Below are positions 1 through 64,000 of a DNA stretch of 64,000 nucleotides, piece after piece (position 1 is the first letter of the stretch; each line of letters begins with the position of its first letter). The notes under the pieces are model-generated. The model ran no database searches. It saw only the letters and a program-made list of their open reading frames with translations, and was not told the origin of the DNA. Made by a program: the position numbers and the translations under genes. The DNA is from Spirochaeta africana DSM 8902 (lineage in GTDB: Bacteria; Spirochaetota; Spirochaetia; DSM-27196; DSM-8902): contig NC_017098.1 of assembly GCF_000242595.2 (NCBI RefSeq), positions 2,437,501-2,501,500 on the forward strand. The letters run 5' to 3'.

Positions 1-42
1 GCAAATAAAACGCCGAACCAGCCTGGCCCTGCCGAGAAACTA

Positions 43-399
43 TCAATCCTGAACGCCAGTGCTCCCGGCAGCTTCGTCAGTATCTTTCTCGTCTTTCGGC
101 AACAACTGTTCCTTGGCCGCAATACTTTCTTTTATCTCCTCGAGTCGCTGGAAATACTCCTTGACCTCAGGGGTCTTGGAAGAAACCGATCCCTTGCCTT
201 CATCGACCAGCAGCTCATACACCTTGGTCCCAAGCCTGGTCAACTCCTGCTTTGCCTGACCTTCCAGCTGCCGGATCTCAAGGCGAATCACACTGGTCTC
301 GCCAAAATCATGCACCTTGTCGCGTGCTTTTTCCAGAAAGTCTTTCGATCCTTCCATGCTGTGAGATAGCACCTCTTTCATACGTGTCATAAAATCCAT
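43..399 (-). CDS. Small helical cytoplasmic protein of unknown function
   Basis: I do not recognise a family. The 118-residue product has no signal peptide or membrane segment. It is rich in Lys, Glu and Leu with a heptad-like pattern over roughly residues 15-100, and ends in an acidic, Ala/Gly-rich tail, so an amphipathic helical or coiled-coil fold (phasin-like in general character) is likely. The start was placed at the ATG of MDFMTRMKEV because AGGAGA lies about eight bases upstream; a longer reading to 801 has Arg-rich, non-protein-like sequence and was rejected. It is divergent from adk, with about 130 bases between the two starts that must hold both promoters. Confidence 0.7.
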   Translation of the reverse strand: MDFMTRMKEVLSHSMEGSKDFLEKARDKVHDFGETSVIRLEIRQLEGQAKQELTRLGTKVYELLVDEGKGSVSSKTPEVKEYFQRLEEIKESIAAKEQLLPKDEKDTDEAAGSTGVQD

Positions 400-533
400 A
401 GAAGTCTCCTTTACGGTAAGTATACTGCCCTGATGGCCGGATCGCCAACCACAGCGGCTATATGAGGTTGACCGTGATTTTGAAACGATTGTACACTTCC
501 CCATCTTATACAGACAAACAGAAGGAGCCTGTA

Positions 534-1166
534 ATGAAATTAGTATTTCTCGGCCCCCCGGGTGCCGGAAAAGGCACCATGGCCGGAAAGCTTGCACTCG
601 AAAAGGACCTGGTGCATATCTCGACCGGCGATATCTTCCGCGCAGCGATTCGGAACGAGACCGAGCTGGGAAAAAAAGTAAAGGGGATCCTCGCCTCAGG
701 TGACCTGGTGCCCGATGAATTGACCATAGCACTGGTCCAGGAACGCCTTGAGCAGAAGGACACCGCAAATGGATATATTCTCGATGGCTTTCCCCGGACA
801 ATTACCCAGGCAGATGCTCTGAGTGAGTTTGCCAACCTGAACGGGGTTATCAACTTCGCCATCTCCGACACTGAAGTGGTACGCCGGCTATCCGGGCGAC
901 GGGTAGCCCCTGCCTCTGGCAGGATATACCATATTGAATTCGATCCACCCAAAACAGCTGGCAAGGACGATGAAACCGGCGAAGAACTGATAATTCGGGA
1001 TGATGACAAGGAAGATGCAATCAAGCATCGCCTGGAGGTGTACCGCAGCCAGACACAACCACTGATCGATTACTATCGATCACGCGATCAGCTCCACGAC
1101 CTGAATGCCAGTCCGGCTCCGGATGCGGTATACACCGCACTGCTACAGCTGCTTGACTCACTGTAA
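534..1166 (+). CDS. adk: Adenylate kinase
   Basis: Converts ATP + AMP to 2 ADP in the cytoplasm, keeping adenylate pools balanced. The 210-residue length is typical. The P-loop GPPGAGKGT sits at residues 7-15, the ISTGDIFR AMP-binding segment at about 29-36, and DGFPRT at 84-89. The LID region (about 120-160) is the long form and lacks the four-cysteine zinc knuckle seen in many Gram-positive enzymes. The start has GAAGGAG seven bases upstream; the in-frame extension to 462 adds residues without family similarity. A possible promoter (TTGACC, 18 bases, TACACT) lies in the upstream gap. A hairpin follows the stop codon. Confidence 0.97.
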   Translation: MKLVFLGPPGAGKGTMAGKLALEKDLVHISTGDIFRAAIRNETELGKKVKGILASGDLVPDELTIALVQERLEQKDTANGYILDGFPRTITQADALSEFANLNGVINFAISDTEVVRRLSGRRVAPASGRIYHIEFDPPKTAGKDDETGEELIIRDDDKEDAIKHRLEVYRSQTQPLIDYYRSRDQLHDLNASPAPDAVYTALLQLLDSL

Positions 1167-1182
1167 ACACCCCGACATTGAC

Positions 1183-1208
1183 AAACGGCAGGCATACACC
1201 TGCCGTTT
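1183..1208. terminator. Hairpin between convergent adk and TPR gene
   Basis: AAACGGCAGG and CCTGCCGTTT form a perfect 10-bp stem with a six-base loop between the convergent stops. The flanking T runs are short on both strands, so termination strength is uncertain, but the position suits a bidirectional terminator. Confidence 0.6.
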
Positions 1209-2099
1209 CTATTCCCCGCTGTTAATCAGATCCCGAATGGCCTCCGGCACGTCAACCTCAAGACGCGTCACCAGCTGTTGCAGCCGTTCAACATCCGCGA
1301 ACCCCTGAGACACCGCCTGCGACAATGCGGCCGCAGCGCGCTCCTGATCCTCTGCTGCGACAATCAGCAGCTCCGCATGCCGGAAGGATACCTCGCCCTC
1401 CGCCGTATGCGTTCGGGCAGCAGCCTCGTACAAGAGCAAAGCCGCATCGTACCGCTCGGCATGTTCCAGGGCCTCGCCAAGCCGCAGGGTAATCGCCTTA
1501 CTCTCCGGCACCCGTTGCACCACAGCATCCACATCATTTTCGTGGTCATCAAGAAGATCGGGGGTGTAGGCAGCGGCTATGACCAGCATCACCTGGGCTC
1601 TGGTGTGTTCGGGGTCAATCGCACGCGCTCTCCCGGCAGCATCGTAGGCTGCCTGATACCGCCCCAGTTCAAGCAGGGTCACCGAATAGTTCAGCCAGCC
1701 ACTCAGCGACACCCGCTGATCCTCTGCTATGGCGCTCATAACCGAAGCAGCCTCCTGCCAGTCGCCGGCAGCACCATGCGCGTAGGCCAGCGTCTCCCGA
1801 ACCAGGGTATTGTCGGGATCAAGCTGCAGCAGATCCTGCAAGGTCCTCACCGCCTGGTCCGGTTGATCAAGCAACAGCTGGGCCCGCGCCAGATTATAGG
1901 AAGCGCGAGTCATGCCCGGGTCGATGTCCAGCGCACGGGCAAAATACTCCCGAGCCTGGGAATAGTTCCCCTGATCAAGATACCCGACCCCAAGATTATA
2001 GTAATCCCGCGCCAACTCAGGCTGTCGGCTTGCACACCCGACAGCGGCGATCAGCAGGAGCACCAGGAAACATATTCGGCTGCGGAAAATCGACACCAC
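1209..2099 (-). CDS. TPR-repeat lipoprotein
   Basis: Predicted exported lipoprotein. A basic n-region, a Leu/Val/Ile-rich stretch and an AAVGC lipobox put the lipidated cysteine at about residue 22. At least four tetratricopeptide units follow (for example ARDYYNLGVGYLDQGNYSQA and related units to about residue 200), implying a protein-protein scaffold at the envelope. I chose a GTG start: GGTGGAG lies just upstream, inside the end of the preceding UPRTase gene, and this places the lipobox normally. The alternative ATG at 2177 would bury the signal peptide. It is four bases downstream of the UPRTase stop, so the two are probably cotranscribed. The specific role is unknown. Confidence 0.8.
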   Translation of the reverse strand: MVSIFRSRICFLVLLLIAAVGCASRQPELARDYYNLGVGYLDQGNYSQAREYFARALDIDPGMTRASYNLARAQLLLDQPDQAVRTLQDLLQLDPDNTLVRETLAYAHGAAGDWQEAASVMSAIAEDQRVSLSGWLNYSVTLLELGRYQAAYDAAGRARAIDPEHTRAQVMLVIAAAYTPDLLDDHENDVDAVVQRVPESKAITLRLGEALEHAERYDAALLLYEAAARTHTAEGEVSFRHAELLIVAAEDQERAAAALSQAVSQGFADVERLQQLVTRLEVDVPEAIRDLINSGE

Positions 2100-2103
2100 T
2101 ACA

Positions 2104-3171
2104 CTACTCCACCCGCAAAACAGTCTGCTCGATTTTGGCCAGCTGACTGCGATAAAGATTGGCGATCTGCGCTCCATAGTCTGCCAGCAGCTGAATCATA
2201 TTCCGGGGATACTCCTCCTGATCGCTGCCATTCAGGCGATCGCCGGCATCCCCCAGACCTGGAAGTATGTAGGCCATGTCATTCAGAACAGGATCCATCC
2301 ACAGTGTGTAGACCTGAGCCCCCTCGATAGCGCGCACCACCTGCAGGGTTCCCTTCAGGGATGAAATAACATTAAAAAACTGGACACTGCGCGGCTTGAT
2401 CCCTTGCTGTTTGATGTAATTGATGATGGTAACCAGGCTTCCGCCGGTGGCATTCATCGGGTCTGCAAAGATCAGGTCCTTGCCATCAAGGTCCGCCAAT
2501 GAGTAATAGGACCTCTGCAGGTCCAGGATATACTCCATGTTGGCTTCTTTCTTGCTGTCATCCCGTCGGATCTTGAATAGCGCAAACGGGGTAACATACC
2601 CGGTTGATGAATACTCCTGTATCTCTTTGGACATAATCATAGACGGCAGCAGGGCACCGCGCAGCATGACACACATAACACTGTTTTCAATCTGGGCGTC
2701 TACATCAGGGATCTTGTGCACCGCAAAGTTCTGCACCGGAGCGGTCACCGGTGTTTTTACAATCAGATGGTTCTTCCGATGCCCCTCAGGATCTCCGAAG
2801 GCAAGATTGAATAACAACTCATACGCACGCTGAATGTAATACACGAACTCGGATTGCTGGGTGCGGACATCACGCAGCTTGGCAATCAACCGGCTGGCCT
2901 CACCATGCACCGATCGCGGGGTCTGAAAGGAATACACCTTGATATTCTCCTCGCCCTGGGTGACCTCCTGCATCCGGCGCCCCATATCATTATAGAGCTT
3001 GATTAGTCGTTCCTTTGCCTCTGCAAGCCGGCTTTCATTCTGGCTGGTAGCCAGTACCCGCGAGGACTCCAGCGCCTCTGCATAAAGCTGGTCCATATCG
3101 CTGAGCGCTGATTTATCGGCGTCGGTAAGGTAGCCATCCAGATCGGATGCAGTAAGTATAATCTTGTCCAT
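2104..3171 (-). CDS. Uracil phosphoribosyltransferase-like protein with N-terminal helical domain
   Basis: The C-terminal part (about residues 135-320) matches the UPRTase fold: the PRPP loop DPMNATGGS at 237-245 and the uracil-binding segment PGLGDAGDRLNG at 304-315. By family it would make UMP from uracil and PRPP (pyrimidine salvage). At 355 residues it is much longer than classical Upp (about 210). The extra 130 residues are mostly helical and unrecognised, and the family's usual N-terminal segment is diverged, so specificity may differ. There is no Shine-Dalgarno sequence; TATACT lies six bases before the ATG, so the mRNA is probably leaderless. Confidence 0.85.
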   Translation of the reverse strand: MDKIILTASDLDGYLTDADKSALSDMDQLYAEALESSRVLATSQNESRLAEAKERLIKLYNDMGRRMQEVTQGEENIKVYSFQTPRSVHGEASRLIAKLRDVRTQQSEFVYYIQRAYELLFNLAFGDPEGHRKNHLIVKTPVTAPVQNFAVHKIPDVDAQIENSVMCVMLRGALLPSMIMSKEIQEYSSTGYVTPFALFKIRRDDSKKEANMEYILDLQRSYYSLADLDGKDLIFADPMNATGGSLVTIINYIKQQGIKPRSVQFFNVISSLKGTLQVVRAIEGAQVYTLWMDPVLNDMAYILPGLGDAGDRLNGSDQEEYPRNMIQLLADYGAQIANLYRSQLAKIEQTVLRVE

Positions 3172-3183
3172 ACCGGCAGTATA
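3172..3183 (-). promoter_or_regulatory. Leaderless -10 element of the UPRTase-like gene
   Basis: Reading on the minus strand, TATACT is followed by GCCGGT and then the ATG. The spacing predicts transcription starting on the A of the start codon. Confidence 0.65.
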
Positions 3184-3308
3184 GCGGATGCCAGTCAGCG
3201 CAGACAAGGGTACAGAAAACCGAACCTCCCGGATTGGCGGCAGTTCTGTCGACGCCGTGTGCACAATACAGTATATTGATCAGATCATACCGCGCAAAAG
3301 GAGCACAC

Positions 3309-3776
3309 ATGAAGAAGCACATGAAAATCATGGCAATCGTACTCGCATTCCTGGGGATATCGACAACCGCCTACAGCTGGGGTGTTGGCGCCTCCTTCGG
3401 GATTCAACCACTGGGCGGCAATCCCGGGCAGAATGTCCTGCTGAGCGTAAAACCGGATCAGGTCCCCTTTCTGCTTGGTGCTGGAGTCCGGATTGCTGAG
3501 GATGAATTCAGCCTTGGTCTTACCGCCGACTGGTGGGCATTGAACGAACACCTGGTCAGTTTTCTGAACATCTATGTCGGCCCCGGGCTCTACACCGCGA
3601 TCGGCAATGAATTCGAGCTGGGTGGCCGCGTCCCGGTTGGCCTGAATGCCTTCCCGGTGGATTTCCTCGAGCTGTTTTTCGAGGTCGCACCAACCCTGGC
3701 ACTGGTATCACCTGGCGGAATTACCTTTCCGGACTTTGGCCTGCAAGGCGCAATCGGATTCCGATTCTGGTTCTGA
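3309..3776 (+). CDS. Exported small beta-rich protein, probable outer-membrane protein
   Basis: The 155-residue product has an N-terminal signal peptide (MKKHMKIMAIVLAFLGIS, cleavage near TAYS/WG). The mature part is dominated by alternating polar/hydrophobic strands with many Gly and aromatic residues and ends FRFWF, the terminal aromatic pattern of outer-membrane barrels. The start follows AAAAGGAG with normal spacing; the longer reading to 3234 adds no recognisable residues. No catalytic motif is visible. A strong bidirectional terminator separates it from another barrel-type gene facing it, so the two are independent units. Confidence 0.75.
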   Translation: MKKHMKIMAIVLAFLGISTTAYSWGVGASFGIQPLGGNPGQNVLLSVKPDQVPFLLGAGVRIAEDEFSLGLTADWWALNEHLVSFLNIYVGPGLYTAIGNEFELGGRVPVGLNAFPVDFLELFFEVAPTLALVSPGGITFPDFGLQGAIGFRFWF

Positions 3777-3822
3777 CAACTGTCAGGCTACCCCTTTCGG
3801 GATACTTTATGACCGCATAAAG

Positions 3823-3855
3823 AAAAAGCCGCCGGATTATTCCGGCGGCTTTTTT
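3823..3855. terminator. Bidirectional Rho-independent terminator
   Basis: GCCGCCGGA and TCCGGCGGC form a nine-bp stem around a TTAT loop, flanked by five A on the left and six T on the right. It can terminate both convergent exported-protein genes. Confidence 0.92.
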
Positions 3856-3870
3856 ATGGCTGCATTCAGC

Positions 3871-4494
3871 CTACAGCTCGAGCTTGTAGCCCACCGAGAA
3901 CTGGAAGAACCGGTTAGTCATGCTTACGTCGTCAACGTTCGACATGTTTGCGAAGCCATGATTGTAATACGCACCCAGCAGTACATTATTGACCTCTACA
4001 CCTGCACCAACTGTAGCGCCGAAATCAAGCCGATTCAACTCGCCGGGATCTGAACCCCAGTCGATATCGGCAGAGATTGAGGTACCATCCATCTCGGCTG
4101 ACACATTGGCTGCCAATCCGAATCCGACATACCCACCGGCAGCGGCAAAGATCTTCGGCCCGCCGACATCGACACCGAGCTTCAGCAGTACCGGCACATC
4201 CAGATACCACAGGCTTATGGTTTGAGTAAAATCCCCATCCTTGAATACAGACCCTTTGTTGGAAAGGAACGAACCGACCTCGAGGGCGAGCACATCGGCC
4301 AACTCAAGCTCCAACGCAGCACCCACATGTGCACCCAGCTTGAAATCATCACTCTCGGTATCATCATCAACCGTGACGTACATATTTGCCAGATTCAGAC
4401 CGCCGCGAAGATTAAACGCCTGCGCAAACGCCCCGCTTGCACTGACCACGAACAGGATCAGCATGATCACTGTTACTTTTTTTGAGAATTGCAT
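3871..4494 (-). CDS. Outer-membrane beta-barrel protein (porin-family-like)
   Basis: The 207-residue product has a clear signal peptide (MQFSKKVTVIMLILFVVSASGAFA) followed by FNLRGGLNLANMY, the typical opening strand of small PorT/OmpX-like barrels. Alternating strands continue throughout, with a conserved-looking IFAAAGGYVGFGLAA strand pair, and the chain ends FQFSVGYKLEL, a barrel C-terminus. The start has GGAGGAG about eight bases upstream. It probably sits in the outer membrane; substrate or ligand is unknown. A TATAAG -10-like hexamer lies some 40 bases upstream. Confidence 0.8.
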   Translation of the reverse strand: MQFSKKVTVIMLILFVVSASGAFAQAFNLRGGLNLANMYVTVDDDTESDDFKLGAHVGAALELELADVLALEVGSFLSNKGSVFKDGDFTQTISLWYLDVPVLLKLGVDVGGPKIFAAAGGYVGFGLAANVSAEMDGTSISADIDWGSDPGELNRLDFGATVGAGVEVNNVLLGAYYNHGFANMSNVDDVSMTNRFFQFSVGYKLEL

Positions 4495-4599
4495 AAAAAT
4501 TCTCCTCCTTGTTTGTGATAGCTATCTTATAGCGCACTGCTTCTGAGAAAACAAATTTTATTGCGATTTTTCTGGAGAAACCCGGTTATTGCGAGACCT

Positions 4600-4634
4600 A
4601 AAAAAAGGCCGCCTGCGATTACTCGCGGGCGGCC
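4600..4634 (-). terminator. Terminator downstream of tRNA-Glu
   Basis: On the minus strand GGCCGCC pairs with GGCGGCC and is followed by seven T. It begins a few bases past the CCA end of tRNA-Glu. Confidence 0.85.
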
Positions 4635-4638
4635 ATGT

Positions 4639-4713
4639 TGGCATCTCCTAGGGGAGTCGAACCCCTGTTGCCAGGATGAAAACCTGGAGTCCTAACCACT
4701 AGACGAAGGAGAC
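4639..4713 (-). tRNA. tRNA-Glu (anticodon TTC)
   Basis: Cloverleaf read on the minus strand: acceptor GTCTCCT pairs with AGGAGAT (one G-T), the anticodon stem CCAGG/CCTGG encloses loop TTTTCAT with anticodon TTC, and the T arm AGGGG-TTCGACT-CCCCT is perfect. The discriminator is G and a CCA end is encoded. Confidence 0.96.
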
Positions 4714-4773
4714 GTGTTGATGTGGAAGCTACCATGTAAGGCATGCTGTGTCAACCAGCTTCCACAAAAAACC

Positions 4774-4846
4774 TGAGCCGAACAGGGTTCGAACCTGTGA
4801 CCCACGCCTTAAAAGGGCGTTGCTCTACCAGCTGAGCTATCGGCCC
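4774..4846 (-). tRNA. tRNA-Lys (anticodon TTT)
   Basis: Acceptor GGGCCGA pairs with TCGGCTC, the D arm contains AGCTCAGCTGGTAGAGC, the anticodon stem ACGCC/GGCGT encloses CTTTTAA (TTT), and the T arm has GTTCGAAC. The discriminator A is followed by GGT, so CCA is not encoded, unlike in the neighbouring tRNA-Glu. It lies upstream of tRNA-Glu on the same strand, 60 bases away, and the two could share a transcript. Confidence 0.96.
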
Positions 4847-4893
4847 AACGAGGGTGGAAAGTACCAGAGTTACCGGGATTTGTCAACAGCGGG

Positions 4894-5958
4894 TTACAAA
4901 AAAATCCGGCGCCCATCACGAGAACTCTGCAGGGCAGCTTCGATTATCCTGATTCCGCACAACGCATCTGACAGATCTACCGGCAGCGGCGCGGTCCCGT
5001 CTATGGCTTCTGCAAATGCCCGATAGAATCGGGTATAGTCACCAGGTTGGTTTTCAGTCAGCTCTACCGGCTGAAGGTTCCCTGCCTCATCTACACGGCA
5101 CAGCTCTCCTCTACGATCAGCAGCATCGATCCCCCAGCCCGTATCCCCCTCAGGCCCTGCCGGTCGTCGCCCGGAACGCAGCGCGTCTTCCTGGGGATCC
5201 AAACCGTCTATCCGCCAGCTGCCACGGGTGCCGTAGACACGGAACCGATCGGTCTGAAACCTGGCCACAAAACAACCGCTGTGGAGAATCACCCTGGTCT
5301 GCGGATACTCCAGCAGGATATGAAAATAGTCTTCGATCTCGCTGCCGGCTCGAGTCGCGGCAACATCAGCGAACACCGATAACGGGGGGCCAAACAGCAC
5401 CAGCGCCTGATCTATGAGATGCGGCCCCAGATCATACAGGATCCCGCTGCCCGGCAGATTCTGCTCACGCCAGCGATCGCGAACATGGGGGCGATACCGG
5501 TCAAAATGGGAATGGAACTCCCGTATTTCTCCCAGCACCCCGTCAGCGATCAGCTGCTGAAGGGTCAGGAAATCGTTGTCATAGCGACGATTATGATACA
5601 CGCTGAGCTTCTTGCCCTGTTCAGCAGCGATGTGCTGCAACTGTTCGCCGTCATCGGCAGAAATCACCCAGGGCTTGTCGATTATCACGTGTTTCCCGGA
5701 TTCCAGTGCGGCCTGTGCAATCTCGAAATGGGTCGTGTTGGGCGAGGCCACCACCACCACATCAATATCGGGCATCTCCAGCAGGCTTTGATAATCCGGG
5801 CAGACCGCGGCATCCGGGTATGCCTGCGCCACTTCTGCTGCCCGACTGGTAACCACGGCGCGCAGCTGAAAACGACCGCTGCTGGTGAGTACGGGTGCAT
5901 GGAATGCGCTCCCTGCCAGCCCGAAGCCAACCAAACCTGCGTTATATACTGTTTCCAT
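4894..5958 (-). CDS. Gfo/Idh/MocA-family oxidoreductase
   Basis: NAD(P)-dependent sugar/polyol oxidoreductase family. The 354-residue protein has the dinucleotide-binding GFGLAG at residues 11-16, VVVASPNTTH at 67-77, and DKPW at 94-97 where the family has EKP with the catalytic lysine. GPHLIDQAL later carries the family's GxHxxD-type motif. It is closest in character to the YdgJ-like subgroup (GLVGFGLAG, IDKPW). Substrate cannot be read from the sequence. It has no Shine-Dalgarno sequence; TATACT ends six bases before the ATG. It is divergent from the PEP/pyruvate-binding gene with only 25 bases between start codons. Confidence 0.93.
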   Translation of the reverse strand: METVYNAGLVGFGLAGSAFHAPVLTSSGRFQLRAVVTSRAAEVAQAYPDAAVCPDYQSLLEMPDIDVVVVASPNTTHFEIAQAALESGKHVIIDKPWVISADDGEQLQHIAAEQGKKLSVYHNRRYDNDFLTLQQLIADGVLGEIREFHSHFDRYRPHVRDRWREQNLPGSGILYDLGPHLIDQALVLFGPPLSVFADVAATRAGSEIEDYFHILLEYPQTRVILHSGCFVARFQTDRFRVYGTRGSWRIDGLDPQEDALRSGRRPAGPEGDTGWGIDAADRRGELCRVDEAGNLQPVELTENQPGDYTRFYRAFAEAIDGTAPLPVDLSDALCGIRIIEAALQSSRDGRRIFL

Positions 5959-5983
5959 AGCCCAAGTATACTATACTTTCTGT
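5959..5983. promoter_or_regulatory. Overlapping divergent leaderless promoters on a 13-bp palindrome
   Basis: AGTATACTATACT at 5965-5977 is a perfect palindrome about its central base. Its left half read on the minus strand is TATACT, six bases from the ATG at 5958. Its right half read on the plus strand is TATACT, six bases from the ATG at 5984. Both genes lack Shine-Dalgarno sequences. One polymerase footprint would cover both -10 boxes, so the two promoters are probably mutually exclusive. Confidence 0.7.
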
Positions 5984-8560
5984 ATGCTTAATACACCGAT
6001 ATCGTCCGGAATTCCTGCGATCGACACCGCCTGCCACAGTCTGCTGGTCGGTGACAATGTGGTGTGGCGGAGCACCGACCACGAACTGTACAGCACGGTA
6101 TGCCTGGCGATGCTGCAGGTCGGTCGCGAGCAGCGCTGGCCGCTGGTGTACTTCCGGTTTGCCAATCATACCGCTATAACATCGGCAGCAGATGTCCAGG
6201 TATATCATCCGGAGCCCGAGAAGGGCTTCGAGCACTTCATCTCCATGATCCATCGGGTAATTGCATCACATGGAACCGGGGGTGTGTATGTGTTCGATTC
6301 TTTATCGGACTTGCAGGAGATGTATTTCAGTGACCGCATGATCGGCTGTTTCTTCGAGCTTACCTGTCCGTACCTGCGCCGCATGGAGACAATCGCGTAC
6401 TTCCGACTCGATCCATCTGCTCATTCGTGCTACGCAACCGAGCCTATTCGCCGAACCACCCAGGTCTGGCTTGATGCTTACACCTGTGCTGGAGAACGCT
6501 ACCTGCAGCCGCTAAAGACCTGGCACGATCCGGAGGGGAACACCCTGCCACTTTTCCACTGGGATGCTGATACCGCCCGGGAGGTGCAGAACAGTGCAAT
6601 CGAGTCGATGGTGCGCCAGTCGCCAGGCTGGAACGAGATGCCATCAACCAGCGAGCGTCAGATTGATGTATGGGATACTGCACTGATGCGGTTCGAGGAT
6701 CTGCAGCGATTATCCCAGGCACACAGTACACCACTCGAGCAAATCCCGGAACTGCAGCGCTTGTGGAACATCGCTGAACGAATGCTTTTGAGCACCCAGC
6801 CGCGCATGCTGGGATTGATTCACCGCTACATCACCCCTCAGGACATAGTCGGGCTCTGGAAACGGATGATAGGAACCGGTCAGATCGGCGGCAAAGCGGT
6901 TGGCATGCTGCTGTCTCGCGCGATTTTGCGGAAGCAGCATCCGCACATCCATGCCACGCTGGAGAATCATGATTCCTTTTTTATTGGTTCGGATGTCTTC
7001 TATACCTTCCTGGTAGAGAACGATTGCTGGTGGGATCGACGCGAGCTGCACGCCTCTCCCCAGAATGAATCTGCCTGCCGGATAGTCGCTGACCGGATGA
7101 AAACCGGCAGGTTTTCCCCGCAGATCATCCAGGGGTTTCGCGACCTCCTGGAGTATTTCGGTAATGCGCCGATCATTGTGCGCAGCAGCAGCTTGCTCGA
7201 GGACAACTTCGGGAATGCATTTGCCGGCAAATATGCCTCCTTCTTCCTGACCAATCAGGAGTCTGCTGAACGCAGGCTGCAGAAGCTGCTGGATGCAGTC
7301 CGGGAGATATATGCCGGCACGGTAAGCCCCGAAGCCCTGGCTTACCGTCGTGAACGCGGAGTTCTGGACCAGGATGAGCAGATGGCACTGCTGGTTCAAC
7401 GGGTCTCCGGGCGACGCCGCAAGGCCTGGTTTTTTCCCGATGCCGCAGGTGTGGGGCTTTCGCATAATCCGTATACCTGGAATGACCTTATGCAGGCATC
7501 GGCGGGAATGAGCCGGATGGTCGTCGGCCTGGGCACACGGGCAGTAGATCGCACCCAGGATGACTCCGCCCGCATCGTGGCACATGATCACCCGACCCTC
7601 AGCCCCGATGAATCCCGGCAGCACCGGCTGGATGCACTGGACCTGCAGACCGGCAGATTGACGCAAATTCCACTGCGTAATCCCGACGCTCTGCAACTGC
7701 CGGAAATCCTGCTGGAACGTGACTGGCGTCGTGAGCGTATGGCCCGGCAGATGGGGATCACCAGTTCTGCTCGGATCGGACTGGAACAGGCACTCGGCAG
7801 CAGCGAACTGCCTGCCGTTCTGGAACAGATTGGCAAGGTCCTGGAACAGGAGTACGGTACCCCGGTGGAATATGAATACACGGCTCAGTGGTCTGCTACT
7901 GAACCAGGGAGCGGCTACTGGCAACTGAACATAGTACAGTGCCGCCCATTCCAGATTACCACGACGAATGGTGCAGAAACGACGCATGAGGTCTTTGACC
8001 AGCTGGAGTCAGACAGCATTCTGATTCGCTGCCCGGGACCGATAATCGGGCATGGGCGACACCAGCAAATCGATGCAATAGTGTGGATTGATCCGGAGAG
8101 CTACAGCAGTCTTGAGGAATCCCGGCGCTATGTCGAGGCCGAACGGCTTGGTCAATGTATTCAAACCCTGCGACAGCAAGGTAAACGGATCTTCCTGTTC
8201 GGCCCCGGGCGCTGGGGCACCAGCACCCCCTCTATGGGCGTACCGGCCCGTTTCGGGCACATCCGGGGTATCACTGCCCTGGGCGAGCTGGACTGGATGC
8301 ACGACACCCTGTCCCCGGATCTCTCGCTTGGCACCCATTTCTTTCACGATCTGGTGGAGGAGGATGTACTGTATCTTGCGCTGCGGCGAAGTAGCAGCAG
8401 CATTAACTGGAATCGGCTGAACGAGGATGGGTACAGCTGGGAATCAGCCAGCCAGGGGCAGCATTCAGACAGCGTGCGCTGGTACTTTCCCCCAGATGAT
8501 CAGGAAATGTGGCTGGCTGCCGACCCTGCCGCACGCGAACTGGCAATCTACCTGAAATAA
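5984..8560 (+). CDS. PEP/pyruvate-binding-domain protein with degenerate RecA-like N-terminus
   Basis: 858 residues. Residues 1 to about 220 resemble a RecA/KaiC-like core (LLVGDNVVWRSTDHELYST, then GGVYVFDSLSD as a Walker-B-like strand), but the P-loop lysine is missing. The middle matches the ATP-grasp domain of PPDK/PEP synthase: GGKAVGMLLSR at about 305, and IIVRSSSLLEDNFGNAFAGKYAS at about 402-424. The swivelling phosphohistidine domain (GGxTSH) and the PEP/pyruvate barrel are absent. The C-terminus carries FGPGRWGTSTPSMGVP and GTHFFHDLVEED. It may bind or phosphorylate something other than pyruvate; function unknown. Transcript probably leaderless. Confidence 0.85.
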   Translation: MLNTPISSGIPAIDTACHSLLVGDNVVWRSTDHELYSTVCLAMLQVGREQRWPLVYFRFANHTAITSAADVQVYHPEPEKGFEHFISMIHRVIASHGTGGVYVFDSLSDLQEMYFSDRMIGCFFELTCPYLRRMETIAYFRLDPSAHSCYATEPIRRTTQVWLDAYTCAGERYLQPLKTWHDPEGNTLPLFHWDADTAREVQNSAIESMVRQSPGWNEMPSTSERQIDVWDTALMRFEDLQRLSQAHSTPLEQIPELQRLWNIAERMLLSTQPRMLGLIHRYITPQDIVGLWKRMIGTGQIGGKAVGMLLSRAILRKQHPHIHATLENHDSFFIGSDVFYTFLVENDCWWDRRELHASPQNESACRIVADRMKTGRFSPQIIQGFRDLLEYFGNAPIIVRSSSLLEDNFGNAFAGKYASFFLTNQESAERRLQKLLDAVREIYAGTVSPEALAYRRERGVLDQDEQMALLVQRVSGRRRKAWFFPDAAGVGLSHNPYTWNDLMQASAGMSRMVVGLGTRAVDRTQDDSARIVAHDHPTLSPDESRQHRLDALDLQTGRLTQIPLRNPDALQLPEILLERDWRRERMARQMGITSSARIGLEQALGSSELPAVLEQIGKVLEQEYGTPVEYEYTAQWSATEPGSGYWQLNIVQCRPFQITTTNGAETTHEVFDQLESDSILIRCPGPIIGHGRHQQIDAIVWIDPESYSSLEESRRYVEAERLGQCIQTLRQQGKRIFLFGPGRWGTSTPSMGVPARFGHIRGITALGELDWMHDTLSPDLSLGTHFFHDLVEEDVLYLALRRSSSSINWNRLNEDGYSWESASQGQHSDSVRWYFPPDDQEMWLAADPAARELAIYLK

Positions 8561-8561
8561 A

Positions 8562-8588
8562 ACGGGCGGCACCATATGTACCGCCCGT
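8562..8588 (-). terminator. Terminator of gdhA
   Basis: ACGGGCGG and CCGCCCGT form the stem (extended by two more pairs with one mismatch). On the minus strand it is followed by TTTTATTT. It lies between the convergent PEP-binding gene and gdhA. Confidence 0.75.
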
Positions 8589-8638
8589 ACACTGATTACA
8601 TGCGCTTGATCGCGCATACTCAGACTGGATACCGACGG

Positions 8639-9985
<1,347 letters not shown>

Positions 9986-10055
9986 TCACCATAAAAATGG
10001 TTGACGAAAGCAAACCATACCTGCAGGTAGTATTGCAACCATCGCCGAGAGGTTC

Positions 10056-10067
10056 TATCATACCTAC
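10056..10067 (+). promoter_or_regulatory. Leaderless -10 element of the glutamate symporter gene
   Basis: TATCAT followed by ACCTAC then ATG. The spacing of six predicts a transcript starting at the start codon; no Shine-Dalgarno sequence is close enough. Confidence 0.55.
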
Positions 10068-11468
10068 ATGAATGTAGTATTAGCCTTTGCCTGGATTGGA
10101 GCTGCCCTGATTGCCGGAAAACTGCTGAGAAACGCTGTCCCGGTACTGAAACGACTGTTCATACCGAGTTCAATTCTGGGAGGACTGCTGTTACTGGCTG
10201 TCGGCCCGGAGGTTCTGGGAGGGTTCGGCCTCGAGCTGTTTTCCGGGTCGGTGCGAGATATCTGGAGCGGTATCCCCGGATTTATGATTAACATCGTCTT
10301 TGCGGCCCTGTTTCTGGGCAAAACATTGCCAAGCCTGCGAGATATCTGGAAGAAGGCAGGACCACAGGTCGCCTTTAGCCATACCGTTGCCTGGGGTCAG
10401 TACGTGGTTGGTCTGGGAGTAACCTCGCTGATCCTGATACCGCTGTTCTCGGTAGAGCCGATGTTTGGCACCCTGATCGAAATCGGTTTTATCGGCGGAC
10501 ACGGGACCGCTGCCGGACTGGGAGAGACCTTCGCCGAACTTGGCTGGGCTGAGGGCCAGGATCTGGCGCTCGGGGTAGCTACCCTGGGGGTCGTGCTGGG
10601 GATCGTAACCGGGATTGTACTGATCAACTGGGGCGTGCGCGGCAAGCACACCGAGATACTCGGCAGCACCCGTGAGGCAGCCAGGGATATCCGCGCAGCC
10701 CAGGAAATCCATGAGAGCATGGAAAACGACCTGGTAAACCGCGGACAGGCTGACGAAGCACAGCCACAGATTACCGAGGTCGAATCCATGGAGCCGCTGA
10801 GTTTCCATCTGGCGTATATTGGTGCGGCCATCGGCATCGGTGCATTGATCCTGGGTGCACTCACCTGGCTCGAAGCCCGTTTCCTTCTGCCGCTGGGATG
10901 GCCGGTACTGATCGGCCATGTACCGCTATTCCCGATAGCTATGATCGGCGGGATTATTGTGGAAAGGTTGCACCACCGATTTTTCACCGGGGTGCTTGAT
11001 CGGGTACTTATTATGAGGATCCAGGGGACTGCACTGGATCTCCTGATTGTATCCGCACTGGCCAGCCTTACCCTGAGCGCCCTGGCTGATGCCTGGCTTC
11101 CCCTGGTGATTCTGGTTTCGGCGGGTATTGCCTGGACGGTTATCGCCTTTGTGTTTATTGCGCCCCGCATGATGCGCACCCACTGGTTCGAACGTGCCAT
11201 CGGGGACTTCGGACAGTCGCTTGGGGTAACCGCAACCGGACTCCTGCTGATGCGCATCGCAGATCCGGAGAACAAAACCCCGGCGTTCGAGGCCTTTGGC
11301 TACAAACAGCTGCTGTTCGAACCCCTGGTCGGCGGGGGGATTTTTACCGCGGTCTCGGCGCCGCTGGTATTCACCTTCGGCCTGCCAGTCATGCTGATGG
11401 TGACTGCAGTTATCCTGCTGTTCTGGCTGGTGATTGGACTGCGACTGGGACGACAGCCGCATACCTGA
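10068..11468 (+). CDS. gltS: Sodium/glutamate symporter family protein (GltS-like)
   Basis: Integral membrane carrier, 466 residues with about ten to twelve hydrophobic segments. The N-terminal half has the GltS features: FIPSSILGGLLLLAVG, GIPGFMINIVFAALFLG, and the re-entrant glycine-rich loop IEIGFIGGHGTAAGLGETF at about 138-156. The second half repeats the plan. A charged cytoplasmic loop (about residues 200-245) separates the halves. It is divergent from gdhA, consistent with glutamate uptake or exchange feeding the dehydrogenase. Sodium coupling is inferred from the family. It is followed ten bases later by the remnant of a universal-stress gene. Confidence 0.88.
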   Translation: MNVVLAFAWIGAALIAGKLLRNAVPVLKRLFIPSSILGGLLLLAVGPEVLGGFGLELFSGSVRDIWSGIPGFMINIVFAALFLGKTLPSLRDIWKKAGPQVAFSHTVAWGQYVVGLGVTSLILIPLFSVEPMFGTLIEIGFIGGHGTAAGLGETFAELGWAEGQDLALGVATLGVVLGIVTGIVLINWGVRGKHTEILGSTREAARDIRAAQEIHESMENDLVNRGQADEAQPQITEVESMEPLSFHLAYIGAAIGIGALILGALTWLEARFLLPLGWPVLIGHVPLFPIAMIGGIIVERLHHRFFTGVLDRVLIMRIQGTALDLLIVSALASLTLSALADAWLPLVILVSAGIAWTVIAFVFIAPRMMRTHWFERAIGDFGQSLGVTATGLLLMRIADPENKTPAFEAFGYKQLLFEPLVGGGIFTAVSAPLVFTFGLPVMLMVTAVILLFWLVIGLRLGRQPHT

Positions 11469-11477
11469 GGAGTTGAT

Positions 11478-11541
11478 ATGCTGAAAACCGTACTCGTGGC
11501 CATTGATCTGCGCGAGTCTACTACTCGTCTGCAGCACATGG
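11478..11541 (+). pseudogene. Truncated universal stress protein start
   Basis: After GAGGAG and an ATG, the reading MLKTVLVAIDLRESTTRLQH matches the first beta strand and following helix of UspA-family proteins (MxKxILVAxDxSE...). After about 21 codons the frame runs into the 3' end of the convergent ABC exporter gene, and everything beyond is antisense to that gene. Family members are about 140 residues, so this is a remnant. It sits in operon position behind gltS. Similarity is short, so the family call is tentative. Confidence 0.5.
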
Positions 11542-13371
11542 CTATATCTGTCCCGACTGTACCCGCCAGAGTTCAGCATAGATGCCGCCGGAGGCAACCA
11601 GCTGGTCGTGACTGCCCTGCTCGGCCAGTCGCCCTTCGCTCATCACCAGGATTTGATCAGCCTTGCGGATGGTGGACAGCCTGTGTGCAATCACAATGGT
11701 GGTGCGCCCGGGGGCAATATGCTCGAGCGATCGCTGAATAGCCGCCTCGGTCTCGTTATCCACGCTGCTGGTGGCCTCATCCAGAATCAGAACAGCCGGA
11801 TCCTTGAGCAGGGCACGTGCGATACTGACCCGCTGACGCTGTCCGCCCGAAAGCTTCTGCCCGCGCTCGCCCACAATGGTGTCGTAGCCACGGGGCAGCT
11901 TGCGGATAAAGTCATCGGCCTCGGCCAGCCGGGCTGCCGCGATAACGCGATCTCGCAATTCTGTTCCGCTGTCCAGCAGCTCCTGCCCCGGATTATCCAG
12001 CAGTGACGGATCGACCCCGTCGTGCGCCAGCAGTCCGTAGGCGATATTGGCAAACACCGTACCATGAAACAGGAAGACATCCTGACTGACAAATCCCGTG
12101 TGACGGTAGAGATCGGCAAAGCGGATGTCGCGCAGATCGTGCCCGTCCAGCCGTACCTGGCCTGTGCTGACATCGTAGAGACGCAGCAGCAGCTTGATCA
12201 GGGTGGTCTTGCCGGAGCCAGTAGCCCCGACCACCGCGGTGGTGCGCCCAGCGGGAATGGTCAGCGAGAGATCGTGGAGCACCGAAGGGCCGGTGCGGTA
12301 CGCGAACCCCACGTTCTCCAGCTGATACTCCCCGGCAGTACGCGGCAGACTGCGAGTGCCGTCCGGCAGATGCTCCTCGATATCCAGCAGACCGAATACC
12401 CTGGCCGAGCTGGCCATCGCCCGCTGGTACTGGTCAAAGGTCTGCCCCAGCCGGGTCAGGGGCCACAGCAGACGCTGGGTCATAAAGATCAGCACACTGT
12501 ACATGCCGACATTCAGCCCGCCATCGAGCGCTGCTCGGCCGCCAAACACCATGATACCGACGAACCCGAGCACAATAATCATGCGGATAAGCGGTACAAA
12601 ACCGGAGCTGACCATGATCGCCGCCCGGTTTTCGGTGCGATACCGGCTGCTGTCGGCGTGCAACTGAGCGGCTTCGAACCGCTCGGTGCCGAAGGTCTTG
12701 ATGGTTGCGATGCCGGCCAGGTTATTCGACAGACGGTGACTGATCTCCCCGACCGCCTGCCGTACCCGGCGATAGCGCGGCTCCAGCAGCCGCTGGTAAT
12801 ACAGCGATCCCAGAATAATTACCGGCATTGGCAGCAGTGCCATCCAGGCAATTTGCGGGGCCGAAATCACAAAGAACCCGCCAATCGCGAGCACGGTGGT
12901 GGTCACCTGAATAATGTCGTTGGCCCCGACATCCAGGAAACGTTCCAGCTGATTGATGTCGTCATTGAGCACCGCCAGCAGCTGTCCCGAACTGCGCTCC
13001 TCGAAAAAAGACAGCTCCTGTCGCTGCACATGCCGATAGGTACCCACCCGTAAATCGTGCTGAACCTCCTGGGCCAGTCCTCGCCACCAGAGATTATGCA
13101 GGTACTCGAAAACCGACTCCATCAGCCACACGAACAGCGACAGCCCCGCCAGCAGATACAGCTGCAGCATTACATCCTGAACCCCCAGGCGCGACAACAG
13201 CGATGCCTCGCGCTGCACCACGATGTCCACCGCCGCCCCGATCAGCAGCGGCGGGGCCAGATCAAACAACTTGTTCAGGATGGAAAACAGCCCGGCGGTC
13301 AGCACGCGCCGGCGATAGCCTGCCAGATAGCTCAAAAGCCGCCCCAATGGGCGGTCGGTAGTATGACTCAT
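11542..13371 (-). CDS. ABC exporter, fused permease and ATPase (MsbA/MDR type)
   Basis: 609 residues: six membrane segments in about residues 1-320, then a nucleotide-binding domain. Walker A is [10 protein letters not shown], signature [10 protein letters not shown], Walker [13 protein letters not shown] with the catalytic Glu, and the switch histidine is in VIAHRLST. All motifs are intact, so a homodimer is plausible. An unusual insertion ([20 protein letters not shown]) lies between the Q-loop and the signature. Substrate unknown; no neighbouring gene hints at one. TATAGT lies six bases before the ATG with no Shine-Dalgarno sequence at normal spacing, so the mRNA is probably leaderless. 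Confidence 0.93.
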
Positions 13372-13383
13372 CCTGGTACTATA
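13372..13383 (-). promoter_or_regulatory. Leaderless -10 element of the ABC exporter gene
   Basis: TATAGT, six bases (ACCAGG), then ATG on the minus strand. A second leaderless-type element for the divergent gene (TAGCAT at 13405-13410) lies 21 bases away. Confidence 0.55.
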
Positions 13384-13416
13384 GAAAAATCTGGCTATTC
13401 AGGATAGCATAATGCT

Positions 13417-13890
13417 ATGTTTATTGGCCTCCTGCCAAAAAACAGGCACCTGCTATCTTTAGGGGTTCGGCTTGGCAACCTTCCGGATGAAGACTCCCAG
13501 CAAATCGCCAGGCTCGCTCGATGGCCGCTGTACGTAATGGGAGTATGTAGCCTGATACTGCTGGTCGGCAGATCATGGATGAGTATACCGACCATTCTAC
13601 TTCTGCTCCTGGGGAGTATCCAGCACATCGAAGCCAGTCGCTGGAAGGGGCGAGCCGGAATTTACGAGCGGGGAATCGTGATTGGCAGCGATATCTACCG
13701 ATTTCGGGATATCTTCCGCGCAGAAATCTATCCGGATCGGATCTCGCTGCTCCTGCACACTGGCGAACGTGTCGACATCCACCCACACAACGACTCATCG
13801 GCATCGGCTCAACATCTGGAGGATCAGGGAGTCCCATGTCATTCCTATGATGATCCAGATGCTTGCCCGTCGCCGGAGAGACCGGTATAG
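13417..13890 (+). CDS. Small membrane protein with PH-like C-terminus, unknown function
   Basis: 157 residues. Two adjacent hydrophobic segments (about 35-51 and 55-70) form a hairpin in the membrane. The following GIYERGIVIGSDIYRFRDI and the strands after it look like the beta-rich, PH-like cytoplasmic domains found in small bacterial two-TM proteins. No catalytic motif. TAGCAT is six bases before the ATG and there is no Shine-Dalgarno sequence, so it may be leaderless. Its stop codon lies inside the -10 element of ppiC. Confidence 0.7.
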   Translation: MFIGLLPKNRHLLSLGVRLGNLPDEDSQQIARLARWPLYVMGVCSLILLVGRSWMSIPTILLLLLGSIQHIEASRWKGRAGIYERGIVIGSDIYRFRDIFRAEIYPDRISLLLHTGERVDIHPHNDSSASAQHLEDQGVPCHSYDDPDACPSPERPV

Positions 13891-13898
13891 TACAGCCC
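13886..13898 (+). promoter_or_regulatory. Leaderless -10 element of ppiC overlapping the upstream stop codon
   Basis: TATAGT (13886-13891) contains the TAG stop of the preceding gene, and ATG follows after seven bases. ppiC has no Shine-Dalgarno sequence. Confidence 0.55.
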
Positions 13899-14174
13899 AT
13901 GGAATGGAAAGCAAGTCATATACTGGTAAAGGATCGCGGGCTGGCCGAGCGGCTGCTCAAGGAGATCAAGGGCGGGGCCCGCTTTGATGCGGTTGCCCGC
14001 GAGCACTCAACCTGTCCAAGCAAGAACAAGGGCGGTGACCTGGGATGGTTCGGGCCGGGGCAGATGGTAAAGGAATTCGAGGTGGCAACCGCAAAAATGG
14101 GCGTCGGTTCGGTGAGCGCCATCGTTCGGACCCAGTTCGGGTTTCATATCATCAAGAAGACCGGGCAACGCTGA
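13899..14174 (+). CDS. ppiC: Parvulin-type peptidyl-prolyl isomerase
   Basis: Single-domain parvulin of 91 residues, almost the same length as E. coli PpiC, with no signal peptide, so cytoplasmic. KASHILVKD opens the domain with the conserved His; DAVAREHSTCPSKNKGGDLGWFGPGQMVKEFE is the family core; GFHIIKK holds the second conserved His at the end. It accelerates cis-trans isomerisation of peptidyl-proline bonds. The MITE-like element begins 15 bases after its stop codon. Confidence 0.92.
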   Translation: MEWKASHILVKDRGLAERLLKEIKGGARFDAVAREHSTCPSKNKGGDLGWFGPGQMVKEFEVATAKMGVGSVSAIVRTQFGFHIIKKTGQR

Positions 14175-14188
14175 ACAGCGAGGCTTTA

Positions 14189-14366
14189 TTTCAGTAGTTA
14201 CAAAACGACACCCTGCCCGGACCGGATCTTTCGATAAAATGCAGTACAGGCAAAAGTTGAGCAACCAGGCTGTCTTCAGATCGGCTGGCACAATACCTTT
14301 CCGCAATTATTTGTTTCACCATATAGATTTGGGAGATTATCGGGTGTCGTTTTGTTACCACTCAAA
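14189..14366. mobile_element. MITE-like non-autonomous element sharing ends with the IS at 35354
   Basis: 178 bp bounded by inverted repeats of about 24 bases that match at roughly 20 positions; the shared core is ACAAAACGACACCC (14200-14213, and its complement at 14342-14355). The same core, with the same 12-base offset to the outer edge, bounds the insertion sequence at 35354-36648. No credible gene lies inside; the interior is AT-richer than the flanks and not similar to the IS interior. The flanking seven bases (GGCTTTA and GCAGATA) are not a duplication, so insertion is old or the borders have drifted. Confidence 0.75.
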
Positions 14367-14583
14367 GCAGATAACTTTCCAGCACTTGACCAAACTGCCG
14401 TATCAGGTAGATACTGATCGCCTATGGTAGCTATTGTACTTTAGGCGTGTCTGTTCCGGCGACGTGTAGCGTCCCGCGCAGCCTGCCTCGCACATTCTTC
14501 AGATTCATCCCGTTGAATCAGCAGGCTCATGAACAGATGCGTCCAGCCGCACGCGAGAAATCAACTGATTTCGAGGTGAAGGC
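14367..14583 (+). promoter_or_regulatory. Upstream region of RNHCP-rsgA with candidate promoter
   Basis: No gene is visible here. TTGACC (14386-14391), an 18-base spacer and GATACT (14410-14415) form a candidate sigma70-type promoter directly beside the MITE-like element, leaving a leader of about 160 bases before the RNHCP gene. Short palindromic stretches are present (GAAATCA...TGATTTC near 14558), but I recognise no riboswitch. Confidence 0.4.
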
Positions 14584-14949
14584 ATGTCACGCCATACCAC
14601 ACATTTTCACACCACACACGAAAGCTTTATCTGCATCGAATGCGGTCGAAGTGTAGCCCCGGCGGCGTCCGGGACACAGAATCGCAACCACTGTCCACAT
14701 TGCCTGAGCAGCCGGCATGTTGATCTGCGCCCGGGAGACCGTCGATCCGGCTGTCGGGGATCAATGCACGCCATCGGCGTACATGTACAGTCAAACGGCG
14801 AGTGGAGCATCATACACCGCTGCAGCAACTGCGGAATTCTCAAGATGAATCGCATCGGCCCGGACGACTGTGAGCACGCGTTGCTCGGATTGGCGGCACG
14901 CCCATTAACACAGCTGCCGTTTCCACTGGAGGGGCTGCGCAATGAATAG
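14584..14949 (+). CDS. RNHCP-domain zinc-binding protein
   Basis: 121 residues with the diagnostic NRNHCPHC motif at 33-40. Further cysteine pairs (CIEC at 17-20, CSNC at about 96-99) suggest a zinc-ribbon fold. The family's biochemical role is not established. It overlaps the start of rsgA by eight bases, so the two are translationally coupled, which points to a ribosome-related job. The start follows GAGGTGAAGGC, a good Shine-Dalgarno sequence. The acidic and basic residues are evenly spread and there is no signal peptide. Confidence 0.88.
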   Translation: MSRHTTHFHTTHESFICIECGRSVAPAASGTQNRNHCPHCLSSRHVDLRPGDRRSGCRGSMHAIGVHVQSNGEWSIIHRCSNCGILKMNRIGPDDCEHALLGLAARPLTQLPFPLEGLRNE

Positions 14950-16045
14950 CACCAGGAATAATCTTCGCCTCTGGGGGTGGTCGGCTCATGAGGAATCAAA
15001 CTGGCCGCAGGTACCGCCAGGCAGTGTCCCGGCGCGCGTAACCGCACGCTATCAGTCCTGCTGGCGCATCATGCTGCCGGAAGGGCCAGGTGAACAGACC
15101 GCAGAGATTGCGGGCGCCTTTGAGTATCTGATAGCCAACTCGGAGGATTACCCGGCAGTAGGCGACTGGGTCGCGGCATCGCCGGACGGGCGAATCATCC
15201 GGCAGGTCCTGCCGCGGCGTACATCGATACGCCGCCAGCAGACAGGCAAAGCGGCCCGGGCACAGCTGCTGGCTGCCAACATCGACCTGGCACTGCTGGT
15301 ATTCTCCCCGGATGGCAGGCGCAATTTCTCTGTCGGGCTGCTGGAGCGCTTCCTTACACTCACGGCTGCCGGAGGGACACGCCCGGTGGTGATCCTGAAC
15401 AAGGCCGATGCTGCCTGTGCCGACCTGCTGGAGCGCATCTGCCACCAGGTCGCCGGTATTGACCCCGAACTGCAGGTGCTGATGACATCCACGGTTACCG
15501 GGCAGGGCATTGCCAGGCTGCGTGGCCTGATCGCCACGGGACAGACAGCATGCTTCCTTGGCCGCTCCGGCGTAGGCAAATCGAGCATCATCAACATGCT
15601 TGCCGGCACCTCGCTGCTGGCAACAGCGGCAGTCAGCCGAATCGAGGGCAAGGGGCGCCATACCACCACCGCATCGCAGCTGCTGCAGCTGACGCCGCCT
15701 ACCGGCACCACCGGGACGACCAGCGGCATGCTGATCGATACCCCCGGCCTCCGCGAGCTGCAGCTGTGGGGTGACGAAACGGCGCTGGAAGGAAGCTTCG
15801 CGGATGTCGCCGAGCTGGCAGAAGACTGCCGGTTCCGCGACTGCCGCCACCAGGGCGAGCCAGGCTGTGCGGTGCAGGCCGCTGCTGCCGAGGGATTCCT
15901 GCCGCAGCAGCGACTGGAACACTTCCTGGAGCAGCGTGATGAGCTCACCGCAGCAGCTTTGCGCAGTCGGATGGGCTCCGAAGCCTATGAAAAACAGAAA
16001 TGGCGCGCGGTGGCAAAGGATCAGCGGCGGATGCGCCGAGCATAG
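14942..16045 (+). CDS. rsgA: Ribosome small-subunit-dependent GTPase A
   Basis: Circularly permuted GTPase that helps mature the 30S subunit. 367 residues: OB-fold N-terminal region, then G4 NKAD (153-156), G1 GRSGVGKSS (207-215), G3 DTPG (266-269), and a C-terminal zinc knuckle Cys296-Cys301-His303-Cys309. The permuted G4-G1-G3 order is diagnostic. The C-terminal tail is strongly basic (KWRAVAKDQRRMRRA), fitting rRNA contact. The eight-base overlap with the RNHCP gene indicates cotranslation. Confidence 0.97.
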   Translation: MNSTRNNLRLWGWSAHEESNWPQVPPGSVPARVTARYQSCWRIMLPEGPGEQTAEIAGAFEYLIANSEDYPAVGDWVAASPDGRIIRQVLPRRTSIRRQQTGKAARAQLLAANIDLALLVFSPDGRRNFSVGLLERFLTLTAAGGTRPVVILNKADAACADLLERICHQVAGIDPELQVLMTSTVTGQGIARLRGLIATGQTACFLGRSGVGKSSIINMLAGTSLLATAAVSRIEGKGRHTTTASQLLQLTPPTGTTGTTSGMLIDTPGLRELQLWGDETALEGSFADVAELAEDCRFRDCRHQGEPGCAVQAAAAEGFLPQQRLEHFLEQRDELTAAALRSRMGSEAYEKQKWRAVAKDQRRMRRA

Positions 16046-16149
16046 GCATCAACAGCAGGTTGGCCATATTTGCACACCCTTGACATAACTGCGCACAGGT
16101 CTTGTCAGGGGCGGGAAATATTACGTCTGGTAACAACAAGGAGGTTATT

Positions 16150-16596
16150 ATGCGCTTACTATTTTTCTCAGCTCTGATGGCTATAACGGCAGTGATTATG
16201 ATCAGCTGTAACCTGGTAACCCCGGTCGATGAATTGGTACTGGATGACAGCTGGGAGTTGCGAGAGTTGAAAACCGGCAGTGTAATCACAACGGATCTGG
16301 ATGAATGGCTAACGGTATCTTTCGACCGCTCCAGTGACGAGGTATCCTTTGCAACGGGAGCAACATGGGATGATGAGGTCGATATCGATCTGGGCTCATA
16401 CGAATACGAAATTGATTCAGGCAGCAATGAGATCACCCTGTACGATGATGATGGCGATCACCACTCAACGATCGGTTACCGGCTGGAATCTGCGGGTACA
16501 GAGCTTCGCTGGGACTCCTGGGTTACATCTGGAGACAGCAGTATCGTTGGCAATGATGGGGTGATTGCCTATCTGTTATTTGAACGAAACGATTGA
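16150..16596 (+). CDS. Small acidic lipoprotein of unknown function
   Basis: 148 residues. The signal peptide MRLLFFSALMAITAVIMIS is followed by the lipidation cysteine at residue 20. The mature protein is acidic and beta-rich (WELRELKTGSV, YEYEIDSGSNEITLYDDDGDHH), resembling the lipocalin-like lipoproteins that begin with a D-W-E-L strand, but no firm family match can be made. AAGGAGG lies six bases before the ATG. It stands alone: convergent with the DUF3820/RNase D pair and about 100 bases after rsgA. Confidence 0.8.
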   Translation: MRLLFFSALMAITAVIMISCNLVTPVDELVLDDSWELRELKTGSVITTDLDEWLTVSFDRSSDEVSFATGATWDDEVDIDLGSYEYEIDSGSNEITLYDDDGDHHSTIGYRLESAGTELRWDSWVTSGDSSIVGNDGVIAYLLFERND

Positions 16597-16639
16597 TCAA
16601 CACAATATCTCTGCGCCGCTGATGACTACAGGAATTCGA

Positions 16640-16918
16640 TCATCCACGGCCGATCAGCGGGCGCAGCAGGTATTCCAGGCCGTTCGCCTTGATCTCGGCG
16701 ATAGCAGCAAGCTGCCTGCCGATTTCTCCCTCGGGCCAGCCATTCTGCTGAAACCACAGCACGTAGGATTCCGGCAGATTGACCAGATGGGTGCCAGCAT
16801 ACTTTCCGAACGGCATTACGGTATTAGCCAGCCGGTACAGCTGCTGCTCGGGACATACCTGGCTGGTGGCGGCGGCGTCGGCAGCAGGCCACCTGTCCAT
16901 TGAGGGATCATTCACCAC
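16640..16918 (-). CDS. DUF3820 family protein
   Basis: 92 residues. MPFGKYAGTHLVNLPESYVLWFQQNGWPEG is the hallmark core of DUF3820 (MPFGKYKG...DLPEYYLxWF). The family has no established activity; it is sometimes labelled a putative quorum-sensing-regulated virulence factor, which I would not carry over. The start used is GTG, three bases after the RNase D stop; an ATG at the MDRW position is possible. Cotranscription with RNase D is likely. Confidence 0.8.
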   Translation of the reverse strand: MVNDPSMDRWPAADAAATSQVCPEQQLYRLANTVMPFGKYAGTHLVNLPESYVLWFQQNGWPEGEIGRQLAAIAEIKANGLEYLLRPLIGRG

Positions 16919-16921
16919 GGC

Positions 16922-17791
16922 CTACCCCCTGGCCGATTGCAGGATATCCGACAGATCCCTGACAAGTCGCTGATAGCGTTCAGCAGGCATGGCGCGGGAA
17001 GGTTTGATTGCGGCAGGATCGCCGTTGCCCTGCCCGGCCGCCAGTGCATACAGATCGCGATTGGGAAACACGGTGTTCGGCGGGAGGTTGACCTCGCGGG
17101 CAGCCTCCTCGCGGACGGCATGCAGGCGCTCGAGCAGCTTGAGTTGCGCTGGCTTGAGCTTGCGAACCCGGCCGCCGCGAAGCATCCCGGGTTTGCGGTC
17201 GGTCTCCGGGAGGGTATCCTGGACGGCAAAGTTTTCGACGAGAAAGCGGTCGGTCTGCCCGGCGGCAGCAAGCTGCTGCATCAGGGCGTCGCGCAGTCGG
17301 TACAGATGCACCACATCATCAATAGCATAAGCCAGGGCATCTTCATGCACCGGGCGCCGGGTCCAGTTATACTGCTGAAAGCGTTTCTTGCCGCGGGCGG
17401 GTTCAATGCCAAGGATCTCCTCCAACACGGAACTGAGCCCCTGTTTTTGCAGTCCCAGCAGCTGAACCGCCGGACGCAGATCAAGAATACAGTTCATTAA
17501 AATGCCATGATTCTTGTACAGCAGCTGGCGGTCACTGGCACAGTCGTAGGTTATCTTGAGCAGCTGGCGATTCTCCAGGAATTCCTTGATAAGCCCTATA
17601 GATACCGTCTGCGGATCGATAGCTACGGCAGTAGTGCCATCGTAGACCTGCAGCAGGCAGAAGTGCTCGCCATAGATGTGGAGATTGAACTCGGCCTCGA
17701 GATCCACCGCCACCGCATACTGTTCGGCGGGCAGATTGGCGTACCATGATCTGAAGGCGGTATCGTCGGCAATGTAGCGATATGGATGCAT
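16922..17791 (-). CDS. rnd: Ribonuclease D-like 3'-5' exonuclease with HRDC domain
   Basis: 289 residues. The DEDDy exonuclease core is visible: VDLEAEFN (D30, E32), YDCASDRQLL (D83 or D87), and YAIDDVVHLYRL near 160-172 with the final Asp. LKPAQLKLLERLHAVREEAAREVNLPPNTVFPNRDL is a typical HRDC domain that binds RNA or DNA. The family trims tRNA and other RNA 3' ends. I chose the ATG of MHPYRY because TACCAT lies seven bases upstream (leaderless pattern); a GTG at 17833 is the longer alternative. It overlaps nothing and shares a unit with the DUF3820 gene. Confidence 0.9.
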   Translation of the reverse strand: MHPYRYIADDTAFRSWYANLPAEQYAVAVDLEAEFNLHIYGEHFCLLQVYDGTTAVAIDPQTVSIGLIKEFLENRQLLKITYDCASDRQLLYKNHGILMNCILDLRPAVQLLGLQKQGLSSVLEEILGIEPARGKKRFQQYNWTRRPVHEDALAYAIDDVVHLYRLRDALMQQLAAAGQTDRFLVENFAVQDTLPETDRKPGMLRGGRVRKLKPAQLKLLERLHAVREEAAREVNLPPNTVFPNRDLYALAAGQGNGDPAAIKPSRAMPAERYQRLVRDLSDILQSARG

Positions 17792-17850
17792 AGCCGGCAT
17801 GGTATCAGGGCAGGGCTGGTCCGACAAGAGCACGATAGCAGCACGGAATC

Positions 17851-19584
17851 TCAGGCGATAGAAAAGCGGCCAACCCGTTCCTGCAGGCTGTCGCTGCCGG
17901 TTTTCAGCTGCCGCGATGCCGAATGGACTGCATCGAAGGCCTTCCTGGCCTCGTGAGCCTCCTCGGCAATGACCGTTGACGCATGTCGCACCTTCTGCGC
18001 CATTGCCTCCAGACGGTCAATCATCTCCCGCATAACCTCGGATTGTTCACGAACAACCGATGATCCACTGCGCACCTCGCCGGTTACATTCTGCAGGATA
18101 TCCATGGCCGACATCATCTCACGACTGCCGGTCGAGAGCTCTGCCGAGCTGGCTGCTATCTCATCCAGTGATGCCGCGACGGTTCTTACCTCGGCCTCAA
18201 TGGCCGCAAAGGCCGCCTCGGTATCTTTGCCGGCAGCCCCTGCCTCGCGGATACGCTCAATGATTGCCTGCACCGTCTGACCAGTATTGCTGGAGTGGGT
18301 GTTAGCCTGCTCGGCCAGCTTGCGAATCTCGTCGGCTACCACCGCGAACCCACGCCCGGATTCCCCGGCATGGGCAGCCTCGATAGCGGCATTCATAGCC
18401 AGCAGGTTTGTCTGACTGGCCACATTCTGAATGATACGGACAAACTCGGCTATCTCATCAACCTGGGCCAGCATTGCATTGACCGATGCCATCGTCATTC
18501 CCAGCTTTTCGCCACCGCTTCTGGCGGTCTCGATCAGTTGAGCGCTGGAGTCCTGCTTTGCTTTGGTAATTGCGGCAACGTTCTGCAGGGACGAAGTCAT
18601 TTGTTCGATGCTGGCGGTGGACTCGGTGACGGCAGCGTACTGCTCCTCGATCCGTTCGACCAGACGGGCAATCTGAACCGCAATGGTCTGTATCGACCCG
18701 CCGGTCTTTGCCGAAATTTCATTCAGTTGATCGGTTTCACTGGCTATTTCGTCGGTACTGGTGGTGATGCGGGCAATGAGATCACCTGCATTCTCGCTGG
18801 AGGAGTACAGACTGCGCTCTACCGCTGTCTGTTCTTCGACACTATCCCGGATGCTCTGTACCATTTCCGAGAGACTGACAGCCAGGGTATTGACCCCGTC
18901 GGAGATCCGACCGATTTCGTCTCGGGAATGCAGGTGAATCCGCTGACGCAGATCGCCATCGCCAAAAGACCGCAATGCACCTGCCACCTGCTCCAGTGGC
19001 CCCAGGGAGCGTCGCAGCATCCAGGCATACCCGGCAAATGCCGCCAGAGTGAGCAGCAGAGCCAGTGTGACCGCGGTCAGGATAAAGGCATACAACCCCT
19101 CAAATCGCACCGCGTCGGGGACTGCAAACCCGGTATACCAGTCCCAGGCCGGATAATATTCCCCGACAAACAGGGACCTCCCGTAGTCCGTAGCGACGGT
19201 TGTTCGGATTCCGTCATCAGGACTGGCAGCAGCCAGCAGCGGATCTGCTCCTTGCCCGACAAGGCCAAGGCCGTCTGGCCAGACGATTCGGCGGCCATCA
19301 CCATTGATAATAAATGGCTGAACATAACTATCCCCCATGTACTGCTGCTCCAGCCGAATCAACAGCTCGGTCTGGATTTCCTCCACCTCCTCGGTGGCAG
19401 CAGACATGGCATCGACAATATCATATTCATACTCCATAGCCCGGATACGACTGAGAAAATCCTGGGTGTATACCCTGCCGATTTCCGCGCGGAAAAACCA
19501 GAATGCAGTTGCAACAGTTACCGCGGACAGAATCAGCATCGAGCTGATCCCCAATACGGCAAGTCGGGTACGAATGCTGACCAT
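17851..19584 (-). CDS. Methyl-accepting chemotaxis protein
   Basis: 577-residue chemoreceptor. A first membrane segment (about 9-29), an extracytoplasmic sensor of about 150 residues ([17 protein letters not shown] is Cache-like), a second membrane segment (about 168-190), HAMP ([26 protein letters not shown]), and the signalling hairpin with the highly conserved tip [44 protein letters not shown]. Signals to CheA/CheW; ligand unknown. GGAG lies eight bases before the ATG. There is no chemotaxis operon nearby, so it is an orphan receptor gene. Confidence 0.96.
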
Positions 19585-19722
19585 GTGGGCTCCTTTTTCC
19601 TGACACGGGCATCATATACTATTACACGTATTTATTCAAATTCCTCTACCATTTTCTGAAATAGTATCCCTGCATGGCTTACCGTCTGGACAGGCTACCC
19701 TCCGATGCCGATACTGTGCTCC

Positions 19723-21576
19723 ATGATTCGTGTTACCGACCCCGCACCGGACAGATACGTACCAGAGATCGGCTTCTTTCTGGACAGACTTATGCTGATC
19801 TTTGCCGGGGCTCTGCTTGCTGCAGTACCGTTGAATCACTTCAGCGGGAATACATTCTTTGTATACTACAACCTGGTGATTGCCGGCATGATTCTGTCGA
19901 TCTTCATGCTGCGCCGTTCTCTCTCGATACTGCTTCAGATTGTGCTGCTGCTGTGCGCAGGCTATGCCCATGTTATTCCTTCCATGGCCTACAGCGGGCT
20001 GATTGGCACCGGGTTTATCATGATGGCCACCCTGCAGGTTCTGGCTATTGTGTTCCTGCGCACCCGAACCGCCATTATCCTGGGATCCTCGGCTGTTGCA
20101 GTTACTGCCGGGTTTGCCGCCATGGTCGGTTTCGGTGTAATCACCTACGCACCACCAGTCCTGGCCAGGATGAATTCAGGCCAGGAATGGATTATCAGGA
20201 CTATCAGTGTTGCGGCCTACCTTCTGTTGGCAACCACCACGGTGCAGTATCTGCGCTCCCGGATGTTCCAGGCTATCGATCGGTTACAGGTTATCAACGC
20301 CGAACTTACCGCCATGAAGGACCATGCCGAACACCTGGCGTATTATGATGAGTTAACCGGCCTGCCCAATCGCCACAGTTTTCACCAGCATGTCGAACGG
20401 CGTATCGCCGCGGGCTGTGGCCCGGCAGCGCTGCTGCTGCTGGATTTGCGCCGCTTTCGACTGATCAACTCCATCTATGGAGGCGAACATGGCGATCAGA
20501 TACTGATCACGATCGCCAGGGTTCTGCAGGAACACCGCCCGGCGGGACTGTACCTGGCGCGTATGAGCGGAGACGAGTTCGCCGGCTGGTTCGAGTACGA
20601 GGAACCTCAGCAGCTGTTTGACGCACTTCTGGAATTCCGACATATCGGAAGGGCAGCACTGGCAGAGGTGCACCCCCACTACGATTTATCGTACTGTGCA
20701 GCATACAGCCTTTTCCCCGAACACGGCGGCGATTATGGGCAATGTTTCATGAACACCGGGATTGCTATGCGCCAGGCCAAACTGCATGGCAGTTCATCGG
20801 TTCTGGCCTATACCCCCGATATGGGAGATCATGTACATGCCGAGAATTTGCTGGAAGCCGAATTGAAGCAGGCAGTCCGGGATGAGAATTTCACCCTTGT
20901 ATATCAACCCAAGATAGACATTCACACCCGACAGGTTCTCGGTGTAGAGGCCCTGGCCCGGTGGAACTCTCCCCGACTCGGCGACATCCCGCCCGCCCGG
21001 TTTATCCCTGCGCTGACCCACAGCAGCCTTATAGAAGGCTTTACGCTGCAAATCCTGCAGCAGGCTGCCCGTGACCTCGGAAAACTCCAGGGAAAATTCG
21101 GCCCGAGCATCACCATAGCCGTGAATATATCGCCAGCAGTGGCCCTGTCGCCGGAATTCCCCCAACAGTGCTGCGCGATCCTGCAGCAGTACCGGATCGA
21201 TCCTGCTGCCATCATTCTGGAGATTACCGAGGATATACTTATAACCGAACTGGAAACCGCCCGAACAGCCGTGGCCCGATTCCGCAGCCTGGGTATCCGG
21301 GTGTCTCTTGATGACTTTGGAACCGGGTATGCCGGTCTGTCGTATCTGCGCAATATTCCCTTTCACGAACTGAAGATTGATCGCTCGTTTGTACAGGATA
21401 TTGCCGAAAACCCGCGGAGTCTGCACCTGTTCAGGATAATCTGCGAAATGGCCGAGTTGTTCGGTTTTTCCGTGATTGCCGAGGGTGTAGAAACCGAGGC
21501 ACAGCACGCCGCCTTGCGTGAATCCTCCTGCAGGATTGCCCAGGGATTTTATTACGCCCGTCCGGAGAATCTGTGA
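19723..21576 (+). CDS. Membrane-bound GGDEF-EAL protein with SGDEF active-site variant
   Basis: About 617 residues. Five or six membrane segments (about 10-160) lead to a GGDEF domain (opening DELTGLPNRHSF) whose signature reads SGDEF at about 282-286, then an EAL domain with EAL at 409-411, NISP, ITED, LDDFGTGYAGLSYL and KIDRSF. The phosphodiesterase side looks complete, so c-di-GMP hydrolysis is the safer prediction; the cyclase may be weak or inactive. I chose ATG 19723 because GATACT lies seven bases before it; ATG 19705 is an in-frame alternative. It connects with the PilZ protein of this window as a possible effector. Confidence 0.88.
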   Translation: MIRVTDPAPDRYVPEIGFFLDRLMLIFAGALLAAVPLNHFSGNTFFVYYNLVIAGMILSIFMLRRSLSILLQIVLLLCAGYAHVIPSMAYSGLIGTGFIMMATLQVLAIVFLRTRTAIILGSSAVAVTAGFAAMVGFGVITYAPPVLARMNSGQEWIIRTISVAAYLLLATTTVQYLRSRMFQAIDRLQVINAELTAMKDHAEHLAYYDELTGLPNRHSFHQHVERRIAAGCGPAALLLLDLRRFRLINSIYGGEHGDQILITIARVLQEHRPAGLYLARMSGDEFAGWFEYEEPQQLFDALLEFRHIGRAALAEVHPHYDLSYCAAYSLFPEHGGDYGQCFMNTGIAMRQAKLHGSSSVLAYTPDMGDHVHAENLLEAELKQAVRDENFTLVYQPKIDIHTRQVLGVEALARWNSPRLGDIPPARFIPALTHSSLIEGFTLQILQQAARDLGKLQGKFGPSITIAVNISPAVALSPEFPQQCCAILQQYRIDPAAIILEITEDILITELETARTAVARFRSLGIRVSLDDFGTGYAGLSYLRNIPFHELKIDRSFVQDIAENPRSLHLFRIICEMAELFGFSVIAEGVETEAQHAALRESSCRIAQGFYYARPENL

Positions 21577-21689
21577 CATAGCCCGAGTGACGCGGGTTTT
21601 GTTGATTGCCCTCTCAGACGGCGACAGCAGCCCCAGGCTGCCCCAGACGACCCCGAACCACAAAATTCGTATCAATGCACAGGTTCCGC

Positions 21690-21718
21690 TTGACAATTAA
21701 TAATTGCAAAATTACAAT
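21690..21718 (+). promoter_or_regulatory. Promoter of the beta-glucosidase operon with AT-rich inverted repeat
   Basis: TTGACA, a 17-base spacer and TACAAT: the best sigma70 match in the window. AATTG (21701-21706 region) and CAATT (21715-21719) form an inverted repeat across the -10 box, a plausible operator for the ROK regulator encoded by the second gene. Confidence 0.7.
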
Positions 21719-21736
21719 TTATTACAAGGAGCACAC

Positions 21737-23086
21737 ATGAACGAGCTGCAATTTCCACACAATTTTATCTGGGGGACAGCCACCGCCAGCTATCAGGTAG
21801 AGGGTGCCACCCGCGAGGATGGTCGCGGCCTCAGCATCTGGGACACCTTTCCCCGCACGCCGGGCAATGTTTGGGGCGGAGAAACCGGCGATGTTGCCGC
21901 TGATCAGTATCATCGCTACGAAGAGGATATAGCTCTCATGAAGGCCGCCGGGCTGCAGGCATACCGATTCTCGATTGCATGGCCAAGAATCCTGCCCGAT
22001 GGAACCGGCGAGGTAAACCAGGCCGGGATTCAGTATTACCGTCGTCTCGCACAGGCCCTCCATGATGCCGGGATTCAGCCGACGGCTACCCTCTACCACT
22101 GGGATCTGCCGCAAGCCCTGGAAGACGCTGGCGGGTGGCCTGAACGGGCCACTGCCGAGGCATTCGGCAAATACGCTGAGATCTGTTTCCGGGAACTGGG
22201 AGACCTGATTACCAACTGGATTACCCTGAACGAACCATGGTGCACCGCCTACCTGGGCTATGAGTATGGGCAACATGCCCCGGGACGAACGGATCCGGCC
22301 GCAGCAGCGCGGGCAATTCATCACCTGAATCTGGGTCATGGCCTGGCGGTACAGGCCTTCCGCGAGGGAAACTATCGCGGCGAAATCGGAATAACCTGGA
22401 ACCTCATGCTGCCACGACCGGCAACCAGACGACCCGAGGACAAAAAGGCTGCTGAACTGGCGATTGCCCGTGAATCACGCATGTTTACCGATCCGGTAGC
22501 CGGCAAGGGGTATCCGCAGGAGTACCTTGATCTGGCCGGATTGAGCCTGCCACTGCAGGATGGCGATCTGGACATCATCAGCCAGCGAATCGATTTTGCC
22601 GGTATAAACTACTACACCGAGGGAGCAGTGGCCTGGGACGACAACGCTCCCCTGAAGGTGCGTATGGTACCGGTTCATCAGCCAACTACTATCATGGACT
22701 GGCCGATTGTGCCCGATGGACTACATCGCATGCTGCACTGGCTGAATGCTGAACTCCCCGAGGTACCGCTGTACATAACCGAGAACGGCTACGCACGCCA
22801 GGAAGACATTGAGCTGCAGCCGGACGGCAGCAAGCGTATCCTGGATCATGACCGGATTGAGTACCTCAGGACCCATTTTGCGGCGGCAGCCCGGGCTATC
22901 CACGACGGAATTCCCCTGAAAGGCTATTACATCTGGTCGTTTATTGATAACTTCGAATGGGCTCACGGGTACTCAAAGCGTTTTGGTATTGTATACTGTG
23001 ATTACACAACCATGGAACGCATTCCCAAAAACAGCTACTATTTTATTCGGGAAGTTATTGCCGGCCATGAACGATTCCAAGCCTGA
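21737..23086 (+). CDS. Family 1 beta-glucosidase
   Basis: Glycoside hydrolase family 1, 449 residues, the usual length. NFIWGTATASYQVEG opens the barrel; the acid/base Glu166 is in TLNEPW and the nucleophile Glu349 in ITENGY. Retaining hydrolysis of beta-glucosides or related disaccharides; no signal peptide, so it acts on imported sugars in the cytoplasm. The start follows AAGGAG with seven-base spacing; an in-frame ATG at 21704 lies upstream of the predicted transcription start. The downstream ROK gene overlaps its end by 20 bases. Confidence 0.96.
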   Translation: MNELQFPHNFIWGTATASYQVEGATREDGRGLSIWDTFPRTPGNVWGGETGDVAADQYHRYEEDIALMKAAGLQAYRFSIAWPRILPDGTGEVNQAGIQYYRRLAQALHDAGIQPTATLYHWDLPQALEDAGGWPERATAEAFGKYAEICFRELGDLITNWITLNEPWCTAYLGYEYGQHAPGRTDPAAAARAIHHLNLGHGLAVQAFREGNYRGEIGITWNLMLPRPATRRPEDKKAAELAIARESRMFTDPVAGKGYPQEYLDLAGLSLPLQDGDLDIISQRIDFAGINYYTEGAVAWDDNAPLKVRMVPVHQPTTIMDWPIVPDGLHRMLHWLNAELPEVPLYITENGYARQEDIELQPDGSKRILDHDRIEYLRTHFAAAARAIHDGIPLKGYYIWSFIDNFEWAHGYSKRFGIVYCDYTTMERIPKNSYYFIREVIAGHERFQA

Positions 23087-24179
23087 ACAGTATGCTGCGC
23101 AGATTCTGTCGCTGCTCTTCAGATCCCCCGGCCTGAGCCGGGCGGATCTGTCCGGCCAGCTGGGGATTGATCGCGGCATGATCACCCGGATTGTGAAACG
23201 ACTTTCCGCAGATGGTCTGGTGCGTGAGCGCCGGGATTCGATGCACTCCGGTCCCCGAAACGACACCAACAGCTCTGCGCCCGGGCGACGCCCGATCCCC
23301 CTGCAGTTGAACGACAGCGATTCGTGTGTCCTGGGGCTGGAGGTGCAACGGGACTTCATAAAGGTGAGCCGGGTTACGGTGTATGGCACTATCATCTCCA
23401 CCCGGATCCATCCCCACCCGTCACGGCAGAACATACGCGCAGAGATCATTCAGGCTATCGAGCGCGAACTGAACTGCACCGCCCCGCGTGTCCTGGGCAT
23501 CGGTATCGCCGCCAGCGGCCTGGCTGACCCCCGTACCGGCTGCATCGTACACAGCCCCCATCTGGGGGTAGACTCCACTCCGCTTGATCTGCAGACCCCG
23601 CTGCAGCAGTACTTTGATCTGCCGGTGCGGGTGGACAACGATGCCCGCTGCTGCTGCTACGATGTCATGACCTATGGGAGTCTGCAGCAGCATCACAGTT
23701 TCCTGTATCTCTTCTGCGAACTGAACGACGATCAGACCGACCCTGAGCGTTACGAGAATGTAGGCATCGGCAGTGCCATCGTGCTGAACGGTGCCATCCA
23801 GTATGGCAGCCACAGTGCAGCCGGCGAGTTTCGCAGCATATTCGCCAATCCGGATACCCATTCCCAGTTCGCCGCCGATCTGGGCAGGGCACCGCTGCGG
23901 ATAAAGTCAGACCAGGCCCTGCGCACCCGTTTTCTGGAGGATCTTGCCGCCAACTTTGCCATGATTGCCAATTACCTCGATGTAGCGGCAATCTATCTTG
24001 GCGGGGGGATCGAGCGCTATCAGGAGGAGGCGCGCCCGATCTTTGCGCGTGCGCTGCATACCACTCGCCTGTACCGGCAGGACCACCAACGCGGAGTGGA
24101 GATTCATTTTGCCGAGAGCGATGCCAAACCCGCAGTGCGGGGTGCCGCAGCGCTGATTGCCAGAGCATTATTCCTCTGA
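23067..24179 (+). CDS. ROK-family transcriptional regulator
   Basis: 370 residues: a winged helix-turn-helix (LSRADLSGQLGIDRGMITRIVKRLSADGLV, about 22-52) followed by a sugar-kinase-fold ROK domain (VLGIGIAASGLADPRTG, VDNDARCCCYDVM, AAIYLGGGIERY). The usual zinc motif CxCGxxGCxE is not present, and HSAAGEF replaces the canonical GxxGExGH, so ligand binding may have diverged. Overlapping the glucosidase gene, it most likely senses a sugar released or imported with that pathway and represses the operon. Its 3' end overlaps the convergent ankyrin lipoprotein gene by 12 bases. Confidence 0.92.
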   Translation: MNDSKPEQYAAQILSLLFRSPGLSRADLSGQLGIDRGMITRIVKRLSADGLVRERRDSMHSGPRNDTNSSAPGRRPIPLQLNDSDSCVLGLEVQRDFIKVSRVTVYGTIISTRIHPHPSRQNIRAEIIQAIERELNCTAPRVLGIGIAASGLADPRTGCIVHSPHLGVDSTPLDLQTPLQQYFDLPVRVDNDARCCCYDVMTYGSLQQHHSFLYLFCELNDDQTDPERYENVGIGSAIVLNGAIQYGSHSAAGEFRSIFANPDTHSQFAADLGRAPLRIKSDQALRTRFLEDLAANFAMIANYLDVAAIYLGGGIERYQEEARPIFARALHTTRLYRQDHQRGVEIHFAESDAKPAVRGAAALIARALFL

Positions 24180-25352
24180 ATTCTGACCTGCCTGCTCTCC
24201 GGGTTTCCACAACCGGACAAAACTGCGCCTGACCGGGGTGTGGGCAGCAATAAACCATGGCGGGGTGCCATGAGCGCTCGGCTGTTCCAGGTCCGCACCT
24301 GCGGCGGATAAGACTGCCAGAGCACGCGGACTACCGCCAAGTACTGCATAGGTGACTGGCGGTATCCCCAGTCGGTCCAGTTCGTTGGGATCCGCCCCGT
24401 CAGCCACCAGCTGCTGCAGCTGAGTGATCCGGTTCTGGTATGCAGCGCGATGCAAATCACCAGGGATCAACAGCAGCGGCTCGGCAGCCATCCCGGAGAT
24501 GTCGTGACCAGTGGCGGCCGGATCCCTCCCTGCGTTGGCAGGGCTGTGTAGCAGTGTCTCGGTCATTACGGTGTGCACCAGCCTGGTTTCCACTGCGGCA
24601 AATCCGCCGCCGGCAGCAGAGCGCGGCTGCAGCTGCCGGTACAACTGTGCCGCCACCTCTGCCAGTGCGGTGCGCTCCTGTCGCTGATCCAGTTCCCGGA
24701 TCGCTGCTGCCACCGCATACCGGTCGCCGTCACCACTGATAATCAGCTGGACAAGCTCTGCAATGCTGCTTTCGGTAACATCAACGGCTGTCGGCAGCCC
24801 CCAGTGCCAGTATTCCAGCACGCCCACGTATTCCCAGACCCGGGTTGATCCCACCTCCTCGTATCCGACTGCCGTATATCCGGAACCCGTCAGCAGTTCC
24901 GGGGGTTCTGTTACAGGGGCCGCGATGCTGGCGTACACCGTCTGCTTGGCGTCACTGTCCCAGCCGGCCGGGTAGGTGAACACCACCTGCCCCTGATCGA
25001 TTGTCCCACGGCTGTGACTGGCTGTGGTGCGGTTACTCCACTGGTCAGGAAGCCGTACCTGTGTCAGCGGCACCAGCTGCTGCACCTGCCCCTCGGCATC
25101 GAGCTCTGCGTGGTACAGGGTTACGGTATTCCAGTGGACCCTGGGATTAGTGGATACGAACATCGGGATAATCACGGTACCGGTTTGATACAGGGTGTAG
25201 TGATGCAGAAAATAGAGACTGTGCTGAATACGTATTCCGGACGAGACCTCGCCATGAGTGCGTATCTCGTTGAGGGATGGCGACCGCAGCGAGGCACAGC
25301 CCCATGCCATCAGCGCGAGCAGTACGAATAGCGTCAGCGCGATCACCCGCAT
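24168..25352 (-). CDS. Lipoprotein with C-terminal ankyrin repeats
   Basis: 394 residues. MRVIALTLFVLLALMAWGC gives a lipobox with the lipidated cysteine at residue 19. The central 250 residues are unrecognised and partly beta-rich. The C-terminus has ankyrin units: DLHRAAYQNRITQLQQLVADGADPNELDRLGIPPVTYAVLGG and a following incomplete repeat. Probably a periplasmic or surface scaffold anchored in a membrane. The ATG is preceded by an extended -10 (TGCTATACT) at seven bases and no Shine-Dalgarno sequence, so it is likely leaderless; that decided the start over the upstream frame extension. Confidence 0.82.
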   Translation of the reverse strand: MRVIALTLFVLLALMAWGCASLRSPSLNEIRTHGEVSSGIRIQHSLYFLHHYTLYQTGTVIIPMFVSTNPRVHWNTVTLYHAELDAEGQVQQLVPLTQVRLPDQWSNRTTASHSRGTIDQGQVVFTYPAGWDSDAKQTVYASIAAPVTEPPELLTGSGYTAVGYEEVGSTRVWEYVGVLEYWHWGLPTAVDVTESSIAELVQLIISGDGDRYAVAAAIRELDQRQERTALAEVAAQLYRQLQPRSAAGGGFAAVETRLVHTVMTETLLHSPANAGRDPAATGHDISGMAAEPLLLIPGDLHRAAYQNRITQLQQLVADGADPNELDRLGIPPVTYAVLGGSPRALAVLSAAGADLEQPSAHGTPPWFIAAHTPVRRSFVRLWKPGEQAGQNSEE

Positions 25353-25367
25353 AGGTATCAGTATAGC
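25353..25367 (-). promoter_or_regulatory. Leaderless extended -10 of the ankyrin lipoprotein gene
   Basis: TGCTATACT read on the minus strand, then seven bases (GATACCT), then ATG. The TGn extension supports recognition without a -35 box. Confidence 0.6.
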
Positions 25368-25428
25368 ATGATTCGGTCCCGGCAGCATGCTGCCATGGCG
25401 AAAAATCCTGGAAACCATAGAGGGATCC

Positions 25429-27114
25429 TCATTTTCGCTGCTGCTTCATTACCCACTGTCGTGCATTCTTCACCGAGAGCCAGGCATCGCTGGCCGCATC
25501 AAGATAGAGCACCGCATACGCCTCGGACGACGGCGGTGGTTCCGCTCCGTCCATCACCAGATCGGGGAGATTCCTGAGTTCATACAGCAGTTCAGGAATG
25601 TTGGGGTTGGCCTGCAGGGCCGCGTTCAGTACCGGCCGGGCCTGGGCTGCGCCCCCGCGGGCATATGCAATCAGCACACGATTCCAGTGATACTCCATGG
25701 AATCATGGGGAAACCCCTCCTCCAGCAAGAGCTCAGCCTGGTCAATGTTTTCCTGGGCGATGACACAGCTGAACAACAGCTGCTGGATACCCGGCACGGC
25801 GTGGCCACCGGACGAACTCAGCCAGCGCAGATCCTGCTCGGCCTCGGGATAGCGACGCCCTATCATGCGCATGCGGATGCGGAACAATATCATGGGCAGC
25901 AGGTCGGCCAGGTTGGAGTCGGCAGCCCCATCGGGTGGCGTACAGGCGGCGATCCCCAGCGAGATGATCTGCTCGGCTGCTGCCGGTTCGTACTGCCGCC
26001 CCGCCAGGCCAAGGTATGCCTCGGGGAGCTGTGGATCCCGTGCCAGACTTTGCAAAAAGAGATTGCGAGCGCGGTAGTCCGCATATCCGCTCTGATCCAG
26101 CTGCTCGGCAAGCTGGCACATGCTCAGGGCACCCTCAACATCCGACAGCAGAATCCGCTGCGGGGGTTGTGTACGCCAGTGTAACGCCGTGGTCAGCAGC
26201 TCGGTCGGGCAGTACCGCTGCAGCTGGCGGCGACGGTGGAACAGCTCCGGTTGCTGCGGGTTATCCGGCAGCAGTCCGGCTGGCGGCGACAGACTGTCCT
26301 GCTCGGTCAGCAATCCGAAGGGCAGCGCAAACCGTTGCACAAACCTCAGCTCAACGACATGCCTGAGTGTTTCCAGCAGGTTCGACTCGACCGGATCAGC
26401 ATCCAGAGAATCCCCCAACACCGTTGCAGACACCCAGGCAAGATCCCAGACAAAGATCCCGGAGACATCAGGAGATTCCTCGCGACACAGGTGAAGCCAC
26501 AACAGCGTCATGAAGCTCAGCCATCCATCATCCTCGATCCTGTCAAACTCGGCAAAGATTCCCGGATTGTCCAGTACCGCCTGCAGTAGCAGGCCATAAC
26601 AGCGTCCCCAGTCCTGCTGTTCTACGATTTCCTTCCCCACTGAGGTGATTTCCAGGGCTCTCCTCTGCTGATCGATCTGCAGTAACCCGGCCAGCTCTGC
26701 CAGCTGCCGATCGCGTACCAGCTCGGGTAGATCTGCCTCACGGTGTGCCAAACGAGGACCGACAAGATCACCATCATCCGCCTCACGATATGCCTGTGCA
26801 GCCAGAGTTTTGACCATCGACCGGGGCAGATACCCACGATCGGTCATTCGGACGGGGCTGTCGTCGGCACATAATGCAAGCAGCTGTGTCACCCGCCTGA
26901 TAATCCTGGTATGCTGCACGGCCCCGGGCGGTAAATCCGTCGAGACCGCTACCAGCTCGCGATAATCACTGCTGTCGCTGCGCAGACAGACAGCCAGCTG
27001 CTCCGGCGTCAGACCGAGACTGGAACCACGATACCAATCACCGGTATCCGTGTCGTCGGAACCAGACGCCCCAGAAGTCTCGTCAGCACCCGGAAAAGGA
27101 ATGATCTTGCTCAT
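25429..27114 (-). CDS. Large soluble helical-repeat protein, unknown function
   Basis: 561 residues, no signal peptide. The N-terminus (MSKIIPFPGADETSG) is followed by a disordered acidic stretch of about 20 residues. Several segments in the C-terminal third have TPR-like helix-turn-helix spacing (for example AEAYLGLAGRQYEPAAAEQIISLG and YHWNRVLIAYARGGAAQARPVLNAALQANPN). No enzyme motif is visible. The start is uncertain: neither a Shine-Dalgarno sequence nor a clear leaderless hexamer precedes the ATG. It lies between two minus-strand genes without overlap. Confidence 0.72.
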   Translation of the reverse strand: MSKIIPFPGADETSGASGSDDTDTGDWYRGSSLGLTPEQLAVCLRSDSSDYRELVAVSTDLPPGAVQHTRIIRRVTQLLALCADDSPVRMTDRGYLPRSMVKTLAAQAYREADDGDLVGPRLAHREADLPELVRDRQLAELAGLLQIDQQRRALEITSVGKEIVEQQDWGRCYGLLLQAVLDNPGIFAEFDRIEDDGWLSFMTLLWLHLCREESPDVSGIFVWDLAWVSATVLGDSLDADPVESNLLETLRHVVELRFVQRFALPFGLLTEQDSLSPPAGLLPDNPQQPELFHRRRQLQRYCPTELLTTALHWRTQPPQRILLSDVEGALSMCQLAEQLDQSGYADYRARNLFLQSLARDPQLPEAYLGLAGRQYEPAAAEQIISLGIAACTPPDGAADSNLADLLPMILFRIRMRMIGRRYPEAEQDLRWLSSSGGHAVPGIQQLLFSCVIAQENIDQAELLLEEGFPHDSMEYHWNRVLIAYARGGAAQARPVLNAALQANPNIPELLYELRNLPDLVMDGAEPPPSSEAYAVLYLDAASDAWLSVKNARQWVMKQQRK

Positions 27115-27178
27115 AGATACAGTCTCGCAGTTTCCACCGGATATCACAAGCAGTCTGCCATCGTTACGCAGCAGCGGA

Positions 27179-27796
27179 CTACAGCCGCTTGCGACTCTTT
27201 TTGCGATCTATGTAATGGTTATGGGTAATGATCGTCTGCAGCATCCGGCGCATTTCCTGCTTGGTGTAGGGAGCGTCACTCTCGACCCAGTAAAATACCA
27301 GACCGGTAAGGCCTGCCGTGGTAAAGCGCGAGATAACCTCCACCGGCAACAGATAATCGTTCACCTGCTGGTACTGCTTCAGCAGGTTGGTGATAAAATC
27401 CTGGGCAGCATTGTAGATCATGAAATAGGCCATTGAATCCTTGTTGCTGCGCAAGGTATCGCGCAGATGCTCTCGATGTCGGCTGACATAGTCGATGGCC
27501 CGTGCTGCCGTTTGCAGATACAACTGGCGTGGCAGCACCCCCGGGCCGCTGGGGCGGCTGTTGCCCTCAATCTCGGCGGCTATATCATCAAGAATCTCCT
27601 GAAACAGATGATATTTATCCTGGTAGTGCGCATAGAACGTGGCACGATGCACCATTGCCCGGGCACAGATGTCCTGCACCTTGACCTCTTCCAGGCGCTG
27701 GTGCCACAACAGCTGCTGCAGGGCTCGTTTCAGATTGCGAGTCGTCCGCTGTACTCGCAAATCTTTTGTTTGTTCCGGCATTGGCTCCCCCATCAT
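27179..27796 (-). CDS. TetR/AcrR-family transcriptional regulator
   Basis: About 205 residues. The N-terminal helix-turn-helix is clear (LKRALQQLLWHQRLEEVKVQDICARAMVHRATFYAHYQDKYHLFQEIL), and the C-terminal half resembles the PF14278-type ligand domain, which ends in a hydrophobic helix. It is divergent from the truncated iron-alcohol dehydrogenase gene, and direct repeats in the gap are candidate operators. The start is ambiguous among two adjacent ATGs and an ATG at 27781. Confidence 0.9.
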   Translation of the reverse strand: MMGEPMPEQTKDLRVQRTTRNLKRALQQLLWHQRLEEVKVQDICARAMVHRATFYAHYQDKYHLFQEILDDIAAEIEGNSRPSGPGVLPRQLYLQTAARAIDYVSRHREHLRDTLRSNKDSMAYFMIYNAAQDFITNLLKQYQQVNDYLLPVEVISRFTTAGLTGLVFYWVESDAPYTKQEMRRMLQTIITHNHYIDRKKSRKRL

Positions 27797-27806
27797 CAAG
27801 TATCAG

Positions 27807-27872
27807 ACATTTTACGACATCTGTACATTTATACGACACTTGGTAACTTTTGTCAGGGCAAAACATTTTACA
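27807..27872. promoter_or_regulatory. Array of ACATTTTACGACA-like repeats between tetR and the ADH fragment
   Basis: ACATTTTACGACA (27807-27819), ACATTTATACGACA (27825-27838) and the shorter ACATTTTACA (27863-27872) lie in the same orientation; the first two start 18 bases apart. The position between divergent genes suggests binding sites for the TetR-family regulator. Repeats being direct rather than inverted is unusual for that family. Confidence 0.5.
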
Positions 27873-27927
27873 GCTGCCCCGCTGGCGGATAAAGTACTAC
27901 TATATACTGATTTCTGGAGGATGCTGT

Positions 27928-28476
27928 ATGAAAACCAACACACCACAGCTGTGGGAGGGATCCGCTGCCGTGCGCACGCTTGCCCAGCACATTCGGGATC
28001 GCGGCCTGCGGATGATACTGATTGTAACGGATGCAGCCCAATGGGCCGGCGACCGTCTTGAAACCCTGTTATCCGGACTGCAGGAGCAGGGTGTAACCTG
28101 GCAGATCTATACCGGTACCGGCAGTGAGGCCACCACCGATAATATCGAGGAAGCCGCCGAACTCTACGGGATAACCGGCTGCGAGGGCATTGTGACCTTT
28201 GGTGGTACCGCCAGCATCGACTGCGGCAAGGTTACCGCAGCGCATCTCTACCGTCCAGCAACCCCGCTCAGCCGCCTCAAGCGAATTATCCGCTCCTGCG
28301 GCCGCCATATTCCATTGTTCGAGATCACCTCTTCGGTTGACAATCCCTCGGTCCTCGGTTCAGCTGCTGCAGTCATCGATGGTAAAACCGGTCGGCGGTT
28401 GGTGCTGCACGGTCCTGATCTGCAGGCGGATGCGGTTGTCTGCGACCCGGAGCTGCAGCCTGCCAGGGTAGGCTGA
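27928..28476 (+). CDS. Truncated iron-containing alcohol dehydrogenase (NAD-binding half only)
   Basis: 182 residues, against about 380 in the family. It has the N-terminal Rossmann-like half: WEGSAAVRTLAQHI, IVTDAAQ, GGTASIDCGK (family GGGSxxDxAK), ITSSVDNPSVLGSAAAVID and the strand ending VVCDPEL. It stops just after DPEL, exactly where the helical iron-binding domain with its metal His/Asp ligands should begin. Dehydrogenase activity is therefore unlikely. The start has CTGGAGG nine bases upstream and a TATACT box lies before it, so it still looks expressed. Whether it is decaying or a repurposed nucleotide-binding domain cannot be told. Confidence 0.75.
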   Translation: MKTNTPQLWEGSAAVRTLAQHIRDRGLRMILIVTDAAQWAGDRLETLLSGLQEQGVTWQIYTGTGSEATTDNIEEAAELYGITGCEGIVTFGGTASIDCGKVTAAHLYRPATPLSRLKRIIRSCGRHIPLFEITSSVDNPSVLGSAAAVIDGKTGRRLVLHGPDLQADAVVCDPELQPARVG

Positions 28477-28497
28477 GCAGCCAGGGTAAGCCGAGTA
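28462..28497 (+). repeat. Two 18-bp tandem repeats at the break of the ADH fragment
   Basis: GCCAGGGTAGGCTGAGCA is followed directly by GCCAGGGTAAGCCGAGTA (15 of 18 identical) and then a partial third copy starting GCCGCGG. The stop codon of the ADH fragment lies in the first copy. Confidence 0.7.
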
Positions 28498-28556
28498 GCC
28501 GCGGCGCATGGCGACAAGAATTTGCAAGACCAGTTGCTATCATGGATACTGATAGC

Positions 28557-29675
28557 ATGAACACCGATGCCAAATTGCAGGAGCTCCGCGCCTGCTGGCT
28601 TCGCTATCTGGATGCCTATCTGTCACAGCGGAATCTTGAGGCGATCAGCGAGTTGGTCGGCCCGGGAATACACGGTGTCGGCACCGCTCTGGATGAACTG
28701 GCCTTCTCTCGCGAAGCATCCCTGCAGCTGTTTCAGCGGGATATCGCCCAGGCAGCCAACCCGATAGCCTACACAATCCGCAAGGAGCATCTGAGCATCC
28801 CGTCGGCGACGGTCGGGCTGGTGGTCTGTGAGCTCGACCTGACTACCGAGATGCTGGGTCAGCAACTTAAACTCAACCACATGCGCATGAGCCTGGTATT
28901 CGTCCGCACCCGGGATGACTGGCTCCTTGAACATATCCATGTCTCGTTCCCTGCAGAGCTCCATGGCCCCGATGAGTCATACCCCTACAAGGAACTGGAA
29001 GAGCGGGCAGCGATACTGCAACGCGAGGTCACCGAGCGTACGGCCCGGCTGCAGCATGCACTGGCACAGAAGGATATCCTGATGCGTGAGCTGCATCATC
29101 GGGTAAAAAATAACCTCAGCCTTGTATCCTCACTGATCGGGCTCAGCGACCTGAACTCGGCAGATGATGTGGCCGATATACGCCACCGGATCAAGGCCAT
29201 CGGTCTGGTGCACGACAAGCTTTTTCAGCTGGGCACCGCAGACCAGGTGCCGCTGCGGGAGTACCTGCAGGATCTGCTGCAGACAGTGTTCGGTTCGCTG
29301 GCGACACGACCAATCGAGATTCAAAACCAGGCCGCCGAGATCGAACTGCCATCGCACCTGGCTATTCCACTGGGTCTGCTGGTAAACGAATTGGCAACCA
29401 ATGCTATCAAGTACGGTTTTACCGACGAATCGCCAGCCTGGTTCCTGGTGCAGCTTGAGCCGGCAGGTCCGGGGGAGATCCGGGCTGGGCAGGATATCCG
29501 CAATGCGGTACTGCGGGTTACCAATTCCGGCCCGCCCTTTCCGGACGGTGTTTCGCTGGAAACTGCCGAATCAATGGGGCTGCGCCTGGTACAGGCAATG
29601 GCCGAGCAGCTGGGAGGCCAACTGGAACTGACACGCAAACCCCGGCCGCTGTTCACCGTAACGTTTCCGGCATGA
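28557..29675 (+). CDS. Sensor histidine kinase: NTF2-like sensor and HisKA_2 kinase
   Basis: 372 residues, soluble. Residues 1 to about 130 resemble a SnoaL/NTF2-like fold (WLRYLDAYLSQRNLEAISELV, ending DDWLLEHIHVSFPAE), an uncommon input domain. A short coiled coil (about 140-165) leads to the HisKA_2 phosphoacceptor LMRELHHRVKNNLSLVSSLI and an ATPase domain with NELATNAIKYGF (N box) and MGLRLVQAMAEQLGG. GATACT lies six bases before the ATG chosen, with no Shine-Dalgarno sequence; another ATG 15 bases upstream is possible. No response regulator gene is adjacent. Confidence 0.88.
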   Translation: MNTDAKLQELRACWLRYLDAYLSQRNLEAISELVGPGIHGVGTALDELAFSREASLQLFQRDIAQAANPIAYTIRKEHLSIPSATVGLVVCELDLTTEMLGQQLKLNHMRMSLVFVRTRDDWLLEHIHVSFPAELHGPDESYPYKELEERAAILQREVTERTARLQHALAQKDILMRELHHRVKNNLSLVSSLIGLSDLNSADDVADIRHRIKAIGLVHDKLFQLGTADQVPLREYLQDLLQTVFGSLATRPIEIQNQAAEIELPSHLAIPLGLLVNELATNAIKYGFTDESPAWFLVQLEPAGPGEIRAGQDIRNAVLRVTNSGPPFPDGVSLETAESMGLRLVQAMAEQLGGQLELTRKPRPLFTVTFPA

Positions 29676-29754
29676 AAAACCCTGTTTGGTTAGTATGGCC
29701 ACAGCTTTATTTCCAGGCAGACAGCCTGGCATCACCACATGCAAAGGAGCTATT

Positions 29755-30858
29755 ATGCTGATCGAAGAAGGCCTCCGCATAGATTTTTCCGATGTGCTGT
29801 TCAAGCCGATGCGGTCAACCCTGCGCAGCCGCTCAGAGGTGCAGCTGATTCGCAAGATGAAATTCCGCCACTCTCCGGCAACCTGGGAAGGGGTTCCTAT
29901 AATGGCGGCCAACATGGACACCACCGGAACCTTTGCAATAGCCCGAAAATTCATGCAGTACCGGATGATCACCACCATCCACAAGCACTACACCCTTGAT
30001 GACTGGAAAGCCTTCCTGGCAGACATCGATACGGCCCAGGCCGCCGAGTATGTAGTCCCATCCATGGGAACATCAGATCAGGATATCCAGCGCATCCGCG
30101 AACTGTTCGCCCTCTTTCCCCGGTTCAAGTTCCTCTGCATCGACGTTGCCAATGGCTATAGTGAGTTTTTCTCCGGCTTTGTACGCAGGATCCGTCAGGA
30201 GTTTCCCGAAATTATTCTGATTGCCGGTAATGTAGTGTCGGGAGACATGACGCAGGAACTGATCCTGTCAGGTGCCGACATAGTCAAGGTAGGCATCGGC
30301 CCCGGCAGTGCCTGCACCACACGGATTCAAACCGGCGTGGGTATGAGCCAGCTTTCGGCGATTATCGACTGTGCAAACGTAGCGCATGGGCTCGATGGAC
30401 AGGTAATCGGTGACGGCGGCTGCACCTGTCCCGGGGATGTCGCCAAGGCCTTTGGCGGCGGTGCCGACTTTGTGATGATCGGCGGGATGTTTGCTGGCCA
30501 TGATGAGTCCGGTGGCGAGATGATCGAGGAGGTACACCAGACATCACAGATGGAAACCGACGATAACGGCACCGTCATCGGGCCGATGTATGAGACCAGA
30601 CGCTACAAGATGTTCTACGGGATGTCCAGCAAGAAAGCCAACGAGAAATACGCCGGCGGGCTGAAGGACTACCGTTCAAGCGAGGGGCGCGAGGTCAAGA
30701 TCCCGTACCGCGGTCCGATCGAGGCAACCATCATTGATCTGACCGGCGGGCTGCGTTCTGCCTGCACCTATGTCGGCGCTCGAACCATCAAGGATCTGCC
30801 CAAGTGCACTACCTTTGTGCGGGTTACCACCCAGTACAACACGATGTACGAGAAATAA
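29755..30858 (+). CDS. guaC: GMP reductase
   Basis: Reductive deamination of GMP to IMP with NADPH, part of purine interconversion. 367 residues, without the CBS pair found in most IMP dehydrogenases. The TIM-barrel motifs are present: MAANMDTTGTF, the catalytic Cys in GIGPGSACTTRIQTGVG, DGGCTCPGDVAKAFGGGADFVMIGGMFAGHDESGG, and YKMFYGMSSKKA, all characteristic of GuaC rather than GuaB. The start follows AAAGGAG. It is slightly longer than the E. coli enzyme (347). Confidence 0.95.
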   Translation: MLIEEGLRIDFSDVLFKPMRSTLRSRSEVQLIRKMKFRHSPATWEGVPIMAANMDTTGTFAIARKFMQYRMITTIHKHYTLDDWKAFLADIDTAQAAEYVVPSMGTSDQDIQRIRELFALFPRFKFLCIDVANGYSEFFSGFVRRIRQEFPEIILIAGNVVSGDMTQELILSGADIVKVGIGPGSACTTRIQTGVGMSQLSAIIDCANVAHGLDGQVIGDGGCTCPGDVAKAFGGGADFVMIGGMFAGHDESGGEMIEEVHQTSQMETDDNGTVIGPMYETRRYKMFYGMSSKKANEKYAGGLKDYRSSEGREVKIPYRGPIEATIIDLTGGLRSACTYVGARTIKDLPKCTTFVRVTTQYNTMYEK

Positions 30859-30894
30859 GGGGAGCATTGGCTTAACATCTCGCGCCGGATGCGG

Positions 30895-30906
30895 TACCCT
30901 GAGACA
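30895..30906 (+). promoter_or_regulatory. Possible leaderless -10 element of the RRM gene
   Basis: TACCCT, six bases (GAGACA), then ATG. It fits TANNNT spacing but the hexamer is weaker than TATACT. Confidence 0.35.
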
Positions 30907-31155
30907 ATGAACATACTGATTCGAAACCTGCCGCGACGGGTGACCGAGACCGAACTGCGCCAGCTGTTCACCCCATACGGTGAGATAACCGCGCTGAACA
31001 TTGTCATGGACCCACAAACCCGTACCTCCAAGGGATTCGGGTTTGTGGAGATGCCGGAGGTCAAACAGGCCAAGGCGGCGATTCACGGTCTGAACGGCAA
31101 GAAGATCGACGGGCAGGCAATCCGGGTAAAGTCCACCCTGGCCCGCAAGAAGTAG
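30907..31155 (+). CDS. RRM-domain RNA-binding protein
   Basis: 82 residues, one RNA recognition motif: RNP2 ILIRNL at 3-8 and RNP1 KGFGFVEM at 42-49 with the two aromatic residues. A short basic tail (TLARKK) follows. Bacterial single-RRM proteins of this size bind RNA, often in cold or stress conditions; targets cannot be deduced. It is the second of three same-strand genes but separated from guaC by 48 bases. Confidence 0.93.
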   Translation: MNILIRNLPRRVTETELRQLFTPYGEITALNIVMDPQTRTSKGFGFVEMPEVKQAKAAIHGLNGKKIDGQAIRVKSTLARKK

Positions 31156-31185
31156 CTACAGTTGCGCGAGGAACCTTTCGATACA

Positions 31186-32037
31186 ATGGATATGTACTTT
31201 CTAACATCTGAGCTCGACCACATTCTGCAGGACTGGGGCGAGCCATCGGCCAAACAGATACACCGCATCCTGGCAGAAATACGCACTGGAATCGCCGAAC
31301 ACCCGACAAGCTATCGAAATTTCGGTGGCTACTGGCAGCAAATAAAACCGCTACTGTACGCCCGCAAACGCCCGACCCCGGAACAGGTGGTACCGGCGCT
31401 GCCGGCCGCTCTGGCGTACCGCGACCTGCATGCCTTGGGAACAAACCTGACGACCCATGAAGAAACCCTGTACCACCTCTGGGAACGAGGTGACGGACGA
31501 GCCGAGCTGATCTCGGTCTACGACCCCGCGATGGAGGGTGCCCGCGAGGGACAGCTGGATCTGTTTATCAACCTGGAAGAGCAGGAACAGGCGGCCCAGG
31601 CGTTTCTGACCGCACCACAGGACTTTCTGCCGCGCACCTGGAAACAGCATGGTGATCAGGCCCAGATGGACGGAGATTTTCATCGGGCGGTTCGCTGCTA
31701 CAAGCGATCAGCGCTGCTGTCGCAGGATGCCATCTATCGCGGCGAGATGTGGCTCGCGATGGGGCTGGCCCTTGAGGCTGCCGAACACCACCGAAAAGCC
31801 CTGCTGTGTTTTGAGAATGCCTACGAAAAGGCCCAGGAGGGCTGGATATTGGGCCACATCGCTCACAGTTGGCAGTCCCTGGGCAGAATTGACCAGGCAC
31901 GGTATTACTATCAGGAAGCGCTGCAGCACATGCCCGGCAATCCGGAGTACCAGGCGGCACTGACACAACTGGACAAAGAGGCGGTTGGCGCACCCCGGGA
32001 ACAGGAACTGCAGCTGGACCGGGCCCGGTCGGCCTGA
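31186..32037 (+). CDS. TPR-containing cytoplasmic protein
   Basis: 283 residues, no signal peptide. Tetratricopeptide units occupy about 150-265 (AVRCYKRSALLSQDAIYRGEMWLAMGLALEAAEHHRKALLCFENA, then GRIDQARYYYQEALQHMPGN). The N-terminal 130 residues are helical and unrecognised. Likely an adaptor. The start is uncertain: ATG 31186 has GAGG twelve bases upstream, and ATG 31192 follows closely. Confidence 0.75.
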   Translation: MDMYFLTSELDHILQDWGEPSAKQIHRILAEIRTGIAEHPTSYRNFGGYWQQIKPLLYARKRPTPEQVVPALPAALAYRDLHALGTNLTTHEETLYHLWERGDGRAELISVYDPAMEGAREGQLDLFINLEEQEQAAQAFLTAPQDFLPRTWKQHGDQAQMDGDFHRAVRCYKRSALLSQDAIYRGEMWLAMGLALEAAEHHRKALLCFENAYEKAQEGWILGHIAHSWQSLGRIDQARYYYQEALQHMPGNPEYQAALTQLDKEAVGAPREQELQLDRARSA

Positions 32038-32153
32038 TCGTTGCTGACTGCAGCGGTCGGAGCTGGCTGGAGCCGGCCGCAGCTTGTTGGAGCAAGTGGC
32101 GGCGGGCCTGATTCAGTTGTAGCGGCCTGCATATCGGCTGCGAATGGCCGGAG

Positions 32154-33977
32154 TCAGCCCAACGGAAACTCAACCTGAAAAACGGCACCGGAATCGGAAC
32201 CGGATGAGTCAAGGATCGTCAGCTGCCCACCGCACTGCTCGGCCTGCATACGGACCAACTCCATCCCGAAGCTGTCACTCTGCGCAACTGCATCCAGGCT
32301 CGGCAGCCCCCGGCCATTATCGCTGTACTGAAGCCTGGCGTTTTGCCCGCTGCATACCAGCGACACCCGAATCCGACCGTGCTCGTACGGCTCGAAGGCA
32401 TGCTTGACACTGTTGGTCACCAGCTCATTCAGGATTATACCAAGCGATGATGCCTGGCGGGCGGTGAGTTCGACAGCCTCGGCATGGACCTCGGCCTGGA
32501 TGCGGCGGGAATCGGCAAACTGTTCCAGGATTTCCTGCACTAGCGGATCAAGAAAATCCTGAAAAGAGACCTGTGCATACCGTTCGCTGCGATACAGCTT
32601 GTCGTATAACAGCATCATGCTGTATACCCGCCCCGCAGCATTCTGTAGCACCTCGCCGGCATCGGTGTCATCCTGCTCATCTGCCTGCAGCAGCAGAAGA
32701 TTGTACACAGTACTCATGTTGTTCTTGATGCGGTGATGGGTTTCCTTGAGCAGCATCTCACGCTCCCGCAGCATCCTGGAGCGCTCTGCCGCCGCCTCGT
32801 ATTCCTCGGTTACATCCCGAAACACCAGCACCACACCGACAATACTCCCGTCTGCATCGCGAATCGGTGCAGCCGAATCCGCGATATGGTATTCGCTACC
32901 CTTGTGGCTCAGCAAGGCAGTGTGATTTGCCAGCCCCACGATTCGTCCGGTCTCCAGGACACGCTGCACCGGGTTGGGACTCGGCTCACGGGTAACCGAA
33001 CTGATGATACGAAACACCTCCTCCAGGGGACGATTGCGGGCCTGTTCGATCGGCATACCACACAGCTGCTCAGCAACAGGGTTCATCCGCTGCACACAGC
33101 CGTGCTGATCGGTGGCGATCACCCCGTCACCAATCGAGTCCAGGGTAATGCGCAGGTTTTCTTCACTGGCACGCAGCCGCAGCTCGGCCTGCTTGCGCTC
33201 GTTCACCACCTCTGTGTACACCACAATCCCGCCAATGCTGCCGTCGTACTGGTACCACGGGCGGCATTCCCAGGTGGTCCAGTCGATACTGCCGTCCAGA
33301 CGCTCGAAGGGATCGTCTGTGGCCCCCAGCACCTCTCCGGCCAGGGCACGGCGATGAACCTCGCGCCATTTCTCGGGAATATCGGGAAACACTTCGTAGT
33401 GATGCTTCCCGATTACCTGCTGCTCGGTGACCCTGAAGGCCTCGAGGTACTTGCGGCTGACATAGATATAGTGCAGTTCGGTATCATGTACCGCTACCGC
33501 ACTGCGGGTATTCTCCACGATGTAGCGCAGCAGCTGCTGCGAATGCTCCAGACGCCGGATGGCATCGGCCTGGGATTGCCGGGTTGCAAACAGACGGAAT
33601 GCCATCCGGATAGCCGCCAGCAGTACGGTCGAACTGGATCCCTTCACCACATATCCGTACGAAGTTATCTGCTCGGTACGCTCGACAACCTCCGGTTCGG
33701 TATGTGAGGAGACAAAGATAAGCGGCAGTTCACGCTGCGCCAGAATCTGTCGAGCTGCCTCGGTGCCATCCATGCCCGCACCCAGTTGAATATCCATCAG
33801 CACCAGATCGATGTGCGGGTGGTCAGCGGCGGTATTAATCGCGGTTTCGCCTGTGCAGGCAGTCAGCACGACTGCACCGTGTTTCTCCAGCAGGCTCTGT
33901 TGAGCCTGGGCAAGAATCACCTCGTCCTCGACCAGAAGTATGGTTTTTCCGTCCAGTGCGGACGATAGCGCCTTCAT
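32154..33977 (-). CDS. Hybrid regulator: receiver, PAS domains and HisKA_2 histidine kinase
   Basis: 607 residues, soluble. An N-terminal receiver (ILLVEDE, acidic pair E17/D18, phosphoacceptor D62 in LVLMDIQLG, switch Lys in YVVKGSS) is followed by two PAS/PAC domains (about 150-265 and 275-395) and a HisKA_2 phosphoacceptor KETHHRIKNNMSTVYNLL. The ATPase domain has NELVTNSVKHAF and SDNGRGLPS. The receiver-first order suggests it sits downstream of another kinase in a relay. TATACT (with TGC extension) lies six bases before the ATG, so the mRNA is probably leaderless. Confidence 0.93.
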   Translation of the reverse strand: MKALSSALDGKTILLVEDEVILAQAQQSLLEKHGAVVLTACTGETAINTAADHPHIDLVLMDIQLGAGMDGTEAARQILAQRELPLIFVSSHTEPEVVERTEQITSYGYVVKGSSSTVLLAAIRMAFRLFATRQSQADAIRRLEHSQQLLRYIVENTRSAVAVHDTELHYIYVSRKYLEAFRVTEQQVIGKHHYEVFPDIPEKWREVHRRALAGEVLGATDDPFERLDGSIDWTTWECRPWYQYDGSIGGIVVYTEVVNERKQAELRLRASEENLRITLDSIGDGVIATDQHGCVQRMNPVAEQLCGMPIEQARNRPLEEVFRIISSVTREPSPNPVQRVLETGRIVGLANHTALLSHKGSEYHIADSAAPIRDADGSIVGVVLVFRDVTEEYEAAAERSRMLREREMLLKETHHRIKNNMSTVYNLLLLQADEQDDTDAGEVLQNAAGRVYSMMLLYDKLYRSERYAQVSFQDFLDPLVQEILEQFADSRRIQAEVHAEAVELTARQASSLGIILNELVTNSVKHAFEPYEHGRIRVSLVCSGQNARLQYSDNGRGLPSLDAVAQSDSFGMELVRMQAEQCGGQLTILDSSGSDSGAVFQVEFPLG

Positions 33978-33989
33978 ATCGGCAGTATA
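33978..33989 (-). promoter_or_regulatory. Leaderless -10 element of the hybrid regulator gene
   Basis: TATACT, then GCCGAT, then ATG on the minus strand, extended by TGC on the 5' side. Confidence 0.65.
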
Positions 33990-34163
33990 GCATGGATGCT
34001 TCGCCTGCTGCGCAACATTTCACTGCAGTTGTTAGCCGGGTTGTTCACAGCCACGGTGGTCCCCTGTCGGTATTCCCGCGCGCACACCAGAACTCGCGTC
34101 ACCGGAAACCATTTGCGTTGCCTAAAGGCCTGAACTATACTGAAAGATAAAGAAGGAGGGTGT

Positions 34164-35063
34164 ATGACAGACGAACGCCATAAAAGGGCCTATGATGCCT
34201 TTGGTCCCTGGGTGACCCAGGTAACCGACCAGTTCACGGTACCGCCGGTGTTCGATACCGCATTCACCTACTCGGATGATGCCCTGCTGGTCTTCAAGAT
34301 CCCCCGTCCGGTAGAGCGTCGCCGGCTGAGTCCCGGCACCCCGCTGTATGACTACCTGGTCGCCCTGTACGAGGATCGCGTACTGGTCCTTGAACGCAAC
34401 GGCAACGCGGCCGCAGCTGTTACTATCCTGTATCCTGACATCCTGGCGATACAGAACAGTCACGATCTGCTGTACTCCAATCTGATCCTGCATCTACGGG
34501 AACGCACCCTGGCCATACCTTACAACTCGGTCGGTCAGGACATCATCGATAGCTGCATCGGGCTGATTCGCGATCGCTTCGCGGTGCGCACATTTCCCCT
34601 GAACCTGGAGGCGGTGCATCTTGGCGCCGGCACTCACAACACGTTTTATCATAACCTGGCTGATCGCATTACCCGGGATGACAGTAACCTGCGACTCATT
34701 GGCTGCCAGCCGGGTGCCCCGGTTACCCTGGGTATCAGCAGCCTGCTGCACCGCCTGCTGCCCTTTACCCGTGAGCGTGAACTACAACCGACCATGCTGT
34801 TCTGCAGTCAGCGAGAGATGCTGCTGGTTGAACGGACACAGCCAATGAAGAAACCGAAGCATGCAGATTATGGCTATGTTATAACCTGTATTGCACTGGA
34901 ACGGATCGCCGGCTTCCGCCTTGAAGGACCCAGCCGATATCACCAGGATGAGGATATTGTGGAGGCAACCATCCTCGCCGGCACCCTTGCTTTCGGCTGT
35001 TACATCAATCACTCGGGCAATGCCCAGCAGCTGGCACAGCAGTTTAATGGCCGGACCGGATAG
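34164..35063 (+). CDS. Unknown protein, possibly two PH-like domains
   Basis: 299 residues, no signal peptide or membrane span. I do not recognise a family. Each half contains a similar run of strands ending in a long helix: LYDYLVALYEDRVLVLERNG...DILAIQNSHDLLYSNLILHLRERT, and later TMLFCSQREMLLVERTQPM...CIALERIAGFRLEG. This resembles bacterial PH-like domains, with the reading-and-reporting strand pattern, but it is a structural guess. AAGGAGGG precedes the start and a TATACT -10 lies about 25 bases upstream. Three bases separate its stop from that of the convergent XRE gene. Confidence 0.7.
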   Translation: MTDERHKRAYDAFGPWVTQVTDQFTVPPVFDTAFTYSDDALLVFKIPRPVERRRLSPGTPLYDYLVALYEDRVLVLERNGNAAAAVTILYPDILAIQNSHDLLYSNLILHLRERTLAIPYNSVGQDIIDSCIGLIRDRFAVRTFPLNLEAVHLGAGTHNTFYHNLADRITRDDSNLRLIGCQPGAPVTLGISSLLHRLLPFTRERELQPTMLFCSQREMLLVERTQPMKKPKHADYGYVITCIALERIAGFRLEGPSRYHQDEDIVEATILAGTLAFGCYINHSGNAQQLAQQFNGRTG

Positions 35064-35066
35064 TGC

Positions 35067-35303
35067 TCAGCGGCCGGACGCGATAGCTTCTGCCGATTCC
35101 TCGACGCAGGAGAACAGACTCTCTACACTGCAGCCCAGCACTTTCGCCAGCTTGAGAGCCAGCAAGACCGATGGGGTGTAGTTGCCTTTCTCGATGGCAA
35201 TAATGGTCTGCCGGGTTACCCCTACCCTGCCTGCAAGCTGTGCCTGGGTAAGTTCGAGACGGGTTCGCACCTGACGGACGCAGGAGGAAACTTGCTGCTC
35301 CAT
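35067..35303 (-). CDS. XRE-family helix-turn-helix regulator
   Basis: 78 residues, almost entirely one Cro/CI-type helix-turn-helix: RTRLELTQAQLAGRVGVTRQTIIAIEKGNYTPSVLLALKLAKVLGCSVESLF, the YozG/YvaO-like small class. DNA-binding; targets unknown. A perfect -35 is visible: TTGACT, 16 bases, TACCAT, then six bases to the ATG with no Shine-Dalgarno sequence. The insertion sequence begins about 50 bases upstream of its start codon. Confidence 0.9.
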   Translation of the reverse strand: MEQQVSSCVRQVRTRLELTQAQLAGRVGVTRQTIIAIEKGNYTPSVLLALKLAKVLGCSVESLFSCVEESAEAIASGR

Positions 35304-35337
35304 GGCTACATGGTAGTGCACACGCAGCGAAAGTCAA
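35304..35337 (-). promoter_or_regulatory. Leaderless promoter of the XRE gene
   Basis: On the minus strand TTGACT (35337-35332), a 16-base spacer, TACCAT (35315-35310), six bases, ATG. It is one of the few leaderless promoters here with a good -35. Confidence 0.65.
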
Positions 35338-35353
35338 GCCGCAATAACATTTT

Positions 35354-36648
35354 CTTGAGTCATAACAAAACGACACCTGCGTTTTTCACTTTTCCGTCGC
35401 TGAAATGATTCCCCAGGCAGATTTTTTGTGTAGTAACAGGTACCAACCCATTACAGGAGGTGCCAATGCACACACCCCCGTTCTGTCCCAATCCGGACTG
35501 CCGCCACCACCATCATCATACCCGAACCCGGGCTGAAAAAGCACGGGTTGGCACCTGGTTCTGGCGCAAGGGTCTACGGCATACTGCCTGCGCCGGCAGC
35601 CACCAGCGCTACCAGTGCATCGCCTGCAAGCGGTTCTTTACCGAACGGACCTTCTCGATTGACTACCGCGTGCACCGTACCGTGTCCTACCGCGACCTGA
35701 TCCGCGACATCTCCAGCCGGGTCAGTCTGGCCGCCACCCACCGCAACCGCGGGATCTCCCCGGCAATCAGGCGCAACCGAGTCGGTCGTCTGGCGCGCAA
35801 CTGCATCGCTCTGCATGCCGAGTGCCGCCCGTATCTCACCACCCCGGAGGATCTGATTGCCGATGGATTTGTGTCGTTCGAGGTGAGTCAGTATTATCCT
35901 TGCAACCTGCATATCCTGATTGGCAAGGACAGCGAGTATCTCTTTGCTATGGATCACGTTACCATCCGCCGTACCGGCCGGATGAGCCCGCGCCAGAAGA
36001 TCCACCAGGCCGAGTTGGAGGCGGTCTACCGCCCGGCTCCGGACGGGATCATCACCTCGTTTACCCGGATCTTACACAGTATGGCCGGGCTGGTGCTGCA
36101 ATGGGAGCCGGAAGACCCCGTACAGCTGATTACCGACAACAAGAAAGAGTACCCCGACGCGATCAGCCGCTGCGAAGTAGCTCATCGGCTTCTCAGTGAA
36201 CAGAGCCTTGGCTGGCGGCATATCAGCTCGAATCATCATCGCGGGCCTGGCGGGCCGATGTTTGCGATGGACAATTTTGACCGCGAGCTGCGCAAGGATA
36301 TCGCGGCCTATGTGCGCGAGACGGTGACCTTCCGGCGCAATGTGCAGAACGCGATGGAGTCGGTGCAGGTGTATCGTATGTACCATAATTTTCTCAAGCC
36401 GTATCGGGTGCGGGGGGAAGCAAGCGCAAAACGCTGGCAGCGGGCCGGGCTGCCAGCCAAGCTGGTGAAGCGCCGGCTGAAAACCCTGTGTGTCCGGCGG
36501 GCATTTCTGAGCCATTATCCGGACATCCCGGAGGAGGATCTGCGGGTCTGGAAACGACATTTGTATACACCGGGACAATTAAAGCAGCAATTACCGTGGC
36601 AGTATATAGTTGCGTAGGGTTCAGGGTGTCGTTTTGTTGCTACTATTG
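35354..36648 (+). mobile_element. Complete insertion sequence with zinc-ribbon transposase
   Basis: 1295 bp flanked by a seven-base direct repeat ACATTTT (35347-35353 and 36649-36655), the likely target duplication. The terminal inverted repeats are imperfect at the outer 12 bases (AGT conserved) and near perfect in the core ACAAAACGACACC (35367-35376 region; complement at 36624-36636). One transposase gene fills the interior. The same ends bound the small element at 14189-14366. The IS split a compact divergent intergenic region of about 83 bases between the XRE gene and the nucleoside kinase gene. Confidence 0.85.
35466..36617 (+). CDS. IS transposase with zinc ribbon and IS1-like DDE core
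   Basis: 383 residues. An N-terminal zinc ribbon (Cys7, Cys12, Cys51, Cys54) precedes a helical segment with likely DNA-binding role (about 75-115). The presumed RNase H-like catalytic core offers Asp133 (ADGFVSFE), Asp224 (LITDNKKEYPDAI) and Glu274 (NFDRELRKD), followed by VRETVTFRRNVQNAMESV and YHNFLKPYR, which resembles the end of IS1/IS1595-type transposases. Family placement is tentative. ATG follows ACAGGAGG with five-base spacing; no frameshift or stop interrupts it, so it may be active. Confidence 0.8.
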   Translation: MHTPPFCPNPDCRHHHHHTRTRAEKARVGTWFWRKGLRHTACAGSHQRYQCIACKRFFTERTFSIDYRVHRTVSYRDLIRDISSRVSLAATHRNRGISPAIRRNRVGRLARNCIALHAECRPYLTTPEDLIADGFVSFEVSQYYPCNLHILIGKDSEYLFAMDHVTIRRTGRMSPRQKIHQAELEAVYRPAPDGIITSFTRILHSMAGLVLQWEPEDPVQLITDNKKEYPDAISRCEVAHRLLSEQSLGWRHISSNHHRGPGGPMFAMDNFDRELRKDIAAYVRETVTFRRNVQNAMESVQVYRMYHNFLKPYRVRGEASAKRWQRAGLPAKLVKRRLKTLCVRRAFLSHYPDIPEEDLRVWKRHLYTPGQLKQQLPWQYIVA

Positions 36649-36676
36649 ACATTTTACTTTACCCGGCCGGCTAGGG

Positions 36677-36688
36677 TATACTGCAGTT
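36677..36688 (+). promoter_or_regulatory. Leaderless -10 element of the nucleoside kinase gene
   Basis: TATACT, GCAGTT, ATG. The -35 region coincides with the right border of the insertion sequence (TTTACT at 36653-36658 would give an 18-base spacer). Confidence 0.65.
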
Positions 36689-38344
36689 ATGACACAACTG
36701 CAGATACGGCTGGGCGAACAGCAGCGGGATTTCCATCAATATGTATCGGTACACGATGCGCTACAGGCCTTCGGGATAGCACCTGAACTCCCGGTGATTG
36801 GTGCCTTGCACAATAACTATATCAAAGGCTTGAATGCCGGGATCAGCACCAGCGGGGACTTGCAACCAGTACGGCTGGATTCTTCGCAGGGGCATCGTAT
36901 CTACCGTAAATCCCTGTGCTTCCTTATGAATCTGGCTGCCCATCGCATTTTCGGGAAGGATATTCCGCGAATCAGTCATTCGCTGGGCGACGGCTATTTC
37001 TTTTATCCACCAGAAGGCAGTCCGCTGCCTATGGAGAAGATTGCCGAGCTGAAACAGGAGATGCACCGGCTGGTAGAGGCCGACCTTCCGATCACCCCGC
37101 GGGTAGTATCCTATGCCGAGGCCCTGGATATCTTCGATACCCCCGGGCGTGAGGAGACCCATCTGCTGGTTCAGCAGCGCAATCAGCGCAAGGTAAACTG
37201 TCAGGAGTGTGACGGGTTCTACGACCTTGACCACTTTCCCCTGGCCTCACGAACCGGGGTGCTGAGTGTATGGGATCTGGTACCGTACGAACATGGACTG
37301 GTGCTGCAGTTCCCCCCCAAGGGTCTGCCACTGCGCCTGCAAAAGCTGCAGGACAAACCCCTGCTGTTCGGGGTGTTCAACGAATATAACCGCTGGGGAC
37401 GGATTCTGGGGATTCCGAACCTGCCCCACCTGAATAAACTGGCCGGCACTCGCGAGATTGCCCATTTTATCGCGGTGGCCGAGGCGCTGCATGATCGCAA
37501 GCTGAGCGGGATTGCCGACCAGATCGCAGCCCGCCGCGAGGAGGTAAAGGTTGTGCTTATCGCCGGACCAAGCTCGGCCGGCAAGACTACCTTCTCAAAA
37601 AAGCTGGCCATCCACCTTGAGGTCGTCGGATTTCGTCCGCGGGTAATCGGACTGGACAACTACTTTGTCCCGAGGGAGCAGACCCCGCTGGATGAACACG
37701 GACAGTACGATTTCGAGGCCCTGGGGGCACTGGATATCGAGCTGCTGAATCAACATCTGCTGGCGCTGGCTGCCGGCGATGAGGTCGCGATACCGGTGTT
37801 CGACTTCAAGATCGGCAACCGCAAGCCGGAGGGCACTCGCCTGCGTCTGGAGCCCAACGATATACTGATCATGGAAGGGATCCACGGCCTGAATCCGGAT
37901 CTGGTACCCCGGATCCCGCGCAGCCAGACCTTCCGGATCTATATCTCGGCACTCACCCAGCTGAATCTGGACAGCCATAACCGCATATCCACTACCGACA
38001 ACCGGCTTATCCGGCGTATGGTTCGCGATTCCCAGTTCCGCGGCTACACAGCCGAGCATACCCTGCAGCGCTGGCCGTCGGTACGCCGTGGTGAGGACCG
38101 CAATATTTTCCCGTTTCAGGAAACAGCGGACACGTTTTTCAACAGCGCCCTGGATTACGAGCTTTCGGTACTGCGCACTTATGCCTTGCCGATGCTGCGA
38201 ACGGTATCCCCGCAATCCCCGGAGTTTGCATCGGCTGCCATCCTGACAGAATTTCTGGAGAACTTTCATCCGATTCTGCCGGAAAAGGTACCCAGGCTGT
38301 CGATACTGCGAGAGTTCATCGGGGGCTCCGGCTTCAGCTACTGA
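36689..38344 (+). CDS. Nucleoside (uridine-type) kinase with TGS/tRNA-synthetase-like N-terminus
   Basis: 551 residues. The N-terminus carries a TGS-like domain (about 1-65) and a threonyl-tRNA-synthetase-type second additional domain (HSLGDGYFFYPP at about 97-108). The C-terminal half is a P-loop kinase of the uridine kinase/phosphoribulokinase family: GPSSAGKTT from residue 293, LDNYFVPREQTPLDEHGQYDFE, EGIHGLN. It likely phosphorylates uridine or cytidine in salvage, complementing the UPRTase-like gene. This fusion is known in several phyla. Transcription is probably leaderless. Confidence 0.93.
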   Translation: MTQLQIRLGEQQRDFHQYVSVHDALQAFGIAPELPVIGALHNNYIKGLNAGISTSGDLQPVRLDSSQGHRIYRKSLCFLMNLAAHRIFGKDIPRISHSLGDGYFFYPPEGSPLPMEKIAELKQEMHRLVEADLPITPRVVSYAEALDIFDTPGREETHLLVQQRNQRKVNCQECDGFYDLDHFPLASRTGVLSVWDLVPYEHGLVLQFPPKGLPLRLQKLQDKPLLFGVFNEYNRWGRILGIPNLPHLNKLAGTREIAHFIAVAEALHDRKLSGIADQIAARREEVKVVLIAGPSSAGKTTFSKKLAIHLEVVGFRPRVIGLDNYFVPREQTPLDEHGQYDFEALGALDIELLNQHLLALAAGDEVAIPVFDFKIGNRKPEGTRLRLEPNDILIMEGIHGLNPDLVPRIPRSQTFRIYISALTQLNLDSHNRISTTDNRLIRRMVRDSQFRGYTAEHTLQRWPSVRRGEDRNIFPFQETADTFFNSALDYELSVLRTYALPMLRTVSPQSPEFASAAILTEFLENFHPILPEKVPRLSILREFIGGSGFSY

Positions 38345-38396
38345 GGCAACCCCGGTTCACCCGGCAGCAGCCCTTATCACAGCGCCGGTGATCCTT

Positions 38397-38410
38397 TATA
38401 CTGCCGAGCC
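38397..38410 (+). promoter_or_regulatory. Possible leaderless -10 of the nitrilase-like gene
   Basis: TATACT followed by eight bases and ATG; spacing is at the upper limit of the pattern. Confidence 0.4.
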
Positions 38411-39403
38411 ATGTTGATACATCAATTCAGGCATTATCTGATGGCAGCTGTTATAGTGGTTATCCTGGCAGGGCTGGTACCGGTAGCACTGCAGGCCGAA
38501 CCGGTCTCCCTGGCAGTGGTACAGACCGAGATTGACCAGGAAGACTTTGCCTCACTGCGTACATTCACCGGGATGATTACCCGGCATGTTGAGGAGGCGG
38601 TAGCCATGGGTGCTGATCTGGTGGTATTTCCGGAGTATTTGAATGTCTTTCTGGCAACCGTACCCTACCACCAGCTGATCGCCGATGCCACCAGTCTGGC
38701 CGAGGGGCTGCACATCATCTTTTCCGATCCGGCCCGTCCGCAGTCTGCCCGGGAGCTGTTTGTACAACAGGCACCTGCGGTCCGGCGCACTATGGACCGG
38801 ATATACGGCCGCCTGGCCGACACACACAACATCTATATCCTGGCAGGAACCTATTTTGCTGTTGACGCAGGACCCGCCGGCAATCTCGCCGAGTTGAACC
38901 GCGCTGAGAGCGATGACAGCCAGCTTCGGTTGACCAACCGCAGTGTCCTGTATGGTCCCCACGGTAACGCCGTGCACGAGCAGGACAAGGTTTTTCTGAC
39001 CCCGATTGAGGAGGACCTGCTGGAGTTAGATGCCGGTCGTATTGCCGATGTGCACGGGATTGAGGTATACGGTATGGATGTAGGGATTACCATCTGCCGT
39101 GATACCTTCTTCCCGATATGGGATGAGGTACATGCAGAGCGGGATCTCTGGATCGATCTGCGTGCGGAGGGCACCGCATGGGAACCAGGCCGGGAGGATT
39201 TTACCGAACTCATGCCTGAGCGTCTGCGAGAGAGCGGCAGCAGCTACGGCGCGACCGCCGCCCTGACCGGGGAGTTCCTCGACCTGTTCTGGGAGGGAAA
39301 ATCCTCGGTAACCGCGGTACAAGGCAGCAGGCCGAAGATTGTAGCGATGACCGAATCCCATCGCGGTGACGAGATACTTGTTTTTGAACTCACGGCAAAC
39401 TGA
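38411..39403 (+). CDS. Exported carbon-nitrogen hydrolase (nitrilase superfamily)
   Basis: 330 residues. A signal peptide-like N-terminus (basic MLIHQFRH, then a hydrophobic core to LQAEP) implies export, unusual for the superfamily. The catalytic triad is visible: Glu75 in VVFPEY, Lys193 in DKVFLTPIE, Cys229 in ITICRDTFFP. Family members cleave amides or nitriles; which substrate is unknown. An MTHFR-like gene starts 17 bases downstream and is probably cotranscribed. Confidence 0.88.
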   Translation: MLIHQFRHYLMAAVIVVILAGLVPVALQAEPVSLAVVQTEIDQEDFASLRTFTGMITRHVEEAVAMGADLVVFPEYLNVFLATVPYHQLIADATSLAEGLHIIFSDPARPQSARELFVQQAPAVRRTMDRIYGRLADTHNIYILAGTYFAVDAGPAGNLAELNRAESDDSQLRLTNRSVLYGPHGNAVHEQDKVFLTPIEEDLLELDAGRIADVHGIEVYGMDVGITICRDTFFPIWDEVHAERDLWIDLRAEGTAWEPGREDFTELMPERLRESGSSYGATAALTGEFLDLFWEGKSSVTAVQGSRPKIVAMTESHRGDEILVFELTAN

Positions 39404-39420
39404 ATGAGGAGGCACGCAGC

Positions 39421-40338
39421 ATGAATCATCTGTACACGAGCTTGCAGCAGCGGGAAAGCGGCCTGCTGGTATACGGTTTAACCCCTCCCAAGGTCGATAA
39501 TCCTGTCGAGAAAAACCGGCGCATCACCGAACGGCGCATCAGCCGCATCAGCCAGTCTCCACTTGACGGTGTGGTGGTGTATGACATTCAGGACGAGGAT
39601 ACCCGCACCGATGCAGAACGCCCCTTTCCGTTTCTTGAGACGATCCCCTCGTATACCTATGCCGACCACGATCTGCACGGGCTGGAGCTGCCGAAGATCG
39701 TCTACCTGAGTGTCGGCAAGTATACCCCCGAGGAACTGGACACAATCCTTGGCAATCTGCAGGAGAGAATCGTGGTATTTGTCGGCAGCCCGTCTCCGGA
39801 GTTTCCAGCCAGGACCTCCCTGCGTCAGGCGTACGAGATGTACCAGAAGTACCGCTCCCGCCTTGTATTAGGTGGGGTAACCATCGCCGAGCGCCATCGC
39901 AAACACCATAACGAGCACCAGAAGCTGCTGCGCAAGAGCGCTGCCGGGGTCAGCTTCTTTGTATCTCAGTGTATATTCAATGCCGAGCTGTTCAAGGATC
40001 TGCTCTCTGATTACTACCATATCTGCGAGGACGAGGGGCTGCCGATGCAGCCGGTACTGATGACCCTTACCCCATGCGGTTCGCTCAAGACCCTGGAGTT
40101 TATCAAGTGGCTGGGCATCCAGGTTCCGCGCTGGATGGAGAACGACATCAAACGCAACCGCGACATCCTGCACTATTCCATGCGTATGGCTCGGGAGATC
40201 TTCCAGAACATAAGTGACTTCTGCAGCGACAAAGGGATCCCGGTGGGCTGTAATATCGAGAGCGTTGCGGTGAATCGCGAGGAGGTGCTGGCCTCCTTTG
40301 AGCTGGCCCGGCAGATCCGCGACCTCCAGCAGCGATAA
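39421..40338 (+). CDS. Methylenetetrahydrofolate reductase-like protein
   Basis: 305 residues, matching the MTHFR TIM barrel with GVTIAERH and VSFFVSQCIFNAELFKDLL (family GxxFxxTQxxFD-like) and the final GCNIESV. The N-terminus SGLLVYGLTPPK has the strand that begins the barrel. It is one of the shorter, divergent subfamilies often annotated only as 5,10-methylenetetrahydrofolate reductase-like, so the reaction (methylene-THF to methyl-THF using FAD) is plausible but not proven. The start has GAGGAGG about ten bases upstream. Confidence 0.82.
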   Translation: MNHLYTSLQQRESGLLVYGLTPPKVDNPVEKNRRITERRISRISQSPLDGVVVYDIQDEDTRTDAERPFPFLETIPSYTYADHDLHGLELPKIVYLSVGKYTPEELDTILGNLQERIVVFVGSPSPEFPARTSLRQAYEMYQKYRSRLVLGGVTIAERHRKHHNEHQKLLRKSAAGVSFFVSQCIFNAELFKDLLSDYYHICEDEGLPMQPVLMTLTPCGSLKTLEFIKWLGIQVPRWMENDIKRNRDILHYSMRMAREIFQNISDFCSDKGIPVGCNIESVAVNREEVLASFELARQIRDLQQR

Positions 40339-40357
40339 ACCGACCGCCTCGCACCGG

Positions 40358-40636
40358 TCAGCCGCCGAGTGTATCGATCGAACGTATCACCTCGGCAATC
40401 TTGCGTTCGCGTTCAGCCGTATCCCCATGTTCAAATGCTTCGATAACACAGGTCTGCATGTGGTTCTTCAGGATCTCCTGCTCCACCTTGCGCATGGCCG
40501 AGATTATCGCTCTGGTCTGTGCCAGGACATCCATACAATAGCGATCCTGCTCGACCATACGGGCAACCCCGCTTACCTGCCCCTCGACCCGACGCAGCCG
40601 GGACTGGAGCCGGGTCTTGAGATCCATGTCTATCAT
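40358..40636 (-). CDS. csoR: CsoR-family copper-sensing repressor
   Basis: 92 residues, all-helical DUF156/CsoR fold: RLRRVEGQVSGVARMVEQDRYCMDVLAQTRAIISAMRKVEQEILKNHMQTCVIEAF. The Cu(I) ligands Cys34, His59 and Cys63 are all present. It would release DNA on binding Cu(I). It starts one base after the copZ stop, so the two genes share a transcript and the repressor controls its own operon with the chaperone; no copper ATPase gene is in this window. Confidence 0.95.
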   Translation of the reverse strand: MIDMDLKTRLQSRLRRVEGQVSGVARMVEQDRYCMDVLAQTRAIISAMRKVEQEILKNHMQTCVIEAFEHGDTAERERKIAEVIRSIDTLGG

Positions 40637-40637
40637 A

Positions 40638-40868
40638 CTAACAGTCCTGTACCCGGTAATCGGTGTCTGCCAGCGCCTCGTTCACCTGTGCGGCGGTCGG
40701 GGCTGCATCAGCGTACCAGATCTCCAGCTTCTTGCTGCTGCTGTCGGCCTTTACCCGGGAAACCCCCGGCATACTTTGGACCCGTTCGGTTATTTTGGCT
40801 TCGCAGTGACCACAGTTCATGTTGGCAACGCTGAACTGCACCGACGGCGTACGTGAAAAAAGTCCCAT
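40638..40868 (-). CDS. copZ: Copper chaperone with HMA domain
   Basis: 76 residues. The metal site MNCGHC (Cys19, Cys22) sits in a heavy-metal-associated domain (VQFSVANMNCGHCEAKITERVQSMPGVSRVKADSSSKKLEIWY). It hands Cu(I) to transporters. GGAGG lies six bases before the ATG. It precedes csoR in a two-gene operon. A long upstream frame to 42089 is antisense to the patatin gene and is not part of it. Confidence 0.93.
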   Translation of the reverse strand: MGLFSRTPSVQFSVANMNCGHCEAKITERVQSMPGVSRVKADSSSKKLEIWYADAAPTAAQVNEALADTDYRVQDC

Positions 40869-40891
40869 AGGTACCTCCTGGTTCTTTATAC

Positions 40892-40921
40892 ATAATAGGG
40901 GTATAGGGTACATCTGGTCAA
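40892..40921 (-). promoter_or_regulatory. Promoter and candidate CsoR operator of copZ-csoR
   Basis: TTGACC (40921-40916), an 18-base spacer and TATTAT (40897-40892). Within the spacer the plus strand reads AGGGGTATAGGGTA, the G-tract/TATA character of CsoR operators, so a bound repressor would block the promoter. Confidence 0.6.
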
Positions 40922-40937
40922 GCAACCCGGTCTGTAT

Positions 40938-40949
40938 TACACTGCTGGC
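40938..40949 (+). promoter_or_regulatory. Leaderless -10 element of the patatin gene
   Basis: TACACT, GCTGGC, ATG. Confidence 0.5.
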
Positions 40950-41780
40950 ATGATACATAGTGCCTTGGTTGTTGAGGGTGGCGCCATGCGCGGCATTTTT
41001 TCCTGCGGTATACTGGACAGCTTTCTGCAGCATGACTACCGTCCCTTTGATCTCTGCATCGGGGTTTCGGCTGGCGCCAACAATCTCTCCGGCTACCTTG
41101 CCGGGATGTACCAGCGCAACTATCGAATCTACACCGATTATTCCCTGCGTCGTCGCTTCATCAACAAGTGGCGGTTTTTTCGCGGCGGTGATGTACTTGA
41201 TCTGGACTGGCTGTGGGAGATCACCATTCGGGAGATGCCTCTTGATCTGACCGCGGTGCAGCAGCATCCGGCAGCATACCTGGTTGGGGTAACCCGTGCC
41301 GACACCGGGCAAATAGAGTATCTGGAGCCGGAGCAGACACCCTTGGCAGACCTGCTGAAAGCCTCCAGCGCGGTACCGCTGTTCTACCGGAAGCCGGTCA
41401 GGCTGCATGGCACCCCCTATGTCGATGGCGGCATTGCTGAACCGATACCGGTACACGAGGCAGTCGCCCGCGGAGCTGAAAGGATACTGGTCCTGCGTTC
41501 CCGCCCGGCATCCTACCGGATGGACACCCGGGCACGGCATCGCTTGTCGGCAGCTGTGTTGCGCAATCATCCCCGACTGGTGGAGACCATTCGCCGTCGA
41601 GCCAGCCACTACAACGAAACCGTTGAGTATCTGCGCAATCCCCCCGCCGGGATAACCATTCAGGAGATCAACCCGCCCGAGGATTTTGCCTTGGGCCGCC
41701 TGACGACCGACCGCAGGCTGCTTGAACACAGTTATCAATACGGGCGGGAGATCGGCGACCGGATCGCTGCCGGGGGTTAA
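40950..41780 (+). CDS. Patatin-like phospholipase
   Basis: 276 residues, YjjU-like. The oxyanion hole GGAMRGIF (10-17), nucleophile elbow GVSAG with Ser40, and the dyad Asp159 in VDGGIAEP are all visible. Family members hydrolyse acyl esters of lipids. No signal peptide, so cytoplasmic or membrane-associated. It has no Shine-Dalgarno sequence and a leaderless-type hexamer. A small membrane-protein gene overlaps its 3' end by a few bases on the other strand. Confidence 0.9.
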   Translation: MIHSALVVEGGAMRGIFSCGILDSFLQHDYRPFDLCIGVSAGANNLSGYLAGMYQRNYRIYTDYSLRRRFINKWRFFRGGDVLDLDWLWEITIREMPLDLTAVQQHPAAYLVGVTRADTGQIEYLEPEQTPLADLLKASSAVPLFYRKPVRLHGTPYVDGGIAEPIPVHEAVARGAERILVLRSRPASYRMDTRARHRLSAAVLRNHPRLVETIRRRASHYNETVEYLRNPPAGITIQEINPPEDFALGRLTTDRRLLEHSYQYGREIGDRIAAGG

Positions 41781-41947
41781 TACCCGCCGATCAGGGCCCG
41801 GTAAACCACATAGATCCAGCCCATCAAGCCATGAATAATCGCCCAGATTATACTGTGATTGACCGAGAAGCTGATCACCATCGCCAATGCAGATCCGAAT
41901 CCGATCCCTGATTTGACCACCGTCTCTGTGTAGGTTCCATCTGCCAT
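41777..41947 (-). CDS. Small single-membrane-span protein
   Basis: 56 residues. MADGTYTETVVKSGIGFGS is followed by a hydrophobic stretch (about 20-48) that forms one or two short spans (ALAMVISFSVNHSIIWAIIHGLMGWIYVVYRAL). No family recognised; small proteins of this sort with SFSVNHS-like sequence occur in several bacteria. AAGGAGG lies eight bases before the ATG, supporting expression. Convergent with the patatin gene. Confidence 0.65.
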   Translation of the reverse strand: MADGTYTETVVKSGIGFGSALAMVISFSVNHSIIWAIIHGLMGWIYVVYRALIGGY

Positions 41948-41996
41948 ACTGTATCCTCCTTGCAACATATGGATTGCTGAGCTGCCGGTTTCCGGC

Positions 41997-42008
41997 TATA
42001 GTGGGGCC
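41997..42008 (+). promoter_or_regulatory. Leaderless -10 element of the GNAT-azlC-azlD operon
   Basis: TATAGT, GGGGCC, ATG. Confidence 0.6.
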
Positions 42009-42509
42009 ATGGCAGCTGCAGTCATCCGTCCGGTTACGATCGCCGACGCACCGGCAATCGCTGATATATATTCCTACTACATCCGACACACTACCGCAAC
42101 CTTTGACACCGCCGAAATAGCACCCCCGGCAATGCAGGAGAAGATTGTGGCCGCGGTGACCGATTACCCCTACCTGGTCCTGGAGGAGAACGGCGAGCTT
42201 ATCGGGTACAGCTGTGTCTCTGCGTGGAAACCCCGCGCTGCCTTCTTACGCAGCGGTGAGGTAAGCATCTATCTGCATCAGGAGCACACCGGCAAGGGAC
42301 ATGGACGACGACTGCTGGGAGCACTCCTGGATCGGGCGCCGGACTACGGGCTGCACAGCCTGATCTCCGGTATCGCTCTGCCAAACCCGGGCAGCGAGGC
42401 CCTGCATCTGTCCCTGGGTTTTACGCATACCGGCCTGATGCGCGAGATGGGGTTCAAGTTTGATCGCTACATCGATATAGCCTACTACCAGTACATTGTT
42501 CCGGATTGA
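42009..42509 (+). CDS. GNAT N-acetyltransferase, phosphinothricin acetyltransferase-like
   Basis: 166 residues. IRPVTIADAPAIADIYSYYIRHTTATFD opens like Pat/YncA enzymes; the acetyl-CoA loop is HTGKGHGRRLLGALL (about 95-110); GIALPNPGSEALHLSLGFTHTGLMREMGFKFDR completes the family pattern. Such enzymes acetylate amino-acid analogues such as methionine derivatives. First gene of an operon with azlC and azlD (its stop overlaps the azlC start), which would suit export or detoxification of amino-acid analogues. Confidence 0.88.
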   Translation: MAAAVIRPVTIADAPAIADIYSYYIRHTTATFDTAEIAPPAMQEKIVAAVTDYPYLVLEENGELIGYSCVSAWKPRAAFLRSGEVSIYLHQEHTGKGHGRRLLGALLDRAPDYGLHSLISGIALPNPGSEALHLSLGFTHTGLMREMGFKFDRYIDIAYYQYIVPD

Positions 42510-43357
42510 TGATGCCAGCTACCACCGACAACAGGTTGCCGGATTTTTTTGACGGCCTGCTGCACTCACTGCCTATCGCCGCTGGATACTTCCCGGTTGC
42601 GGTGGCATTCGGATTAAGTGCCAGCGGAACCGGCCTTACCCTGCCGGAAACAGCCGGGATGTCGCTGGCCGTATTCGCCGGAGCGGCCCAGTTTCTTACC
42701 TTGGGGATGCTGGCAGCCGGTGCCGCGCCGCTGCAGATCGTACTGTCCGGGATCCTGCTGAACCTGCGACATGTCCTGTTCAGTGCCAGTATCGCCGAGC
42801 GCACGCCGGGATGGTCGCTTTCACAGCACCTGACCGCGGCGTTCGGCCTGACCGACGAGGTGTTCGCACTGGCAGCGACATGGCAAGACCTGAGTCCCGG
42901 GCGGTTGATGGGCCTTGAGCTGGGAGCCTACAGCTCCTGGGTTGCCGGCAGCATATTGGGCGGTTTTGCCGGGGGCATCGTCCCGCATGACCTGCAGATT
43001 GCCATGGGCACCGGCCTGTACGGACTGTTTGCCGGTCTGCTGGCGATCCATCTCCGGCGGTCATGGCGCTACCTGATCCCGTCGGGGGCTGCTGCCGGGG
43101 CACACGTGGTACTGCAGCAGCTTTCACCGCTGGACCCCGGGTGGAACTTTACCCTGGCAATCCTGGCTGGGGCATGCGTCGGCATCGGCCTGCCGGAACA
43201 GGCTGCATCGGGGCCTGAAAAAGCAGCGCACCAGCCGGAACCGGCAGGGTCACAACCAGAACAGACAGGGGAGCGGCCGGAACCGGCAGCCCCTGGAGAG
43301 CAGCCCGAGCACGCAGCATTCAAACAGTCGCGGGAGGATACCCATGCAGCCGACTGA
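42509..43357 (+). CDS. azlC: AzlC-family branched-chain amino acid exporter subunit
   Basis: 282 residues. The AzlC core spans about 10-220 with several membrane segments (HSLPIAAGYFPVAVAFGLSA, SLAVFAGAAQFLTLGML, LNLRHVLFSASI, LTDEVFALA). With AzlD it exports valine, leucine, isoleucine or analogues. The C-terminus is odd: a Pro/Glu/Ala/Gln-rich tail of about 45 residues in short imperfect repeats, absent from typical members. Translationally coupled to both neighbours (start overlaps the GNAT stop; the end overlaps the azlD start by 14 bases). Confidence 0.93.
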   Translation: MMPATTDNRLPDFFDGLLHSLPIAAGYFPVAVAFGLSASGTGLTLPETAGMSLAVFAGAAQFLTLGMLAAGAAPLQIVLSGILLNLRHVLFSASIAERTPGWSLSQHLTAAFGLTDEVFALAATWQDLSPGRLMGLELGAYSSWVAGSILGGFAGGIVPHDLQIAMGTGLYGLFAGLLAIHLRRSWRYLIPSGAAAGAHVVLQQLSPLDPGWNFTLAILAGACVGIGLPEQAASGPEKAAHQPEPAGSQPEQTGERPEPAAPGEQPEHAAFKQSREDTHAAD

Positions 43358-43652
43358 GACCTTCCTGATCATCATCGGGATTGCCGCCGGCACCTATGCC
43401 GTGCGGGCGTTACCATTTGTATACCGTTTTGTCGATCGGCTGCCGATCTGGGGGCGTCGGCTGCTGGCTGCTATCCCGCCAGCGGCCCTGGGGGCACTGC
43501 TGATTCCCGGGGCAGCTGCGGCGGTGCCCGGCCGCCCCCTGATCGGGATAGCGGCAGCGGCGGCAGCCCTGCTGACCGGACTCCGCTCACGTCACATCAT
43601 CGTGCCGGTCGGGATTGCTATTCTGCTGGCCTATCTGCTGATCCAGTACTGA
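43344..43652 (+). CDS. azlD: AzlD-family branched-chain amino acid exporter subunit
   Basis: 102 residues, four short membrane segments. AAGTYAVRALPFVYRF matches the AzlD signature (TYxxRxLPFxL). Small partner of AzlC. Its last 35 bases lie inside the convergent chemoreceptor gene. Confidence 0.92.
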   Translation: MQPTETFLIIIGIAAGTYAVRALPFVYRFVDRLPIWGRRLLAAIPPAALGALLIPGAAAAVPGRPLIGIAAAAAALLTGLRSRHIIVPVGIAILLAYLLIQY

Positions 43653-45282
43653 TCCGATCAAGCTCCACCGTCATCTCGCCCATGCGGGCTGCATTTTCGC
43701 GCCCGATGCGATGGATGGCGGCCAGCTGCAGTTCAATCTCCTTGCTGGCCTGATCAAGACCACGCACCTGCTCGGCTACCGTGTCGGCATATCCCCGCAA
43801 GGCTGTCGCGATCTCGTCCTGATGCGACACATCTGCCAGGGTGGACTCGATAGCCGCATCGGTTTGATGACTGCTGGCAACCAGTTGCTGGGTTGCCTCC
43901 TGAATCTGCTGGGTCCCGGTCGATATCTCGGTCAGGCCTGCCCCGATGTGCTGCAGCACCTGCAGCACATCCCGGAACTGCTGGCCGACATCGCTCATTC
44001 CGCGCGAGAAACGGTGAAACTGCTCGGTGGTGGACTTGACCACGCTGTTGTTTTCCTGGATAGCCCGGGTAATCCGGTCTGCGTTGGCTCGGGACTCCAG
44101 TGCCAGCTTGCGTATCTCGCCGGCAATCACCCCGAAACCTCGGCCCTCTGCACCGGCATGGGCCGCCTCGATCGAGGCATTCATGGCCAGAATACCGGTC
44201 TGCTCCGATATATCGAGTATCGAGTTGATAATCTGCACCATATCTGCCGATGAGGCCTGGACCCGCTCCATCGCTGAAACAGCATCGGCAAGCTGCTGCT
44301 CTTGCTGCCCGATCCGTCGAGAAATATCATCTACCAGCGCCTGCTTCTCGGTGCTGGTACTGGACAGATTCTGTACGGTAGCATTGATCTGGATAATCGA
44401 TGCCGAGGTTTCCTCTACATTGGCCCCCTGAAGCTCCATCGCTTCGCGGACAGTACGGGAGTTACCAGTCAGGCTGGCGGTCAACCGGTCAACCTCGTCC
44501 ACTGCTCTGGTAAGCTCATCGGTCTGCTGCTCCAGCTGTTGTACCGACAACGCCACGAAGGTGCCCTGGGCTCGACCGGCATCGGATGCCTCCTGCAACC
44601 GGTCACCGATTGCCATGTCACTGCGGCTCTCGGCTACCACCCGCTGCAGCTGCTGCAGCTGATTGCGGGCAGTATCCCGCTGGGCCTCGGCCACGCCGAC
44701 GAGATTGCGGGAGAATCGCTTCTGCAGCACCGTCATGTATCCGACCACCGCCAGCAGAATGATCCCCAGAACCGACAGGGTCGGGATATCACCGAGGCCG
44801 TTTGCAGCTGCCGGAATCTGCCGCAAGGCAATATATGCCGCAAACGAACCGAGTGACCCGGCGACACCGACCAGCATGACCTGCCGTGCCGTAAGGGCTA
44901 CCAGGCTGTTTACCACCAGAAAGGCCAGCAGAAAGCTCAGGCTCCGATACACCTCCTGCTCATGCAGCACCGGCAGCAGAAACCCGATCAGGTTCACGTT
45001 CAGCAGTACACAGATCCCGGTAATATAGGCCCCGGCCACATAGCGCCGGCGGCGCAGCAGCAGCAGGGAAAGCGGCAGGAGCGACCCGGTGATCACCAGC
45101 AGTGTCATAAAAAAGGCCTGATTCGCCCGGGTATCGGTTACAAAGCGGGCTGCCCCGCTTAACCCGAAATAAGCCATGAGCGCGATATTGGTACGAACCA
45201 GGTACGGAATCCGTTTCTGGTACTCAAGCGGAAGATCCGACAGCTGTGCGGCCGGCAGTAATGTCTCGGTGATCGACTTCAT
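43618..45282 (-). CDS. Methyl-accepting chemotaxis protein with multi-span N-terminus
   Basis: 554 residues. The N-terminal third has six membrane segments (about 30-210) in place of a periplasmic sensor, so it may sense a membrane or intracellular cue. No HAMP is evident; a coiled coil leads to the signalling domain with tip ILDISEQTGILAMNASIEAAHAGAEGRGFGVIAGEIRKLA. Orphan receptor with no che genes nearby. TATACT lies nine bases before the ATG, slightly outside the leaderless spacing. Confidence 0.92.
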   Translation of the reverse strand: MKSITETLLPAAQLSDLPLEYQKRIPYLVRTNIALMAYFGLSGAARFVTDTRANQAFFMTLLVITGSLLPLSLLLLRRRRYVAGAYITGICVLLNVNLIGFLLPVLHEQEVYRSLSFLLAFLVVNSLVALTARQVMLVGVAGSLGSFAAYIALRQIPAAANGLGDIPTLSVLGIILLAVVGYMTVLQKRFSRNLVGVAEAQRDTARNQLQQLQRVVAESRSDMAIGDRLQEASDAGRAQGTFVALSVQQLEQQTDELTRAVDEVDRLTASLTGNSRTVREAMELQGANVEETSASIIQINATVQNLSSTSTEKQALVDDISRRIGQQEQQLADAVSAMERVQASSADMVQIINSILDISEQTGILAMNASIEAAHAGAEGRGFGVIAGEIRKLALESRANADRITRAIQENNSVVKSTTEQFHRFSRGMSDVGQQFRDVLQVLQHIGAGLTEISTGTQQIQEATQQLVASSHQTDAAIESTLADVSHQDEIATALRGYADTVAEQVRGLDQASKEIELQLAAIHRIGRENAARMGEMTVELDRISTGSADRPAE

Positions 45283-45353
45283 AGTACGCCAAGTATATTA
45301 GCCTCTATTGAAACGGGCAAGCCGAATCTCTTATGCTGATACAGAGGTATGCA

Positions 45354-45725
45354 ATGTTGCAGGAATTCGAGAATGTACGTCAGATTGCCGGCGAAGGAAA
45401 GCGCCGCTGGTTTCGTGATCAGGAGTTCGACCTGATTGTGTGGTTTGATCCCGACGATGCAGACAGTATCACCGGGTTCCAGCTCTGCTACGACAAACAG
45501 GGCACCGAACGCGCAGTCACCTGGCGTCGGAATCAGGGTTTTCAACATCATCGTATCGACGATGGCGAGGAACCGTATGCCCCCAAACGATCACCAATCC
45601 TGGTAGCCGATGGGGTGTTCCATGCCGAAAACACGGCTGCCCGGTTTCGCCAGGCTGCAGAGGCGATTGACCCCGCGATACGCAACCTGGTCTGTGCTCG
45701 ACTTGCCGAATATCCAGCCGAATGA
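45354..45725 (+). CDS. Conserved-looking small protein, unknown function
   Basis: 123 residues, soluble. FRDQEFDLIVWFDPDDADSITGFQLCYDKQGTERAVTWRRNQGFQHHRIDDGE reads like a compact beta-sheet with several conserved aromatic and charged positions; PILVADGVFHAENTAARFRQAAEAIDP forms the C-terminal helix. I do not recognise the family. The start was set at the ATG six bases after AGAGG. Its stop overlaps the gluconokinase start by four bases, so it is cotranscribed with it. Confidence 0.7.
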   Translation: MLQEFENVRQIAGEGKRRWFRDQEFDLIVWFDPDDADSITGFQLCYDKQGTERAVTWRRNQGFQHHRIDDGEEPYAPKRSPILVADGVFHAENTAARFRQAAEAIDPAIRNLVCARLAEYPAE

Positions 45726-46225
45726 CGATTCTGATAATGGGGATAAGCGGCACCGGCAAGTCCACCATCGCCGACAGGGTGAGCCGACTGTATGCCTGCA
45801 GCTGTATCGAGGCTGATGACTACCACTTGGCCTCCAGCATCCAGAAGATGCAGCACGGGATCCCGCTGCAGGATGCGGATCGTGAACCGTGGCTGCGTAC
45901 GCTCAACCGTCGACTGCTGGCCATGCAACACCACAATCAGGACGCCGTCATCGCCTGTTCAGCCCTGACCGAGCGGTATCGACGCATCCTGCTGAAGGGA
46001 ATCCTGCAGCCGCGGATCATCTGTCTGCACGGCAGCCGCGACCGTATCTATCAGCGCATCAGCGATCGCCGGGGGCATTTTATGCCGCCTGAACTGCTCG
46101 ATTCCCAGCTGAACACCCTGCAACTGCCTGAACGGGGGCTGATTCTGGATATTTCCGACTCGATCGAACAAATTTTAACCGAAATTCAGCACTATATATT
46201 GACATTCAGGGATGGCACTGCATAG
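45722..46225 (+). CDS. Gluconokinase-like P-loop kinase
   Basis: 167 residues. GISGTGKST (7-15) is the Walker A; EADDYHLASSIQKMQHGIPLQDADREPWL matches the GntK/IdnK signature (DGDxxHPxxNxxKMxxGxPLxDxDRxPWL); ACSALTERYRRIL and the Arg in GHFMPPELLDSQLNTL complete it. It would make 6-phosphogluconate, feeding Entner-Doudoroff or pentose-phosphate routes. The divergence in the D-H region leaves room for another polyol substrate. Confidence 0.9.
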   Translation: MTILIMGISGTGKSTIADRVSRLYACSCIEADDYHLASSIQKMQHGIPLQDADREPWLRTLNRRLLAMQHHNQDAVIACSALTERYRRILLKGILQPRIICLHGSRDRIYQRISDRRGHFMPPELLDSQLNTLQLPERGLILDISDSIEQILTEIQHYILTFRDGTA

Positions 46226-46228
46226 TAT
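46199..46228 (+). promoter_or_regulatory. Promoter candidate inside the gluconokinase 3' end
   Basis: TTGACA, an 18-base spacer and TAGTAT (46223-46228) start within the last codons of the gluconokinase gene and point at the small ORF at 46258. Confidence 0.5.
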
Positions 46229-46257
46229 TAACGCTATCACTCTGATGGAGGCGCATA

Positions 46258-46356
46258 ATGCGAACAATTACAGGATATCTCGTCACACTGTATGCAGCTG
46301 ATGCTGTGTATGTTCGTACTGCCGTCCATCGGAAGACCTGCATAACCTGCAGGTGA
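46258..46356 (+). CDS. Possible 32-residue leader peptide upstream of the ABC exporter
   Basis: An ATG with GGAGG six bases upstream opens a 32-codon frame (MRTITGYLVTLYAADAVYV then RTAVHRKTCITCR) ending in a CxxC motif, behind its own promoter candidate. It sits in a 300-base gap that otherwise holds no gene. It could be a regulatory leader peptide for the downstream heterodimeric exporter or an independent small protein. Too short for homology by eye. Confidence 0.4.
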   Translation: MRTITGYLVTLYAADAVYVRTAVHRKTCITCR

Positions 46357-46439
46357 CCCGACCCTGACTACCCCCTGATCAGGCGGTCCTTCTGCTTTCC
46401 TGAAAAACCGGCAGTACTCTCGGCGGACGATCCGGCCCG

Positions 46440-46526
46440 TATAATCCCGCATTATATCGGGATGGCCTGGTCAAGCTACACCCGGGAGGAAGCCCCCTCC
46501 CCGCGCATGTTTGCGCAGAGGCACTT
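46440..46526 (+). promoter_or_regulatory. Promoter, operator and structured leader of the ABC exporter pair
   Basis: TATAAT (46440-46445) overlaps an inverted repeat ATCCCG-N8-CGGGAT (46444-46463), placing a likely operator on the transcription start. The leader then has two hairpins: GGGAGG/CCCTCC around 46490 and GCGC-ATGTTT-GCGC around 46502-46515, directly before the start codon, with AGAGG as the only Shine-Dalgarno candidate. Drug-responsive control is a reasonable guess. Confidence 0.55.
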
Positions 46527-48323
46527 ATGCAACTGAAAGTTTTACTGGTCGCGATGCGCGGCAGTCGCCGCACCTATCTCGCCGGGCTGGCAGCACTGGC
46601 TGTCGCCACCATCTTCCTGTTCCTGGGACCGCAGATTCTGCGGATCACCCTGGACTCGGTGCTGGCAAACGAGCCGCCTCGCCTGCCGGAGCCACTGCTG
46701 GGCTATTGGTCCAATCTGGGCGGTCGGACTTTTTTCCTGCACCGTCTGTGGCTGCCAGCCGCGGCCCTGGCAGCGACCGCGATACTGCAGGGTCTGTTCA
46801 CCTGCGTGCAGGGGCGTGCCACTGCACGGTCATCCGAGGCTGCCGTAGAGCGGCTGCGCACCGCTATGTATAATCATATTCAGCGCTTGCCGTATCTCGA
46901 CATGGATCGGTTCTCTACTGGAGATCTGATCCAGCGATGTACCTCGGATATCGACACCATCCGCCGCTTTATTTCGCTGGAGGCTCCGGAGATTGTGCGT
47001 ACCCTGGCAATGCTGAGCATCGCTGTCCCGATGATGCTGTCGATGGATCCGGCCCTGACCGTACTCGGGCTCGCCCTGGTGCCGGTCCTGTTCGGCTTTT
47101 CGCTGCTCTTTTTCCTGCGGGTCCAGCGCGCATTCGAGCGGATGGATGAATCCGAGGCCCGAATGTCCACCATGCTGCAGGAAAGCATTACCGGGATACG
47201 GGTAGTTCGCGCATTCGGCCGTCAACGCTACGAAGAAGACCGCTTCTCGCAGCATAACGAGGAATTTCGCCACCTGACCTTCGGGGTAATCAATAACATG
47301 GCTCTGTACTGGTCAGTCAGCAGCTGGATGAGCATGCTGCAGGTCGGACTGCTGCTGGTGGGCGGCAGCATCCTGGTTCTGCAGGGCAGCGTCAGTATCG
47401 GGGTACTCACCGCCTTTCTGACCATTCAGACCCATCTTCTGTTTCCCGTGCGCATGCTGGGACGGGTCCTGGCCAACATGGGCCAGATGTCGGTCGCACT
47501 GGGCCGGCTGCAGGAGGTCCTGCGGGTACCGATCGAGCAGCAGCTTGACGAGGGGCAACGACCCGAGGTACGTGGCGGCCTGAGTCTGCAGAATGTCGAG
47601 TTCAGCTACCCCGACGGCAGCCAGGTTCTGCACGGGATCAACTGCGAAATCCATCCCGGGGAGCGGATCGGGATTCTTGGTCCCACCGGTTCCGGAAAAT
47701 CAACCCTGGTGCACCTGCTGGCACGGCTGTTCGAGTATTCCGGTGGCAGCATCCGGATCGACGGGGTGGAGCTGAACACCATTGCAAAACGTCACCTACG
47801 ATCACAGGTTGCCGTCGTACTGCAGGAACCGTTCCTGTTTGCCCGCACCATACGGGAGAATCTGCGGCTGGCACGCGCCGGAGCCCGGGATGAGGAAATA
47901 ATCGAGGCGGCACGAACAGCATGCTTCCATGAGGTCGTGAACGGATTCAGCCAAGGGTACGATACCATGGTCGGTGAACGCGGGGTCACCCTCTCCGGCG
48001 GACAGAAACAGCGCCTCGCACTGGCGCGCACGCTGCTGCGTGACACCCCGGTGCTGATCCTGGATGATGCCATGAGTGCCGTAGACACCGAGACCGAGGC
48101 CGAGATTCGCCAGGCCCTGGAAAGTCGCCGGGATCGGCTCACAACCATCATGGTGAGTCACCGGATAACCACCCTGGCAGCAACCGACCGTATTCTGGTG
48201 ATGGATGATGGCCGCATCGTTGACAGCGGTCGCCACGAGGAACTGATTAACCGGCCGGGTCTGTACCAGCGGGTTTGGCAGCTGCAGCACCAGTTTGCCT
48301 TGCAGGAGGAGGCAGCAGGATGA
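46527..48323 (+). CDS. Heterodimeric ABC exporter, degenerate-site subunit
   Basis: 598 residues: six membrane segments then an ATPase domain. Walker A GPTGSGKST (385-393), signature LSGGQ (489-493). The Walker B reads LILDD, with Asp514 where the catalytic Glu should be, so its own ATP site is non-canonical. The next gene has the opposite arrangement (intact Glu, altered signature), as in TM287/288, BmrCD and LmrCD. The pair therefore forms one consensus and one degenerate site. Substrate probably hydrophobic drugs; family inference. Overlaps the partner gene by four bases. Confidence 0.93.
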   Translation: MQLKVLLVAMRGSRRTYLAGLAALAVATIFLFLGPQILRITLDSVLANEPPRLPEPLLGYWSNLGGRTFFLHRLWLPAAALAATAILQGLFTCVQGRATARSSEAAVERLRTAMYNHIQRLPYLDMDRFSTGDLIQRCTSDIDTIRRFISLEAPEIVRTLAMLSIAVPMMLSMDPALTVLGLALVPVLFGFSLLFFLRVQRAFERMDESEARMSTMLQESITGIRVVRAFGRQRYEEDRFSQHNEEFRHLTFGVINNMALYWSVSSWMSMLQVGLLLVGGSILVLQGSVSIGVLTAFLTIQTHLLFPVRMLGRVLANMGQMSVALGRLQEVLRVPIEQQLDEGQRPEVRGGLSLQNVEFSYPDGSQVLHGINCEIHPGERIGILGPTGSGKSTLVHLLARLFEYSGGSIRIDGVELNTIAKRHLRSQVAVVLQEPFLFARTIRENLRLARAGARDEEIIEAARTACFHEVVNGFSQGYDTMVGERGVTLSGGQKQRLALARTLLRDTPVLILDDAMSAVDTETEAEIRQALESRRDRLTTIMVSHRITTLAATDRILVMDDGRIVDSGRHEELINRPGLYQRVWQLQHQFALQEEAAG

Positions 48324-50119
48324 AACACGATACACTACATACCGGGCAGAACCGCCGTGGTATCTGGCGGGAGATACTGCACTACACCAAACCCTATACC
48401 CGACGCATGGTGCTGATCGGGGTGATGATGGTTATCATCGCCCTGGTCGACGGCCTGTTTCCGTACATGACGCGGATCGCGGTAGATTCCTACATCCTGC
48501 CGCGCCGCGCCGATGGAATTTCCGGCTTTGCGCTGCAGTATGCAGCCCTGGCGTTGGTGCAGGGACTGAATATCTGGGTGATGATCAGGATGGCCGGCAG
48601 GCTTGAGGTGGATCTGTGTCGGGATCTGCGGCAGGCCGGTTTCCGCCGTTTACAGCTGCTGTCCCTGTCTTACTACGACAAAACACCTGCTGGCTGGATA
48701 CTGGCACGACTGACCAGCGATACCATGCGTTTGGGAGAGACCATCTCCTGGGGAATTGTTGACCTGGTGTGGGGCGGCGCCATGATGATTGCCATCCTGG
48801 GGTTCATGCTGTTCATGCATCCGCTGCTGACGCTGGTTACCATTACGGTAATCCCACCGCTGCTGCTGGCCAGCAGCTGGTTCCAGCGCCGCATCCTGGC
48901 AGCGCATCGCGATGCCAGGCGCATCAACTCGGAGATGTCGGCCGCCTATAATGAAGGGATCACCGGTGCACGCACCGCCAAAACCCTGGTCCGTGAAGAC
49001 GGCAGTCTGCAGGAGTTCGCCGCCATTACCGGGCGGCTGCGCTCGGCGGCAGTACGCGGCTCACTGCTGTCAGCTACGTATCTGCCGGTCGTGATGGTGC
49101 TCGCGACCATCGGCAGCGCGCTGGCGGTCGCCTTTGGCGGTAATCTGGTACTTGACCAGGCGATTACTATTGGCACTCTGATTGCCTTTCTGGGCTATAC
49201 CCTCCAGTTCTTCGAACCGGTACGGGAGATTGCCCGGGTACTGTCTGAATTCCAGGCCGCCCAGGCATCGGCAGAACGTCTGGTGAACCTTATCAACACC
49301 GAACCGGAGATTACCGATCGTCCCGAGGTAGTTGCCCGCTGGGGAGACTATCGCAGCCCCCGCCAGGAGGCACGGATACAGGGCAGAATCAGCTTTGACC
49401 GGGTCAGTTTCCGCTACGCAACCGGCGAACCGGTTCTGCGGGACTTCTCTCTGGAGATACCTGCCGGACAGTCGATTGCACTGGTTGGCGAAACCGGGAG
49501 CGGCAAATCCACCATTGTAAATCTGATGTGCCGGTTTTATGAACCGGTAGCAGGAGAAATCAGGATTGACGGAATTGAGTATCGCGACCGCAGCCAGCAG
49601 TGGCTGCATTCCCAGCTTGGCTATGTACTGCAGACCCCGCAGCTGTTCAGCGGCACTATACGGGATAACATTCGCTTCGGGCGATTATCCGCTTCGGATC
49701 AGGAGATCGAGGATGCCGCCAGAATCGTCGGGGCCCTGCCGTTCATCCAGTCACTGAGTAGCGGGATGGATACCGTTGTCGGGGAAGGCGCAGCCCAGCT
49801 GTCACAGGGACAGAAGCAGCTGATCAGCTTTGCACGGGCTATAACGGCCGATCCGGCATTGCTGATCCTGGACGAGGCCACCAGCTCGATCGACACCGAG
49901 ACCGAGGTGCGGATGCAGCATGCGGTTGAGGCCGTGATGCAGGGGCGCACCAGCATAGTTATTGCCCATCGGTTATCCACGGTGCGCAACGCTGACCGCA
50001 TACTGGTACTGGAACACGGTCGCATACTCCAGGATGGCTGTCACGACGATCTGATACACCAGCCCGGACTCTATCGCGCGCTGTACACACGCCAGTTCCT
50101 TGAACAGCCTGCGGTGTAG
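48320..50119 (+). CDS. Heterodimeric ABC exporter, consensus-site subunit
   Basis: 599 residues, six membrane segments and an ATPase domain. Walker A GETGSGKST (390-398), signature changed to LSQGQ (494-498), Walker [13 protein letters not shown] with catalytic Glu519, and IVIAHRLST. The altered signature faces the degenerate Walker site of the first subunit, completing the asymmetric pair. The start (ATG overlapping the previous TGA) is supported by AGGAGGAGG upstream; the frame extension to 48275 lies within the previous gene. Confidence 0.93.
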   Translation: MKHDTLHTGQNRRGIWREILHYTKPYTRRMVLIGVMMVIIALVDGLFPYMTRIAVDSYILPRRADGISGFALQYAALALVQGLNIWVMIRMAGRLEVDLCRDLRQAGFRRLQLLSLSYYDKTPAGWILARLTSDTMRLGETISWGIVDLVWGGAMMIAILGFMLFMHPLLTLVTITVIPPLLLASSWFQRRILAAHRDARRINSEMSAAYNEGITGARTAKTLVREDGSLQEFAAITGRLRSAAVRGSLLSATYLPVVMVLATIGSALAVAFGGNLVLDQAITIGTLIAFLGYTLQFFEPVREIARVLSEFQAAQASAERLVNLINTEPEITDRPEVVARWGDYRSPRQEARIQGRISFDRVSFRYATGEPVLRDFSLEIPAGQSIALVGETGSGKSTIVNLMCRFYEPVAGEIRIDGIEYRDRSQQWLHSQLGYVLQTPQLFSGTIRDNIRFGRLSASDQEIEDAARIVGALPFIQSLSSGMDTVVGEGAAQLSQGQKQLISFARAITADPALLILDEATSSIDTETEVRMQHAVEAVMQGRTSIVIAHRLSTVRNADRILVLEHGRILQDGCHDDLIHQPGLYRALYTRQFLEQPAV

Positions 50120-50135
50120 ATACCGCCCGGACCAA

Positions 50136-51365
50136 CTACAATCGAAGACCGATTTCGAGGGAAAACCCCTGCTGCGACCACTGCGGCAGGGGTTCGGCTC
50201 CTATTGCCCCCCTGCCCTGGGTGCTGTACCAGGCCCCGGCAATCTCTATCAGCCAGAACCGGGCACCAATCCCCCCCGAAATCTGACCTTGCCCCCAGCC
50301 GCCCCAAAGGCGGAGAAACTGCAGTATCTCGACCTGTCCACCTGCATGCAGACCGTACCAGGGATCCATCGGCTCGCCGTCGAATACTGTGCGGTACTCC
50401 AGCTGAAACGCCGGGTTGATCAGGTAGCTGTAGTCCGGAATAACCGGATCCCAGGCCACCCCTACCCCAGCAGTCGCCGGTATCCGGTATTGAATTCCAT
50501 CGAGGTAACGACTGCGATCCTCGGAAGATGCGGTGCTGCGAGAAGGGATTCCGAACTGATCCATGAGCTCATCACGAACCTCGCCGTAGCTGTTCAGGGT
50601 GTAATCGATAGCCGGAGCAGAGAGATTGCGCCCGTACAACCCGGCAGAAAACGCATCACGCTGCCAGGTGATTCCGCCGTCCAGAGCCAGGGTTATCCCG
50701 CTCAGGGATGGCAACCCGTCCAGCCCGTCCTCGCGTGGCACCGGGGTATCATCCTCGAGCATAAACAACGACTCGCCGGCAAGCGGGGTATGGGTACGAA
50801 TCATGGGGCGCACCTGACCGCCAGCAGTCCAGGTACTGTCCAGGGCCTGGAACTCCTGTACCCAGCCAAAATGGGCGGATATCTGAAACTCCAAGGCACC
50901 GGCCATTTCTTCCAGGTTGTCGCCCACAGCAATGAGCTGTGAGGTAAGCATAAGGCCGGTATTAAACCCGGTGCCGGTTCGGGCCACCCCGGCCAGGTAC
51001 CCGCCCCCGGCTGCCCGCCCGCCGAGTCCGGACTCCAGCTGCAGCAGCAGACCGGCAAGACGGTTATCGCTGTCACTGCTGCGCTGCCAGGCAGGAATCA
51101 GGCGATCAAAGGGTACGGTAGACCACCCGAGGCTGTAGAGATGCAGCCCGCTGCCGTGACGGCCGGCAGCAGCCGGATTGCCGAACAGTGATGGCAGCCC
51201 GCCCTGCAGGGCCATGACACCGCCCTGCCCCTCTACCGATGGAAAACGCGGCGCAAGCTCGGGGTGATACACCACGGTATCAGCATGCACCGCCGCAACG
51301 GCAACAGTCAGTCCCAGCACTGCACAGAGAAGAATCAGTTTTAGGCGCTGTGGCTGCGCGTACAT
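50136..51365 (-). CDS. Exported protein, probable outer-membrane beta-barrel
   Basis: 409 residues. Signal peptide with cleavage near VHA/DTV. The mature part starts with GGVMALQGGLPSLFGNPAAAG, a motif shared with the PorV/TraF-like barrel group (GxxxALxxNPA), and continues in alternating strands rich in Gly and aromatic residues; the chain ends FSLEIGLRL. It may be an outer-membrane transport or assembly protein; function unknown. GGAG lies nine bases before the ATG. Confidence 0.72.
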   Translation of the reverse strand: MYAQPQRLKLILLCAVLGLTVAVAAVHADTVVYHPELAPRFPSVEGQGGVMALQGGLPSLFGNPAAAGRHGSGLHLYSLGWSTVPFDRLIPAWQRSSDSDNRLAGLLLQLESGLGGRAAGGGYLAGVARTGTGFNTGLMLTSQLIAVGDNLEEMAGALEFQISAHFGWVQEFQALDSTWTAGGQVRPMIRTHTPLAGESLFMLEDDTPVPREDGLDGLPSLSGITLALDGGITWQRDAFSAGLYGRNLSAPAIDYTLNSYGEVRDELMDQFGIPSRSTASSEDRSRYLDGIQYRIPATAGVGVAWDPVIPDYSYLINPAFQLEYRTVFDGEPMDPWYGLHAGGQVEILQFLRLWGGWGQGQISGGIGARFWLIEIAGAWYSTQGRGAIGAEPLPQWSQQGFSLEIGLRL

Positions 51366-51466
51366 CAAGAAGCACTCCTGCTCATATAACACCAGCCAGA
51401 GGCTGATGTGACACATCGCTGCGTTGAGACTACTGTTTTCACAATTTTACTTGCACGCGGAAGGAC

Positions 51467-52117
51467 TCAGTCGGCAAGGCGTGCGAGAGCAGCCTGAGCA
51501 TCGGAAAGCCCTGGCTGAAGATCCAGTGCCCGCTGATATGCCGCGCGGGCAATCTCGGTCTGGCCAGCCTGCTCCCGGGCGTTCCCGAGCACTACCCACC
51601 AGCGCGGGTTATCTGGTGAGAACTCTACCGCAGAGGACAGGGCTATATCGGCATGGTGATACTCACCGACACGGTACAATGCGTCGCCCAGATAGAAATA
51701 TACCGCTGATCGCTGTGATCCCTGCGGGTTCACGGCGAGATACTCCTGCAGCCGCTGGATGGCGGTTTCATAGTTTCCCAGCCGGTAATGGGATTCGCCA
51801 AGTATGTGCAGCACCCGGGCATCCCAGCGCCGCAAGCTCACTGCCTGCTGGGCAGCATCGGCAGCCTCACGCCAGCGATCCTGGGCCATCAGACTCCAGC
51901 CAAGCACCACATAGGCATCCAGTCGGGCCGGGTTCTGGGCGATTTCATCACGGGTAATCTCGATCGCAGCCCCGTAGTTGCCGCGCCGGTACTCGACCAG
52001 TGCATCACGCTGCGGCACCGCGTCCGGCTCGGCCGGTGTTTCCTGCCCCCAGGCGAGACCAGCACTACAGAACAATACGGCAACGGTCGCAAACAGCTGC
52101 CATCCACGACTGATCAT
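51467..52117 (-). CDS. Exported TPR protein
   Basis: 216 residues. Signal peptide (MISRGWQLFATVAVLFCSAGLAWG), then five TPR units from about residue 40 (ALVEYRRGNYGAAIEITRDEIAQNPARLDAYVVLGWSLM and successors). Periplasmic scaffold. GGGGGAG precedes the ATG. It starts four bases after the bactofilin stop and is likely cotranscribed with it; a shared role in cell-envelope shape is suggested by that pairing only. Confidence 0.82.
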   Translation of the reverse strand: MISRGWQLFATVAVLFCSAGLAWGQETPAEPDAVPQRDALVEYRRGNYGAAIEITRDEIAQNPARLDAYVVLGWSLMAQDRWREAADAAQQAVSLRRWDARVLHILGESHYRLGNYETAIQRLQEYLAVNPQGSQRSAVYFYLGDALYRVGEYHHADIALSSAVEFSPDNPRWWVVLGNAREQAGQTEIARAAYQRALDLQPGLSDAQAALARLAD

Positions 52118-52121
52118 GAGG

Positions 52122-52505
52122 CTACTCCCCCTTGCTGCGGATATCCATATCGCTATCGACATCCATCCGGCAGCTGCCGTTAAAACGGGCACCACTCTGC
52201 ATGATCATGTCCGGGGTCTGAATACTGCCGCTGATGCTGCTGGTCGAGAACAGTTCCAGGCGGCGTAGCGCCCGGATATCACCCTGAACGCTCCCCTTGA
52301 CCGATATAACCTGGGCATCGAGCTCGGCATGCACCCTGGCGGTGGGGCTGATAAACACATCGCTGGTGGAGTGCAGCTGACCATTTACCTGGCCTTTGAT
52401 GAGTACCAGGTTATCAAACGAGATATCCCCCTGGAACTCCACATCCTCACCAAGCACGGTATCGATCTCGTCTTCATCTATATTGCGTACACGTAAATCC
52501 GACAT
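52122..52505 (-). CDS. Bactofilin
   Basis: 127 residues. The central DUF583 beta-helix repeats read IKGQVNGQLHSTSDVFISPTARVHAELDAQVISVKGSVQGDIRALRRLELFSTSSISGSIQTPDMIMQSGARFNGSC, typical of bactofilins, which polymerise into filaments without nucleotide and help shape cells and position proteins. The acidic N-terminus (RNIDEDEIDTVLGEDVEF) is also typical. TATCAT lies seven bases before the ATG with no Shine-Dalgarno sequence. Confidence 0.92.
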   Translation of the reverse strand: MSDLRVRNIDEDEIDTVLGEDVEFQGDISFDNLVLIKGQVNGQLHSTSDVFISPTARVHAELDAQVISVKGSVQGDIRALRRLELFSTSSISGSIQTPDMIMQSGARFNGSCRMDVDSDMDIRSKGE

Positions 52506-52518
52506 TATGCCAATGATA
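52506..52518 (-). promoter_or_regulatory. Leaderless -10 element of the bactofilin gene
   Basis: TATCAT, seven bases, ATG on the minus strand. Confidence 0.5.
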
Positions 52519-52537
52519 TACAAGCCCGCCAGCGCTG

Positions 52538-53329
52538 TCAATCGGAACTGGCGGCTCCGCTATCTGCTCCGGGGCCGGCATTGGCCGCGGCATCCCCGCC
52601 AGCATCGCTGTCGCCCAGCAGCTGCAGCGTCCGGTCCAGCGAGACCCGGATATCCCGACGCATTGCGGCAGTGTAGGGATTGCGCTGTTGCAGATCCATA
52701 AAAAGGCTCCAGGGGTCGTTGCAGGTCTGCTCCATGACCTGCAATAGCCGGGTATACCCAAGGGTAGCAATCGGACTGGGCTTGAGATCGAGATCCTTCA
52801 GCACCCGGCCGATAAAGTGGGTTATCCCCTGGGTGTAGGCAGCCTCCCGATCATGCTCTTCCGGGGTCATTACCAGCTGATCAAGCTGGTATTTCCTGAA
52901 GAAATCCTGCACCATCGCAAGCTGATCCGGCGCGATTCTGACCGGAGAAAACACCATCGGCAGCCCGTCCGCGCCATTCCTGGCCGAGTCGGGGCCGAAC
53001 ATCGGGTGGGTGCCCAACAACGGATTCTCGGCAGGGATAACCCGGTCAAGATCGGCCAACGGCTCTACCTTGACCGAGCAGGTATCGGCGACAATGGTGC
53101 GGGGGTGGAGCCTGGATGCGATCGTTTCTGCTACCGAACCCACCGAGGCGATGCTGGTGCACAGGAACACGATATCCAGGCGCTGATAGTCCGCATCGCC
53201 CAGCGGCAGCACCCCGGCGGGCAGTGCGCGCGGGGTGCGGTTCCAGGCATACACTGCCTCGGCTTCTTGAGCCAACAGCTGAGCCCAGAACATCCCAAAT
53301 CTTCCCAGTCCGATAACGCCTATCTGCAT
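52538..53329 (-). CDS. tyrA: Prephenate dehydrogenase
   Basis: 263 residues; dinucleotide loop GLGRFG at 7-12, [10 protein letters not shown], and the substrate segments DTCSVK and [10 protein letters not shown], diagnostic of TyrA. It oxidatively decarboxylates prephenate to 4-hydroxyphenylpyruvate for tyrosine synthesis. The C-terminus has a low-complexity Ala/Gly/Asp/Ser tail (about 25 residues). TAGTAT is six bases before the ATG, so the mRNA may be leaderless. It is divergent from pta with a 75-base gap. Confidence 0.9.
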
Positions 53330-53404
53330 AGCCAGATACTACCGCAAGGTAGCAAACCTGGCAATCGCACCAACTCCCTGTTATACTGTGTGGCGAGGTA
53401 CACA

Positions 53405-54409
53405 ATGAGCTTTATAACCAGAATGCATACACGCGCAAAGGATTTTCAGGGCGTCCTGGTGCTGCCGGAGGGCAGTGAACCACGGACAGTCGCCGCAGCC
53501 CGAAAACTGCTGGACCAGGGGTTATGCCGGGAGGCACTCCTTGTCGGCAGTCGGACCGGAATTGAGTCAACAGCAGCCGGGCAGAACATCGAGCTGGCCG
53601 GCATCACCCTGATTGAGCCGGAACATGACCAGGATTTCGAGGCCTGCAGCCAGGAATTTGCGGAGCTTCGCCGTCACAAGGGGGTAACCCTGGAGCAGGC
53701 CCGTTCCCAGATGCTGCAGCCGCTGAACTACGGCGCCATGCTGGTGCGCCGGGGTCGCGCCGATGCGATGGTAGCCGGAGCAGAAAACACCACTGGTGCG
53801 GTGTTGCGCGCCGCCTTTACCATAATCAGGACAGCTCCCGGGGTTGGATCGGCCTCATCCTGCTTTGTGATGGATACCCATTCAGCAGATTTTGGCAGTA
53901 ACGGCTTACTGATTTTCTCTGATTGTGCTACTATTCCGGAACCGACCGCCGAACAGCTGGCCGAGATTGCCGGCGCGGCAGCACAAAGCTGCCGCGACTT
54001 CCTTGATGCCGAGCCGTACGTGGCAATGCTGAGTTTTTCTACCCGCGGCTCGGCCGAGCATCCCGAGGTCGACAAGGTACGCGAAGCGACCAGTCTGGTG
54101 CGCAGCCGTCACCCCGGGCTGAAGGTCGATGGGGAGATACAGGCAGATGCCGCCCTGGTGCCATCGGTAGCCGCCAAGAAAGCCCCCGACACCGAGGTAG
54201 GCGGTAAGGCTAATGTACTGGTGTTCCCCAACCTGGCTGCCGGCAACATCGGGTACAAGCTGGTACAGCGACTGGCTGGTGCCGACGCCTACGGACCGTT
54301 TCTGCAAGGTTTTGCCCGACCGGTAAGCGACCTCTCGCGCGGCTGTTCGGTAGAAGACATTATCAACACCAGCGCCGTAACACTTGCGCAAGCCGCCGGC
54401 AGCGCGTAG
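53405..54409 (+). CDS. pta: Phosphate acetyltransferase
   Basis: 334 residues, short-form Pta. Interconverts acetyl-CoA + phosphate with acetyl phosphate + CoA in acetate fermentation. [67 protein letters not shown] and [39 protein letters not shown] are all canonical. A TATACT -10 and GAGG precede the start. The N-terminal extension of the frame to 52817 is antisense to tyrA. Confidence 0.96.
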
Positions 54410-54435
54410 GAATCACGGCCGAAGGAGTACCGCAT

Positions 54436-55197
54436 ATGAAGATAGGAATTGTCGGGTACGGGCGTATGGGCCGTCTGATTCGTGAGATATGCCTGGAGCG
54501 CGGCCATACCGTTCCGCTGGTAGTCGACCCGAATCTGCAGCAAGCCCCGCACAGATCAGCCCTTGCCGACGACCTTGCACGAGCAAACCTCAACAGCGTC
54601 GAATGCGTAATCGATTTCTCCCTGCCGGAGGCCGTTCTTGGCAACATAGAGAAATATGCCGAAAACAAGACCCCGGCGGTTATTGGCACCACCGGCTGGG
54701 AGGACAAGCGCGATGCCGTACAGACCTTGATCGACCAGAGCGGGAGCAGCCTGCTGTACGGCAGCAACTTTTCGGTAGGTGCCAATATTTTCTTTGCCAT
54801 GACCGCGCGGCTGGCCGAGCTGATCAATCACTTCCCGCAGTACGACATGCTGATGCACGAATTCCACCATCGCCATAAAAAAGACAGCCCCAGCGGTACT
54901 GCGCTTACGGCTGCCGAGCACATACTGCAGAACCTGGAACGCAAGAACGAAATCCAGCGGGAAACCCTGCAACGGTCAATTGAACCACAGGAACTGCATG
55001 TTACGGCAACCCGAGGCGGCGATATCCCCGGACTGCACATGGTACTGGCCGACTCAAGCGAAGACACCCTCGAGCTGCGCCACACCGCCCGCAATCGACG
55101 CGGTTTCGCCCTGGGGGCGGTTCTGGCTGCCGAATGGCTGCATGGCAAGCAGGGATTCTTCTCGTTCGATGAATATTTTGCCGAAGCATTACGCTAG
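54436..55197 (+). CDS. dapB: 4-hydroxy-tetrahydrodipicolinate reductase
   Basis: 253 residues. Second lysine/diaminopimelate-specific step. GYGRMGR (7-13) binds the cofactor; DFSLPEA, GTTGW and EFHHRHKKDSPSGTA (catalytic His and Lys) are the family signature. GAAGGAG lies eight bases upstream. Between pta and dapA in an apparent operon. Confidence 0.97.
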   Translation: MKIGIVGYGRMGRLIREICLERGHTVPLVVDPNLQQAPHRSALADDLARANLNSVECVIDFSLPEAVLGNIEKYAENKTPAVIGTTGWEDKRDAVQTLIDQSGSSLLYGSNFSVGANIFFAMTARLAELINHFPQYDMLMHEFHHRHKKDSPSGTALTAAEHILQNLERKNEIQRETLQRSIEPQELHVTATRGGDIPGLHMVLADSSEDTLELRHTARNRRGFALGAVLAAEWLHGKQGFFSFDEYFAEALR

Positions 55198-55209
55198 GAA
55201 AGGAAGGGC

Positions 55210-56115
55210 ATGATGCAATTACGAGGACTGTACACGGCACTGGTTACCCCGTTTGCCGAGAACGGAAGTATCGACCGCGGTTCACTGAAACGCCTGGTAG
55301 ATTTCCAGATCGCCAATGGTGTCGATGGACTGGTACCGGTCGGCAGCACCGGTGAGAGCCCGACGGTGTCTCACACCGAAAACATCGAGGTGATCGAAGA
55401 GGTAATCCGCTATGCGGATGGACGGATACCGGTAATCGCCGGCACCGGCTCGAACTCAACCGCCGAGGCCGTGCGGATGACCAAACAGGCGGCGGCTATT
55501 GGTGCCGCTGCCAGTCTGCAGGTTGCACCGTACTACAACCGCCCCACCCAGGAAGGGCTGTATCGGCACTTCTGCACCATTGCGGATGAAACCGGGCTGC
55601 CGCTGATAATCTATAACATCCCGGGACGTACTGCCTGCAATATTACCCCGGAGACCATACAGCGCATCAGCCGGAACAGTCAGGTAATTGGCATCAAGGA
55701 GGCCGCCGGCTCAATCCCGCAGGCCATGGAGATAATCAGCCAACGCCCGAAGAATTTCGGCGTGGTTGCCGGTGATGACAACCTGACACTCCCCCTGATC
55801 CAGCTGGGTGCAGACGGGGTAATATCAGTGGCCAGCAACCTGATTCCCGGACACATGCAGCAGCTGGTCACCGCCGCACTGAAGGATCAGGTCGAGACGG
55901 CACGATCATTGCACTACCAGCTGCTGCCGCTGTTCAAGGCACTCTTCTGGGAAACCAATCCGATACCGATCAAGTATGCCCTGGCCAGCCGTGGGATTAT
56001 TGCTCACAACCGCTTGCGGCTGCCGCTTACCGAGCTTGCGCCAGAACTGCATGCAGCAATGGATGAGCTGCTCAAGAGCACCCCTGTCGAGCCACTGCAC
56101 GCGACAGCTGAATAA
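55210..56115 (+). CDS. dapA: 4-hydroxy-tetrahydrodipicolinate synthase
   Basis: 301 residues, first committed step of lysine/diaminopimelate synthesis, condensing pyruvate with aspartate semialdehyde. The Schiff-base lysine is Lys163 in GIKEAAG; GSTGESPT and YNIPGRT (Tyr of the proton relay) are present. Two ATGs open the gene after AAGGAAGGGC; I took the first. Its last 44 bases overlap the convergent rsmA. Confidence 0.97.
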   Translation: MMQLRGLYTALVTPFAENGSIDRGSLKRLVDFQIANGVDGLVPVGSTGESPTVSHTENIEVIEEVIRYADGRIPVIAGTGSNSTAEAVRMTKQAAAIGAAASLQVAPYYNRPTQEGLYRHFCTIADETGLPLIIYNIPGRTACNITPETIQRISRNSQVIGIKEAAGSIPQAMEIISQRPKNFGVVAGDDNLTLPLIQLGADGVISVASNLIPGHMQQLVTAALKDQVETARSLHYQLLPLFKALFWETNPIPIKYALASRGIIAHNRLRLPLTELAPELHAAMDELLKSTPVEPLHATAE

Positions 56116-56938
56116 ACTCGTCCACCCCGATACGTTCCGCGCGGGTCTCGGGAGCAATCCCGAGACCCAGAGCAGCCTCCAGCACCATCTCGCCGGTAAT
56201 TCCCGGATACAGTTCACCATTCTTCATATTGTTGCGAAGGGTTTTGCGCCGAGAGGAGAACGCCCGTCGTACCAGCGGAGAGAACCACGGCGGCAAATCC
56301 GGTTCCGCATCGAGCGGCACCAGCTGCACCACCGTAGAGACCACCTCCGGGCGGGGAAAAAAGGCCTCCGGGGGGACATCGAAACACAGCGAAACCCGGG
56401 AACGGGCCTGACAGGCTACCGAATACGCCGAGTAGTCCTTGCTGCCCGGCCGGGCCGTCATCCGCAGCGCAGATTCACGCTGTACCATTGTAATCAGCCG
56501 GGGCGGCAGCATGCCACCCTCCAGCATTGCCATCAGTATGGCACTGGCCGCGTTGTAGGGCAGATTTCCGACCACGGCTGCCGGCCGCGCGGAAGCCTGC
56601 CAGACCTCTGGCAGGGTAGTAACACAATCACCGGCCACAACGGCAACCGGATCATCCGCAAACAGCTCCTGCAGGATAGCTATCAGTCCATAATCAATCT
56701 CGAACAGGGTCAGCTGATCACCGCGCTGCAACAGCTCATGTGTCAGTGCCCCGATGCCGGGACCGATCTCCCAGATCGGCTGTCCCGCTTCGGCAGGAAT
56801 CAACCGGCAGATAGCAGCCCGCTTGTGCGGATCAACCAGGAAATTCTGTCCGAAACGCTTCTGCAGCCGGATACCTCGCGCCTCGAGAAAGCCACGTATT
56901 GCCTGGGATGAGTTATAATTCAGTTCGCTGTAATGCAT
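56072..56938 (-). CDS. rsmA: 16S rRNA dimethyladenosine transferase
   Basis: 288 residues; dimethylates two adjacent adenines near the 3' end of 16S rRNA using SAM. FGQNFLVDPHK, IWEIGPGIGALTHELL (motif I), VVGNLPYNAASAIL (the NLPY catalytic motif) and the C-terminal FxPxPxV segment FFPRPEVVSTV identify it. GTGAGGA precedes the start codon, which lies inside comEC. Confidence 0.95.
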   Translation of the reverse strand: MHYSELNYNSSQAIRGFLEARGIRLQKRFGQNFLVDPHKRAAICRLIPAEAGQPIWEIGPGIGALTHELLQRGDQLTLFEIDYGLIAILQELFADDPVAVVAGDCVTTLPEVWQASARPAAVVGNLPYNAASAILMAMLEGGMLPPRLITMVQRESALRMTARPGSKDYSAYSVACQARSRVSLCFDVPPEAFFPRPEVVSTVVQLVPLDAEPDLPPWFSPLVRRAFSSRRKTLRNNMKNGELYPGITGEMVLEAALGLGIAPETRAERIGVDEFIQLSRAVARQGCS

Positions 56939-58359
56939 GATTCCTCACATAATCGTACTCGTGTGTGCTGCCACCACACTACCGGCAGCAGTGCTGCCGT
57001 CACCACCATCGCGGTCACGACGGCACCGGGCATGCCGCCGAGCGGCACCCGACCGAGCCCGGCACAGCCCCCGAGAATGCCGAGCAGCCCCCGCACCAGA
57101 TACGCCGCTGCCGTCTCCAGCGGACTCAACAGCAATGCCGGCAGCAGCAGACCATACCCGGCAAGCAGCAACAGACAAAGATACATGATCAGGGTGATCA
57201 GGGGAACCGCAAGCAGGGTAAGGATGATCCCGATTGGATACCACACCCCCCATACCATGGCGGCAACCGGCAGCCCCGCGACCGAGGCCCCCACCCCTGC
57301 GGCCAGGGAACCGTACAGCGGACGGCCTGCAGCCGGCAGCCGGTTATACATGAACGAAAGCAGCGGCGGGGAAAACAGCAGTATACCCGCTACCGCGGCA
57401 AACGACAGCTGAAACCCGATCTCGGCAGGCAGCGACGGTCCGAACACCGCAAGCAGCAAAAAGACCTGGGCAAGCACCGTCGGAGAGTGCACCCGCCGGC
57501 CGCTGAGCATCCAGCAGGCCGCCAGCGCAAAGAAACCGCCAGCCCTGAGCAGTGACGAGCGGGGGCCGATTATCCACACGAACATCAGCATGAGCAGCAG
57601 TCCGGCCAGCAACGCCGTCCGCTGCCCGGCCAGGCGCCGCAGCAGCACCACCGGACCGCCAACGAGAATCCCGAGGTGCATCCCGGAAAGTGCCAGCAGG
57701 TGCAGGGTGCCGGTTGTCTCGAACAGCTCGCGGACCTCCGGCTCCATGCTGTCCAGCCGCCCCAGCAGCAGCGCCTCGGCCAGACCTGCCGTAGCCGGCG
57801 ACACAAGACGCAGCTCCCGCTGCAGGCGGGTCCTGAGCGCAGCCCGATAGCGTGCGCCCTGCCCTGCCCAGCCAAGCGGCTGCAGGTGGCTGGCCTGCAG
57901 CCAGCCACCTTCGTTCAGTCTGCCGTGCACCTGCACGCGCTGTCCGGCGGCTACCGCCGGTCCGGTCCGGTACAGCACCCGGGCGGTGCTGCGGGCAGTG
58001 CCGGTCTCGCCATGTGCAGTCTGCGCCGCATCAATCTGTAGGGGGAACCAAATTGCTCCGGAGGATGCTGTCCGGGAATCCCCGGCTGCAGTACCGGTTA
58101 CCAGGGCAACCTGATCCGGCGGGAAGGGCAAAAAATCCTGCCGATCACTTATCTGCGGAATCAGGGCAATCCAGGCCCCCAGACCGCAGGCAATACAGAA
58201 TACGGCGGTGCGTCTGTACAGCGGCAGTATCCCGGCACCAACTGCCGCCGGCAGAAACACCGCTGCCAGACCGCCAGCGCTACCGAACAGATACATCCCG
58301 ACGGCGGTCCCTGCGGCGGCAACAACTGGAAAGGCCGGCGGCCGCCGCAGGATGGTCAT
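56920..58359 (-). CDS. comEC: ComEC/Rec2-like DNA-uptake channel, short form
   Basis: 479 residues with about nine to ten membrane segments. An OB-like soluble region (about 75-180) is followed by the competence domain: ALLLGRLDSMEPEVRELFETTGTLHLLALSGMHLGILVGG, GPRSSLLRAGGFFALAACWMLSGR. The C-terminal metallo-beta-lactamase domain of full ComEC is absent; the chain ends after the last spans. It may take up DNA without the nuclease-like domain, or have another transport role. Between the HEAT-like gene (two-base gap) and rsmA (19-base overlap), so one transcript. Confidence 0.88.
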   Translation of the reverse strand: MTILRRPPAFPVVAAAGTAVGMYLFGSAGGLAAVFLPAAVGAGILPLYRRTAVFCIACGLGAWIALIPQISDRQDFLPFPPDQVALVTGTAAGDSRTASSGAIWFPLQIDAAQTAHGETGTARSTARVLYRTGPAVAAGQRVQVHGRLNEGGWLQASHLQPLGWAGQGARYRAALRTRLQRELRLVSPATAGLAEALLLGRLDSMEPEVRELFETTGTLHLLALSGMHLGILVGGPVVLLRRLAGQRTALLAGLLLMLMFVWIIGPRSSLLRAGGFFALAACWMLSGRRVHSPTVLAQVFLLLAVFGPSLPAEIGFQLSFAAVAGILLFSPPLLSFMYNRLPAAGRPLYGSLAAGVGASVAGLPVAAMVWGVWYPIGIILTLLAVPLITLIMYLCLLLLAGYGLLLPALLLSPLETAAAYLVRGLLGILGGCAGLGRVPLGGMPGAVVTAMVVTAALLPVVWWQHTRVRLCEESCITAN

Positions 58360-58360
58360 G

Positions 58361-59545
58361 TTATTGCTGTACTGCCTCGATCGCATCCTGCAAGGCTGTC
58401 TGTACCCGGCTGGGGTAGTTCAGCATGGTGGCGTAGAAAAGTGAGCTGTATGACTCGGCGTGTCCGAGATCGCGCAGACCGTTCACGGTAGCCAGCATGA
58501 TCTGGGTGCTTACCGGACGATCATTCTGGGTCTGGGTATTCAGAAAATCCAGATACCGGGTAAGTCGAACTGCAGCGTTCTGGGTACCAACACTGGCAAG
58601 GGTATCGATGGCATCCAGCAGATCGGCCTGCGACACCCGGCGATTCTCATAATCAACCGCGACCACATTAAAGTGTTCGATCACCTGGGGTGAGGCGCCA
58701 GCATACCCGGCAGCGCGGATCATGGCTGCCGCATCATTGCGTATACGCCGGTTCAGCACCGCATCGCCGGTGGTGGAAACCTGGCGGTCGACCGCACGCC
58801 GCAGAACCGCTGCCGCAATCTCGGCCTGCTGTTGCTGGCCAAGATCATCCCGACGCCGCACATAGCTCAGCTGTTCCAGCTGGCGTTCCAGTGGCTGGCC
58901 GGGAATCAGCTCCTGCAGCAGATCTGCCTGCTGATCGCCAAAGGCACGAATGGCCTCTCGTGCCGGGTCTTCAATAGCAGAAGGATGACCATAGACAACG
59001 GTATCAAGCAGGGCTTCAAAGAACACCGGATCGTTGAACGAGGCGATGGTCTGAATTGCCTCACCGAGCACCTGACGGTCGATACCGCTGCCGGATCGCG
59101 CCAGACTGTTCTGTGTCATAACCCAGTTGGCAAGCCGGCTGTACAACCGCGGGGCATCCTGCCCCAGAACCTGCAATGCCTCAAGGAGCCGCAGCCGCTG
59201 AGAGGTGTCACGATCCAGTTCGAACAGCTCCCAGACCCGCAGCGCCGGACGATTGCTGCCGACCTGAACCAGCTGTGCCACTGCCAGCTGGTACATGTTC
59301 CTGGTTGCGGCATCGGTAATCCGGTCGCCCGCGGTGCTCACCACGTGTTCAATTACCGTAATGTAGAGATCCTCCATCTCGGCCGGATCGTTCTCCAGCG
59401 AGCTTTCGAGAATCTGCATTCTCACCTGCCCCTCGGCAGCGCGAAAATCCCGGATATAGTTGTCTGCCAGACTGTTCTGGGCAGCAAGCGGGAGCGTGAC
59501 AGTCAGGAAAACCGACAGAAGGACAAGGGTAGCTGTGCGTTTCAT
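58361..59545 (-). CDS. Exported helical-repeat (HEAT-like) protein
   Basis: 394 residues. The signal peptide MKRTATLVLLSVFLTVTLPLAAQ is followed by repeated helical pairs (for example ALLDTVVYGHPSAIEDPAREAIRAFGDQQADLLQELI and LLDAIDTLASVGTQNAAVRLTRYLDFLN), HEAT-like in spacing. No enzyme motif. Probably periplasmic. GGAGG lies eight bases before the ATG; the extension to 59899 is Arg/Cys-rich noise. It heads the unit with comEC and rsmA. Confidence 0.78.
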   Translation of the reverse strand: MKRTATLVLLSVFLTVTLPLAAQNSLADNYIRDFRAAEGQVRMQILESSLENDPAEMEDLYITVIEHVVSTAGDRITDAATRNMYQLAVAQLVQVGSNRPALRVWELFELDRDTSQRLRLLEALQVLGQDAPRLYSRLANWVMTQNSLARSGSGIDRQVLGEAIQTIASFNDPVFFEALLDTVVYGHPSAIEDPAREAIRAFGDQQADLLQELIPGQPLERQLEQLSYVRRRDDLGQQQQAEIAAAVLRRAVDRQVSTTGDAVLNRRIRNDAAAMIRAAGYAGASPQVIEHFNVVAVDYENRRVSQADLLDAIDTLASVGTQNAAVRLTRYLDFLNTQTQNDRPVSTQIMLATVNGLRDLGHAESYSSLFYATMLNYPSRVQTALQDAIEAVQQ

Positions 59546-59610
59546 ATGAATCGCCTCCATAATACTATTACTTTGCGGATGATCGATTATCATCATTTCA
59601 AACCGATTTC

Positions 59611-60627
59611 TCAGGTATATTTTCGTACAGAGGTTTCGAAGATGCCATAGACATAGGTAAGAATTGCATTCCGCTGTTTCACCGACAGGGGAACCGACTG
59701 GATATGCAGCACCGAAACATTGTTCTTTTTCCGGAAGGTTACCCCGCGGACCACACCGCACATAACGATCTGATGACCAGCGACCTCGGTCTGTATCTTT
59801 ACCGGCAGCCCGGGCTTTGCCTTGCCACCCACCATTACGGCGATACCATCCTCTGAAATATCCATGGTTCGCCCGCGATAGCCGCCAACCGGTTCCCAAT
59901 CCTCATTGGAATTGCGAATATCCTGTAACGGCAGCAGTGTAGCCGGCTTCTTGATTTCCCGCCGTACCGAACCGCGTTTCTGTGAGCGCACAAGATTATC
60001 TGAATGGGAGATATGCAGTATCGGAAACTTGCGATCCATATAGTCGCCGACTACCTTCGATTCAAAATAATACCCGGCATCCTCCGGACGCCAGAAATAA
60101 ATCCGCAGGGTCTGCCCTTTCCAGCTGAAGCCCATCGGCAGGGTCTTGCCCTTGGGATAGGAGATTGCAAGGTAGCGGCGGATGTTCTCGACCACCGTAG
60201 CGATATAGACCCCGCCGCCGGGAAAGGTGATTTTCAGGGGCTGACCAGCATTGATGCTGCGCGAACTGGTAATGCCCAGCCGGTACTTTGGCTGGTTGAA
60301 CTCGACCCGCTTGCGAAATCCGAACAGCTGCTGCAGGAACTCGGAATTCTCTTTGGTCTCTTCGGAATTGGTCGCTCGAAATCGCGTGATGGTGCCGCGT
60401 ATGCATCTGTCCAGCGCACGCTCCGACCAGAACAGTGAAGCCGGGTTCTTGAGTCGGTTCTGCTGGGCCACCTTGCGCAGCAGGCTGACCTCCTTGAATG
60501 AGAAACCGGACTCTTTGCCCTTAACGTAAAACTGAACCCACGGAAACCGGAAGCCGCCTCTGCTGATCAGTACAGCAACACCGATCACCGCCAGCAGCAA
60601 CACTATCCCGAGGATTAACCATGTCAT
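59611..60627 (-). CDS. Membrane-anchored PilZ-domain c-di-GMP receptor
   Basis: 338 residues. One N-terminal membrane segment (MTWLILGIVLLLAVIGVAVLI). The middle (about 100-215) resembles the YcgR/PlzA N-terminal barrel, and the C-terminus is a PilZ domain with the c-di-GMP motifs RRGSVRRE-like (RxxxR, about 225-231) and DISEDGIAV (D/NxSxxG). It would bind c-di-GMP and act on motility or envelope. It links functionally to the GGDEF-EAL protein of this window. ATG chosen over an upstream TTG because GGTGG is correctly spaced. Confidence 0.85.
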   Translation of the reverse strand: MTWLILGIVLLLAVIGVAVLISRGGFRFPWVQFYVKGKESGFSFKEVSLLRKVAQQNRLKNPASLFWSERALDRCIRGTITRFRATNSEETKENSEFLQQLFGFRKRVEFNQPKYRLGITSSRSINAGQPLKITFPGGGVYIATVVENIRRYLAISYPKGKTLPMGFSWKGQTLRIYFWRPEDAGYYFESKVVGDYMDRKFPILHISHSDNLVRSQKRGSVRREIKKPATLLPLQDIRNSNEDWEPVGGYRGRTMDISEDGIAVMVGGKAKPGLPVKIQTEVAGHQIVMCGVVRGVTFRKKNNVSVLHIQSVPLSVKQRNAILTYVYGIFETSVRKYT

Positions 60628-60723
60628 CAATATCCACCTTTACCTAAGCTTTCAACCTGTCTATTCTACTCACAATATACGGATTTGGCTACCGTAAATA
60701 GTTTCAGCCCGAAAGGATGCTCG

Positions 60724-61371
60724 ATGAGGCGCTTTGGCAATGAATTGATCCTGGCGACACTGCTGTTTGTGCTGGTGGTACTGTTGCTGCCCCCTGGTCT
60801 TGGCGAAGCTCCGGGGGATGCAGCCCTGCACCTGGCGGCACTGATTTTTACCGCAGCCGGCCTGCAGCTGATCGCACACCCCGCCGGGCCTGCTGCAGCG
60901 GTGATCCCCCAGGTCGATGCCGACAGCATACGTCGCACCGCCCGACTGGGGATATATGGAATCCTGTATGCAGTACCAATCACCCTGCTGATTCACGCCG
61001 GCATGCTGATCGCCAGGGCGATATGGGGCAGCCGACTGATGGCTCAACTGCCCGCCTACGAGTTCCCGGTCAGCAACTGGTGGATTATTCTGCCCATCCA
61101 GCTAATGGTCGGGATGCGTGAAGAACTGGTATTCCGCGGGTTCTTGCAGCCCCGTCTGCAGGCTGTTTCCGGCAGCACCGCTGGCGGAATCATGGCAGCG
61201 GCGGCGATCTTCGGGCTGGCTCATCTGCCGATCGGTATCGCGGTTGTGCCGCCAGCATTTGTCGGCGGGCTACTTTTCGGCCTGATACGACAGCGTCATG
61301 GCAGCACATTCGCGGCTGGTATCGCACACGGGGTGTATAACTGCAGTGCACTGCTGCTTTCCATGTGGTAA
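60724..61371 (+). CDS. CPBP-family intramembrane metalloprotease
   Basis: 215 residues, six or so membrane segments. The active-site motifs are EELVFRG with Glu133-Glu134, FGLAHL (His), and HGVYNCSALLL (His and Asn): the full CPBP (Abi/CAAX-processing) set. It may process prenylated or other membrane peptides; substrate unknown. AAAGGA lies eight bases before the ATG. Confidence 0.9.
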   Translation: MRRFGNELILATLLFVLVVLLLPPGLGEAPGDAALHLAALIFTAAGLQLIAHPAGPAAAVIPQVDADSIRRTARLGIYGILYAVPITLLIHAGMLIARAIWGSRLMAQLPAYEFPVSNWWIILPIQLMVGMREELVFRGFLQPRLQAVSGSTAGGIMAAAAIFGLAHLPIGIAVVPPAFVGGLLFGLIRQRHGSTFAAGIAHGVYNCSALLLSMW

Positions 61372-61379
61372 AGCTGCCA

Positions 61380-61441
61380 TTCGTTCTAAGAACGAACTGC
61401 CCCTGTTTTTCCATGAATCCGCGAGCGGACTGCAGGGGCAG
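61380..61441. terminator. Hairpins between the CPBP gene and accA
   Basis: TTCGTTC-TAAG-AACGAA (61380-61396) forms a tight hairpin, and CTGCCCCTG (61397-61405) pairs perfectly with CAGGGGCAG (61433-61441). Both lie between convergent stops; a short T run (TTTTT) sits in the second loop. Likely terminators but not textbook. Confidence 0.45.
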
Positions 61442-61447
61442 ATCGGC

Positions 61448-62425
61448 TCAGTCGGCCTTGAAAAACCGGGAAAAGATATTGCTTTTCCGGGGGACTGAGT
61501 CCTCGCGGAACACGCCAAGGTTCAGCAAGCGTCGGGAGCGCTCCTTGAGCAGCTGTTCCGGGCGGCGGGTACGCAGATTCTGCAGCACGCGCAGGATTTC
61601 GTCGCGAAGCCGGTCGGCCATGTAGGTAGGATCGGCATGAGCACCGCCCATCGGCTCGGGGATGATCGAGTCGATAATCCCGAAGCTTTTCAGGTCGTAA
61701 CTGGTCATGCGCAGCAGGGCCGCTGCTTCCTGGGAGCGCTTGCTGTCGCGCAACAGGATCGAGGCGCAGCCTTCGGGGGAGATGACACTGTACACGGAGT
61801 TTTCCAGCATGACGATATGGTCACCGATCCCGATTCCCAGTGCGCCGCCGGATCCGCCTTCACCGATGATCACACAGATGATCGGGACATCCAGGACCGA
61901 CAGCTCGCGAAGATTGCGGGCGATGGCTTCGCCGATACCTCGTTCCTCGGCGGCCAGGCCGGGATAGGCACCGGGGGTGTCGATCAGGGTCAGGATGGGG
62001 CGATTGAAGCGCTCGGCCTGTTTGGCCAGGCGCAGGGCCTTGCGATAGCCCTCCGGATGCGCCATACCGTAGTTGCGGTACAGGTTTTCCTTCATGTTGG
62101 CACCCTTCTGGTGCCCGAGAAAGGTAAAGGACTGACCGCCGATGGTACAGATCCCGCCAACCAGAGCAGGATCATCGCCAAAGGCGCGGTCACCGTGGAG
62201 CTCGATGTAGTTCTCGCTCATCTGCTTGATGTAGTGCAGCGCGGTCGGGCGATTGGGGTGACGCGCCAGGGTGACCCGTTTCCAGGCATCGAGGACCTCG
62301 GCCTCCTCTCCCCGGCCGCTGATCTTGTCGGTTATCTTGCTCAGGTCGGCACGGATGTCGATGTTCTCGCGGGCAGCGATCTCTTTGAGCTCGGCCAGTT
62401 TTCTGTGCAGTTCTCGGTCGTTCAT
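61448..62425 (-). CDS. accA: Acetyl-CoA carboxylase carboxyltransferase alpha subunit
   Basis: 325 residues. Transfers the carboxyl group from biotin to acetyl-CoA with AccD. Family core: HPNRPTALHYIKQM, FLGHQKGANMKENLYRNYGMAHPEGYRKALRLAKQAERF, DTPGAYPGLAAEERG, GEGGSGGALGIGIGDHIVMLENSVYSVISPEGCASILLRDSKRSQEAAALLRMTS. Overlaps accD by four bases (ATGA), so translation is coupled. Confidence 0.97.
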   Translation of the reverse strand: MNDRELHRKLAELKEIAARENIDIRADLSKITDKISGRGEEAEVLDAWKRVTLARHPNRPTALHYIKQMSENYIELHGDRAFGDDPALVGGICTIGGQSFTFLGHQKGANMKENLYRNYGMAHPEGYRKALRLAKQAERFNRPILTLIDTPGAYPGLAAEERGIGEAIARNLRELSVLDVPIICVIIGEGGSGGALGIGIGDHIVMLENSVYSVISPEGCASILLRDSKRSQEAAALLRMTSYDLKSFGIIDSIIPEPMGGAHADPTYMADRLRDEILRVLQNLRTRRPEQLLKERSRRLLNLGVFREDSVPRKSNIFSRFFKAD

Positions 62426-63300
62426 GATTTACCCCTCCCGCCCTTCTGGTGGGTGTCGATAAGGAAGATCAGGGTTTCCCGCAGTGATTTGCGCGGCACG
62501 ACACAGTCAACAAACCCCTTCTCTACCAGGAATTCGGCCCGCTGAAAGCCCTCGGGGAGCTTCTGTTTGATGGTACCCTCGATTACCCGGGGACCGGCAA
62601 ACCCGATCAGGGCTTTGGGTTCAGCGATAATTACGTCGCCGAGCATGGCGAAGGAGGCGGTTACCCCGCCGGTAGTGGGGTCGGTCAGCACAACAAATAC
62701 CGGCAGCCCCTCTTTGGCCATCAGCGCCAGCATGTGGCTGGTTTTGGCCATCTGCATCAGGGAGTAGATCCCCTCCTGCATGCGCGCACCACCGCTGGCG
62801 GTGCAGATGATTGCCGGGGTTTTGCGTTCCACTGCATGCATCAGACAGCGGGCGATGCGCTCACCGACTACCGACCCCATGCTGCCGCCCATGTAATGAA
62901 AGCTCATGGCGGCGATTGCTACCGGTCGCTGCTGGATCATGCCGTAACCGACAGTCACCGCTTCATCGACACGGGATTTGTCCTCGGCGGTCAGCAGCTT
63001 GTCCTCATAGCCGGGGAACGCAATCGGGTTTCCGGACAGCACCTCGCTGGCCAGCTCCACAAAACTGCCGCCATCCAGCAGCATTTTGATGCGTTCCGGG
63101 CCGGAGATGCGAAAATGATAGCCGCACTGCGGGCAGACGAACAGATGCGCAGCCAGCTCTTCTTCTTCTATGTGCGCCGAACAGGACGGACACTGATGCT
63201 TGGCACGGTAAAAGCTGCGGTCGTCAAGGCTGGCAATAATCTCCTTGCGATCACGGCGCTGCTGGGGCAGAACCTTTTTTAACAGTCTGGTAACACCCAT
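62422..63300 (-). CDS. accD: Acetyl-CoA carboxylase carboxyltransferase beta subunit
   Basis: 292 residues with the N-terminal four-cysteine zinc ribbon (Cys37, Cys40, Cys56, Cys59). CTASGGARMQEGIYSLMQMAKT, VLTDPTTGGVTASFAMLGDVIIAEPKALIGFAGPRVIEGTIKQKLPEGFQ complete the family pattern. The start codon overlaps the accC stop by one base. Confidence 0.97.
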   Translation of the reverse strand: MGVTRLLKKVLPQQRRDRKEIIASLDDRSFYRAKHQCPSCSAHIEEEELAAHLFVCPQCGYHFRISGPERIKMLLDGGSFVELASEVLSGNPIAFPGYEDKLLTAEDKSRVDEAVTVGYGMIQQRPVAIAAMSFHYMGGSMGSVVGERIARCLMHAVERKTPAIICTASGGARMQEGIYSLMQMAKTSHMLALMAKEGLPVFVVLTDPTTGGVTASFAMLGDVIIAEPKALIGFAGPRVIEGTIKQKLPEGFQRAEFLVEKGFVDCVVPRKSLRETLIFLIDTHQKGGRGKS

Positions 63301-64000
63301 TAGGCCTCCTCTTCGATCTGTTCAAGAAATCCGGTACCGAACGCCCCGGAGCGAAACACCGGATGATTGATGATGCGCTTCTGCTCCTCGCAGTTGGTGG
63401 TGATCCCTTCCAGCACCAGCTCATCCAGCACGCGATTCATGCGATCCAGGCCTTCGTTGCGGTCGCGTCCGTAGGTAAGCACCTTGGCCACCAGGGAGTC
63501 GTAAAACGGCGATACCATGTATCCCGGATACAGAAAGCTGTCGATGCGCACACCGTACCCGCCCGGCGGCAGGTATTCGGTAATCCGCCCCGGCGTGCGG
63601 GCATTGATGCGGCACTCCACGGCGTAACCGGAGACATTGATGTCATCCTGGCTGAACGAGAGCTTCTCGCCGCCGCAGACCTTGATCTGCTCGCGAATGA
63701 TATCGATCCCGGTAACCAGCTCGGTTACCGGATGCTCTACCTGCACGCGGGCGTTCACCTCCATAAAGTAGTGCTGCCCCTCGTAGAGCAGAAACTCGAT
63801 GGTACCGGCACCGACATAGTCCAGGCTCTTGAACAGGCTCACCGTGTCCTTGCCCATTTTGGCGCGGGTCTTTTCATCGACTGCGGTCGAGGGGCTTTCC
63901 TCTACCAGCTTCTGGTGCTTGAACTGCACCGAGCAGTCGCGTTCCCCCAGGTGCACTACGTTACCATACGAGTCTGCCAGGATCTGCACCTCGACATGGC
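63300..64000 (-). CDS. accC: Biotin carboxylase, C-terminal part (cut by window edge)
   Basis: The last 233 codons of the biotin carboxylase subunit; the start lies beyond the window. HVEVQILADSYGNVVHLGERDCSVQ, EESPSTAVDEKTRAKMG, EFLLYEGQHYFMEVNARVQVEHPVTELVTGIDI and SGYAVECRINAR are canonical, including the catalytic Glu-rich MEVNARVQVEH. It makes carboxybiotin from bicarbonate and ATP. First of accC-accD-accA on this strand; accB is expected upstream. Confidence 0.97.
   Translation of the reverse strand, partial: HVEVQILADSYGNVVHLGERDCSVQFKHQKLVEESPSTAVDEKTRAKMGKDTVSLFKSLDYVGAGTIEFLLYEGQHYFMEVNARVQVEHPVTELVTGIDIIREQIKVCGGEKLSFSQDDINVSGYAVECRINARTPGRITEYLPPGGYGVRIDSFLYPGYMVSPFYDSLVAKVLTYGRDRNEGLDRMNRVLDELVLEGITTNCEEQKRIINHPVFRSGAFGTGFLEQIEEEA

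Follow-up and report, generated by a model that had tools for sequence, protein, structure and literature searches.

We found that a single perfect palindrome between two divergent genes of Spirochaeta africana DSM 8902 carries a complete TATACT hexamer on each strand, each exactly six bases from an ATG, and that the site is probably a bidirectional, doubly leaderless promoter of the sigma-70 type, with a strong −10 and a weak −35 on both sides. Judging from the sequence, RNA polymerase would engage the AT-rich palindrome facing either way, using the full TATACT of one strand or the other, and the usual 7-nt step from the −10 would make the A of each start codon the +1 position (5984 on the plus strand, 5958 on the minus strand). 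With these predicted starts both mRNAs would be leaderless and translated without a Shine-Dalgarno sequence. The site is a one-off intersection of two known kinds of element and not a new type of switch. Unless another locus is named, positions refer to the window, which is the whole stretch of 64,000 nucleotides analysed here.

Architecture of the intergenic palindrome

Direct reading of the DNA showed that positions 5965−5977, AGTATACTATACT, are symmetric around C5971, and that one extra symmetric base per side extends the dyad to the 15-bp AAGTATACTATACTT (5964−5978). The interval 5956−5986 reads CAT-AGCCCA-AGTATA-C-TATACT-TTCTGT-ATG. On the plus strand the six-base spacer TTCTGT separates the hexamer at 5972−5977 from the ATG at 5984−5986, and on the minus strand the six-base spacer TGGGCT separates the hexamer at 5970−5965 from the ATG at 5958−5956. 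The two complete −10 boxes adjoin with 1 bp between them, the gap from ATG to ATG is 25 bases, and the predicted starts are 26 bp apart. The sequence-only reading that had drawn attention to the site described this arrangement correctly, as a 13-bp palindrome with a TATACT on each strand six bases from its ATG and a 25-base gap between the start codons. A second, overlapping TATACT on the plus strand (5967−5972) would make the predicted start spacing 21 bp, and the palindromic stretch doubles as a TATAC tandem repeat.

Because TATA is its own reverse complement, half of a palindrome comes with any −10 box, and some of the symmetry therefore costs little. Boxes this perfect lying so close together are unusual, yet symmetry of this sort is easily reached given the self-complementarity of TATA. 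No further copy of the 15-mer was found in the 64-kb window at up to 3 mismatches, and the exact double arrangement (AGTATA/TATACT, N6 to an ATG on each side, hexamers 0−12 apart) turned up a single time among 198 genomes of the class.

Table 1. Features of the divergent region and its neighbourhood, in window coordinates
Feature	Position	Strand	Remarks
Gfo/Idh/MocA oxidoreductase, PRK11579/YdgJ-like, 354 aa	4894..5958	−	Pfam; NCBIfam NF008607 above cut-off; predicted leaderless, +1 = A of ATG
Best −35 candidate CTGTTT, weak	5949..5954	+	17-bp spacer; 41% of random genomic 40-mers reach the score
Palindrome AAGTATA-C-TATACTT, odd-centred, 15 bp	5964..5978		contains both −10 boxes
Predicted −10 TATACT of the oxidoreductase gene	5965..5970	−	six bases before ATG
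Predicted −10 TATACT of the PPDK_N-domain gene	5972..5977	+	six bases before ATG; −10 score above class median
PPDK_N-domain (ATP/pyruvate-binding) protein, 858 aa	5984..8560	+	Pfam PF01326, residues 300−669; predicted leaderless, +1 = A of ATG
Best −35 candidate TATTAA, weak	5988..5993	−	17-bp spacer; 27% of random genomic 40-mers reach the score
Glutamate dehydrogenase	8639..9976	−	Pfam; convergent neighbour of the plus-strand gene

Promoter quality was scored with a model trained on 44 leaderless promoters, with both halves of the palindrome left out. The total scores ranked 16/44 for the plus half and 22/44 for the minus half, the minus total being the higher of the two, and both halves are mid-range among the real leaderless promoters of the model. 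The TTG located about 17 bp upstream of the −10 in the sigma-70 type of this genome was found on neither side, the best candidates having P values of 0.41 (CTGTTT) and 0.27 (TATTAA); 5% of the members of the leaderless class scored still lower at −35 than CTGTTT, and 16% scored lower than TATTAA. A generic scan for 4-of-6 consensus matches returned no sigma-70 promoter at the site and was judged uninformative. In the 464-kb sample described below, no other two good promoters stood back to back within 40 bp with an ATG at each predicted +1. The core of the present site, AGTATA-C-TATACT, carries a −10 on both strands, as bidirectional promoters do.

Leaderless starts in the genome

The sample comprised 464 kb, consisting of the window and 20 evenly spaced 20-kb stretches from the single 3,285,855-bp contig; for candidate ATGs in frame, we tallied TANNNT by its distance upstream. 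It occurred 30 times at 6 nt and 16 times at 7 nt, as against ~8 elsewhere, these peaks being diluted because the gene starts were supplied by our own ORF caller, which includes wrong ones. The full TATACT was found 6 times at 6 nt versus ~0.6, and 0−3 times at any other distance, and genome-wide the pattern TATACT-N6-ATG occurred 62 times compared with 19 for the reversed control pattern. Alignment of the leaderless sites revealed a −35 TTG 17 bp upstream of the −10, plus a TG extension. The TTG appeared without being selected, and thus provides independent evidence that the sites are real promoters. The same TANNNT distance peak was present in a relative (G008). Shine-Dalgarno starts predominate in both genomes, indicating that leaderless genes form a minority class, perhaps a tenth. 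Three identical copies of one leaderless start, TATACTGTGTCTATG, lie at G000:C1 1290161, 1296461 and 1566631, which suggests a duplicated gene or a mobile element carrying a leaderless promoter.

Both genes flanking the palindrome show the features of this class: the −10 of each would put +1 on or next to the start codon, and no GGAG/GAGG/AGGA-like Shine-Dalgarno motif was present before either ATG. The earlier proposal of two putatively leaderless divergent genes, each with its −10 box in one palindrome, agrees with the statistics of the genome's own sequence.

Candidate divergent leaderless pairs and chance expectation

Among 45 divergent pairs of the sample, a leaderless candidate stood on the minus side in 13 and on the plus side in 7, with 2.0 doubles expected and 3 seen. 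Double leaderless pairs are thus about as frequent as independence predicts, and by this base rate the pair described here is not extraordinary. A genome-wide search for other double-leaderless sites gave, as sequence matches, 3 at 6/6 spacing, two at 7/7 and none at 7/6; of the 6/6 sites, lplA/pth is real and L135 was rejected for its conflict with the ORFs. The lplA/pth pair (L136:1503/1538; G000:C1 ~3273392−3273431), also the one further real case in the genome under a looser double form, is a second candidate for a compact leaderless pair. It is likewise divergent and has TANNNT six bases before both ATGs, with 34 nt between the starts, but its −10 boxes lie 10 nt apart, are imperfect (TATAGT and TACACT) and form no palindrome.

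The hisC gene (L041:8051−8071) appears leaderless by its −10 spacing, and its −10, ATAGTAT, overlaps a potential −10 of the opposite strand that points toward a membrane/acetyltransferase-like ORF, the predicted starts being 20 bp apart. Back-to-back −10 matches at 16, 18, 21 and 23 bp are common from motif symmetry alone.

Conservation of the two halves

The protein encoded on the plus strand falls far under every PEP synthase cut-off and has PPDK_N as its sole domain, which makes “PEP-binding protein”, the name used for it in the sequence-only reading, a loose label. The frame is open back to a GTG at 5885, and we placed the start at 5984 because the closest relatives begin with (V)LNQPFFSG and MILNQDFPSG, which align with the N-terminus MLNTPISSG. 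The protein begins in a KaiC-like way (SGxPxLD...GDNVVW), and no PEP-utiliser domain was recognised in it. It is spread over many phyla and neighbours glutamate dehydrogenase in several Spirochaetes: a gdhA-like gene also lies 3′ of the PPDK_N gene in L004, and the 3′ end of such a gene adjoins it in L007, L008, L010 and L013.

Most of the 40 relatives examined had an orthologue of the PPDK_N gene; the start of each orthologue was set at the ATG lying furthest upstream among those no more than 20 codons from a conserved anchor. TANNNT stood 5−8 nt before this ATG in 13/19 orthologues (the present gene counted) versus 0−3/19 in control offsets, several of the 19 being closely related, so that they represent ~5−6 independent families. 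The hexamer was mostly TATACT or TAGACT across several families; in three more orthologues a −10 box lay ~11−13 nt away, and two or three were led by a Shine-Dalgarno sequence. Retention of the box in these 13 genes points to the plus half as probably ancestral. The leaderless start of one PPDK_N-domain family, conserved across one Spirochaetes order, is probably the more durable finding of this work.

The ATG of the oxidoreductase is forced, since an in-frame TAG 12 nt upstream means that the protein cannot start further upstream. At the cut-off used, the oxidoreductase was found in five of the 40 relatives, in most of them with a Shine-Dalgarno-like motif before the start; these proteins are 40−45% identical and belong to a large family, which makes their orthology uncertain. 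Wherever both genes were found they lay on different contigs, and their adjacency was observed in 0 of the 40 relatives searched, leaving the minus half without comparative support. On the question of whether the palindrome is conserved, a scan of genome contigs gave nothing closer than 47% identity. Directly downstream of the oxidoreductase, on the minus strand, are genes for tRNA-Glu and tRNA-Lys (4639−4847).

We infer from these observations that the plus promoter would be the older one. The oxidoreductase gene probably arrived beside it later and would use the mirror −10, a box that the near-symmetry of the TATA core could readily supply.

Alternative readings of the palindrome

The plus half might be the sole promoter, with the mirror −10 a by-product of TATA producing at most antisense-like noise, and with the oxidoreductase transcript starting elsewhere, for example within the PPDK_N coding region. 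This would fit the conservation of the plus half alone among PPDK_N orthologues, the frequency with which motif symmetry generates back-to-back −10 matches, and the mostly Shine-Dalgarno-led starts of oxidoreductase relatives at other loci. However, the oxidoreductase lacks a Shine-Dalgarno sequence and has a stop codon 12 nt before its ATG; a longer leader would thus be poorly translated. Its −10 matches TATACT in full and lies at exactly the distance from ATG preferred by this genome, in a half whose total score exceeds that of the plus half. We consider this reading unlikely. Still less probable, and in our view very improbable, is an operator through which a dimeric repressor or activator governs both genes, although a perfect 15-bp dyad in a divergent intergenic region occupies a common operator position. 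No regulon emerged, as GTATACTATAC with 0−1 mismatch gave 17 + 17 matches on the two strands versus 12 + 4 for the reversed control, which is no clear excess; the only other exact copy in the genome lies, in a different register, upstream of a VapB-like antitoxin gene (L027:1289−1511) and is accounted for by its own TATACT-N6-ATG. No regulator gene flanks the palindrome, and the orthologues, which lack the palindrome, still keep the −10 box. The operator was rejected on the grounds that the dyad does not recur clearly above the control.

The sequence-only reading had further suggested that, because two polymerases cannot bind together, the genes may be expressed as alternatives. The part of this claim that stands is geometric: the promoter cores overlap physically, so that simultaneous occupancy is impossible and only one polymerase can be bound at a time. 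Exclusivity at the level of expression does not follow. Five E. coli bidirectional promoters were tested, and 5/5 were transcribed too little at the basal level for the two directions to compete; interference arose only once one direction was strongly activated (PMC12825309). At the present site the weakness of both −35 regions argues for low occupancy and against competition. No functional link was found between the oxidoreductase and the PPDK_N-domain gene. That competition for the site makes the two genes mutually exclusive seems quite improbable, and their expression as alternatives is unproven and the less probable outcome. We also doubt that the one palindrome sets both transcription starts and both translation starts, with 25 bp holding all initiation signals of the two genes and polymerase orientation setting the expression ratio. 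The bidirectional, doubly leaderless promoter set out at the beginning is the reading that we prefer, and under it the minus half would be active.

Comparison with known bidirectional and leaderless promoters

Bacterial bidirectional promoters have been defined by divergent starts 7−25 bp apart that arise from the near-symmetry of the −10 element (PMC12825309, PMC10268837), the commonest spacing being 18 bp, with 10 and 23 bp also preferred, and with one −10 element shared (PMC12825309). The site described here resembles the promoters studied by Warman, Grainger and colleagues in that a short core serves both strands and binding in one direction excludes the other. It differs from them in having two full boxes instead of a shared or overlapping −10, with predicted starts 26 bp apart, and in that both products are predicted leaderless mRNAs, whereas the divergent RNA of those promoters is often non-coding. 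The 26-bp spacing, which refers to predicted and not to mapped starts, is one base beyond the 7−25-bp definition. The description of the site as the most compact divergent promoter imaginable was overstated: published starts commonly lie 18, 10 or 23 bp apart and those predicted at hisC 20 bp apart, compared with 26 bp here.

Leaderless genes with TANNNT beside the start codon were recognised in 6/18 Spirochaetes genomes in a 2011 survey (PMC3160421). Such genes are also described in Deinococcus-Thermus; in Deinococcus a −10 adjacent to the ORF is supported experimentally, and an added −35 box enhances transcription (PMC12340547); a text search of that study for divergent, bidirectional or palindromic arrangements gave no match. 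Both genes at the palindrome share with these known leaderless genes (PMC3160421, PMC12340547) a −10 a few bases before the ATG, from which the mRNA would start at the start codon. The palindrome thus joins leaderless mRNAs and symmetric −10 bidirectional promoters, both already known, in one very compact site, and it offers a clear-cut way of asking whether −10 symmetry alone can supply a gene that comes to lie beside a leaderless promoter with its transcription start as well as its translation start.
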